Assembly: GCF_024713945.1 (NCBI RefSeq)
Contig: NC_134677.1
Coordinates: forward strand, 7,319,001-7,383,000
Reading direction: 5' to 3'
Source of the DNA: Dermatophagoides farinae
Lineage: Eukaryota > Arthropoda > Arachnida > Sarcoptiformes > Pyroglyphidae
Length of the DNA: 64,000 nt
Below, one piece after another: positions 1 to 64,000 of the stretch. A program made the position numbers and the translations under genes. How positions within the stretch are numbered: the stretch's first letter is position 1; the number at the start of each line of letters is the position of its first letter. A model generated the notes under the pieces. It was given only the letters and a program-made list of their open reading frames with translations. It was not told where the DNA came from and searched no databases.

Positions 1-3000
1 CAACCAAATCAAAAAGGAACAAAGTTTGTCGTGGATGAAATTACTGGTGAAGTCAAGACTAATAAAGTTTTCGATCGAGAAGGAGATGATGGTCGTTTTG
101 TTTCGGTCACGGTTAAAGCTACCGATCGTGGCTCCCCTCCATTGGAAGGTGTTTGCTCTTTCAAGGTAAGCTCATATGAATTTTATAATCATATTTTGAC
201 AAATGTTTTCGTTTTATTTTAGGTCGAAATCACCGATATTAATGACAATCCACCTTTGTTTGATCGACAAGAGTACAAAGAATATGTTCGTCAGGATACA
301 GCATTGGGTACAAACATTCTTCGTGTTTCAGCTTCTGATGAAGACGCTGATATGAATGGTATCATCACTTATAATCTTACCGCACTAGACCGACATTCCG
401 ATCTGAGTTATTTCAACATAAATCATGAATCTGGTTGGATTAGCTTGGCCCGACCGCTTGACGGTGATCATTACTCGATGCGAGCAATAGCAACCGATAA
501 TGGTTACCCACAACATCGAGCAACGGTGGATATTTCAATCGATGTAGTCGATCGTGCTAACAATCCACCTATTTGGGACAAACCCGAATATGGTCCAATT
601 CGAATCCCTGAAAATGTTCCCATTGGACACAAAGTAATTTCGATCAAGGCTCGTTCTGGAATACCGGACAATCCGACTGTTTTTTACACGTTAATGAAAG
701 GTGGTACCGAACAGACTAACAAAAAAGATACATTCTATGTCATACAAAGCCCCGGCGAAGGTGATGAAATATGGGCCGATATTTGTGTCAATCAACCGCT
801 GGATTATGAACGAATCAATCAATACAATTTAACCGTACGAGTACAAAACAATGGAGTTCAACAACTTGGATCCGAAGCTACTGTTCATATTTATCTAATG
901 GATGTCAACGATGAAATTCCTTTGTTCATAGAAAAAGAACAGGAAACTGTTCTTGAAGGTATGCCACCTGGAACCAAAGTCACACAAGTTGAAGCAATCG
1001 ATAAAGATGGCACACCTCCGTTCAATAAAGTTTACTATTCGATTATGCCAAAAGGCTCTGAAAGTAATCCACCATTCAAAATTGACCGCGAAACTGGCGA
1101 AATCTTCACCAACATGGAATTTGATCGTGAAGAAAAACAAGCATATGCTATTCTTGTTAAAGCTGAAGATGGTGCACCGTCAGCTCGACCAAACATGAAA
1201 AACAATGAACCAAATTATGGTAAATCATGAAAGTTGATTTGACTCAATCTAATATTGTCTTTTTTTATAGTTACCAAATATATTCGTATTGCCATTGGTG
1301 ACAAAAACGATAATCCACCATATTTTGATCAAGCTCTTTATGATGCTGAAGTGAATGAAGATGAAGATATTCATCATACGGTCATCACTGTTACTGCCAA
1401 AGACAAAGATGAATGTAATGTTGTCATGTGCTTTGATACATAAATCTTTAATTTTTTTTTCTTTCTCCATGTGATTATTTAGCTTCAAAGATTCGATATG
1501 AAATTACTCGTGGTAATCATGGTGGCGCTTTTGCAGTGAAAAATGAAACTGGTGCCATTTATGTTGCTGGTCCATTAGATTATGAATCGCGAAAGAGGTT
1601 TGCTTCATTTTTTCCATTTATTTTCTTTTTCTTTCTTTTTGTTTTCCATTCTTTTTTTTCGGTTATGCAATTTGCAAATTTTACGTTAATTTTAGAATAG
1701 AAAAGATGTTTTTTTCTTTTCAATAATTACAATAATATTTATTATTCTGAAAAATATATATACTGTATATAGTACAAACTACGTTTGGTTGCATCAGATA
1801 ATCTCAATGAAAATTTCACTCACGTAGTCATCCATGTAAATGATGTCAACGATAATCCACCGATATTCGATCGGCCAACATATGAAACACAGATCACCGA
1901 AGAGGATGATCGAATGCTACCTAAACGAGTGTTACAGGTTTAAATAAATTCAAATTGAATCATTATTAAATAAGTGTAAATTATCACCAATGGTTGGTTA
2001 GCGATTATGTATGAAATTTTGCAAATTGCCCCTCTTTTTTTCCTTTGTTTTTCCTGATTTTTGTTTTTAATAGGAAAATTATTCAATTTTTTGTTTCATT
2101 TTTTTTCATCCCCTGATGATTGTAGTATAACCTGACCTTAGTCGCATCGGATACATTGCACGAAAATTCTACCCAAGTCCGTTTATTCATAAAAGACATC
2201 AATGATTTACCACCCAAATTTGAAAAGAGCTCCTATGAAACCACAATTCTTGAAGAAGATGATCAAGATTTACCCAAAATGATTCTTAAGGTAAAAATTT
2301 GGACCCACTTAGTTTTGACCGACTTTTTTTTGTTTTTATTGTTGAATAACACGCTAACCATTTATTGATGGATTGACACTTGAGAATTATTTTTCATTGA
2401 TTGTTCAAGAAAATTGATTAATAAACAATGTTTTTTAATTTTAGGTCACTGCAACGGATGGTGATCGAGATCGTCCTCAAGCCATTGTATATTTTTTGAC
2501 TGGCCAAGGTATCGATGACAAGAATCCTCGTAACAGCAAATTCTCTATAAATTCAACAACTGGTGAAATCTACGTGCTAAAACCGCTGGATCGTGATTTA
2601 CCAACTGGTCGTTCACAATGGCGTTTTACTGTATTCGCAGAAGATGAAGGTGGTAACGGTTTAGTCGGTTATGCTGATGTGTTAGTCAACTTACGAGACA
2701 TTAATGATAATGCTCCATTCTTTCCACAATCACGATATGAAGGCAACGTTACCGAAAATGGCACCGCTGATATGACAGTTATGACCATGACTGCTGTCGA
2801 TTATGATGATCCTAATGAAGGTTCAAACGCTCGACTTAAATATGCTATTGAACAAAATCCTGTTAACGAACGTGGAGAATTAATTTTTAAAATTGATGAA
2901 GATACCGGTACAATCTCGACTTTGGTTTGTTGTTTGGATCGTGAACAAAATCCGGAATATGTAATAAAAGTGGTCGCTACTGATGGTGGTGGACTGAAAG

Positions 3001-6000
3001 GTACAGGTTCGGCTACGATAAAAATACGTGACATCAATGATATGCCCCCTGAGTTTACCAAAAAAGAATGGAGTGTAGAAGTTGATGAAACTGATGGTGA
3101 AATGCTGCCAGAAAATCCTATCCTCGTAGTTTCTGTCAACGATCAAGATTTACTCGAGACCAATCGATTTAGTTATCGAGTTTTGGAAAATTCAGTTGGT
3201 GCTGACAAATTTACAATGGTTACCAATTCTGATGGTACTGGTTCGTTGAAAGTGGCGAAACCACTCGACTATGAAGATTATCAACAGCGTTATGGCTTCA
3301 ATATAACCATACAAGTTAGTGATAGTGGTGAAAGCTCTGAATCGTATCATGTTGATTATGCCAAAGTTTACATCCGACTTCGTGATATTAATGATAATAA
3401 GCCTGAATTCAAAGAAACAAATTTAGATGTAACTGTGCAAGAAGATGCTAATATAGGCACTCCATTAGCAACATTTGTTGCTCATGATGCTGATCAAGGT
3501 GGAAAATCACGTGTCAGCTATGCCATTGATCGATCATCTGATAAAAAGCGTCAATTTACTATCGGACAAGATGGTGTGGTCAAAACACAACGTATGTTAG
3601 ATCGTGAAGATACTCCACGTCATCATGTTAAAATTTTGGCCATCGATGATGGTATCCCGGCCCGTACAGCTACAACTACATTGACAGTTATTGTCGTTGA
3701 CGTTAATGATAATGCGCCTAGATTTCTCAAAGATTATCGACCAGTCATCATGGAACATCAAGGGCCAACTAAAGTTGAAGAAATTCTTGCTACAGATGAT
3801 GATGATCGTTCCAGAAATAATGGCCCTCCGTTCACATTCCGTCTATCGAAAGATGCTTCCGATACGATCAAAGAATTTTTCGATGTTCATCAAGATCATA
3901 AAGGTGCCAATGGTGATGGTATGGCTATCGTAACTTCGAAAAAAGAATTTGATCGTGAAATTCAAAAAGAATATCTGGTTCCGATCGTCATTAAAGATAG
4001 TGGCTATCCATCAAAATCAGGAACATCTACATTAACTGTAATCATCGGTGATATCAACGATAATCGTATGTATCCTGGAAGCAAAAACATCTTCGTATAC
4101 AACTTTCTTGGACAATCACCTCCAACACCGATTGGTAGAGTTCATGTGGAAGATCTTGATGATTGGGATTTGCCAGATAAATCATTCATCTGGGATGGTG
4201 GTGTTGCTCATCCATTGTTTGATTTGAATACTGACGATGGCATGATAACAATGAAAAATGTAACCAATGGTGAATACTTTCTACGATTTAATGTTCATGA
4301 TCGTAAACATACACAAAATGTCCCGGCCAACGTTACTGTTGTTGTTCGTGAATTGCCCGAAGAAGCTGTTTATAATTCTGGTTCAATTCGTGTTAGTGGA
4401 ATCACTGCTGAAGATTTTATTCGAGTTTGGTTTCCACACAAACAAAAACAGGAGAAAAGTAAATATGAAAAATTCAAGGATGTATTGGCCCGTATTCTGA
4501 AAGTACAACGCGAAAACCTAGATGTATTCAGTGTGATAACCAGATCCGAAAGGCCTCCAATCACTGACATTCGATTTTCAGCTCATGGATCTCCTTACCT
4601 AAAATCTGTATTTTTGGATGGTGCAGTTACATTGAATCGAAAAGTTATTGAACATCAAGTTGGCATCAATATTACCATGGTTGGAATCGATGAATGTTTG
4701 GTGGAAAATATAAATTGTGAAGGAGCAAGCTGTACCAACGTACTTGAAATCTATCCACAACCAATATTTGTCAATGCTAATCGTACATCTTTTGTTGGCG
4801 TTAATGTTGGTGTCCGTCCCAAATGTTCCTGTGGTCCAAGGGATTTCGATGAAACCGAAACATGTCGTAAAATGCCACCCCATTGTTTAAATGGTGGTCG
4901 TTGTACTGATTCATTGGTTGGAGCATTATGTACCTGTCCTCGAGGATATTCCGGTCCACGTTGCGAAATGCCTTCACGTACTTTCCACGGCGATGGTTGG
5001 GCATGGTATCCTCCATTGCAAGTTTGTTCAGATTCTCATCTTTCCATCGAATTTATGACCCGAACACCTAGTGGTTTGCTTTTCTACAATGGTCCAATGG
5101 GCGAGCCAATCGAAGGCGAATATAAAATAACTGATTTCATCTCTCTAGAACTTCAACGTGGTAATCCAAGACTGCTTATTGATTTTGGATCTGGTACAGC
5201 CGAGTTAACTGTTCATCCGATTGGTGATTTACATGATGGTGAATGGCATCGTATAGATATTTTCTGGACGAAAGAAACAGCTCGAATCCTAGTTGACAAC
5301 TGTGCTGGTATTCGATTCAATGACGATGATTTAATGAGAGTAGATCGTTCTCGATGTGAAAATATTACACAAATTGTTGGATTTAATGAATTTCTCAATG
5401 TAAATAGTCCTTTGCAAGTTGGCGGTCTATATCAGAAACTTTCATCGGCAGGCATATCGCCCTTATTGGCCAATGCTAACTACTTTAATCTTCCCACTAA
5501 GATCGGCTTCAACGGATGCATCAGAAATTTGATTCATAACAGTGTTATGTATGATCTTGGTTCTCCTGGTTCGTATTCTAATTCAGAACCTGGATGTCAA
5601 ATTTCGGAAGAATTGTGTAAAGCAAATTCAATTTATGGTCGATGTTCTAACGGTGAATGTGTGGCCAGCTTCAATTCTGCCCGATGTTTATGTGAACCTG
5701 GTTGGACTGGACCTAACTGTGATCGTGAAACAATGTCGAAGATGTTCCAGACTAACAGTTATATCAAATATGCCATTTCTTTTGATCCGGATCCTTATCG
5801 AAATGAAATTCAACTACAATTCCGAACACGACAAAAGAATGGCGAACTATTTCGAGTAGCCAGCAAACATTATCGTGAATATTGGATCCTAGAAATTAAA
5901 GACAAAAAATTACGATTCCGTTTCAATCTGAATAATCTTGAAGAACGTGAACTATGGTTGCCATTCGTTTCTGTCAGTGATGGTCAATGGCATACCGTCA

Positions 6001-7982
6001 AAGTTCAACGATATGGTTCTACTGCTTCAATCGTATTGGATGGTGGTGGAGGTCGAAGATCTAATGAAATTACCGAATATGAAGGATTACATCAATTGTT
6101 GTTGGTTGACAAACAAAACGTTATGGCTGGTGGATTTGCCCAAATTGTCGGCCCATCTCAATATATTGTTGATTTTGATTATGTTGAAGGTACGATTAAT
6201 GTCTATTTTTTAAATTTTTTATAACTTATCCTTAATTTAATATTATTTAGGCTGTATGGCTGACATTCGTTTGGACGGTCGACAATTGCCCATGGAAAAT
6301 GGATCGGAAAATGCTTTTGTTGTTGAGGCTCGAAACATAATTACTGGTTGTCCTTCTAATAATCCATGTGAAGGAATACATTGCAATCATCCATTCGAAT
6401 GTATAGATCTCTGGAATTTGCATGAATGCAGGTATGTCGAACTTTTGTGATCAAACCATTATAACCCAAATTGTTCATCTTGATTAATTCATATCGATTT
6501 CTCTGTTATTACTATTTTAAATCTTTTCACTGTTTTAACTTTCAATTTCCAACCTTTCTATTGTTTTCTGCTAACCACTTCACTGTCTTGTCTACAAATG
6601 AAAGATGTCCACTTGGATTCAGAGCCACTGGAGACGGAAAGAATTGTACTGATCTTAATGAATGTTATCCAATTAATCCTTGCCTTAATGGTGGAACGTG
6701 TATGAATCTACCAGACGGCCGAGGATTCCACTGTACATGTTTGCCTCATTTCTCCGGCCAATATTGTAATGCTCTGCGTGTCGGCAAAGAGCTTCAATTG
6801 AGCAATTCTGCATTGATTATCATACTTATATTGGCCTTTAATTTTATTAGTACGTTTCATTTTATTATTCATTTATTCGATCTCCGAATTTTCCGGATCT
6901 CCATAGCAGTGTCTGTGCGTCGTTTCTTCATTTTCCTTTTCTCATTTCCTATTCGTTTCTCAATGTTTCACTGTTCACTTTATACGAATTATGATCATCA
7001 ATCACTATAATCTATTTATACTTTCCGACAATTAGTTGCCCCACTGGATTTCAAATGACGGCAAATCGTCTTAGTTGTGAAGATAGAAATGAATGTGAAT
7101 GGCACCCTTGTGGTCGTGGCGGTATTTGTTATAATATTCCTCGTGGCGGTGGATATTCTTGTGAATGTCAATTAGAAGGATTCCGTTGTGATAATTGTAG
7201 CTGCGAAGAAGGACCCTTATTACGTCGAGGCAAAGCAGCTGTTGGATTAGGAATGGATGCTTTGCTCATAATTCTCCTTTGTGTCATCTTTTATTCAAGT
7301 AAGATTCTGAATTCATAATCATCAAACGACTATCGTTCACTGCTATTGGGATCAATCATCGGGGATTGTTTTTTTCCTTGTTATTCATTCAACGAGCTTC
7401 AATTAATTTAATTTTATTAATTTCATTTACAGTTTTGATTGCTGCCTTTTTGATTTACAAACGAAGTAAACGACCTCATCAAAAATTTGGACACGACGTC
7501 GATGATGACGTTCGTGAGAATATCATCAGCTATGATGACGAAGGCGGTGGAGAGGATGATATGAATGCCTATGACATAACTCCACTTCGTATACCGATTG
7601 ATCCCACTGGTGCAACGATACCGGGCAAACCAACGATGATCAAAGATATGCGTCATCGCCAATGTAAGTTTTTTTTATCATACGCAAATACATTAAACAT
7701 TTGAACATTATCGATGTTTTAGTCCCACCTGATGGCCATCCAGATGTTGGAGAATTGATACGAGAAAATCTTGAAAAAGCAGACACTGACCCAAACGCAC
7801 CTCCATTTGATGATCTACGTAACTATGCATACGAAGGTTGTGGCAGTACAGCTGGTTCTCTAAGTTCATTAGCATCAGCTATGGATGATAATGAACAGGA
7901 TTTTGACTATCTGAATCGTTGGGGACCAAGGTTCCAGAATTTGGCCGTCATGTATGTGCAAGGAGAAAGCGAGGAAGAATAA
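1..7982 (+). CDS. CadN: N-cadherin (classical type III cadherin), 3' part of gene
   Basis: Calcium-dependent homophilic adhesion receptor; the 5' end lies outside the window. Exons by splice signals and phase: <1-165, 223-1219, 1271-1414, 1483-about 1597, then 1773-1937 or 2126-2290, 2445-6189, 6251-6431, then 6605-6849 or 7036-7298, 7433-7663, 7723-7982 (stop TAA). About 2,080 residues are present. Around eleven cadherin-repeat boundaries are visible (DINDN, DVNDN, DKNDN, DINDM and similar calcium motifs). They are followed by the non-classical region (about 4080-4850), an EGF domain (CLNGGRC, about 4880), a laminin-G domain, an EGF domain, a second laminin-G domain, membrane-proximal EGF domains and a single membrane helix. 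The cytoplasmic tail ends in the catenin-binding region ([11 protein letters not shown], then [10 protein letters not shown]). This layout matches Drosophila CadN. The 3' UTR is probably long; the first AATAAA I see is at 9357-9362. One exon junction shows a one-base phase problem, listed in the findings. Confidence 0.95.
1773..1937 (+). other. CadN: CadN alternative cadherin-repeat exon, copy a
   Basis: 165 bases, 55 codons, phase 0 at both ends, bounded by tatatag and gtttaa. It encodes the end of one cadherin repeat (YKLRLVASD), a DVNDNPP linker and the start of the next repeat (EEDD, LPKRVLQ). Exon 2445 ([11 protein letters not shown]) continues it in frame. Exon 2126-2290 encodes the same segment at identical length, so the two should be mutually exclusive. 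Confidence 0.85.
2126..2290 (+). other. CadN: CadN alternative cadherin-repeat exon, copy b
   Basis: 165 bases, 55 codons, phase 0, acceptor gattgtag and donor gtaaaa. It encodes YNLTLVASD, a DINDLPP linker and [11 protein letters not shown], collinear with copy a; by hand about 30 of 55 residues are identical. Splicing both copies in series would duplicate half a repeat and break the cadherin fold. In copy b the linker reads DINDL instead of DVNDN, so calcium binding at this inter-repeat junction may differ. Confidence 0.85.
6605..6849 (+). other. CadN: CadN alternative EGF plus transmembrane exon, copy a
   Basis: 245 bases, entering with one base to complete a codon and leaving after one base (donor gtacgt). 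It encodes [15 protein letters not shown], a calcium-binding-type EGF ([17 protein letters not shown]) and the first half of a membrane helix ([14 protein letters not shown]), completed by [11 protein letters not shown] in exon 7433. It starts and ends in the same phase as the copy at 7036, which encodes the same layout. Confidence 0.85.
7036..7298 (+). other. CadN: CadN alternative EGF plus transmembrane exon, copy b
   Basis: 263 bases with the same entry and exit phases as copy a (donor gtaaga); six codons longer. It encodes [15 protein letters not shown], an EGF ([16 protein letters not shown]) and the helix start [17 protein letters not shown]. It also has an extra cysteine-rich stretch ([16 protein letters not shown]) just outside the membrane that copy a lacks. 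Drosophila CadN has an equivalent exon pair (18a/18b) around the membrane segment. Confidence 0.85.
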
Positions 7983-9936
7983 ACCATGTAAAAAACGAAT
8001 GCAATAGTTAGAAATCAAAAACCAAAAAAAAAAATTTGTGAATAATCATCCAATCTTAGCTGGTAAAAAAAAAATCAAATCAAAATTCAATTACCAGTAT
8101 CACAGACGAATCAAAATTTACATCTCATTCTGACGATCATTATATCAAAATTTGAATTTATGTTTGCTCAATATATACAAATTAATGATCCATAATCAAC
8201 AACAATCGTGAAAACTGTGTGGACTAATATCTTTTTGGATCGACTTTTATAATCTCTTTTGATCTCAACAAAAATTATTGTTTCGGATTTTGATTGATGT
8301 CGTGACAAAAACTTCAACTTTACAAACACATTTCTTTATATAACTACCATACGGATCATTGGTCATATTCATTCGAACGACATTCCAATTGATTCTACAT
8401 TTTTCTAAAAAAAAAAAAATTTAGTATTCATTTTTATATAATTTTTCTCTCATTTTCATTGTTTATAACAAATTGATCTTTTTTTTCTATCAACTTCATT
8501 ATTATCATTGATGTAAATGTAAATGTGCCAACACCATTGTCGACACACCTGATTCATTGAACAGAAAAATAACGTCTGAACCAGTATTTCACACACACAC
8601 ACACACACAAACACAAAATAATCACAATTAATAATTGTCAGCTTATTTCTTATATATGTAACATAAATTGATAATAATCATATACTTGCTTATTATTATT
8701 CTTATTTTTCAGTGATATTCTTGTTATATATTTTAGTAGTGTTTTTTTTTTCTCTCTCTCTTTCTCTTTCTCACTACACCCTGCAGCCAAATTCATTTTT
8801 TATCAACAACATCGACATTCGAATCATTTTTACAACGGTGCTCTATATGTGTGTACACTCCATGTTTTCTAATATTACATAATATGTACGAAATTGACTA
8901 TAATGGAAAAAAAACTGCCAAACATTGTTATTTATCACATCATCATCATTGATTCCATAATTACTTATATATTATATATATATACATAGTTTATAGTTCA
9001 AAAAAAACACACACAAACACTCGCATCATCATTATCATCATCATCAGCATTAATCGCGATTGACCATTTGTAATGGCAATACGATTTTATCAAAGAAAAT
9101 CTTTTTAAATTTTTTTTTTACATATATATTTCGAAAAGAAAATCCGGAAAGGAACTAGTCATAACAGTCGTGTTTTCTTTCTTTCATTTTCCTTTTTTTT
9201 CTGATAATTGACAAATTTAAACACACACACACACACACACACACGCACGTACTCACATATATATATATACACTAACCACAAATAATTTTTTTTTTCAAAC
9301 CTTAAAAGACAAACATCCTGTGGCAAAAAAAAAAAAAAAAAAGATGAATCCAAATCAATAAATACTTTTGATTGATTTTTTTTTCTTGTATATAACCAAT
9401 AATAATAATAATCATCATCATTATCATGATTAAAATTAATTTATTAAAAAGTAAATAATTTGTTTGTTTATTATCATTATATTAAAATTGATGGAATAAT
9501 TTATGCATTTTCATTCGATAGCGAAATCAGAATCTACACAATAAAATTTCAACAACAACAAAAAAACCACACACTCAAGTAAATGTTGGATGTTTGCTTT
9601 TTTTTGGATGAAAGCTTTTGCATTGTCGTTACCTATGTATGTCAACGGTGTTGTATCCTGTTTGTCATTCATCTTAATCGATTTAGCCGTATCCAAGATT
9701 TTTAATTTTTTTTTTTTTTTTTTTGGTTTTTTTTCTCTCTGATTCATTCGATGACAACAATATTTGATTTAACAATTAATATTAGTTGACTTATTATTGT
9801 ATTATTAGTGTTGGAAATTGGTTAGATGCAAAAAATTCGAATTCTTTTCATTTTCGACAATATCAAAACATATTTAAACACAATAAATATCTAGTCGTTA
9901 ATCGTAGTCATCATTGGCATTATCTATGTATTGATC
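7983..9936. other. CadN 3' UTR and intergenic spacer
   Basis: No convincing coding exon. A/T homopolymers, CA microsatellites (8590-8608, 9220-9244) and CAT runs. AATAAA at 9357-9362 is a candidate CadN poly(A) signal; another AATAAA lies near 9881, just before the ABCA start codon. Confidence 0.6.
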
Positions 9937-12900
9937 ATGTTGCCTAAGAAACAACCAGTAAATGATGAAATTGTATCAAATAATGAAATTGTTTCCTCTT
10001 CTTCCTCCTCCTCAGCATCAGCGTCATCATCATCATCATCAGAATTTGATCCAAATTTCATCGAAAAACTTGCCATTTGCTTGTTTAATAACCCGGTGAT
10101 TTTGTTATTATGGAAAAATTTTAAAATCAAAAGCCGTCATCCATGTCGATCAATATTCTGGTTGCTAGTACCATGTATTTTCTGCATCATATTAGTCTTG
10201 ATTCAAATGGTAGCCGATCAAGAATTTGTCAAAAACACGACTATATATAACGAACATGGTATTGATGAAGATTTGTCCACAATTGCAATTTCTGATAAAC
10301 AAATTCTATATGCTCCGTTAACTAATGAAACTGAAGAAATCATGGAAATTCTGCACAAAAACATCGTGACCACTGAAATAATTGGATTTCACAATGAATC
10401 CGATCTAATCGCTTATTATGAGAGAAACAACAACAACAAAATTTCTTGTGCAATTGTATTTAATCGAATTAATTATGATGGTGCTGATTTCAAAATTCGT
10501 TTTCCATTCATTCCAAATCAGAATGGTAATAGTGTGTCTCGATTTATCGAATTGACTTGGAAAACATCAAAATACTGGCCACGGCACGTGTTGAGTGGTC
10601 CAAGATCAGCGAACAATAGTTATGGTGGACCACCAGATTATTTCAACAATGGATTTCTGTATATACAACATGAAATCAGCAAAGCAATAGCCATCTATTT
10701 TGATCCTAAAAGTGAAAATTTTTTTGATCAACTTCGTATGTCCATCCAACGATACCCGTTTCCGAAATATCAGAAAAACGATTTTCTCTTTTACATGGAA
10801 ATTGTTTTTCCAATAGTCTTTTTGTTAAGTTTTCTATCCATCTCGATGGAGTTAACCAAAGACATTGTGATGGAGAAAGAATTACGATTGAAAGAAATAA
10901 TGAAAATAATGGGTCTACGCGAATGGATGCATTGGCTATCCTGGTTTATTTATGCTTTTTTATGGCATACTTTATTCGGCATAATCATAACATCGATTCT
11001 CTGTATTCCATTTGGCAAACAAGCTATACTCAAATACAGTGATCCATTTTTAGTGTTCCTATTCATCATGTTTTATGTCGTTTCTGTAATAACGTTTTGT
11101 TTTCTGGTGAGTAGCATACCCAAAATATCAGAAAAGGCTGATTTTGCCGGAACAATCGGTGGTACCATTTACATTCTCTTATTTTTACCATATTATTTTA
11201 TCAACTTTAATTATGAGTAAGTTTCATCAGATTCCAAAATTATCCATCTAATCATAATGTAATTTTAAGCGAAATACCATTTGAATGGCGATTATTCTCA
11301 AGTTTTTTGTTCAACATAAACATGCCATTTGGATTGATGATAATTTCTGAGCTAGAAATTAATCATATCGGTCTTCATTGGAACAACATTTGGGAGCCAA
11401 TAGCACACGATGATCCAATGACATTTGGTTATATATTCATCATGTTTCTAGTGACATCAGTTGTACAATTTATCACTGCTATTTATATTGGAGCCGTATT
11501 TCCAGGAAAATATGGAATGGGCAAACCATGGAATTTTTTTGTCAATTTTTTTTATCCATCAAATGATTACCAAAAAGATGAAGAAAAACCGCTAGATTCT
11601 AATGGAGTTCATATAATAAATTTATATAAATCGTATGATGACCAGAAAACATTTGCCGTTAAAAATTTGACGTTGAATTTGCCACAAAATCGCATCACTG
11701 TTCTATTAGGACATAATGGAGCGGGAAAAACCACTTTGATGTCCATGTTATGTGGTTTAATCATTCCTAGTTGCGGTACAATCCTCATTAATGGAATAAA
11801 TCTCCATGATGATATGGAACGTGTGCGTGAAAATCTTGGAATATGTCCACAATTTGATGTTTTATTTGATCATCTTACTGTTGAAGAACATTTATGGTTT
11901 TATTGCAAATTGAAAAATGTTTGTGAGAAATCTATTTACGAGGAAATTGATTCACTGATTAATAAATTGGATCTAAACTCCAAAAGACGAAATTTGGCTT
12001 CTACGCTGTCCGGTGGTATGAAACGTAAACTTTCGGTATGTCTATTTTATGATTTGGAATTATGTTTGAAAGTTATTTTTTGGTCTATAGGTTGGAATAG
12101 CTCTGGTAGGTGGGTCCAAGTTTGTCTTGTTGGACGAAGCTACATCAGGAATGGATGTTTCAGCTCGTAGATTCCTATGGGATTTCCTAATCAAAGAAAA
12201 AACTAACCGAACAATCCTCTTCTCTACACATTGCATGGAAGAAGCTGATGTCTTAGGAGACAAAATTGCCATTATGCAGCAAGGACAACTCAAATGCTTT
12301 GGATCACCATACCAATTACGTAAAGATTTCAAGCTGGGTCATCTCTTAAAGATTGCAATAACAAGGCAAGCAAATAAGCAAAAAATCATCGATTTGATCA
12401 ATTCACACATCATTGATGCCAACCTGTTGGCTTCAAGCAATAATGAAATGACATTCAGTTTGCCAGAGTGTCAATCTAAAAATTTTGGACCACTATTCTT
12501 GACAATCGAACAGAATAACACTGATCTAGGCATCGATCATTTTGGTATTTCTGTTTCCACAATCGAAGAGGTCTTTTTTCGGTGAGTTTTTTTCCATGTT
12601 TTTAGATTCTTTATTCCAATAATATCATCTTTTTGAATAGGGCCAATCAATTTCAGCTGAATGACATTGATTCAGAACAAAAATATTCACAAGATCTAAT
12701 TGATCGAATGAAACATAATTCATTGGAACATAGCAGTGAACTGGCACATTTGAGGCAAATTTTTCAAAGTCAATTTGTCAAAAAATTACGGTTTCTGCTA
12801 CGAAGTCCTTTTCTTTTAGTTGCACATTTTGTTCTTCCCGCAATCGTTCTTATTATTGGCATTATTAGTGCCATGGGTGTGGCTCATAGCTTGACAAGTT

Positions 12901-15418
12901 CACCTGCGTTGCTTTTAAATCTTGAAACTTACCGACAAATACATGCGACATCATTCTTTTCACTTGATTCCGAATCAATCGCTTTAGGACAAACATATAT
13001 CGATCTATTGAAAGAAAATTCAAATGTTATAACAAATAACGTATCATCTGAAACGACTGACCAAATCAAATCAAAAGCTATGAATTATCTTATTGACCTT
13101 CGACAAAATGATCTGAACTATAGAGCTTTAAATTATCTTGTTTCATCAATGTTTTCGCGAAACAACGATGAAATTTCTGCTGTTGCCTTGTTCAATAATC
13201 ATGCTTATCATTCGGCAGCCATTGCCGTTGCTTTGGTTGATGAAACATTATTACGATACAGTTTGAATCGAAGTCAATTTAAATTATCCATCTGGAATGA
13301 TCCATTTCCAAAGAAAATTAGTGAATCAATTAAAGCCCGAGAATTTGATTCAGTTTTTCAAACACAAATAATGATCTGTTTACTTGCCTCAATATGCTTT
13401 CTGATGGCCAGTTTTTCATCATTATTGGTCATCGAAAAATCTTCAAATTTTAAACTAATTCAAAAGATTTCTGGCCTGAAAATGTTCTACTATTGGATAA
13501 GTACTTTTATTCTGGATTTTTTCATCTATTTGATATCGGTGTTAATACTTGCTTTTATACTATACATTTTTAATGTGAAAGCATTTGTTTCATTGAAGCA
13601 TCAATCATTTATGATGATATTGCTTTTGCTAAATGGTTTATCATCGTTACCTTTCATCTATTTAATGTCAGGAATATTTAAGAATCCTCATAAAGCCTAT
13701 GTTCAAATTGCATTGTCTTTTTTCTTCATTGGTTTCAGCACTTTTATCACTGTTCTTTTATTACGTATCGGTGATTTTAATCTATTTTACGCAAGTGAAT
13801 TTTGTGATACATTATTTTCTTACATTTTTTCAATTTATGCTGTCATAATGGGCATTTTTTCCATTTATGATAATTTTGTCGGTCTTGATGTTTGTTTTTC
13901 CACTTATAATGTGATGAACATGACAATCGATATACAAAAAATTTGCCAAACACCAAACATTCCAAACTTGCCTGTTCAAATTTTATACTGTTGTAAAGGT
14001 AAAATGTTTATAATTTTTTTTTCGATTACTAATAACTTTTGAATTTTTTTTCAGAGATTTGCACCAAGAATTGCTTCCGATATAATGAAAATTATTGGAG
14101 CATGGAAACACCTGGAATCGGCAAGTATGTTATTGGTTGTATTTTTCTTAGTTTTGTATACTGGTCAGCTTTGATAATCATGGAAGGTCCAATCGGAAAA
14201 CAGCTTAACAAATTAGTGAATTATTTAAACAAAGAAAAATGGGCAAAAACTAACCAAGTGAAATTTAATCAAAAAAGCATCTCAAGTTGTAAAGATGATG
14301 ATGTAAGAGCTGAAGAAATTCGAATTATGGCTAAACACAATGAAATGTTTGAAACTCATGGAATGATTGTCAAAAATGTTTCGAAAAATTATGGCCGTTT
14401 AAGAGCTGTAAAGAACATTAGCTTTTCGGTCGAATGGGCAGAATGTTTTGGTATGTTGGGTGAAAATGGAGCCGGTAAAACAACGACATTCAAAATGATA
14501 ACCGGTGCATCAAAATTGACCAGCGGTGATATTTGGATCAACAAGTGGAATATTAAAGAAGAAATAGACAAAGTATTCAAACACATTGGATATTGTCCAC
14601 AATTCGATGGTCTTCTCAATGAACTTACGGGACGCGAGACCCTGATGATTATCTGTCAAATTCGTGGTATAAAAGAAGAACTGATTCCTCAACAAATCGA
14701 TGCTATGGCTGAATTGCTTCAATTCACTAGCCACATTGATCGTGTCGTTCATGAATACAGTGGTGGTACGAAACGAAAGCTAAGCTTCGCAATTGTAAGT
14801 TTATTAATTTTATTCGATTAATAATTTATCGAATTTGATCTATCTGTTTGCTAGTCGATTGTTGGAAATCCATTAATCACATTTTTAGATGAGCCAACAA
14901 CCGGAATTGATCCAGTATCACGACGAGGACTATGGAATGCTATCCGTTTTGTTCGTTCCGGTGGATCATCATTGGTGTTGACATCACATTCGATGGAAGA
15001 ATGTGAAGCATTATGTGATCGATTGGTTATTATGGTGAATGGTCGTATACGATGTATTGGTAGTCCATTACATTTGAAACGTAAATTTGGCAATGGATTT
15101 ATTGTTCAAATAAAATTAGCAATCAATACAAAACAATCATCACAACAAACATTGGATAATCGTTCCAGATTGATTAATGTTTGTAAAGAAATTACTTTGC
15201 ATAAATTTATGGAAAAAAATTTTGCATCACGTTTTGAATCAAACTATGAAAATCTATACACATATCATATCTATAATAATGATGTTAAATTAAGCCAAAT
15301 GTTTGACAAAATTGAAAAATCACGAAGACATTTAAATATTGAACATTATTCGATTAATCAGCCATCATTGGAAAAGATATTTTTATCATTCAATTATTCC
15401 AAATCAAAGCTTAAATAA
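9937..15418 (+). CDS. ABC transporter, subfamily A, full-length (ABCA3-like)
   Basis: ATP-driven membrane transporter or flippase, usually of lipids. Six exons: 9937-11216, 11270-12035, 12091-12581, 12641-13998, 14055-14794, 14855-15418, giving about 1,732 residues with every junction in phase. ATG 9937 is the first in-frame ATG after a stop. A serine run occupies residues about 16-34. The first membrane helix follows ([17 protein letters not shown]), then a large extracellular loop and a helix bundle. NBD1 has Walker [10 protein letters not shown] (near residue 573), Q-loop CPQFD, signature [10 protein letters not shown] and Walker [13 protein letters not shown] second membrane half leads to NBD2: Walker [10 protein letters not shown] (near 1432), CPQFD, signature [10 protein letters not shown], Walker [11 protein letters not shown]. 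Both ATP sites look intact. The loop motif [16 protein letters not shown] and the [16 protein letters not shown] linker resemble ABCA3-type proteins. AATAAA lies at 15458. Substrate is unknown. Confidence 0.95.
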
Positions 15419-15457
15419 TAATAATATATATTGTAATACAACAAAATATTCATCAAC

Positions 15458-15463
15458 AATAAA
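15458..15463 (+). terminator. Poly(A) signal of the ABCA gene
   Basis: AATAAA 40 bases after the ABCA stop codon, in an A-rich context. Confidence 0.55.
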
Positions 15464-17450
15464 AATTCATCAATTTAATTTCATCACTGTTTTTTTTTCG
15501 AACGGAAATCATAATTTAAAAAAAATCGAATATATTCATACATGATATATAATATTACACTACAAATTCTTATATTTTGAATCCTTTTCCATGGAACAGA
15601 ACGTTAAACACCGCATGCGTAAAAAATTCGTTTGATGTTGTCGTCGTCGTCGTCGTCGTCGTTGCCAAATAATATCATCGATCCTTGTTTTTGTTTTTGT
15701 TGTCTGTGTGTGTGTATTGAATTCGCGAGTATTCGTGTCTATTTTTTTTCTGTATACGTTGTTTTTGGGGTTTTATATGTGTATATACAAAAGAATTGAA
15801 ATTGGTAAAATAATTGATCTTGCAATCATAATTCACATTATTATTATTATAACTATCATCAACCAAGAGAAGTATAAAATTCTATTTAATTTTATTTGTA
15901 GTAGAAAATTTTATTTCATTAGTTTTTCTTTTGTCCGAATGAATTAGAAGCCCAAGAAAAAACCTTTAAACTGAAGCCACCCAAAGAATGATCTGAATAA
16001 ATAAACCAACAGAATCTTACCCATTGTTTATGGCAGAAATAATACCAAAAAAAAACTATTCATCACTCAGCAAGAAAAAACTAATTCGTAAACTAAACAC
16101 ATTCCATGTTTGATTGATTTCAAGAAATTTTAAATTTCATTCATTCATCATCATCATAATCAAAAGAAGTGAAATTTTTTTTTCTTTTTGTAAATACGAT
16201 TGTTCAGTTTTCATTCATTTCATGAGCATTTTTCAACGATTGTATACATTCCAATATGTCACGAACTATGTTTAATTGAAATACATTTGATGAAGCAAAC
16301 GTTTTTCATTTAATAAAACAAATGCCAATGTTATGGTTATAAACATACAAAGAAAACTCCCTCAACAAATTGCATATACAACTAACAATCATTATCATCA
16401 TCGAGTGAACCATTAAATAAAATACTCATCGATTAGGATAGAAAAAAACTAGGCTGAAAAATATAAGAATCTTTTGATCCATATATTATATTATAAAAAT
16501 TAAATATCAAAATTCAACATATCGGTCTAATTTGTTTGTTGCCGTTAATTATCATCACTATCATATTGGACATTCGACATAATCCAATTCGAATCATCAA
16601 AATCAACTAATTAAAGTGAGTAGAAAATGTTTTTTTTATGGTTTAATTTTTTTCCAACAAAAAAAATCATGTTATTAGTTGATGGACCATGATTTCGTTC
16701 TAGTATTTTCATTCAAAACATAAAGGTGGTAGCACTGTCATTAGGAATTGAGAATTTCAAATTAATTTAATATATAAAGTTATAATGATCCAGAATTGAT
16801 CAACATCTGTTTTTTTTTGGTGATCAAGATTCCAGGTGCTAAATGTTTGCCGGCATATTTGTCAATAGCTAACGATTCGATATTGATTGGTGATATGGTG
16901 ATATCCAAACTTTACTAAATTCTTTTAACTTGTTTTAAATGTTTATGCTTTGTGTTGACTAGAATCTTGATATTTATGCCAAGATGTTTGAATGTGTTTG
17001 ACATATATACTAGTGCCAGATGGCAAATTTGACTGTAGATTGTTTTTTTTTGTATGCGATAAAAATGAGAAACGATTGTATATTTTTTCGATACAAAATT
17101 ATGGTCCTCCTTCATATCATCAATGCAACGTGTCCTAAATAACGGGATTTTGTTGCCTATAATACTTTGATTCTTATGGTTTGTTGTTCGTTGTTACGTT
17201 TGTCATTCAATTAATAAAATATAAAGAAAATTTTGCTAATAAAATCAAACTGTGATTTACACACACCATGATAAAAATCTTGACATTATAATCGCTTTTA
17301 ATTGTTCAACATGAACGCATGATAAACGATGAAAAAATGGCCATCCATTATCCTTGATTTTTATTTTTCGTTGTTTGCCTTGTGGCGGCATTGTGGTGAC
17401 ATTATTATACGGTAGAATGATCAATCATTTAATTAAAAAAGGTAATTTTT
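15464..17450. other. Intergenic region with a possible decayed coding patch
   Basis: Mostly A/T-rich non-coding sequence. A (TCG) run lies at 15639-15663. The part from about 16780 to 17140 is less repetitive than its surroundings. On the minus strand it reads as protein-like pieces interrupted by stops, as described in the findings. No intact gene is supported. Confidence 0.5.
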
Positions 17451-17456
17451 TTTATT
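17451..17456 (-). terminator. Poly(A) signal of the Gly/Pro-rich gene
   Basis: AATAAA on the minus strand (TTTATT on plus) about 40 bases beyond the TGA stop at 17495-17497. Confidence 0.5.
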
Positions 17457-17494
17457 GTTCAACCACAAAAAAACATTCATTTTTCACACAATTT

Positions 17495-18083
17495 TCAGTT
17501 ATCGGAATTACCACAGCTTGGAGGTGGTGGCAAATCACTACCAACGTATGTTCCTAGTCCAGGTTCTGTTCCTGGCACTGTTGCGCCTAGACCGATTCCA
17601 ACACCGGGTACTCGATAGGTCGGTTCGGCTAAACCTGGTCGATGATATTGTGGTTCGCCAAACGATGGTGTATTATTCGGCGGAACAACGCCCATACCAT
17701 AGTTGCCATTGTTATTTGGTCCACTGAAATGGGCATGTTCACCATAACCGGCTGGTCCAGGAGGATTATCACCACCAGGTTGATTATAAATTGGTACACC
17801 AAATGATTGCTGACCCGGTTCCGGTGGTTGTCCTAGAGAAGAAGAGGTGAAACCATCATGGATGCTGTTGTCACCATCATCACAACAATTGAAACAGGCT
17901 ATTTTGTATTTTTTTCAACAAACATATTGTTTACTAATGTTTGGCCAGATTTTTATTATTTTATTATTATTTTAGTTAGTAGGCCATCGTGTTTGTTAGG
18001 GATTGTGCGTTGCACAATGTGTATGTTTTTTTTTTTTTGTTGATGATGATGGTCAATTTTATTTGGAAAAACTTACCTGACAT
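17495..18083 (-). CDS. Small glycine/proline-rich protein of unknown function
   Basis: Two coding exons on the minus strand. The first is 18083-18077, only seven bases (ATG TCA G) before a strong gtaagt donor. The second is 17832-17495, after the acceptor ttcttctctag. Together they give 345 bases, 114 residues, starting MSGQPPEPGQQSFGVPIYNQ and ending in a TGA. The protein is rich in Gly, Pro and Asn, with tandem PGxG and PTYRVPGVGIG stretches and a PPPP near the C-terminus. It has no signal peptide or membrane helix. An AATAAA on the same strand lies about 40 bases past the stop (17456-17451), which supports a real transcript. I do not recognise the family; a cytoplasmic proline-rich adaptor or a disordered protein are guesses. 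Confidence 0.65.
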
Positions 18084-20533
18084 TTTTGTCAATTTTCAAT
18101 AATTTGATTCAATCGGGAAAATAAAATGTGTACTGGCTATGATGATGATGATGGGCGACTTTCACTGATTGAAATCTATTTGATTGTGTGTGATGGCTTT
18201 TTGTTTGAAATTTTTTTTTTCTTTTTTGATCGATCAAATCACTTTTTTTTGTGATCGATTTTATGGATATGTCGATGTGTGTGTGTGTATGTCGTAAGCT
18301 TAGATTACATTAGACAGATCCTATTTACACACACACACGTACATTTAAAAAAAATGCAACAATACATGTAATGCAATACACAATGGAAGGAACAAAATTC
18401 TACATGACACGTAGTCATCAACTGCCATTATTATCTCATCATCATCATCATCATCAATGATGTTTTGTCGCTATAGTTTCAATCTATCTAATCACATAAT
18501 AATGTAAACCTATTCAATTTAGCTTTTATTTTTTTATCAAAAATTTCACACTTGAAGTGAAAGGAAGAGATTTTTTTTTGTTTTTGACTCATACATGTAA
18601 TAATAGGATCCAGGATCTTGAGATCTGAAATAAGTCATGAGTCGATTATTTATTATTAACATTTTATGTATACCAAACACACAAAAAAAATGATCAGTCA
18701 TCATTCGATAATTTTTTTTTTTTTTTTTGTTACTCGGATGACATTGTGTGATATATGTGTGTTGTATATGAATGAATGAAATTTATTTCATTTCCAATCA
18801 ATTTGTAATTGATTTCAATTGACATCACCCATCATTATCATCATATATTGTTGTTTGATCGATGAATTCAGGTTTTTTTTTCCTTCTCTTCTGATTCTAA
18901 AAAGACCACATTACATTGTAATTTAGTTATATATTGAGCGATTGACTAAATATGGAAATCAATGACGTTATTGTATTGAAAAAAATTTTTTTTTTTATTA
19001 GATGCTTTCATTTCTATGCGTTTTTTTGTGACATTAATCCCCCCTTTCATTTTTGTTGTTCATTACATTTCAAAAATTCTTTTTTTCAAGTGATTGCAAT
19101 TTCTATATGTTTGTATTGTTGCTGCGATATTCGGAAACCAAAAAACATTGGATTGAACACCTGTTGTTTGATATACCTACACACACACATTATTATCATA
19201 AACTGAAAGGATAAAATGGGTGGTGAATCCGTTTTCATTGGAAATTTTATTTTATTAATCCTATATAAATAACTTTTGTTAGTTTTTTTTCACAACAATA
19301 AATAAGAATATATTTATATTGGTTATTGATAATCGTCAAGGTTACATTCATTCTTAAGATTAAAAATGATTGAAATTTAAACCATTTCCTAGGTCAAATG
19401 TCGAAATCATATGTGAATAAAAAATAAATAGGAGTAATGGAGACCTGAATCTATTGAACTACGTGTTTGTTTGTTTGTTTGTTTGTCCCTATTTGCATAT
19501 AACAACAATTATTTCAAAGTTCGCACCTGACCAATATATATTTTTTTTTTTGCCATTATATACATATTGTCTCTATGTCGACAATGTAATATAATGGATG
19601 CACACCTTATTTTTTTTCGATTGTATCGGTCGGATTTTTTTTCCTAAAAAAAAACGTTATGATAATATTGTTGTTGTTGTTGTTGTGAAAGTTGTATACA
19701 ATTGAAAATCATTAAAAAAAATTTTTTTTTTTCATCTGATGTTTCAATGTTTATTTTTATTTGGAACATGGTCAATTTTGAATAAAATGAATTGTAAATA
19801 CCATATTTATTCATTGGAATTTTTCATTTTTGCCTCTGATTTCAATTTCAATTCACATATTGTCATTATATGAACTGAACTTATTGTTGTTGAACGAGAA
19901 ACAATAAAAAAAACTTGCCTTTGATAAAAAATTTTTTTTGTGTCATCAAGCGTGATCACACCTTTTTTTCAAAATAAAAAAAAAACTATAATGAAAGCAA
20001 CAACAACAAAATCAATGTGTGCGGGCCATCTACACCTGTGCTTTATTGAATGATGATAATTGATCCATCAAATTACCTTGAATTTCATCATTTCATTGAT
20101 ATTTAGGTCTGATTTTTTTCCGTTTTTATTTTTCAACCAATTGATTATTAATATTCCTTCAATGGTTTCATTTTCATAAAGATCACTGACATAACTAGAT
20201 CATCAAATGTATTTGTTCGTTTATAATCATCATCATCATTATCATTATCAAGATGATTTAAATATTCGTTTCCTATATATATGTTTGAATGATTAATCTA
20301 CACACTCTGAATTACACTTGTTCATTTGCATTCATTCTACTTGTTGAACATATAATTTGCTAATGATGTTTTTTTTTTATATATAGGCTACAAGTTTACA
20401 TCATAGAAATCATCACAACATTATGTTTACAAAGACAGTGGAAAAAAAAGATCCAGATACTTTGTAAAATTTTCAATACATACATTGTAAATGTAATGTT
20501 TTTCGATGATTTATATATATATATATAATAAAC

Positions 20534-20555
20534 TACGATGTTCCATAACATCGTA
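20534..20555. repeat. Perfect inverted repeat (hairpin)
   Basis: TACGATGTT, a four-base loop CCAT, then AACATCGTA. It sits at the left edge of a roughly 350-base stretch that lacks the microsatellites seen on both sides. Confidence 0.5.
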
Positions 20556-21130
20556 ATGATCATATATCGATAATACGTTCGCAGTCATGATTGGGAATCG
20601 GACACTATTGAAATATTTGTGGATAAAATAAAGCTTTATTGATCAAGTATACGCAGATCATAGATCCCAGATACTCGATCGATAATGATAATTTGGGATG
20701 GGTTTATATACTAGATTACAATCAATTAGAAACATTAATTAGGTTATAACATTCATTAAATAGTCGAACATCCATAAAATATTCAAAATCAAAGAAATAT
20801 TTTTACATATATAAAAAAGAAATATTTTGATCAACCTCATTGTTTGTGTCGGTGTATGATTACCCCGAAAATTCTGACAAGTTTCTCACATTTTTAAGAT
20901 GAAAAGCAAAAATTATTATTATAAATGATTAATTCTTTAATCTTAAACTACTAAATTTGATGGATTACCATTATATAATTGTCATTATCGTTGTTGTTGT
21001 TGTTGTCGTCTTTTTTTTGTCATGATGAAATTGAAAATAAAAATTCATCACATTGTGCATGACGATAATATGTCACCAAAACGATAATAAAAACAGGAAC
21101 AAAAATCTATTTCTAGTCTCTCGATAAACG

Positions 21131-21156
21131 ACTAACTAACTAACTAACTAACTAAC
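21131..21156. repeat. (ACTA)n tetranucleotide microsatellite
   Basis: Six and a half uninterrupted copies of ACTA read directly. Confidence 0.9.
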
Positions 21157-24100
21157 TGATTGACATACGACAGACATACAAATAGATAGATAAATAGATG
21201 AAATAATAACCAAATGCAATGAAATAATACAATTTACGATCTACTTTATATTATGTGAGTAATAAAAATAAAATTATTTACGATGTATACATACATCATT
21301 TATATTCATCAGCTGTATGTATGTAGTCCATTCCACTTTCATTTTCAATTTTACGGCCATTTTTTTTATAAATTTTCATTCTTTTGAAGTTTTGGGTTTT
21401 GTCAAATTTTTTTCCCTGTTTGTTGTTGCAAATATTATTGTCGCTGTTTGAGATGTTAAAAATGAAAAAGAAGGAGAAAAAATTTTACCACCTCTTGAGC
21501 TTGTTATCACTATGAAAGTTCATTTTTCCAAATTGAAACTTACATACATGCGGAAGCGGTTTCTTTCCCCCTTGCTCTTGCTGTTTCTGTGTGTGTGTGT
21601 GTCTGTCTATGATTGTTTGGGTAAATTTAGAATCATTTGACAGCCAATTCTTTCATTTCAATTCATTTGCATGCATGTCGACATTGATGAAGACATGTAG
21701 AGAAAGTGAGCGAGAAAGAGAGAGAGTGAGAAAGATGAATAACCGAATCCATTCTTTTTTTTTGCTATTCGATCTTGATGAATCGGTTTTTTCTTCTTTG
21801 AAATTGAAATATTTTTCATGTCATTATAAATCTGGTTGTTATTTATTATTATTATTGGGCGCCATACTGTGCATTTTTTACACATTTTTTCAAACAGATT
21901 TGTGATCCAGAAATGAGAAAATAACATTTATTATATTGTTTTGCGTTTTTTTTTTCGCTGGCATACAATTGATTCATTGAATGATTGTTTGTTTATATTG
22001 TTTATGATGATGATGTGAATGATGTTTATGATGATTGGCAATTGGCGACAGTAGCAGGAAGCAATGAAAAAACATTGGCCATGATTGAATGAATGAATGA
22101 ATGAATGAGGCCAATAACCACATTGCGTTAGAGTATGTATTCTATTGTTGAGAATTACCAACATTTTATCGATTACGATTATTGTATCGAGTATCTGGTA
22201 GCACACACACACACACACACAGGTATATCGTAAATCTAATTTCATTCCTTTTTTGCTCTTGTTCCTGTTCATCGTACACATTTTGTGTGTGTGTGTGTTT
22301 GTTTTCAATGTTTGTTCGATCCCATCATTTCAAGTGAATTATAATCAATGTCTCCATTGTATTCATTTTGTTTGTTTGTTTGTTTTGTTTTCGATATCAG
22401 GTCGCTCTTTCTGGATTGATTGATTTTGATCTCGATTTTTTTTGTCTTTTTTTTTTTGTTTTGTTTTTTCATTTCCACATTTTTTTTATTGTTTTATGTC
22501 ATATTTTTCTGTTCGTTTGTTGACTTTTACATACATTTGGCTCTACCTTTGATTGTTTTCAATTAAATTATAACTTGAAAAAAATTGCATTTCATGTTTT
22601 TTTTTAATACACAAAATACTAGGAATGAAATGATGATAATGCCTGAAAGGGAAGTAAAGAATTGCCTGAATTATGTGTATGCGTAACAACAACAAGTCAA
22701 TTACCGTTTTGTTGTTGTTGTTATTGTTGTTGCCGTCAACGTCTTGTCTTGTCTGTCTGTCTGTCATCATACGATAATCATTTAGTTTTTTTTTCCATTC
22801 ATTTGTCACATTTAATTTTCAATGTCTATCTAAATGAATGAATGAATGAATGGCACAACAACAACAACAACAAAGATAGATGAATGGATCTGATGATTGT
22901 TCGTTGATTAAAAACAAAACAAAAAAAAGAAAGGCGTCGTAAAAAAATTTAAAAATTTAATTTTCAAATCAATTGAATGAATGAATGAAACATACCGATA
23001 CACTATCTATCTATATATGAGATTTAGTAAAAGTGAAAGTTTGTTTTTTTTTAAAGCCATATGTATAAAATGCGCGCTTTTTGTTGAAATATATTTATTT
23101 GAATGTTCACACACACACACACACACATGTATAACTTTTTTTTTCTCCATTGTGTCTATGTGCTTCTCTGAAATAAAAAATGGGCAAAATAATGATTTAA
23201 AAATGGGCAAAAAATAAAAATTATTAAATGAGAAATATATATAGAGATAGAGTGAAAGAGACAGAGAGGAGATGCCTTGTGTGTGTATTACTTGTTGTTT
23301 GTGCGTATATTTGTTACTTCAACAACAAAGAGAATTATACCAATGTGTATAATGTGTGGAGATTTTTTTTGTTGTTGTTGTTCTTTTTGTTTTGTTTTGT
23401 TTTTTTTTATTATTATTTCTCCCTTTATGATGATGATGATTATTATTATGACTGAACTGAACTGAACTGATTGATTGTTCAGTCACATCATATTCATGAA
23501 TGATACATACACAGACGAATGTTGGATTTTCACAATTGTATGTGTATGTGTGTGTGTGTATGTGTTTGGAGCATGTGCACATACATTATTATTTTGATTC
23601 TTAAAAAAAAAATTCCATTTGAAAACATCCTTGTAGTATCATCATATCATTTTAGCTTTTCAATATATTAACAATGATATAATGTAGGGTTATATTATTG
23701 ATCATCATCATCATCATCATCAAAAAAAAACATATTTCACGTCGTCTTTATACAACAATTCATAAAAAAAAATTCTTTTTTTACATCAATTCTTTTCTGT
23801 CATCTATGTGTGTGTGTGTGTGTGTTCTTTCGCTTTCTCACTCTCACTTGTTCTGTCAAACTACATTGTGTTTTTGTGTGTGTGTGTGTGTGTGTGTGTA
23901 ACACACTTGTAGGAATTTTTTTTTTCATTAGTTTTTCAACCAAGTTTTGTAATAGAACAACAAAATAACAATAATCGTATTGTGTCTATTCTGCTATATG
24001 TATGTTGACACATGAATTGAATTGATTCGACAATGATGATGATGATGGTTGATGGTTGAAGAAGTGGAAAAAAATGACTTTTATTTCATTTACATGGCTA

Positions 24101-25935
24101 TACGACAGAATAATCGTATTGTATGACATGGAAAAAATTTTTTTTCCAAATCATCATCAGTCGTCATCATTCAAAGTGTGTTTTTTTGGGGTTTTTTTCT
24201 TCTCCATTTTATCATTTCCGATGTCCATAATTGAATATATAACATGATGATGATGAAGAGAATTTGAAAAAAAAAATTAATGTAGAGTGAACAGTAGAAA
24301 AAAAGTGCCAATTCATCATCACGACAACAACATGAAATGAAATGAATAATGAATCGAAACCAGAAAAAAATGATGCTATTTATTACGGAATCTTGAAAAC
24401 AAAAAAAAAATTTACCACTCAGCTATATAACCACCCACAATCATCATATATATTTGATTTGTTTTGAACTTTTTCTCACTGTGTGTTTTCAAATTTTGTC
24501 TTCCTGGTCTAATTATCATTTTTTTCAACAAAAAAAAAATGATAATGATAATTTTCAGCTACATTCTGATTTTTTTTTCTTTTTGATCATCATATCAACA
24601 TTAATTGAATTTAATTATGAAGCGAAAAACTTTGTATATCTGGCCATGATATTATCATCATCATCATCATCAACTGATCATACAGAAAAAAAATAGATTC
24701 AATTACCACACACACACACACATTAGATTTTATATTTTCATGAAGTAAATCGATATATTCATAAAAGAAAAGAAATTCGAATCCTTTCATTCGAATCAAT
24801 CACATTTATCGATCACAGAGAAAAGAAAACGGAGTAATAAATGTGCAACGTCCAAAAAAAAAAAAAAAAAAAATTCTCATCAATACATAATCATCATGAT
24901 CATGAAATGAAAAAAAAAATAATAATTTGATGTACCACTTGATCGAGAAATTTTTTTTGTTTGTTTGGATTATTGATATTTGTGTGTGTGTGTGTGTGTA
25001 AAATGGATGGAATATTCACCATACACACACACACAGCTGCTATATCAAGGATCTTAATCGAAAGATTATTATTATTATTATTATTGTGTTTGTGACAACC
25101 AAACGATGACGTTGCTTGCTGATTATGATGATGATGATGATGATGATTTTTTTTTGTATCCAAATATATTGAAAAAAAAATCGCAAGAGGTAAAGAGAAA
25201 CTGTTGTATATACACCGCGTAAACATTTATATAAAATTGTTTTGTGTGTGTGTGTGTGTGATATCAATAATAATCAAATCAAAAAAAAAAAAAAAAATTT
25301 TTTTTATTTGTACTGATAATATATTTGTACCATCATCATCACCATAAAAAGTTTGATTCTTCAAAACCTGAATAACTGTAAACGCTAAATAATTATTTTT
25401 TTCAGTATTGAGTTGTGTGTGTGTGGGTGTGTGTGATACATATGGACCGTTAGAAGATTTAAGGTTAAACGGTATTACAAACAACTCTACTGGTAGTTTG
25501 TTTGTTGTTTTATTATATATTGTGACTCAACAAAAAATTTTTTTTTTTTTTTTGTTATCTGTCTGTGTTTGTCTCATTTTCAATTGATTCTTTTTTTTCC
25601 ATTTTGTATTGTGTATATCGAATGACTTTTCATTTGTTATTCCTAATAATTTTTGCTCCATTATTATTTTATCATTGTCTTCATTGTCGTTTTCGTTATC
25701 GTCATTGACATTGTCATCGCATTAATTTTTTTGTTTGTTTGTTTGTTTGTTTGTTAAATGTTTTTACTGTTATTGTTGTTGTTGTTGTTGTTGAAAATTA
25801 AAAATTGTTGATTTCATCAATTCTTTAAATCGCAATTCGTTGTTGTTGTTGTTGTTGGGAAATTTTTTTTTTCGTTTTTTTTGTTATTTATAAAAATTAT
25901 TCAAAATTTGTGATCCCGGCGTATACATTACAAAC

Positions 25936-26583
25936 ATGTTGCTTGCATTTAAAATGCGTATATGGAAAACGGCATCCAATTCTCCCACGCCGTCGCCGCC
26001 GCCGCCGATTTCTACATCATCATCACCGCCACCATCATTTTCATCATCATCATCGATAAAAAATGATAATGATTCTATAATGGCCAATAAAAGAAATAAT
26101 AATAATAATAATGTCCATGGTAAATCCAAAAAATCACATCGTTCAAAATTTTTTCATTCTTCCTCATTCTCATCTTGTTCATCATCATCATGTTCAACAT
26201 CATCACAATCAATGGCCGCTAAAACATCAAATAATAACGGAACAATTGTTTCATCATCATCACCATCATCACGTTTATCAATTTCATCAGCAACAACAAC
26301 AACATTATCGCCCACAAAAATAATTTGTACACCTAAGAAAATTTTATCTAATCTAACCAATCATCACCATCATAATAATAATCAACGAGAACAACAAAAT
26401 AATAACAATCATTGTGATGATGACCATCATCATCATCATCATCATCATCATAATACAATGGCAAGATTTCGATGTTTTTCCAGTGTAAAGAATCTTAAAC
26501 AATCAATGAAAATGTCTACATCATCATCATCGTCGTCGTCGTCATCGTCATCGATATCATCATCATGTTTATCGAATAATCAT
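25936..26583 (+). CDS. Ser/Asn/His-rich open exon, possible alternative first exon of the NDR kinase
   Basis: ATG 25936 opens 216 codons that stay open to a good donor (CAT then gtaaga at 26584) in phase 0. The product starts MLLAFKMRIWKTASNSPTP and then holds serine runs, NNNNN, a run of nine histidines and a basic patch (KSKKSHRSKFF). Composition follows trinucleotide repeats (TCA, CAT, AAT), so coding is uncertain, but 648 bases without a stop in a region this AT-rich is notable. Two continuations are possible. One is splicing to 42499, the phase-0 acceptor of the kinase. The other is splicing to a strong acceptor at 28433, whose exon ends in a stop after 25 codons (AKTSIESQKRKDHF...). The real gene membership cannot be settled from sequence. 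Confidence 0.45.
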
Positions 26584-28433
26584 GTAAGAAAAAAAATGTG
26601 CAAAGAAAAAAAAGAAAGAAAAAGTTGCCAAATTTTTGATGATTTTTTCCATATTAATTTCAAATTCTGAACTTTTTTCTCGTTGTTGTTGTTGTTGTTG
26701 TTGAACCTTTCATATATGAAACATTTATATTACATTCGATGATTGCGTGATTTAATTTCAATCAAACTTTCATTGCCAGATGTTTTTCATATTCATTTTC
26801 CATTTTTTACCGTATGTTTTTTCATGAGTGATTATGATGATGATTGGATCATGATAATGTCATGTGTAAATTTCCATCTTTGTGTGTAAAATGTGTGTTT
26901 GATCCATCAAGATGAAGATGATGATGCAACAAGAAGCCATTCATTTGTTTTTTATCTAATCAGATGGTTTTTGAAAAGAAAATTGATTTTTTTTTAAATC
27001 ATATTTTCTTCTCCCATGTATTTTTTTTTTTTTTTTTTTTTGACATATCTCAATTGTCATGAACACTTGATCCAAATATGTACGATTGTTTCTGTCGGTT
27101 ATTATATTTTGTTTCTATGGGTTTATTGTTTGGTTTAAATGGTAATTAAAATCGAAAATCAAAGATTACATCAGATTAGATTAGATTCTTTAGTTGATAT
27201 TCAATCAATCAATCGATTTTTATTTTTGCTGTTCTATTTCGAGGTTATCATTATCAATTATCAACATTTTTTTTCCTTTTAAATGTTTATTTTTCCCATC
27301 ACAATAATTGTATATTGTTGTTACAATTTAAACAAGTTTGGAAAAATAGATCGCAAAAAAAAGGATTTTTATCATTTGATGATTTGGATTATAAATCCTA
27401 TGGTAAACACACACACACACAACCAGACACCCTTGAATATTATTTTATTATTTACAGAATTTCTCATACACACACACACAGTGTTGATGGTAAATAATAA
27501 TTATTTCTAATTAGTAACAATTTGCTCTGTGTGTGTGTGTGTATTAATATTATTATTGTTATCACCTCGGTGACCATTTCCGATTTATAGAATTTCATGT
27601 TTTTTTTTGTACTTTTACTTTATTACTATTATTATATGTATTGACAAATGCATATCGATCAATCAAATTCAAACGATGATAAATGATGCATAAACATTTG
27701 TCGGCATTAAAACTTTGAACCTCTTTTCATGTGTACGATTCTTTAAATGTCTTTGAACGTCATCACTATTGCATCACAACTTTTCCGGTTGTTTGTTTTT
27801 ATTATTTTTTATTTTTTTTTTTTTTTGGAGAGATTAATTTGCCTCTCAAAATGTTTTCATTTAACCATGTTATTGTATTTTTTGAGTTTAAGATTCTTTT
27901 TTCATGATGATGAATGATTATAATAGGATTCTTTTTTTTGTAAACGAATTTTTTGAAGGCCACACACACACATTTATATATTTCGATTATCCATCATTTT
28001 TTTTAACCAAAAATAAAGATAAATAGACAACCAGAAAATAAAAATCAAATGACAAATCATGACTTGAATGATGAAGTTGATGATGATGATGATGATGATG
28101 GATTAAATTACAGTAGAGAGAGAGAGACTGTGAAAGTTTTCCTTTACTGTCCATCAAAAAAAAAGTATTAATAATAATATAAAATAATAAACGGTTGTGC
28201 ACACGTAGTCAAACGATTTTTTTTCCTTCATTCTTCTTCTGGTTGATCAATTTGTTCAATCAATCAATTGATGATTATCATTATCATCATCATTTATATA
28301 TAGTAATAGTAATCATTGGTTTACAAAGTTAAAAAAAAAATATTGGTCTTTAATGATGATGAACTTTGGTAATGGCATCTTCGTTTTATATATTTTGCTT
28401 CAACATTGAAATTTTATTATTTTTTTTTTGCAG

Positions 28434-28511
28434 GCTAAAACATCAATTGAATCGCAGAAAAGAAAAGATCACTTTGATGTTGATGATGATGATGATGATT
28501 ATAAACACTAA
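28434..28511 (+). CDS. Candidate terminal exon for the 25936 exon
   Basis: A long pyrimidine tract and CAG acceptor (28431-28433) precede 25 codons and TAA, in phase 0 with the donor at 26583. The product is AKTSIESQKRKDHFD followed by aspartates and YKH. Joined to the exon at 25936 it would give a self-contained 241-residue Ser-rich protein. The open stretch is short and could be chance. Confidence 0.25.
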   Translation, partial: AKTSIESQKRKDHFDVDDDDDDYKH

Positions 28512-31500
28512 CTAATAATTTCTATCACGTTGTGGTAACCTGATCCAATCATGTCATCATCATTAATTTAGGATTTTGTTTCCACTTTTTGCAGTTAAAT
28601 TGAATTTAAACAATTGAATTTTTTTTTTGTGGATAGAAAATTATAATAGAATTCTTTCACATACACGGTACACGGTATAAGCTGCTACTTGAATTGATTG
28701 CCAATTGTTTGTTTGAATTATGTTATGTGTTATGTTGTGTCATAATTTTTTTTTCTTCATTGTTGTCTTTTCACTCATCAACACATTATTGTGGCTAAAT
28801 GAAATATGAAATATGAGATTTATATAATCCTTACAAAAAATTGAATTCATTCATCTACTTGTTCTGTTTGTTGAATGTCAGAAAAAAAAATTTTTTTGTG
28901 TGTGTGTGTGTACAAACAAAAACATTTACACAATGATGATGGTAGATTGGCTGAGAATATATATTGTATATGATGATTTTCTTGACATTCAAATTCATCT
29001 TCAATATGATTTGCCAAAAAAAAAAATCTTAGAATTGTAATGATTCTTTTCATTTTTAAACAATGCCTAAAGCAATAAATTAGATTCATACATTCTCAAT
29101 ATGGATAACAACAATTCTCATTGATGTTTTTTTTATTGATCTATTAATAATTTGAATCGATTAAAAGCAAATAATGATAATTATATCGTCAGATAGCCAT
29201 TATTATCTATCTATAATAATTGATGATGATCAATAACCAATCAACATTGAACCAATTGTAATGTTGTTCTATGGAAATCATTAACCAAAATGTTCATTTA
29301 GTTTGATCAAATAAAATCGGGCGTCATTTAAACATGAAATAATTATGGCTACCACCATCACACAAATCATTTTCACAGCCTTGTTTTTTATTATTATCTC
29401 ACAATGTTGAAATTAAGTCATTAATCCTCTTTTTGTTGTTAATATATATGAATGGATTTGATTTTGAATTTTTTCTTTTCTTTGAATGAGATTTGATTTC
29501 GATTTTTGAATAAAATTTTGATGACAATGATAGATTATGTTAAATTTTTTTTATCGATACCTATTTTCAACAAGACTCGTAATTAGCATTGGATTTGATA
29601 TATTCACAAAACTTCAAAATCATTCGATACGAAACGAAAAAAAACGATTGTCTATTTTAAAATCTATTTTCCACCTATTATCGATGATTTTTTTCCGTTC
29701 ATCATTTTTTTACTTTGAAATTTTTTTTAATGAATGATTTTTCATGTAAGAAGATTGATTTGATGATTGTAAACACAAAGATTGATGTTGAATTGAATTA
29801 TTTATACAGTTCGGGTTAGCCAAATCTTTCTTTGCTCAATGTGTTTTTTTTTTTAATCACAATCGATCAATTAAATAAGTCAGTAAACCAGTAGGACGTA
29901 ATGATTGTGTCAAGAGAGAAAGAGAGATGTTTTTCTCCACATGGTTTAATGTATTCAATAATATATGGAACAATCAATAGTCATCAGTTAGATGATGATG
30001 ATAAAATAGTGTCTTGGGTCTATCGTCTTATCACAATTGATCTTGTAATTGGTTCGTTGGTCTTTCCAGTTTTTTTTCCATTGTTGTTGATGATGACCAT
30101 AATGATGTTCTATTGGTAACCGATTCCTTGTTCAATACAATTTTGTTCCAATTTCTCTTTTTTTTTATTCAATTTGATTATTTATTCGTAAATAATGATG
30201 ATGATGATGATAACAATTTATTTGTATTATTCATCTACGCTTTATTTGATTTTCTTTCGATGATGCTTTTTTTTCCTCTCATTTGATTCATTGTATCATC
30301 CGAAAAGAAAAAAAAATGAACCATTGTTAATTGATTCAACATCCTTCCGTCACTAATTCATTCTGGCCTTTTTTTCCAATTCATTCATTGCTCTATTGTG
30401 TTTGAGAAAATGAAATTGTTCTTTTTTTTATGAATTTATTTGTATCATCCAGAAAAAAAAATCCACAATTGTATTCATAAAAATTGGATAAATTGAATCG
30501 AATAATAATTTGAATCCAAATGTCTAGATCCTATTCTCATATTTTGGATATCATTTGTTCTTCTGATTGAGCGTTTTTTTTTCTGTTTTGAGATTGATAA
30601 TTTGAATGGAATCATCATCATCATCATCATCATTTTTTTTCTGTAAATGATAAATGAGTCTTGCTCATTTGGATGATTAAAGTTGATTTGAACTTTAAGC
30701 CATGACTTCCTTGAACTTTTTTTTCTCATTCTTATTTTATCTTGATTCTTGAATCGATTAAAAGTTTTTTTTGTCATATTTTTCCTTGATCTAATCATTT
30801 TTTTAGTATATCATGTTCTTTTTGTTGTTGTTGTTGTTGTTAGGGCTGAATGATTTCCTAAAAATTCTAGGTCATAATGAACACGATTTCTTTCGATTTT
30901 GTTAACAAGTATGTTTGGTTGGTGTGTGTGTTTATATGTTTGTTGTTGTTTCATAATGTATGTTTGTTTCGTTTCTTTTTTTTTGTTGAAGATCTTAGTT
31001 CTTGAAAATTGACTTTGCTACTAATTCAATTTGTCATGGCCACCAATGATGATTTGTGGTTTTTATGTGTGTGTGTGTGTGTTTGCTATGTATATACCTT
31101 ATGTTATTATTTTTTTTCTGTTTTCTCGAAACCAATATATGTCATTTATAGAATCACAAACAAATATAAAGTTATACGGATTAACAAGGTAAAGTACACT
31201 GATGGTAAAAAAAAAACAACAACAAATGCCCCACTGTATAAGTAGAGCAAAAATTTCTTTACTTGTTGTATGTGCATTTATTATATGGACCAAATATGGA
31301 CATATTAAATATTTTATGCAATATCATGGTGAGTGTGTGTGTGTGTGTTGTTTTTCGTATACCGAATTGGGCATATTGCACATTTGTTAACTGTTTTTTT
31401 TTCTCTGTTGTTGATATTTGACAATCACTGTAATTTTTTTCTATATATATATATTGCGAAATATTTCAAAGTTAAATGTTATTTCCAATACAAACACATA

Positions 31501-34500
31501 TAATTAATATAATTTACAGCTAATTATTTTATATGTGTGATCAAATAAAATGATCCAGAAAAAATTACAAGAAAACAATATATGTGTTAGTGTTGTTGTT
31601 TAGATAAGTGAGGATCAGGACAAACAACAACTTCAATTGAACTTTCGAACAAATTGTACTTGTGTTGTTCAAGTTTTATTTCTATTTGACCAATATTGAT
31701 CCATCATCATCATCTAGCTCGAAGAAATTTTGTGTGTGTGTCTTGTTTGATGAATGTCTATAATAGAACAATGTTGTCTTGTTTTGTGGACAAAATAAAA
31801 AAAAAAAAAAAAGTTTTTCTCATTCATTGTATTTATTCAATGATCGAATCAATCGATCGCGACATACATTTGATTGATTGATTCGATTCAAACATTATCT
31901 ATCTTGTAATTTATCATACGAATGAAAAAAAAAATTCAATCATGGCCTTTTTTTCTGAAATCAATTGTCATTATACTACTTTTACTACCAATAATTTTCA
32001 ACAATTTCCGTTGATGACAAGTTATTTGACAACAACAACAACAACATTGAAATCATGAAAATAAAAAAATTCATTTCAACTCAGCTGTATCATGTTGTTG
32101 TTGTTGTTGTTGTCTTAAATGATTATCATTACATTTTTTTTCTTTAATTTTAATGATAATAAACAACAGCAATTGTCGTCATCATTTTTTCATGAAACAA
32201 TGAAAAAGGAGAGCAAAAAGAAAAGAGAAAAACTTAAAACAAACACATGAAAAAAAAAATTTTAGATGATGATGGGTTTCATATATTTTCAACAACAACA
32301 ACTAAAAACATATTTTACCACCAAACTCAAATACAATTCGGCGACAACAGCCACAAACACACACACACTAAAATTAGCTTCTTTTGCTAATTTTTTCTTC
32401 TTTTTTTTCATCACATTGTATTGAATCCATTGTCAGGATGATAATGATGATGATGATGATAAAAATACAAGTTGATTAGACATTTGTTCGTTGTTTAAAA
32501 TAACTTTTTCTTTTTTTTTAAAGATTTTTTTTCCAAGAATGAGAATTGAATTGAATTTGATTGAATTTTAAAAAGTCAAACATTTTTTTTTGTCAAAATG
32601 ACATGAAATTGTATTTTGATGAATTTCAATGAATCAATGATTTGGTGGTGATTATTATTATACATATAGAAATAGAAAATAATGAACTCGATTTGGATGA
32701 TTGGACATTATATACATTGATACTAACCTTTGTGGATGATGATGATGATGACTCCATCCATTCATCCATCCATCCATCAATCCATAATAAGAATTGGTTA
32801 TAGTGAAACAATTGAAATGAAAAAAAAATAAATTTTTAAATTCAATTTTGAAATAAAACAACAACAACAACAAAAAAAATTTTACCCATCAACATTCAAA
32901 TATCGGCCTTAATATTTCAAGAATAATGATGATAAACCAGAGAGCAAAAGTCCGATAAAAGAAATTGCATTCAAAAATGATCGGAAATTTTCTATTTTCA
33001 AAAAAAAAATTGTACTTTATGTATAATGTGTTGACAAATACAGTGATTAAAACAATGACATTGTTGTTGTTGTTGTTGTTAAGAGAAAAAAAATGTCATT
33101 TCCGAAATGGATCAAATTTCAAAACAAAAAACACACACACACACACACATACACACGCATACGCACAATCATATAGTACCCCGTAGTAATTGGATTCCAT
33201 TGTTTTATTGAAATTAAACATTCATTTCATACCATCATCATTGATTTACTTACATTTGACATGCCATTCGTTATATGTCATTGCATCTATCGGCGACAAC
33301 GACCACGAAGAAACAATCTTCAATGTCATAGTCGGCAAAATTTTAATATCAAAGTTTGTTCAGTTTTTTTTTTACTCTCCTGTTTATACTTTTCTATCTA
33401 TGAACTTTTATTATTATTTCTTTTCATGTTCTTATCATTCATTCATTCATTCATTGAAATGTCAAACACGTGGCCTCTGGATTTCTTGACACATTTTATT
33501 GCCTGCAAAATAATATAACATAACATAAATTTACATTATTAGATCAGAGAATGTTTGCTGTTCTGTTGCCTGTTTTCTGTATTTTTATTTTTTTTTTTTT
33601 GACTTTCAAATGTTTGAATTGAATTGTTGACCATCTGGGTCTTTTCATGACTACGACAATTCTTCGATTCGTTTATTTTATCACGCTTTCGGTGGTTTTT
33701 TTTCTTTTTTTCCTTTCATTCTTTTTTTTGGTGGTTATATTTACATTGTATTATTGGCATCTGTAACCACCTTCTTTCATCTATCGTTCGTTTTGTGTTG
33801 GTTGGTGGTCAAAATGGTCATTCGACTTTTTTTTTACATTTATCAATTGATCTGTATAGATAGATTCTAGTGAATTTTTTTTTTCGTTTTGTTTTCGATG
33901 ATTGCCAGAAATGTTGATGACGGTGATGGTGAATAACATTTCAGAAAAAAAATCTCATTTTTAGTTGCTGAAAATTTCCAGCCACCAATCAAGTGGATGA
34001 AATATGAAAACAGAAAAAACAATATAAAATGGTAGCCTATTTTCTGTTCAGATTCACAATTGTGATGAAACCGGTGACCGACCATTGGCTATATTGGATT
34101 TTTTTTTCTTTACTTTATTTGTGGTATGTTGGCTGGTAGTCTTGGTTTCATCAACTTGAATGAATTCGATCACGCTATATGAATTTTAATGAATGAATGA
34201 AATTTCTAGTTTTTTTTCCTCACAAAAACAATCATAATGACGTTGGTCATTCAATAAAACAAAAAAGAATGGAATTTCACCTTCACCTGTCCGTTTTGTT
34301 GTCCTTGTTGTTGTTGTTGTTGTTGATTGTTGCATAACGAAATGTTTGAAGGAAATATTGATTTATCAATAAATTTCCTTTTTAATTTTATGACATTTGT
34401 CAAATCATTGGGAATATTTAATTTGGGTAAAATTGTTGCTAATCAATATAATTTTGAACATTTTGTATCAATTGTTTTATTCCAAATTCTAATAATAATA

Positions 34501-35016
34501 ATAATAATAATAATTTATCGATAACGTTTCTATTTAATGTCATTATCAACATCATCATCATGATGATCTTTCACGCCTCCGATATATTCATAATATATAT
34601 ATGATAATTTGATTGTCCAATTATCAAAATATCTCATCATTTGTATAATACATAGACACACAAATGCCACCACCACCACCACCACAATATTTCGTGGGCA
34701 GTAATCATAATATAAAAATCAATCTTTTTTGGATTATTATTATTACATACAATATATAAGTATAGCAACAGACAACAACTTTGATGGATACACACATACA
34801 CACAAATCTAGTCGTCTTCCTTGGCTTTGTCGACTTTATTTTTCTTGTTTTGGCGGTTGCAACATAAATTTTGTTTTTCTTCTTTTTCTTTTTTTTTTCT
34901 TCGCTCTTATTATGGCTTCTGCAACATTTATTATGATATCCTTTCGTATTTACAAACGAAATGAAGCACATGTACAATTCATCTCAAAAAAATAAATCGT
35001 CGTCAGTCAAGTTTGA

Positions 35017-35037
35017 GCAGCCGTAACGTTACGCTGC
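35017..35037. repeat. Imperfect palindrome with CpG-rich core
   Basis: The core CGTAACGTTACG (35022-35033) is a perfect 12-base palindrome, flanked by GCAG and CTGC arms with one unpaired base. CpG-containing palindromes are rare in this AT-rich background. Function unknown. Confidence 0.6.
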
Positions 35038-36444
35038 CATCATCATCATTATCATCATCGGCCATTTCATTCAACGATTCAAACGAGAAAGCCAAAAAAT
35101 AAAAAAAAAAAAAATTCGTTGCATTTTCTTTCTTTCTTTCGTTATCATTTGTTCCATTTTCTAGTTTGATTGTAAAAATCATTCAATTCGTTTTGATTTT
35201 TATGATGATGATGATGATCCATTTTGAAAGTTTATCATTATCCCATTTGTGATGAAAAACATCAAATGTGTGACAATAATAATAAATTCAATGTTTTTAT
35301 TTCATTTTTTATTTTCATCACACAAAATTCGATAAATGATCAAATTTCTTTCCATCATCATCATCATCATCATCATATTTTATAATATATAATTTGTGTT
35401 GATTTTATTTACTTGAAGATTCGAGGACATTTATGTGTTTTTGTGTGTAGAAAAAAAAATCAAGCAATAATTAAACAACAACAACAACATCAACTTGTTC
35501 ATCTAAAATATTTTGATTTTTGGAAGAGAAAAAAAAGTCACCTTGGGTTTTGTTTTCATTTCTGGTATATTCATAGTTAGTAGTATGGTATGACTGGGAT
35601 GATGATGATGATGATAATGAAATGAAAAATCCCTGCCAAAATTTATCTTTTTAACTTTGAAAAGTGAAATTTTCTGGAAAAAAAACTTTGTTTGTGTGTG
35701 TGTGTTTTTCATCCATTTTCAAATCATTCAATCAATATATTGTCAATTGATTATTGACTATGAAATACTACTGCTGCTACTACTACCACTTCTATGAATT
35801 TCAATAAACAGGAAGATAGGAACTTTTTTTTTCTCATTCATTTCATTTCGTTTTGTTATCATTTCCTTTTTTGTTTGTTTGTGTTTTTCATTACCAAATA
35901 ATATATTATGATCAAAAAAAGAAGAAAAAAAATTGCCACCAGTTTGAAGCTAAAATGTCATTTTCAGAAAAAAAAAATTTTGAATTTTTTTTTGTCATTT
36001 ACAATCAATTAATATATCAGTGCCATTATTGTTTTGTTTTTTTTTGTTTTGCATTATTGATTGATTTCATCATCATTATTATTATTCTAATTAATAGCGC
36101 ACCATTTTTGTATGATTATAATATAATCATTTGATGTGTGATTTAAATCTTGTGATATCTCATATGTCAATTGAATATTATCATTATCATATGCTAAAAA
36201 CCCACAGATAGACACATCAGTATCATCAAACGTGGTAATATAAAAAAATTCTTTTGTCGTCAATCCTTCTTTCGGTGGGACAAGTAGGAAAAAGACTTGT
36301 CGTTGTTATTGTTGTTGTTGATGATTATTATCTTCAATTATATTTGCTACACTCAACATCAGATGGTTTTATAATTTTTTTTTGTCTACTAAAAAGTTGA
36401 TTCTTTAAATGACACACAATTATTGATCATCATCATCATCATCA

Positions 36445-36933
36445 ATGTTGTTGATACAAAAAATGCTTCAAATGTTTGAATTTTGGACATTTAATATTAA
36501 TAAATTTAAATTGGGCCTTAGCCCATCTACAACTAATGCTAATAGTGGTGGTTCAACATCATCATCATCGCCAACTCCATTGCCGTCTTCGGCAGTGTCG
36601 GTGGTGATATCGTCATCATCATCATCATCACCGAACACTAATATACCAGGTCAACTGAATCTCAAACATAATCATAATCATAATAATAATAATTGTATAA
36701 AACATCCAAAACATTCGCCTAGTCCTACAATAATAACGAATAATAATAAAATTGATGATGAGACAATAATAATTCGGTCAAAATCACAGCAGCTTCGTCC
36801 ATCATCATCATCAACATCGACAACATCATCAAAATCATCATCATCGTCGTTGATTCTAGCTGATACAAATACAACGACTATCCATAATAATAATAATAAT
36901 AATAAATCGATGATAAAATGTTTATCACAAAAT
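36445..36933 (+). CDS. Ser/Asn-rich open exon, second possible alternative first exon of the NDR kinase
   Basis: ATG 36445 opens 163 codons ending at a consensus donor (AAT then gtgagt at 36934) in phase 0, matching the phase-0 acceptor at 42499. The product starts MLLIQKMLQMFEFWTFNINK, then has serine, HNHNHNNNN and SSSSTSTTSSKSSSSS runs and ends MIKCLSQN. Its start (MLLxxKM) and end (CLS-N) echo the exon at 25936 (MLLAFKM and CLSNNH), hinting at a duplicated first exon. No closer downstream partner exon was found, so the kinase is the likeliest partner. Composition is repeat-driven, so coding status is uncertain. Confidence 0.4.
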
Positions 36934-39578
36934 GTGAGTAGTTGAGTAAACAGTGTGTTTGTATGTGTGTGTGATAATCATAACAAAAATTGGATTCAAA
37001 TAATCCATATATATGATTCAAGAGAATTGTCTCGAAAAACAATGTCTTGGACGTTATCATATTTTTTTCTCATAATTTACTGTGTGTGTGTGTGTGTGTT
37101 TGATGTCATTTTGATTTTTTTATTTTAATCTTTTTTTTCATCTGCAATTTTTATTTGTGTATATAAAATACAAGGACAATTTTCTTAAATAAATACAACA
37201 TCCCAGGTCAATTGCTTTTTTTTTGCATTCTCCGATTATCATCATAATAATCATCGTCACCTAAGTCGGACAATCATTATCTATAAATGTCATCATTTGA
37301 GTGTGTTTTTTTAATCATTCAAAATTATTTCATTTCCTTTTTTCCTTTACTTTATACAATGGACAATGGTATGAAAATTGACGACAATTGTTGGCAACAA
37401 TTCAGCTCATCATCATACGACACATTCTCATGATGAATATATACATTATTTAATTTTAAATGTTAATCTGGGCAAATATCCAGCATTCATTATCGTCAAG
37501 AATTAAACATCCAAAATTAGATACAAACACACAACCGTACAGGCATAAAATTCATGTGAACAAAAAAAAAAAATTCATTTCATATGTTCGATGCCCTTGG
37601 TGTCTGATTTTTTTTCTGATCTTCATAATATATCCTACAAAAAAAAAATCTTAAATCTTATTATCATCACCGGTGGCCATGGTTGTTTGTCTGTTTATTT
37701 GATGTGTTGTACATGTGATGAGATAATAATTCTTTAAAACTTGAAATCATTCAACACTCGTGAGAAATAGAATGACATGACAATGGAATGTTAGCGAAAC
37801 AAAAAAAAAACTGAAATGAACTGAACTGTTGATAGCAATTCTCCTGTACCGCCTTTTTTGTATTACAATAATCATGACGCCGATTTTGATTTAATGATCA
37901 TTGATGATATAATGATTTAAATGGATGTTTTATTCATCCATTTAGGTCACAAGTGTATATATATGATTATATTTGGTGGTGAATCGTAATAAATGGACTA
38001 AAATATCCTAGACCTGTCTTTCTAATCATCATTCCAGTTTATGTGTGTTTGTGTGATCGATGAATGTATGGTAATTCCTTAACTAGATTTTTGTTCAATT
38101 TATAAAAATCTAAACATGTGAAATGTTTCGATTTCCTTGTATATTATTTAGATTTGGATCATATAAACGAAAAAAAAATCCAACTATATTTGATTTTGTT
38201 GATTTGGTTTCTAAATGAATGAATCAATGTATGATGATGATGATGATTGATCCATACTGCCTACAGTAAATTTTTTTTTCACTTTGATGATAGAATTTTT
38301 GTTTATTTATGTTTTGTTGTTGTTGTTGTTGTTGTTTTTTGCTGTGAAAATCCATATTTTTTTCTTCGTTTTTGTTGGTTTTTCTTTTCTCGTTGAAATA
38401 TGATGATGGCACATCCTCATATCAATTCAAAAAATGTGTACTTTATCCTCGTCAATTTAGTTGTATATTTATTATATAGATGATAATTTGCTTGGTATTT
38501 TTTTTGGGCCAAATTGTCGAAATTCACTTGTATGTGTGTATTCGATTTCAGGATAATCTTTATTGGATGTTTATGTGTGTGTGTGTGTTTTTTTTTATTT
38601 CCTTTTTATTCGTACTTTTTATAAATAAATAAATAAATCAAAAATTGTACGTTATAAAAATATCGGGAAGTATTTTGAATGGATAGAAATCTGAAAATTT
38701 CCAATTTAATGTTTGTATTCAATTTCCAATTCCCGATGGAGAACTATTCCGGTATTACACTAACTCATACAAAAATCGTTGCCATTAATTATGGGAACAG
38801 ATACATATATATTCTTCATGTATTCAAAACAGAAATTCAAACAATTCATTCAAAAATATTCATCTAATCTATCTATATAGACAGGGTTTGGTTTTTTATA
38901 TAAAGGTATATGTCATGTATACCATCAACAACATCAATGATATCGAAAACAGAACAAACAAACAAACAAACAAAAAAGATTCACATATGATACAACGGGA
39001 ATTGACCTCAATTTCTTTTTTTTTCTCGGCTTATTATTATTGATATATGATTATTGTACAAATGTAGAACGCACACACATATTCATTGAATTAGAATTAT
39101 ATTCACTCAAGAATATGAATGCCTAACTTTTTTTTTGGTGTTGAAAAAATAAACGGACAAAGTTTGAAACAAAACAAAGCTCAAAAATCAACTTGTATGT
39201 GTAATGATAATAATAATAATGGTTATTATATAATTTACGATCATGACGGGCGTTATCGTCATTGGTGAGTGTGATCGTTGATGTTGGTTATCAAATGTTA
39301 TTTAGATTATATCTCATGGTTCCTAGATTACATTACATTTTTTGTATATCTGTGTGTGTGTGTATGTGTTTTGGTTGTCATAATTTCTTTCATTTTCTTA
39401 TTTTTTTTGAATATTTTTTTTTTGTCCTCATCATCATCAATAATACGAATCTCAACATCGTGACTTGAACATTATAACAAAACATACTCACACATGAAGT
39501 TGGATTTTTTTTTCTAATTTTTTTTTTTTTGGAACAATACCACCAGGTTTATTTTCTTCAAGTTCTGGTATGAATGTT

Positions 39579-39623
<45 letters not shown>

Positions 39624-42477
39624 GAAAAAAAACAAAAATAATTGAGAAAGAGAATTTTATCTCCATGTCCTAATCTCACGTGTGTTTCGTTTCATTCATA
39701 CATTCATTTGTGATTGTGTTGAATTTTTTTTTTTTAATTAATTTTCAACTTTTTTTTCATGATTGTGATGATGATGATGAGGGTTTCCGTTCATCGTATA
39801 TAATCCTCATAATTGTACAATATTAAGTAATAAGCTAATGTATGTGTGTGTGTGTTTGTATTTAGTGATTTATGATGAACATCAAATTATATCCTGCCTC
39901 AGAGATACACACACACGCACACAGAGATATGAGATTTTTTTTTACCTCAACAACTTGATCTAATCATAAATACATTTTTTTTTATTTGTCATTAACCATT
40001 TATTATTCAACGCCTAGATTTTTTTTCCATCTATCACTGCTGATTAGGTCAAGACGACAACCAGAAAAAAAAGAGAACTAAAGGAGTAATAACACAATGC
40101 TGTTCATGCTGGTTGAAATTTTTTTTTTGTCCATTTAGACACCTTGAACATATCATCATTGTTATTGTTGTTATTATAAATCATGTTCATGATAATTGAA
40201 AAATAACCACGATGTTCCATATTTTTTTTTTTTTGATTGTATTTTCATAACACCCATACAAAACACGATCGTTATTATTATTTTTAACAACAACAATTGT
40301 AATTGTCATACCTGAAATGAAAAGAAAAAAAAACCGATGGTAATGGCAAACAAATAAAATAAAACAATTCGATTTGACAAGCAATGATGATGATGATATA
40401 CAATTGCATTGAATGATCCGTATCATCATCATTATCATTGTTCTTCTTCTTTTTTTTTTGGTTATTCATATCAAATTGTACCAAAATAACCAGCTGCTAC
40501 TACTGACATACATTTATTATTATTTTTTTTTCAATGAAATTTATTCAAAAAAAAAAAATCAATCAATCACATTCATTTCTATGAGTGATGATAAAATGAT
40601 GAACCATAGCATTCAATTGTGTTTGGGTCATTTTTTTCGCAAATAATAGAATCGTTTTATTCGGTCCAGTTCAATTCAATTCATTTCATTCATAAAAGAA
40701 TAAAATCGTTTATGCATTTTTTTTGTATATCTAACTTGTTTTTCATGCTTGTTATGATGATGTTTATTATTATGGAAAAAAAAAGAAATTCATTCATCGG
40801 TCAACAATGATGATTTAGTTTATATCATTTGATTTTGAAACGAGAGAGCGAGAGAGAATGATGTACAATTTTGATTTCAAATGAGTGAAGAGAAAATCTA
40901 GTGCAATGAAGGCCAATTGATGATAATGATGATGAAAAATTTTGTTCATAAATTCATAATATTCATAATTTTTTTTTTCATAATAATTGGGTCATTATTG
41001 ATCTTATAAGTTTTTTTTCTGTTGTTGTTGTTTGCTTGTTGTTTGTTCCATTCCATTGAATTTTCTTTTCCTTGATTAAAAAAAAAATTTGATTGATTAA
41101 TAATCTAGTCAGCTTTTGTTGTTGTTGTTGTGAATTCAAGTTTTTTTAAATTTAATGGCAAATTTTTTTTTCTGTCATAATGATGATGACGATAAACGTT
41201 CGAAATCATCATCATATGTTTGGTTTATTTCTCAAACATAAATTTCACTATACAAAATAGTTTGGATTTTTTTTATCGATTTCATTTCTCCCATATATAT
41301 TTGGTATCTATGTCTCAATGTGTTTTTTTTTGTTTGGTTTTTTTTCGGTATTTTGGTTTTTTATATTTCGTTTTTTGATCATTGATGATGATGATGACGC
41401 CAGACATTCTCATATATAAATCTAAATAGACATTATAATGATGACGATGTTGTTGATGGTGGCTAGAAATGTTCATTAGTAATTAACATTCAACGATTGA
41501 TTGAATGATGGTAAACAGAAAACAAAAATTGATCGTCACACGGGTGACGCAAATGAATTATTATTATTATTATTATTTTTCTTCATCATGAATGATTTAT
41601 CAGCCAATTTGCAACAAATGAATTCCATTAATGGCCATTGGTTTGGTCGAACAAATACAACAACAACAACTACAACTACGAAGAAAATGGATTTTCTATG
41701 AGAAAAAAAACCCAGTTTTTTTCTGGTTTTTCTGGATCAAGTCAAACGAAAACGAAACAAAAATTTTACCATTGTATTTTATTCATCATTAGATCAGGAA
41801 AGAAATCTATTGATCATCAGGTTGATTTAATTATCATTTTTTACATTGTTTGTTTTGGTTATCGATTGATAATAATTTTGATGATGATTATATTGGACCA
41901 ATATTTTTTTCCTTCTCTTCTTTTCTTGTTTTTTTTTTAAATTCACCCTAGCGACCATGTGTTGTTAATATGTCGATTTTGCATCCTATGACATATTTTG
42001 TTATTATTATTTTCATCATCATCATGGATTAATATCTCAAATAATCGACTAGATGTCTACCAAAACCATATCATATTGTATGTGTGCGTGTGTGTGTGTG
42101 TGTGTGGTTATTGTCATTGTTATTTTGCCAATTATTATGATAACAATAAATATTGTTCTTTCTTTTCTATTGTTTCTGGTTTTTTTTTGTTTTTGTTGTT
42201 GTTGATAATGATGATGATGACTAATTTGATTCCATTTTGTCATATGCAACAAATATTTATCATTATTGAAAATAAATTTTTGTTTGCTTTTTAGTCTAAA
42301 TGTTTGGTAGTGGCCAACAAAAGTTGCCATTATTATTTTCTCTTTTTACAAAGATTCTTTTCTATTTCTATCTATGTTATTATTGAAATGGCTTTGAACT
42401 TGAATTTTTCTTTACTATTTTTTACACGTCATAATACAAAAAATAATCGAAAAAAAATTAAAAAAACTTTATTTCTT
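36934..42477. other. Low-complexity non-coding region upstream of the kinase core
   Basis: No coding exon supported. It contains one of the longest TG tracts of the window (39583-39614), several poly-T runs and CAT/TTG repeats. It would be a 5.6-kb intron if 36445-36933 is a kinase first exon. Confidence 0.55.
39583..39614. repeat. (TG)n microsatellite
   Basis: About sixteen uninterrupted TG units read directly; potential Z-DNA-forming tract. Confidence 0.9.
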
Positions 42478-47073
<4,596 letters not shown>

Positions 47074-47357
47074 ATAAATATAGAAAATCCGACCCATCAT
47101 CATGAACATCTTCATTCTTTTGTTGGTTTTTTTTGTCACTTTCATCTCATTCAATTAATTTTGTGATCAATTATTTAAAATTATTGATGATGATTGTTTC
47201 AAAGTATTCTTCGCAAATGTTTTTTCCATTTTCTTATCTTCGTTGTTCCAATGTTGTTAAAAACAAATCATCGATATCATGAATGAAGAAAATAATCCAC
47301 CACAAACATACATACACAAGCCCTTATTTTATTTTATATATTATAAATCAAATCAAA

Positions 47358-47363
47358 AATAAA
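47358..47363 (+). terminator. trc: Probable poly(A) signal of the NDR kinase gene
   Basis: AATAAA about 285 bases after the stop. Another AATAAA (47073-47078) overlaps the last base of the stop codon and is probably too close to serve alone. The convergent gene ends at 47515, so the two 3' ends are close or overlapping. Confidence 0.45.
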
Positions 47364-47469
47364 ATGAACATTTAGGTAAAAGAAACTATGATTATGATAA
47401 TTAGAAAAAAATGAATTTTATTTGAATTCAAGTTTACAAAAGCCCACGATAGATGGCGTATAAGTAATT

Positions 47470-47480
47470 TTTATTTTATT
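47470..47480 (-). terminator. Overlapping poly(A) signals of the minus-strand secreted-protein gene
   Basis: Two overlapping AATAAA motifs on the minus strand (TTTATTTTATT on plus), about 35 bases beyond the TAA stop at 47515-47517. Confidence 0.5.
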
Positions 47481-47514
47481 TCATTTTTTTTAAATTCAAA
47501 TTCTAGATATTGGA

Positions 47515-48632
47515 TTATCCTAAAATTTTTGCAATGACAAAACCATGTCCTACAGCTCGTAAATAACGACGCCATGAATTGAAATCCATTGCCAATGTTT
47601 TGGGTTTGGAATTAGCAGCACCACCACTAGGCCCGATCTGAATGGAATATAAAAAAAGAGTGTTTGAAATAAATAAAAATAATAATTATTACAATGAAAT
47701 CAATTTTTTGTTGTTGTTGTACATACGAGACTGAAATGGAGTCCCGTATTTGTTATCATCGTACCCACTGAGGTGGATGTCTTATCAACAGCATTCACAC
47801 TTAATCCAGTAAATGCACCGATCGGACGAACCATATATCGCAATGGACTGATGCCATATGCCATCGAATTGGCAGTCTTTGGAATTGCTATTTCCATTTG
47901 ATTTAATGACAGCTCGTTGATTGTTGTTGATACTGATGATTCTTCTATTTTGGTTGAATTTTGAAATAATTCATCATCTTCTTTTCTTGAATTTGGTGAA
48001 GCAATATCTGGTAGATGAAATGGTTCAGGAATCAAAAGAACAACTTTAGGTTCTTTATCTTGATCATTATTATTGTTGATTTCATTATGTAGTCGAAAAA
48101 CAATTGGAAAAGCACCACTTCGACCAGTTGTAGTTGCAGCAGCAGCTGATGAAGACGCTGCCTCATCAATTGATGATGGTTTAAGGATTTGCATTCCTTG
48201 TAACATTGATTTGAATCTTTTCATTACATAATTTCTGGTTGAAATGATCATCACATTCCAAATGGTAGAAATTATACTCTCTGCAGGATCAGCTTTAGCT
48301 GTATGGATGTAATAAGCATTAAATCGTTCCATTATGTTCGAATCGGTCAAGTTAGGGTTTTTGACCACCAGAAGCATCAAGTTGTTTAAATTATCATTTG
48401 ATCGAGGAGTGACTTGCTGCAATTGCATCAGTACGGAATCAGTATCTGTTACATTTGTAACTTGTTCGGCTATTTTATAGATTTTTTTGATAGTGCCATT
48501 GCTCATTTGAATCGGAACATCTGAAGAGTAATCAATTGTTTGAGTTTCAGAATAACCAATGGACATCGATGATGCCAAATTGGCGAATAAAATAATTGCG
48601 AAAATAGTAATGATTGAAGACATGTTGATCAT
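47515..48632 (-). CDS. Secreted orphan protein
   Basis: Two exons on the minus strand: 48632-47727 and 47637-47515, joined in phase 0 (donor gtatgt, acceptor ttccattcag), 342 residues. The N-terminus is a signal peptide; either Met1 or Met4 (MSSIITIFAIILFANLASS) could start, and cleavage is likely just after SS or SSMS. The mature part has NVT, NLT and NST glycosylation sites, no cysteine-rich framework and an Ala/Ser/Thr stretch (SSSAAAATTTGRSG). A short beta-like segment follows (FPIVFRLHNEI, VVLLIPEPFHLP). The C-terminus (DFNSWRRYLRAVGHGFVIAK) is basic and aromatic and looks like the most constrained part. I do not recognise a family. The gene is tail to tail with the kinase, 442 bases apart at the stop codons. 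Coding status is well supported by length, the signal peptide, the clean intron and the poly(A) signals. Confidence 0.8.
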
Positions 48633-50118
48633 TCAAACACTTGCACGATAATGAATATGTCAATATTTTTACCATTTTAAATGTTTCAATAAGGGTCCTA
48701 AGGGTTGACCTTGGTTTTTTTTCATCAAAATTCGTGAAAAAAACCATTTTTTAATTGTCCTCGTTAATAGGCTGAAATCTATGGCCTTGAGCTAAAAAAC
48801 GATTGACGATGAGGAACATTCTTCAAGTGATTTGTGTATTTCATTATATTCGATGACCTTTAATTTTCAATTTTACCTTAGGTTGACATTATAGAAATGC
48901 AATACGTTTGAAATGCAAATGTGTGCATGTGATTATGATGAATACATTTAAGCTTATCATTGTATCTGTTCATTTGGCTCTATTGTCATTGATTTTCAAA
49001 CATAATTCTATTCACTGTATATCACCAAATTACTTTCAGGTTTAAAAAAAGGAAAAATTCAAGCTACACACATTGTTATAGTGAATATGATTATAATCGT
49101 TTCAATCGTAGAAAAAAAAAATTTTATCACTTGGCCAATCAAAATTTGTATATTTTGCTTATTTGTAAAGATTTTAGTCTTTTCGTTTTTCTAGAACGCA
49201 ATAACTTTTTTTTAGTCAAGTCAGGTGAGTAAATCACACATTCAGAATTGAATTCAAATTAATAAAACAAAAAATGCACAGTAATCGTCTATCCATTTTG
49301 AATGAGTAAAAAACCCATTCGATTGATTTTCAATCAAGGTTTTTTTTCTTGTTAATTTCCATGAATTGTAAGTGTTTGAAATGAATGAATGAATTTTCTG
49401 TTTATGCTTAAGTATGGATGACGATGATGTTGAAATTAATTCTGTTTCTTATTCACATGATTTCATGATATTCAATATATTACAAGCCAATATTCGCATT
49501 AATCATTCACGTTCGTTCAATTAGTACAAATTGTCAAGATTGAATTTTAAGAAATATTTTTTTTCGATAATTAAACCCAACAACCTTTTTCGTGGTATGA
49601 AATCTATTTAAAAATTTTTTGTTTTTGACAATAAATTAGATTGATCTCTCTAGTCGACTAGCTGACATGGATATTGTATATCCTGTCATCATTTAGTGAT
49701 GAAATAATAATAAGAGCACCACCCAAAACAAAGTTGATTGACTTTATTTGAATGAATGGAATTATCACTTTCTAAACAAATTTGAGGATATTCTAGTGAA
49801 AAAAAATTATGAACACACAGCATTTACATAGAAATTCTTGATATTTTTTTTTTACTGTGGGAAATCCATATTCTCGTTTGTTAATATATTTTCCTTTTTT
49901 TATATTTTGTCACTTGTGCTTACGTATTAATTGTATGAGTTAATCATTTATTGTTACTCATCATAGCAATCATTGTCATAATCAAATGATGATTGACGTA
50001 CATATACAGAGAAATCGAATTCAAAAAAAAAAATTGCCTAAAAAACAATATAAATGACCAGATTTCGATTGGATTTCCTCAGTTTTTCTGTTTATTCAAT
50101 TTTTTTCTGTTGTATTCA
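48633..50118. other. Intergenic region between divergent genes
   Basis: About 1.5 kb separating the minus-strand secreted protein and the plus-strand TIL gene; both promoters must lie here. No coding exon seen. Fewer microsatellites than elsewhere. Confidence 0.6.
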
Positions 50119-50567
50119 ATGAAAATTATGAATAATTATTCTAGTATCATCAGATTTCTCATTGGTTTCATATCCATTGTGATATTGATTGGTACAATAT
50201 CACCGATTGTTGATTCACAAAGTAAATGATATTTTTCTAATTAAACTGTAATCTGATTATTTGATTTTTTTTCTATTGATCAGGAAAGGGTGGTCGCCGA
50301 GGATCGTGTGGAATGAACGCTTTTTGGAATGAATGTGCAACTGCCTGTCCAGAAAATTGTTACAATTATGGTCGACCTCGTCCATGTACATTGAATTGTC
50401 TACAAAGATGTTCTTGTAGGAGTGGATTCGTTTTCGAATCATCATCATCATCATCACGATGTATACCGATTGGTCATTGTCGAGGTCGTGGTCAAAGTGG
50501 AAGAAGATGGAATAGAAATTTTCAAAGAAATTGGAGATATAACAACAACAATTATTACTATGGATAA
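50119..50567 (+). CDS. Secreted TIL-type cysteine-rich protein (likely protease inhibitor)
   Basis: Two exons, 50119-50221 and 50284-50567, joined after one base of a codon (128 residues, TAA stop). A signal peptide covers about the first 33 residues (FLIGFISIVILIGTISPIVDSQ). The mature protein has exactly ten cysteines in trypsin-inhibitor-like order: SCGMNAFWNEC, TACPENC, RPRPC, LNC, QRCSC, RC, GHC. TIL domains normally form five disulphides and block serine proteases through an exposed loop between the fifth and sixth cysteines. Here that interval is very short (CTLNC), so inhibition is not certain. A serine run sits before the ninth cysteine. The tail is Arg/Gly-rich, then Asn/Tyr-rich (RWNRNFQRNWRY, NNNNYYYG), unusual for the family. 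AATAAA lies at 50785. Confidence 0.85.
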
Positions 50568-52169
50568 ACGAATTGGATTAACAGATTTTTTTTATGGTAT
50601 ATAATCTTTCAAAGTAATCGTATTTTTAAAAAAAATGATTCATTAAGTTTTTTAATTTTCTAGTTCACATTTTGTCGTTTATCATTATCCGACAGTGAAC
50701 AAAAAAAAAAACTGTTTCACATATATACTAAATTTATAACTGTCTTTCTTAAACGTTTGGTTCTAATATAGCAGTACAGGGACAAATAAATCGGCCAAGG
50801 ACAATGGATAATAAATAAACAATGTCTGTTTGTTTGACAAACAAAATTTCAATTTTTTTTCCATTATTATCAATCATATACGACGATTGAATTGAATGAA
50901 AATTAAAATTTGAAAATGAGATTTTTTTCCATTTCATTTGTAATTTGAACAACCACAATATGATTATACATACGATAATCAAACACAAATGTTTTTCTTT
51001 TCTTTTTTTTGTTTTGTTTTGAATGACATGATTGATTTTTTTTCTATAAGAATTATAATTAGCACTTTTTTTTGTTAATTTGCATATTTTTTTCCATTGA
51101 ATCCTTTCAATCATCATCATAATAATGATGTTTTTCAGTTGCATAACGCTATGCTGACAAACGAACCGATGATTACGACAAGAAAAAAAAATCCAGATGA
51201 ATGAATCCACTTGTTATCATTTTGATTGTTATGATGATTTTAAAAATCTGAATATCGAATATGTATGAATATATGAGCAATTCTTGTGCCAAGAATTTTT
51301 TTTTTTGCCGACAAAAGGCAATTTTCACGCCAAAACAACCACAATTAATTTCAATGTCAACGGTATTTATATGTGAATAAGAATTGTAATATTCACCACC
51401 ATTTGAATGACGTAAAATTCAATGTGAATATGATGTGAATGAAACTAAATTTAGAAACGACAATCAAATATTTGATAAAGAACAAGGTAAAGAAGAACAC
51501 TGTTTTTGGAAATCTATTCAAGTTATAGTTGACAGTTGAACTCAAATTATTTGCAATATTTTTCTCTTTATTTTCTTAAATTTGTCATCACCATATCCAA
51601 ATATTCAAAAAATCAATTCGCCGGTGAACCTTTTTGGAATTTTTTCAGGTCTATTCAGTTCCATAATGGATGATTATCATGATCATGTTGTTCAAATTCT
51701 TATATTCAAATTAAAAATGATAAATAAATTCATATTGCGTCATTGCCATCATCATCATCATTCATTTTATTTCAGTAGTTGACTCGGTTAGTTTTGCTTA
51801 CTGGTTGGGTTTTGTATCCACGCCAACGCCATTTAGAATTTGTTTCGGTTTTGTTTAGTTGTGTGTGTGTGTGAGTGTGTTTTTTCCATTGTTGCTATAC
51901 CATCATATTCAAATGGACAAAGAAAATTGAATGCAAGTCGAATCGAAAAAAAAACATAAATTACATCAACATAGACACCCAGGTATATATAATACAAATA
52001 AAAAACAAAACAAAACAAAAAAAAAAGAAAAAACCAACAACAACCATCGAATTCTGATAATGAACCAACACATGGACAACAACAACAACAACAACAAAAG
52101 CAGCAATAATTCCTAATGAAAAATTCCTTATTACGAATATTTCTTTCATATATACAGCAATGGTTAATA
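50568..52169. other. Intergenic region
   Basis: Contains the poly(A) signal of the TIL gene (AATAAA, 50785-50790), poly-T tracts and a CAA-rich stretch near 52078-52105. A few non-repetitive open pieces (for example 51582-51782) lack a proper start and splice context. No gene is supported. Confidence 0.5.
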
Positions 52170-52321
52170 ATGAACGTTGTCGTCATTGCTTTTAAGCCAT
52201 TAAGTTCGGCATCATCTCGTGTATTTTCCATAGCCATCAATTTTTTCATGTATTACACATTTTTCCGTAAAGGTTAATCCACACATAAACATACAGGAAT
52301 ATGATAATGATCATTATTCAT

Positions 52322-52356
<35 letters not shown>

Positions 52357-52753
52357 CACAAACCCAAACACAATCAACCAACCGACTGAATCGAACGTAC
52401 GAATGAACGAACCGACCAACACTGGAAAAACAAAATGAATTGTAATAATTGTCTATTAATAGAATGACAGCACTTTGAATAAATGCATCACAAAAAAAAT
52501 TATTAGAATTTTCGTTTTACTGTCAGCCAATATTATTATTGTGATTGCCATATCTTCACCGATTTATAGTAAATGTGAATTGCTTTTATTTTCTGACTCA
52601 AGTGGTTGTACATCAACATTGACTACATTTTTGTTCAAATTTTTTCTTTTTATTTGTTGTTCATCTATATCAGCTACTGGATGTTTTTTTTTGTTTCTCT
52701 ACAAAACACTCAAAAAAATTTTGCCAGATTCTAATTTGATTGTCAACGAATAA
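52170..52753 (+). CDS. Possible small multi-pass membrane protein
   Basis: A spliced model rather than one open frame. ATG 52170 (MNVVVIAFKPLSSASSRVF, then a hydrophobic stretch ending MYYTFF) runs to a donor at 52267 (gtaaag) or 52273 (gttaat), both after one codon base. The pyrimidine-rich acceptor at 52525-52526 (gttttactgtcag) is in the matching phase. Exon 2 encodes NIIIVIAISSPIYSKCELL, then LTTFLFKFFLFICCSSIS, FFLFLYKTLKK and the stop at 52751. An acceptor at 52156-52157 leaves room for further 5' exons. The result looks like a small two- to four-helix protein of unknown family. The phosphatase start codon is only 56 bases downstream. An alternative reading is that the second part is chance T-rich sequence in the phosphatase leader. 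Confidence 0.35.
52328..52355. repeat. (CA)n microsatellite
   Basis: Fourteen uninterrupted CA units; it would lie inside the intron of the candidate gene at 52170-52753. Confidence 0.9.
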
Positions 52754-52809
52754 CTTCATCATCATTTTTTTTCATTTTATCATTAAATTCATTTTTTTTC
52801 ATCAAGTGA

Positions 52810-54030
52810 ATGACTTCGAAAATGTATTGGCGTGACAGATTTTCTCGACCATTGTCAACATCGCCTTCGATAACACCAAATGAATTATTGGAAATTCTAT
52901 TGGCCCATACATATGGCTATTATGTTTTACCAGCTGAACCGTATGATGAAGTTTATCCAAACATTTATCTAGGTGACAGGTAATTATTTTAAAATGTTTT
53001 AAACCAATATCTATCTCAAAACTAATTAATATTTTTCAGTACTACTGCATTATGCATACATCTACTAAGACGATTGGGAATCACACACGTTTTAAATGCA
53101 GCATGGGGTCGTCAACGAAATCTTGGCCTTGTTAATACATCGTCTTCATTCTATCGAAATGCACAAATTGAATTCATGGGCATCGAAGCTCTAGACATGT
53201 CAGCATTTCCACTTTATCAACATTTTTATTCGGCAACCGATTTTATTGAAAGTGCACTCAAACAATCTAATGGAAAAATTCTTGTCCATTGTGGTGAAGG
53301 TATATCAAGATCTTCAACACTTGTGATTGCATACTTGATGATTAAAAAAGGAATGAACGTGAGCGATGCTATCCGTACGGTTGTTAAACATCGAAATATT
53401 TTACCCAATCAAGGATTTTTATTGCAGCTATGTCAACTGAATGATGAATTGTTTAAAACACAATCAACCAAAAATTTTGATCAACCAAAAATTGAACAAC
53501 AACAACAACAACAACCAAGCCCAATGGAATTAAAACCACCATTAAACGATGAATTAAAATACACTAGTAGCGGAAGCAGTCGTTCACCAACGCCTAGTTC
53601 AGGATTATCTACACCTAATTTTGGTCCATCTTCTAGTAGTCGATCACCAACACCAAGTACTGGATTTTTTATGTCACCACCACCTAGTTATAATCGACCT
53701 AGTCGATCATCAACACCTAATCCTACATATACATCGGTATCTGATTATGCGAACAAATATACCGACAATAATAATGTTTATTACAATTACTCAAACGCTA
53801 TTCGACCGATTGAGAATCGAATATTAATGCAAAGAAGAATGGATTTTCGTCGTGCACAAAGTGTTGAACGTCCAAATTATGTTACAAGAGGTTCAAGCTA
53901 TATGAATAAAATTTCATGTAAATCTCCATTATCACGTAGTCACTATAATCTTCCCAATGCTAGCACTAACCATACATCATTGATGACTACTTATCTTACT
54001 AATCGACCGCTTCCAACATTATCTCGGTGA
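52810..54030 (+). CDS. Dual-specificity protein phosphatase (VHR/DUSP3-like) with SP/TP-rich tail
   Basis: Removes phosphate from phospho-Tyr and phospho-Ser/Thr. Exons 52810-52979 and 53040-54030, joined in phase (386 residues, TGA stop). ATG 52810 gives MTSKMYWRDRFSRPL; a second Met follows at residue 5. The catalytic domain spans about residues 45-170: PNIYLGDSTTALCIHLL, LGITHVLNAAWGR, then the general-acid loop ALDMSAF (Asp near 109). The P-loop is VHCGEGISRSSTLVIAYLM (nucleophile Cys near 141, Arg near 147), so the enzyme looks active. PNQGFLLQLCQLNDEL matches the C-terminal helix of VHR. The remaining 215 or so residues are disordered: a Gln run, then repeated SRSPTPS-type units with many SP/TP sites, then an Arg/Tyr-rich end. 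VHR and its close relatives are about 185 residues, so this tail is an addition. A candidate poly(A) signal lies near 54446. Confidence 0.92.
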
Positions 54031-57000
54031 ATTTAAAAATTTCATAAAACATGAAGAATTTTCTCATTGTTAATTCAATCACCATATATACAATCAATCA
54101 TTTGAATCTTCGTCATTACCGCCACCAACATCGTCATTGATAATGCAATAAGCACGTATCAACATTCGCGTAATGAGGATTATCATCTAAAATCATCAAA
54201 ACTCTTATTTTTTGTGTGATTTCGTGGCCAAAAAAAAAAAATATTAATAACCACACATATAATATACAAACAAGAAAAATTTAGCCAAACAAAAAAATGT
54301 ATTTTTGCAACAAATACACCGCAGAACGAGATAATATCTCTCGACAACATTGAAAAAAATGTAAATTTTTTTTGAATAAGGTATTTGATGATATACAAGA
54401 ATGAATTCAGCTTTATCATCATCATCATTTTGATTGTATCAATACAATAAAACAAGAAAAATAAAAAAAAAACTTGCATCTGTCTTAATTCATCATCATT
54501 TTTATTCTATTACAGATTCAGAAACAGGGCCTAATTATATTTTCATAATAATAATCAGTCTATCGTGACCAAATTGAACGATTCGTATCACTAGATTGTT
54601 AAATAATTTTTTTTTATGATCAATGAATACTTTAGATACATTTTTATACACGGATATTTGACTGAATGAATTGTATAGTTGTCATTTTATAACCGGCAGA
54701 TATATGAATATGAATAATAATAAAAAATTGACAAGCAGAAAAAATGATAATAATAATCATTTCCATCATGTTATACATAACGGCTTGCTGTCACACTTTC
54801 ATTTTTTTCAGTCTCATCATTTCTATTTATGGATTTAAAATTTGCATTAACAGACTAAAGATGAGCTGCAAAAAAAAATAAATAAATAATGATTCAAACA
54901 AGTGATTTTGAAGTTTTTTTTCAATCGTATGTTTCTGTAATTGGTTACGATGATGATGACTAGAAAAAATAATCAGACAGAAATTGTGTGTTCTGAAAAC
55001 AACTTTTGATCTTATCAATAAATCAGTTTCAAACAACCAAAACAATTGTGATTATATTAGATCCAGGATTTTCATAGATTAACAATGATGGTCATCATAT
55101 GTTCATGTTCATATATATATATTATGTTTATTTTCAATGATAATAATAGTTGCTATATTTATAATAAAAATTACTATCAATATGATAATGATTGAGATCC
55201 GATTTTTCTTTTCGGACAAAAAAATTGATCATCATCCTGTTTATGACCTATTATTGACCGGATAAATTTTCATTTCATTTTCTGGATCATTAATCGCAAT
55301 TAATTACATTTTGTATTTTTTTTTGTTCATTTCTGTTTTAATATTATATTAACATTTATTAATCCACTAATTAATGTCATTAAAATGTGTGTTGCAACAA
55401 CCACAACAATAACAATAAAATATGACATGATATGATATTACAATGACGACATTTTTTTTTGTTCTTTGTTCCTGATAATGAATATTAAAAATTATTTTTT
55501 CTCTCTAATCTTTTGATAATAATCCATTCATAGAACAAAATTGCATTGATAGAAGGAAACAATAAAAAAAACATGATGTTGCAGATGCTGATCATGATGA
55601 TGATGATGATGATGATGAAGATCCTTGAATGACAATTAAGGCTAGAACCCATACACAAGAATGATTCACATGATTTTTTTCCCCTTTTTTGTAGAATTTG
55701 AAAGAAATTGTATTGAATGACCATCAGTCATTTTCATAATCATCATCATCATCAGCCTCGAAAATCATCATCCACATCATTTGCACATATATGAATATAA
55801 ATTGTTCTTTTCTCAATTCTTTTTTTTAAATTTTCTACAGGCTTATTATGTTCACAATTTTTTGTTGTTGTTGTTGTTGTTGAAAAATAAAATCTCATAT
55901 ATATGGCCAAACATATACCGATTCTTTGTAAAATGAATGCAAAATTTTTCATTTTCACATGAAAATGTCATTAAAATTTCCCCATTTTTTTACATTTTGA
56001 ATTTAGATGTTTTCTTTATATTTCATTTTTCCATCCATATAATCGATAAGAAATCAATCAAATTTTCATTTTTAATGATACTGGTTCTTTTTCACATGCA
56101 TGCATGCACACACTCCCTCTCTCTTGTTTGTCTCTTTTGATAATTCGAACTTTTCAACGCGATTGATCATAGCACCTTTCAATATTCACTTCCTGAATTG
56201 AACATTGTCATCGTTGTTGTTGTTGTTGTTGTTATTGTAGATGAAATTGAAAAAAAAGTAAAAGTAAGTATAATCATCGTAATCATCGACGACACTATAA
56301 TCATCATTCGAATCATCATCATCATCATCATCATTCACATAGAACTTGTCTTGATATTCATCTATCGGTGAGTACAATTGATTGTCGTTACAATCATCAT
56401 CATCATCATCATCATCATCCATAATTTGTCTGTATGGCCATAGATTAATCCACTGATCAATCAAGTATAGAATAAGTAAGTACACACACACACACGAACA
56501 CAAATTTCAAAAAAAAACATCAAAGTTATCGAAGCAAAGCAAAACAAGATCTTCAAAAAAAAAAAAATTTTCTTGTCTTGGATTTCATGATCCTTCCTAT
56601 TATGTATCTGTGTGCATATATGATGATGATGGCTATAGATTGTTGTTAAAAGCACGCGTTTCGATAGTCAACAAACAACAACGATTGAAGAGAATGAATT
56701 CATAGCGTTGATAAAGAAGACGAAGAAGAAGAAGAAGAAGTCGAAGTCGAAGTCGAAGACGAACATATAAAAAAGATAAGGTAGAGTCAAGCCACATGTA
56801 TATGAATAGAAAGTGATGATGACCATACACACACACTATCGTTTGCATTTGTTTATTGTTGAGTGTATGTGAACAAACACACACAGACACAAACATTGAT
56901 TGGAATGCCATGTTTTTTTGTTTGTTGCCGAATGTAACAAGACTAGATTACCTTCACCTGTTGTAGCTTGATAAAGTTTTCCCTCTCATTCATATAGCAT

Positions 57001-60000
57001 CCACATTGTGCATCCATGCATGTATGTGTTGGTTGGTTGGTTTTTACCTGTTTGTTGATGTTGTTCTAGTAGTTGATGCCGAACATTGAAATTAAAAAAA
57101 AAACTTTCTTCTTTCATGTGGAATTTTTTCTCTTGTTTCTGTTCAATTGATTATCATTTGTTTTTTTTTTTTTTTTTTTTGAAATGCATCCAAAGATGAA
57201 TTCATTCTGTTTGAATCCTTTTTTTGTTTCGACTAAATTACAATGACAACCACGTGCCATAAATATAGTTGATATATTTGAACATCCTCATCATTGATAT
57301 CTGGTTTGTATTCAAATGAAATTTATCATTGCAATAATTACTTTTAAAATTTAGGATAATTATTATTATTATTATTGTCATTGACATCATCATCATTTTT
57401 TAATTATGTATCGCTGACAGATGAGTGATTTACTATTTTGGGATCATCATCATCATCATCATCATCATCATCGTTCGATTTTATATGTCAACGAAAATCT
57501 TATCACTGAAATTTATTTATGGCTTTAACATTCAATATATACATCACATCACATAGTCAGTGTGCTTCGTCAATTTTATAAAAACAAAAAAAAAAAAAAA
57601 AAAACGACGAAACAAAACAAATCTACAACAACAACATAAAGAGCTCATTTTATTCATATGATGGGAAAAAAAATAAATGTTTTTCAAGTTCCAAAAATGG
57701 CTTCAAAATAAAATTTTGTTTCTCAAATCCATGACACTGTACATAACACAATCATATATCGAACAATTTGATTTGTTAACTTGTTGACACTAAATGCAAC
57801 AATTTTCTCTTGAAAAAAAAATCATCCAATCAAATTGTTTCATGTTCAAACATCCTCATATACACTACCGGATACATTTAATTGGTTCTAAACCGAAAAT
57901 AAATATAAAATGCAGTGATCAAGAAGAGAAAAAAAAATCTGATCCATATCTAGTTCATGAATTCTACACAACAATGCACCACCAAACACATCATCATCAT
58001 CATCAACGACAAACATATTGATTTTCTTGCTGATATGATTTCGAATTCAAATCCTGATATCAAATCATATCGTATCTCATCAAATATTTCTTGTGTGCAT
58101 GTGTGTGTGTGTGTGTTTTTTTTTTTTTCCTTTTATTTCCACCAACCACATCACATGCAATGGAAACATAAAAGATGTGTCAGTATCTGTATTGTGTGAT
58201 CGCCTGTGTGTAATAAAGTGTGTGATAAAACTGTGTAATAAAGTGTGTGTGTGTGTGTGTGTGTGTTTGGAAAAGCCGAATTATTACCATTTTGTTTCGG
58301 TTTGAGCCATTGACTTTTTTTTATAACATTTGTTATTTCAACCATGGATTGATTGCAAATATTTCCTTTGTATAATCATCGTATGATCAACCAAAAAAAA
58401 AAACAATCATAGTACAACTGTAACGACACCGGTAAGTTGCTATTGTGATTTGCTAATCTAAAAAAAATAAAAGTGTCCATGCAACTTTATTTATACCACG
58501 CTTTTAATCGTAAATGGACAATAATTTTCATTTTTGATTGACCTAAATTCAATTTGAACATTGTGAACAAAACAACAACAACAACAACAACAACATTGAT
58601 GTGAACGTAACAGTTTGAAATGGCTATTTGATTTGCTTCTTTATGGTAAAATCGATCCATTTTTCCTACATATTTATTTACTTGTTTATCGGTTTATAAA
58701 AAACAAGATTATAAGTTGTTTCTCACCACCACCACCACCACCGCTATCGTCATTATCATCATAATCGATTGATAATTGCAGTTATGATTGTAATTGTAAT
58801 ATGATTTCCTATTATGATAACGATTCCTTTTTTATTCATTAAAATCATTGGAACGGCAAAAGAAATATTCTCATTGATGGAAAAATGAAAAAGTTCTTTA
58901 AAACATTTACAATGAATCATTTTACACTTGATTTTGGCTTTGCTCGAATCGATTGACATTCACGGGTGATTTATTTTTTTACGACACATCATTTTAATTG
59001 TATTTTACTGTCCACTATTGGTTTTAATCGACAAATATTTGCTTTTTATTTCTTCCAAAAAGCAAATTTAAGCTCTGCTGTTGTTCACAGTAAGATGAGA
59101 TAATTGCCGTAGGTGAAAAAAAGATGAAGCTACGCAACAACAAAAAAAAAACACTTTGTACATGATCATCATCAACAATACCCGGTTCAGATGATGATGA
59201 TCGAAACATAGAATTCAAGTTCACTGAACCGACCGATGGTATAATGATGATGCTGATGATGATGAAAATTATCAAGTGCAATCATCGACGATTATCTTTG
59301 GTCATCATATCATATTATCATATTTTTGTCATGATATACATAAACCTAAACCTATCCCATATTCAGGTACTTTTTTTTATATATAACAACTAGCCATTCA
59401 AACAAGATCAATTTGATCTATAACATGATGACACATCGATCACAATGTTCAATGTTTGAGTTGATCAGCCAAATCAGGATGTTTTCGAATGATTCATATT
59501 GCTTCCGAGTTTGATATCGTTTGGCGTTAACCACGCATTTTTTTTTGTTTGTTGGATATGTACTTGTTTTGTATGTGGTGTGTATATTTTTTATTTTATT
59601 TTTTCTGCATACAAATTTTCAAAAAACACATAGGATACATGTTACAAAAAAACATGACATATGTTGATCAATAATTAATTGGATTTTTTTATTTTTTCGA
59701 ACGAACAACTCCCATTTTGACCCGTCACTTTATTCAATCATGATGATGATGATGATGACGATTGTATTATTTTGTTATATTTATCATGGTTGTCCCTAAT
59801 TATTGTTATATTTTATGCATTTTGATTCGAATCTATCATTATATTGGTATTCATTGTTTTTTTGTCAATTGAGAAAAAAAATGAAACTCTGAACTGGATC
59901 AAAATCATCAGTTTATTTATAATCGAAATTTGATTATTTTGTTTTATTTAACTAATGATTACATTTTTTTTTGTCTACAATTTCATTTCTACAGAATTTT

Positions 60001-60182
60001 GTCCATACATCAATTGGTTTTTTTCTCTCATCCCGGTCTCTGAATATATATTTTTTTTCTGGCTGTGATATCCGTCCACCTTTTTCATTATTATTCTCTT
60101 TCGAAATATTTTCAATCTTTTCGCTTTCGTATTCGATCTGGTCAATGTTCGCTTGTTTATTAACAACAACAACAACAACAAA
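54031..60182. other. Low-complexity non-coding region
   Basis: No supported exon. It holds CAT/ATG runs (56297-56330, 56395-56420, 57446-57471), a (GAA)/(GTCGAA) tract near 56710-56757, TG/CA runs (58098-58113, 58244-58266), a poly-T at about 57162-57180 and a poly-A at 57586-57604. A non-repetitive patch near 59440-59560 is open on the minus strand for about 39 codons without splice context. Confidence 0.55.
56710..56757. repeat. (GAA)n / (GTCGAA)n compound repeat
   Basis: A purine run of GAA units leads into about three copies of the hexamer GTCGAA. This is the only hexanucleotide repeat of this kind I noticed in the window. Confidence 0.75.
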
Positions 60183-61998
60183 ATGGCTACATATCAACTG
60201 TTGCCCACCTCTTCATCATCATCATCATCAACATCATCATTACATTCACATCAATCTCAAGCTCCTGTACAGCAACGAAAAGCCTTATCGTTTACGATAT
60301 TGATCTTGATGGTGGCCACGGCTACATTAATCACGATAATCCGTTTCACAGTCAATCCAAATCTAAATGGCCAAACATTTGTACAACCAACAAATGCTTT
60401 CGCCATTTATCGAGCTCAAATGTTGGCTGTCAAACAACAGCAGCAACAACAACAACAGGATAACCACCAAAAACGTCCATCATTGGAATATTCGACCTCT
60501 GACCGGCAGCCTGATAGACCTGGAAAACAAGTTTGTTCTGCCATAATTTTAATAAGATTTAATATCTAAGTGATGAATTTAATTAATTTCATTTTATAGA
60601 TACCAACTGGCTCTCAAATCGATGGCCATAAATTCAATACTGTTCTATCTAGGGATAATCCTACATCGATTCAGGTAGTCAATCTGGACAAAAACATCAA
60701 TATGAAATCTGAACACGTGAATGAAAAAACGAAACCAATGCCATTACAATCATCATTTCTCAATTCTAATAATGCCAACATTATCCCTTCATCATCATTG
60801 GTTCAAGATTTAAAATTAAATTCAAATCCAATTCAACCATACTCAGTATCGCCATCTAGTAAAAGTGTTACTAGTCTTATGGGTAATTTTTTCGATTTTT
60901 TTTTTGTTTGACATATTATAATTTGAAATTATAATTTTTAAAATAGCTGATCAACGTTTCGAGAAAGATTATCGCGATGATCCAGTAACCATGAGTACCA
61001 CAGGTTTAAATCTGAAAAAATCTCGGCCAAAACCTAAAGCCATTTTTGATCGAAATGATTTAGCAGAAACAGAACGAATGAGCATCGATAAAGAAGATGG
61101 CTGTGGTGAAGAAAATGGAGCTTATGCAGATCTACTTGTTCTGGTCAATTCTGCAGTATTCAATTTCGATGCTCGATCAGCGATCCGAGAAACTTGGGGA
61201 AAATTTGCCGTTGAACGTGGAGCATATTTTTACTTTCTTCTTGGATCTACAGAAGAGCAACAAATTCAAGAATTAGTTGAAGCAGAAGATTTTAAATATG
61301 GCGACATACTTCAAGGAGCTTTTTATGATGATTATTATAATTTAACATTGAAAACGATCACCATGATGCGATGGGTTTCACAAAAATGTTCAAAAATTCG
61401 TTACGTATTGAAAGTGGATGATGATATGATGATGAATATGCAGCATGCATGTGATTTTACTGAAATCAATCCCAATTTTCATAAAGTTATCATTGGAAAG
61501 TTGGCCAAAAAATGGAAACCACATCGATACAAATCATCAAAATGGTACGTGCCATATGAAGCATATAATCAGACATATTTTCCCAATTTCGTAACGGGAC
61601 CAGCTTATTTCTTTACCGGTGATGCTGCAAAACCATTGTATGAAACAAGTGTAAACAAAACAATTCCATTTTATTTGGAAGATGTTTATATGACCGGAAT
61701 TGTTGCTGAAACGGCTGGTATAAAACGTTACAATCATGCAATGATGCGTAATGTTCATCTTAAATTGGATAGCTGTACTTATCCAAAAATTATGACAAGT
61801 CATAAACATAAACCGAATGAAATTCGTGAATTATGGAAATCATTGTATAGTGGACAGAAATGTATCAAAACCAATACGGTTACACGTACAACACCTAAAT
61901 CAAAGATTATCATTACCAATAATACCAACATTGGTAGTAAATCCGATCCTTCATCATCATTAGTGGCCAAAAATCCATCGAAATCATCATCAACCTAA
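60183..61998 (+). CDS. Beta-1,3-glycosyltransferase, GT31 family
   Basis: Golgi type II enzyme adding galactose or N-acetylhexosamine in beta-1,3 linkage to glycans. Exons 60183-60530, 60600-60882, 60947-61998 (560 residues, TAA stop). A serine run precedes the signal anchor (residues about 34-53, LSFTILILMVATATLITIIR). A long stem with a Gln run (near residue 95) reaches about residue 280. The catalytic domain has RSAIRETWG, YFYFLLGS, the metal-binding KVDDDMMMN (Asp near 368-370), YFPNFVTGPAYFFTGD and EDVYMTGIVAE, in the order of GT31 enzymes. The DDD form resembles B3GNT-type or invertebrate members, so donor and acceptor are not assigned. The stem of about 230 residues is long for the family. 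The C-terminal tail is a Ser/Thr/Lys-rich extension. Poly(A) signal AATAAA at 62154. Confidence 0.92.
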
Positions 61999-62153
61999 GA
62001 AGCTTCTTGTAATTTAGTCATTCTTTTTTGCTATTTTTTTTTCATTCGAATATGAAAGAAAAAATTATTTATTGATTCTTTTTTCATTAACATTTTTTTT
62101 CATACATTCTCTACCATGATATGTTTCTGTATGTGTAAATATAATTATAATTA

Positions 62154-62159
62154 AATAAA
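62154..62159 (+). terminator. Poly(A) signal of the glycosyltransferase gene
   Basis: AATAAA about 155 bases after the stop, followed by two further near-identical motifs. Confidence 0.55.
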
Positions 62160-63730
62160 ATTTTCATAATAAATAAATTGATGATTCTATTTTTACGTAA
62201 ATGTACGTATCAAACACTTGTTGCATGCATGCATATACCATCGATTGGCGCTCATTTTGATATCCAACACATTTTGTTGCGCTTGCGTTGAATAATGATC
62301 ACATCAAAGTAAATTAATAATTTTGGTTTTGTCAGCTGACTATATATTGTATTTCATATTGATAAATTCATCTGAAATTCAACGAATTTTATTGAAATTC
62401 AGTAATTGAATGTGGTAAGTAATTTATATATTATTTCATTTTATATACAAACTGTCTAGTTTCATAGTTATGTTGCGATGATTGATTTGAATGTTTATTT
62501 TTTTTTTTTTTTTTGAATGCTAACATGTTCACATAACAATTTTTGTTTTTCTTCAAATTTAAAATGCATACATGAAATTGAAAACATTTTTATTTTTAAA
62601 ACTTTTGAAAATGAACAAAAAAAATTTTGTTTTTTCATTAATTAATCGATTGTTGTTGTTGTTTTCCATCAACAAACATCACATCCCATATCATCGTCAT
62701 CATTATTATTAACCAAAATTGCATTCAATCATTTAGTTAGATTAAATGTTTTGATGATTCGAAAACTAAATATACATAAATAAAACATTAAACACGACAT
62801 TTTATTTTATTCAAATTGAATGAAAAATTCACATGAACATGAACATAAAAGTATAACAAGCTCGTAAAAAAAATTCGATGAATTGAATGATATACAATTA
62901 TCAAAAATAAATAAAAAAAAAAAAAAATTCTCCATCATCAAACAAGACACAGTTGTCACTATAATTCATGTTGTATTGCTGCATCCTTGGTGTTAACAAA
63001 CAACAACTACAAAAACCACCATCCATTGCTATTATTTGGCCATCATCATTCTTCATTCAAAATTACCATTGAAGATTTTTTTGTTTTGTTTTGTTTTGTT
63101 TAATATACCTATATCGTTTGCTAACGACCTGTTTAACATCATCATCAGTATATCGAAGACCACCACCACCACCACCACTACTGGATGACGCCAATCAACC
63201 AATGACAAGTGTCCAATTTATGTACACTCTTGAAATTCCATTTTGTCTACCTGAAATTTTTTTTTCATATTTGATTTACATACAATTGCATGTGTATTTC
63301 GATTGTTCAGATTTTTTTTTTTTTGAAATTCACTTTCGATTGTTGCGAGTTTCAATCATTGTGTCTTTGACGTGTGAATTTCATATATTGAAACATGACG
63401 TGACATGATAAGAGAAATTTTTTTTATTCGTTTTTTTTACCATATAATTCATCTATAAGCTTAATAAGATGATGATAGCGGTAGTGATTCATCTTCATCC
63501 TGAACGTTATCATCAATTTCATGTACACACACATACACAAGCACTTTTGGCCAAATCGAATCAATCAAATCAAATTTTATCAAACAAAAAATCCATTATA
63601 TACGGCTGTGTAATACCATCATCATCATAAAAATACACATACATGTGAAAACATTTTCTTTTTTTAGTTCGCTTTGTTCACAATTGTTGTTGGCCAACTA
63701 GCCAGTAGGCCAAAGATAGTTAGCCACGGT

Positions 63731-63778
63731 ACGCTAGCTTTAACGTTCCAAAAAAAAAAAAAAAAAAACAGCTAGCGT
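63731..63778. repeat. Inverted repeat flanking a poly-A run
   Basis: ACGCTAGCT (63731-63739) and AGCTAGCGT (63770-63778) are perfect reverse complements on either side of an A-rich spacer containing 18 consecutive A. Located about 160-210 bases before the ATG at 63941. Confidence 0.7.
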
Positions 63779-63940
63779 GACATAAATTTCACCTTTTTTT
63801 TAACTGCTGCTACTTGCTGTTGTTATTGTTGTTTTTCTATTTTCTATCTTGAGTCGAATCTGAAACCCTCCCTTACACATACAAATTGGAAGAAATTGGT
63901 CCTGCATATATTCTTTTTTGTTTCATTCAAGAATAATATA

Positions 63941-64000
63941 ATGGCATCAGCACCAATAATCATACCGATTCTTTGTTTGATCGTTATTGCCGTCTTCTTA
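63941..64000 (+). CDS. Start of a gene with hydrophobic N-terminus (truncated by window)
   Basis: ATG 63941 (context aataatataatgg) opens MASAPIIIPILCLIVIAVFL and continues to the window edge. The sequence reads as a signal peptide or first membrane helix. Only 20 residues are visible, so no function can be given. Confidence 0.5.
   Translation, partial: MASAPIIIPILCLIVIAVFL

Follow-up and report, generated by a model that had tools for sequence, protein, structure and literature searches.

The N-cadherin locus of Dermatophagoides farinae

The window, the whole stretch of DNA analysed here, spans 64 000 nucleotides of the D. farinae genome, and domain searches identified the gene of interest within it as that encoding N-cadherin (CadN). 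Elsewhere in the genome, a Der f 2 exon is identical to D. farinae Der f 2 (1ahk) at 116 of 117 positions, with a lower score against Der p 2. An open reading frame at 2445–6224 yielded Pfam matches to Cadherin (1.1e-67), Ig_Shg (3.1e-33), Laminin_G_2 (3.6e-40) and EGF (6.3e-9), giving the layout of a type III classical cadherin: cadherin repeats, then an Ig-like domain and EGF and laminin G domains. The cytoplasmic domain is that of a classical cadherin, matching PF01049 (1.4e-30) and the E-cadherin of structure 1i7w (5e-31). A large ORF downstream of CadN on the same strand (9895–11220) may encode the membrane portion of a subfamily A ABC transporter, which it resembles. PMC5473995 lists type III cadherins from two mites.

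The 3' part of the gene, in which two similar exons lie between shared flanking exons, is organised as follows:

6251–6431, forward strand: constitutive exon 17 equivalent, ending in phase 2, placed by translation, splice borders and fly primer G
6605–6849, forward strand: copy a, with a Cys-rich start, a calcium-type EGF domain and the first half of the membrane helix, placed by its Pfam EGF match, phases and frame
7036–7298, forward strand: copy b, with a Cys-rich start, an EGF domain and the first half of the membrane helix, placed by alignment with copy a and PDB matches
7433–7663, forward strand: constitutive exon 19 equivalent, with the second half of the membrane helix and the start of the cytoplasmic tail, placed by translation and splice borders
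7723–7982, forward strand: last coding exon including the stop codon, matching PF01049 and E-cadherin cytoplasmic structures together with exon 19

Further upstream, the gene carries another pair of similar exons:

1773–1937, forward strand: first copy of the other pair, 13a-like
2126–2290, forward strand: second copy of the other pair (13b)

Both of these copies encode 55 residues in phase 0–0, and a message that included both would keep its frame, which is not the case for the downstream pair. The exon before them (window 1590–1605) must end in phase 0 (RKR, then Y), and its GT lies one base early (AAGAG/GTTTGC), reflecting a donor that is non-canonical or an assembly error of one base; a published D. 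farinae assembly has a reported accuracy of 99.975% (PMC11074847).

Two copies of the membrane exon

Copies a and b are 245 and 263 nt long, respectively, and both are bordered by GT-AG introns. Each takes two bases from exon 6251–6431 (entry phase 2) and leaves one for exon 7433–7663 (exit phase 1), in agreement with the sequence-only reading, which had given the two exons common entry and exit phases. That reading had also ascribed to both a Cys-rich start, an EGF domain and half a membrane helix, a layout borne out by translation, by domain and structure matches and by hydropathy. The EGF domain of copy a has a Pfam EGF match at 1.4e-8; that of copy b falls below the Pfam cut-offs and matches the calcium-binding EGF structures of LDLR, Notch and protein S in a PDB search. 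On this evidence, each copy encodes a calcium-type EGF domain and half of the membrane segment. Both copies had been read as joining exon 7433, which completes the membrane helix: both joins hold the frame and generate a strongly hydrophobic stretch of 19 residues, with mean Kyte–Doolittle values of 3.24 and 3.15.

The proteins encoded by the two copies share 34 of 82 residues by BLASTP (E 3e-14) and 43% identity in a MAFFT alignment. Their alignment score of 136 was equalled by none of 2000 shuffles, and the tails alone (stalk and half helix) were also alike, their score being matched by 5 of 2000 shuffles. In alignments to the two remaining EGF domains of the gene, copy a scored 57 (2 of 2000 shuffles as good) and 40 (44 of 2000), and copy b scored 36 (323 of 2000) and 32 (589 of 2000). 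The similarity of a to b is thus greater than that of either to these domains. When copy b was searched against the genome, it matched its own locus, copy a (E 7e-9) and a single segment of a large protein with many EGF domains.

Copy b retains all eight cysteines of copy a and the DxNEC motif, and has 10 cysteines in total and six additional residues in the alignment. It had been credited with an extra stretch of 16 residues next to the membrane. Most of that stretch aligns with YCNA-LRVGK of copy a, leaving a net gain of six residues and two cysteines. We considered a third copy and rejected it, as the three introns of the module (i1 to i3; 173, 186 and 134 nt) are tight and the only close relative of copy b in the genome is copy a.

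Comparison with N-cadherin genes of insects and Daphnia

Alternative pairs of exons 7, 13 and 18 have been described in N-cadherin genes of insects and Daphnia (Hsu et al. 2009, PMC2655722), the latter separated from the fly by 430 million years according to the same source; Apis is given there as being without the 13 and 18 alternatives. We placed the fly exon borders at the points where the primers and probes printed in sections 21 and 22 of that paper diverge. The fly 18a and 18b probes share tgcac and then differ, the simplest reading of which is entry in phase 2 after the Cys codon. For the exit, we assigned reverse primers L and M to 18a and 18b; they have TACTCGTCTT in common and diverge immediately before it, which, read most simply, sets the exit within the membrane helix in phase 1. 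Each mite exon is entered in phase 2, at the Cys that follows ECx, and left in phase 1 within the membrane helix, so that both coincide with the fly borders, as closely as the primers allow, given that shared oligonucleotide bases could hide a border a few bases away. Printed Tribolium probes agree with the split of the membrane helix. The flanking exon can also be matched: the fly exon 17 oligonucleotide (primer G) translates to DPFECVDLWNV, which has an 11-residue counterpart in mite exon 6251–6431.

The parallel with the membrane-exon choice of Drosophila CadN, proposed from the DNA before any of these comparisons, is thus supported by borders and phases consistent with the printed 18a/18b primers. 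As in 18a/18b of Drosophila, Tribolium, other insects and Daphnia, the mite exons encode an EGF domain and part of the membrane segment of N-cadherin, and form two copies with common flanking exons. The mite pair differs from those systems in its chelicerate host, and its copy b has two more cysteines than its copy a. We regard it as what appears to be a chelicerate example of a module already on record for insects and Daphnia, and as ordinary in kind.

The remaining modules of the mite gene were compared in the same way. The end of mite 13a is close to the printed fly 13a oligonucleotides; that of mite 13b does not resemble the fly 13b oligonucleotides (DEGMT, MTNTPFTIMQV). The counterpart of the exon-7 module lies inside the uninterrupted exon 223–1219, with no border, and resembles 7b, for which the fly primer reads KVVSIKASSGI. 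No 7a-like copy was seen in the mite gene, so the exon-7 choice of insects and Daphnia was not observed here, and among ORFs of at least 45 residues in the 10 kb upstream we saw no further exon pair. Four isoforms had been predicted from the two pairs in view. Since the insect exon-7 choice was not seen, that number holds as the visible maximum.

The main text of PMC2655722 contains none of the words 'Ixodes', 'spider' and 'chelicerate', and PMC5473995 contains neither 'mutually exclusive' nor 'splic'. Among the open-licence papers listed, we recognised none that treats this exon choice in a chelicerate. Relatives were also sought in genomic and viral contig sets, which gave 44 and 17 pattern matches, respectively, none of which was confirmed.

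Origin of the duplication

Descent of the two copies from the same duplication as fly 18a and 18b was examined with a quartet tree of 88 columns, in which mite a and b were combined with fly 18a and 18b peptides checked against printed primers at their ends only. The tree joining mite with mite was the best of the three (AU 0.84, the others about 0.16 each), and no topology was rejected. Identities hardly differ between pairs: 34/80 for a and b, 30/80 for a and 18a, 31/79 for b and 18a, 26/71 for a and 18b, 26/76 for b and 18b and 29/78 for 18a and 18b.

An independent duplication of the same exon on the mite side, which the unlike end of mite 13b would also suit in that the neighbouring pair may differ as well, is a real possibility towards which we lean slightly less than halfway, given the short alignment, the fly peptides checked at their ends only and the even identities. 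It concerns origin and is compatible with the reading of the pair as module 18.

The genome has a second classical cadherin. The one further genome match to the cadherin tail lies on C4, and the exon equivalent to 18 in that gene (L016 8518–9179, minus strand, 662 nt) has the same predicted phases and splits the membrane helix as the mite module 18 does. Unlike the N-cadherin exon, which is present in two copies, it was found once among ORFs of at least 60 residues; it is much longer than the exon 18 copies and, by eye, is without a complete EGF domain. A single C4 exon with the same predicted phases fits the duplication of one ancestral exon. Over its first 14 residues it agrees by eye with copy a at eight positions and with copy b at four, so copy a looks the more ancestral of the two. 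ORFs at L016 2834–3173 resemble what we take to be a fragment of a copia-type reverse transcriptase.

Reading frame and probable mutual exclusion

The lengths of copies a and b are both 2 modulo 3, so inclusion of both or of neither leads to an early stop. Copy a alone and copy b alone give full proteins; a followed by b meets a stop a few codons into copy b, and b followed by a, skipping of both or retention of the a–b intron brings a stop before the cytoplasmic tail. Because the others stop early, a single choice is the sole productive outcome among the combinations tried, and mutual exclusion of the two copies is implied by the frame. The reading frame would police exclusivity, with messages containing both or none stopping early and presumably being lost to mRNA decay. 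Each mRNA would take a or b. The exchange would affect the last EGF domain, the membrane-proximal stalk and the outer half of the helix, and leave the remaining protein constant.

Two other explanations of exclusivity were rejected. Steric exclusion does not suit copies that are 186 nt apart in a gene whose introns inferred elsewhere measure 51–68 nt, and a U12/U2 spliceosome mismatch does not suit a module in which a U12-type donor is absent from all three introns; exclusivity is therefore explained by neither short spacing nor spliceosome mismatch. Frame gates and intronic stems have both been described as ways of keeping exons exclusive (PMC6071210).

Could one copy be functional and the other a decaying duplicate, rarely or never spliced in? 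The divergent EGF domain of copy b, with its two extra cysteines and sub-threshold Pfam score, would fit such a history, as would the predicted stem described below, which would loop out copy b. Against this, copy b retains an open frame, the eight cysteines, DxNEC, GT-AG borders, the phases and a similar helix hydrophobicity at only 43% identity, not all of which a dead exon should have kept; we consider decay very improbable. Inclusion of both exons in series, giving two EGF domains, is scarcely credible: the tandem arrangement with ordinary spacing would permit it, but a plus b shifts the frame as described above, and a protein with two successive half helices is hard to make sense of. The pair is most likely well formed and mutually exclusive, and we consider it highly probable that it constitutes the mutually exclusive membrane-exon module 18 of D. 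farinae N-cadherin, a judgement that covers the exon pair and excludes the stem.

A predicted intron–intron stem around copy b

The introns on either side of copy b can pair with one another:

6850–7035, forward strand: intron i2 between copies a and b, 186 nt, containing the left arm of the stem
6878–6925, forward strand: left arm of the predicted stem, with helices of 10, 6, 9, 2 and 7 bp
7299–7432, forward strand: intron i3 between copy b and exon 19, 134 nt, containing the right arm of the stem
7324–7368, forward strand: right arm of the predicted stem

Twelve pairings were tried, six between introns and six that involved exons or a portion of an intron. Introns i2 and i3 are complementary over 34 main base pairs at −45.4 kcal/mol, compared with −26.0 ± 4.0 kcal/mol for shuffles, none of which (0/3000) was as strong. 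The helices are 6878–6887/7359–7368 (10 bp), 6896–6901/7348–7353 (6 bp), 6903–6911/7338–7346 (9 bp), 6914–6915/7334–7335 (2 bp) and 6919–6925/7324–7330 (7 bp), and the four longer ones have pairing probabilities of 0.93–0.98 in a fold of 1051 nt (6400–7450). Among 4253 same-strand stretches of 60 nt in the window, the arms are reciprocal best partners (−44.4; the strongest competitors without overlap reach −35.9 for one arm and −31.9 for the other). A mobile-element origin of the arms was rejected, as each matched only itself in a genome search that skips simple repeats and very common words.

Raw energy alone does not single out i2–i3: with the region itself included, 1036 of 5060 stretches of the same geometry and 468 of 2856 GC-matched stretches reach −45.4. 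A z-score of −4.8 or stronger was reached by 2 of 965 pairs with 24–40% GC (965 of 1406 pairs; 30 shuffles each), and the five top z-score pairs listed are rich in simple repeats, which the stem arms are not. No competing stem was found for copy a, shuffles being at least as strong as i1–i2 in 443 of 500 cases and as i1–i3 in 438 of 500. Mutually incompatible pairings that would spare different exons were not found, i2–i3 being the only one of three intron pairs to exceed its shuffles. Around the 13 pair, the best stem (p2–p3) was equalled by 25 of 500 shuffles.

The stem would loop out copy b and draw the copy a donor nearer to the exon 19 acceptor. It would thereby favour copy a, and copy b would need the stem opened. 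The splice signals of copy a itself are not strong: its acceptor has a U share of 0.35, the lowest among the junctions listed, and its donor (TTA/gtacgt) is not stronger than that of copy b (CAA/gtaaga). In the 6400–7450 fold the splice sites of b are no less open than those of a, so a default use of copy a would have to come from the loop-out itself. Loop-out and bidirectional stem models of exclusive splicing have been described for srp and for Dscam exon 4 in Apis (PMC6071210). Like those, the mite stem pairs intron with intron and encloses one exon of a tandem pair; unlike those, it is a single stem, around copy b, with no competitor around copy a. That the stem is meaningful, looping out copy b and favouring copy a, is nearly an even prospect.

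Implications

In the fly, 18a and 18b isoforms show graded homophilic interactions according to an earlier study cited in PMC2655722, which itself describes no difference in subcellular localisation between the two and argues that the isoforms are redundant as proteins. Because the cited study reports such an effect for fly 18a/18b, the choice between a and b in the mite is likely, by analogy, to bring a graded change in adhesion.

Three features deserve to be followed further: the match of the borders, the absence of a visible exon-7 choice and the predicted copy-b stem. We think it unlikely that the full combination holds, in which the choice would have arisen twice at insect-like borders and the mite version would be run by a single copy-b loop-out stem together with the frame gate. 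The predicted stem makes the manner of the a/b choice concretely and cheaply testable. With the pair in D. farinae, the splice choice would reach a chelicerate, pointing either to an older inheritance or to repeated invention at the same exon. The presence of modules 13 and 18 without a visible exon-7 choice in the mite, and the loss of 13 and 18 in the bee, suggest that the three CadN modules may come and go independently.
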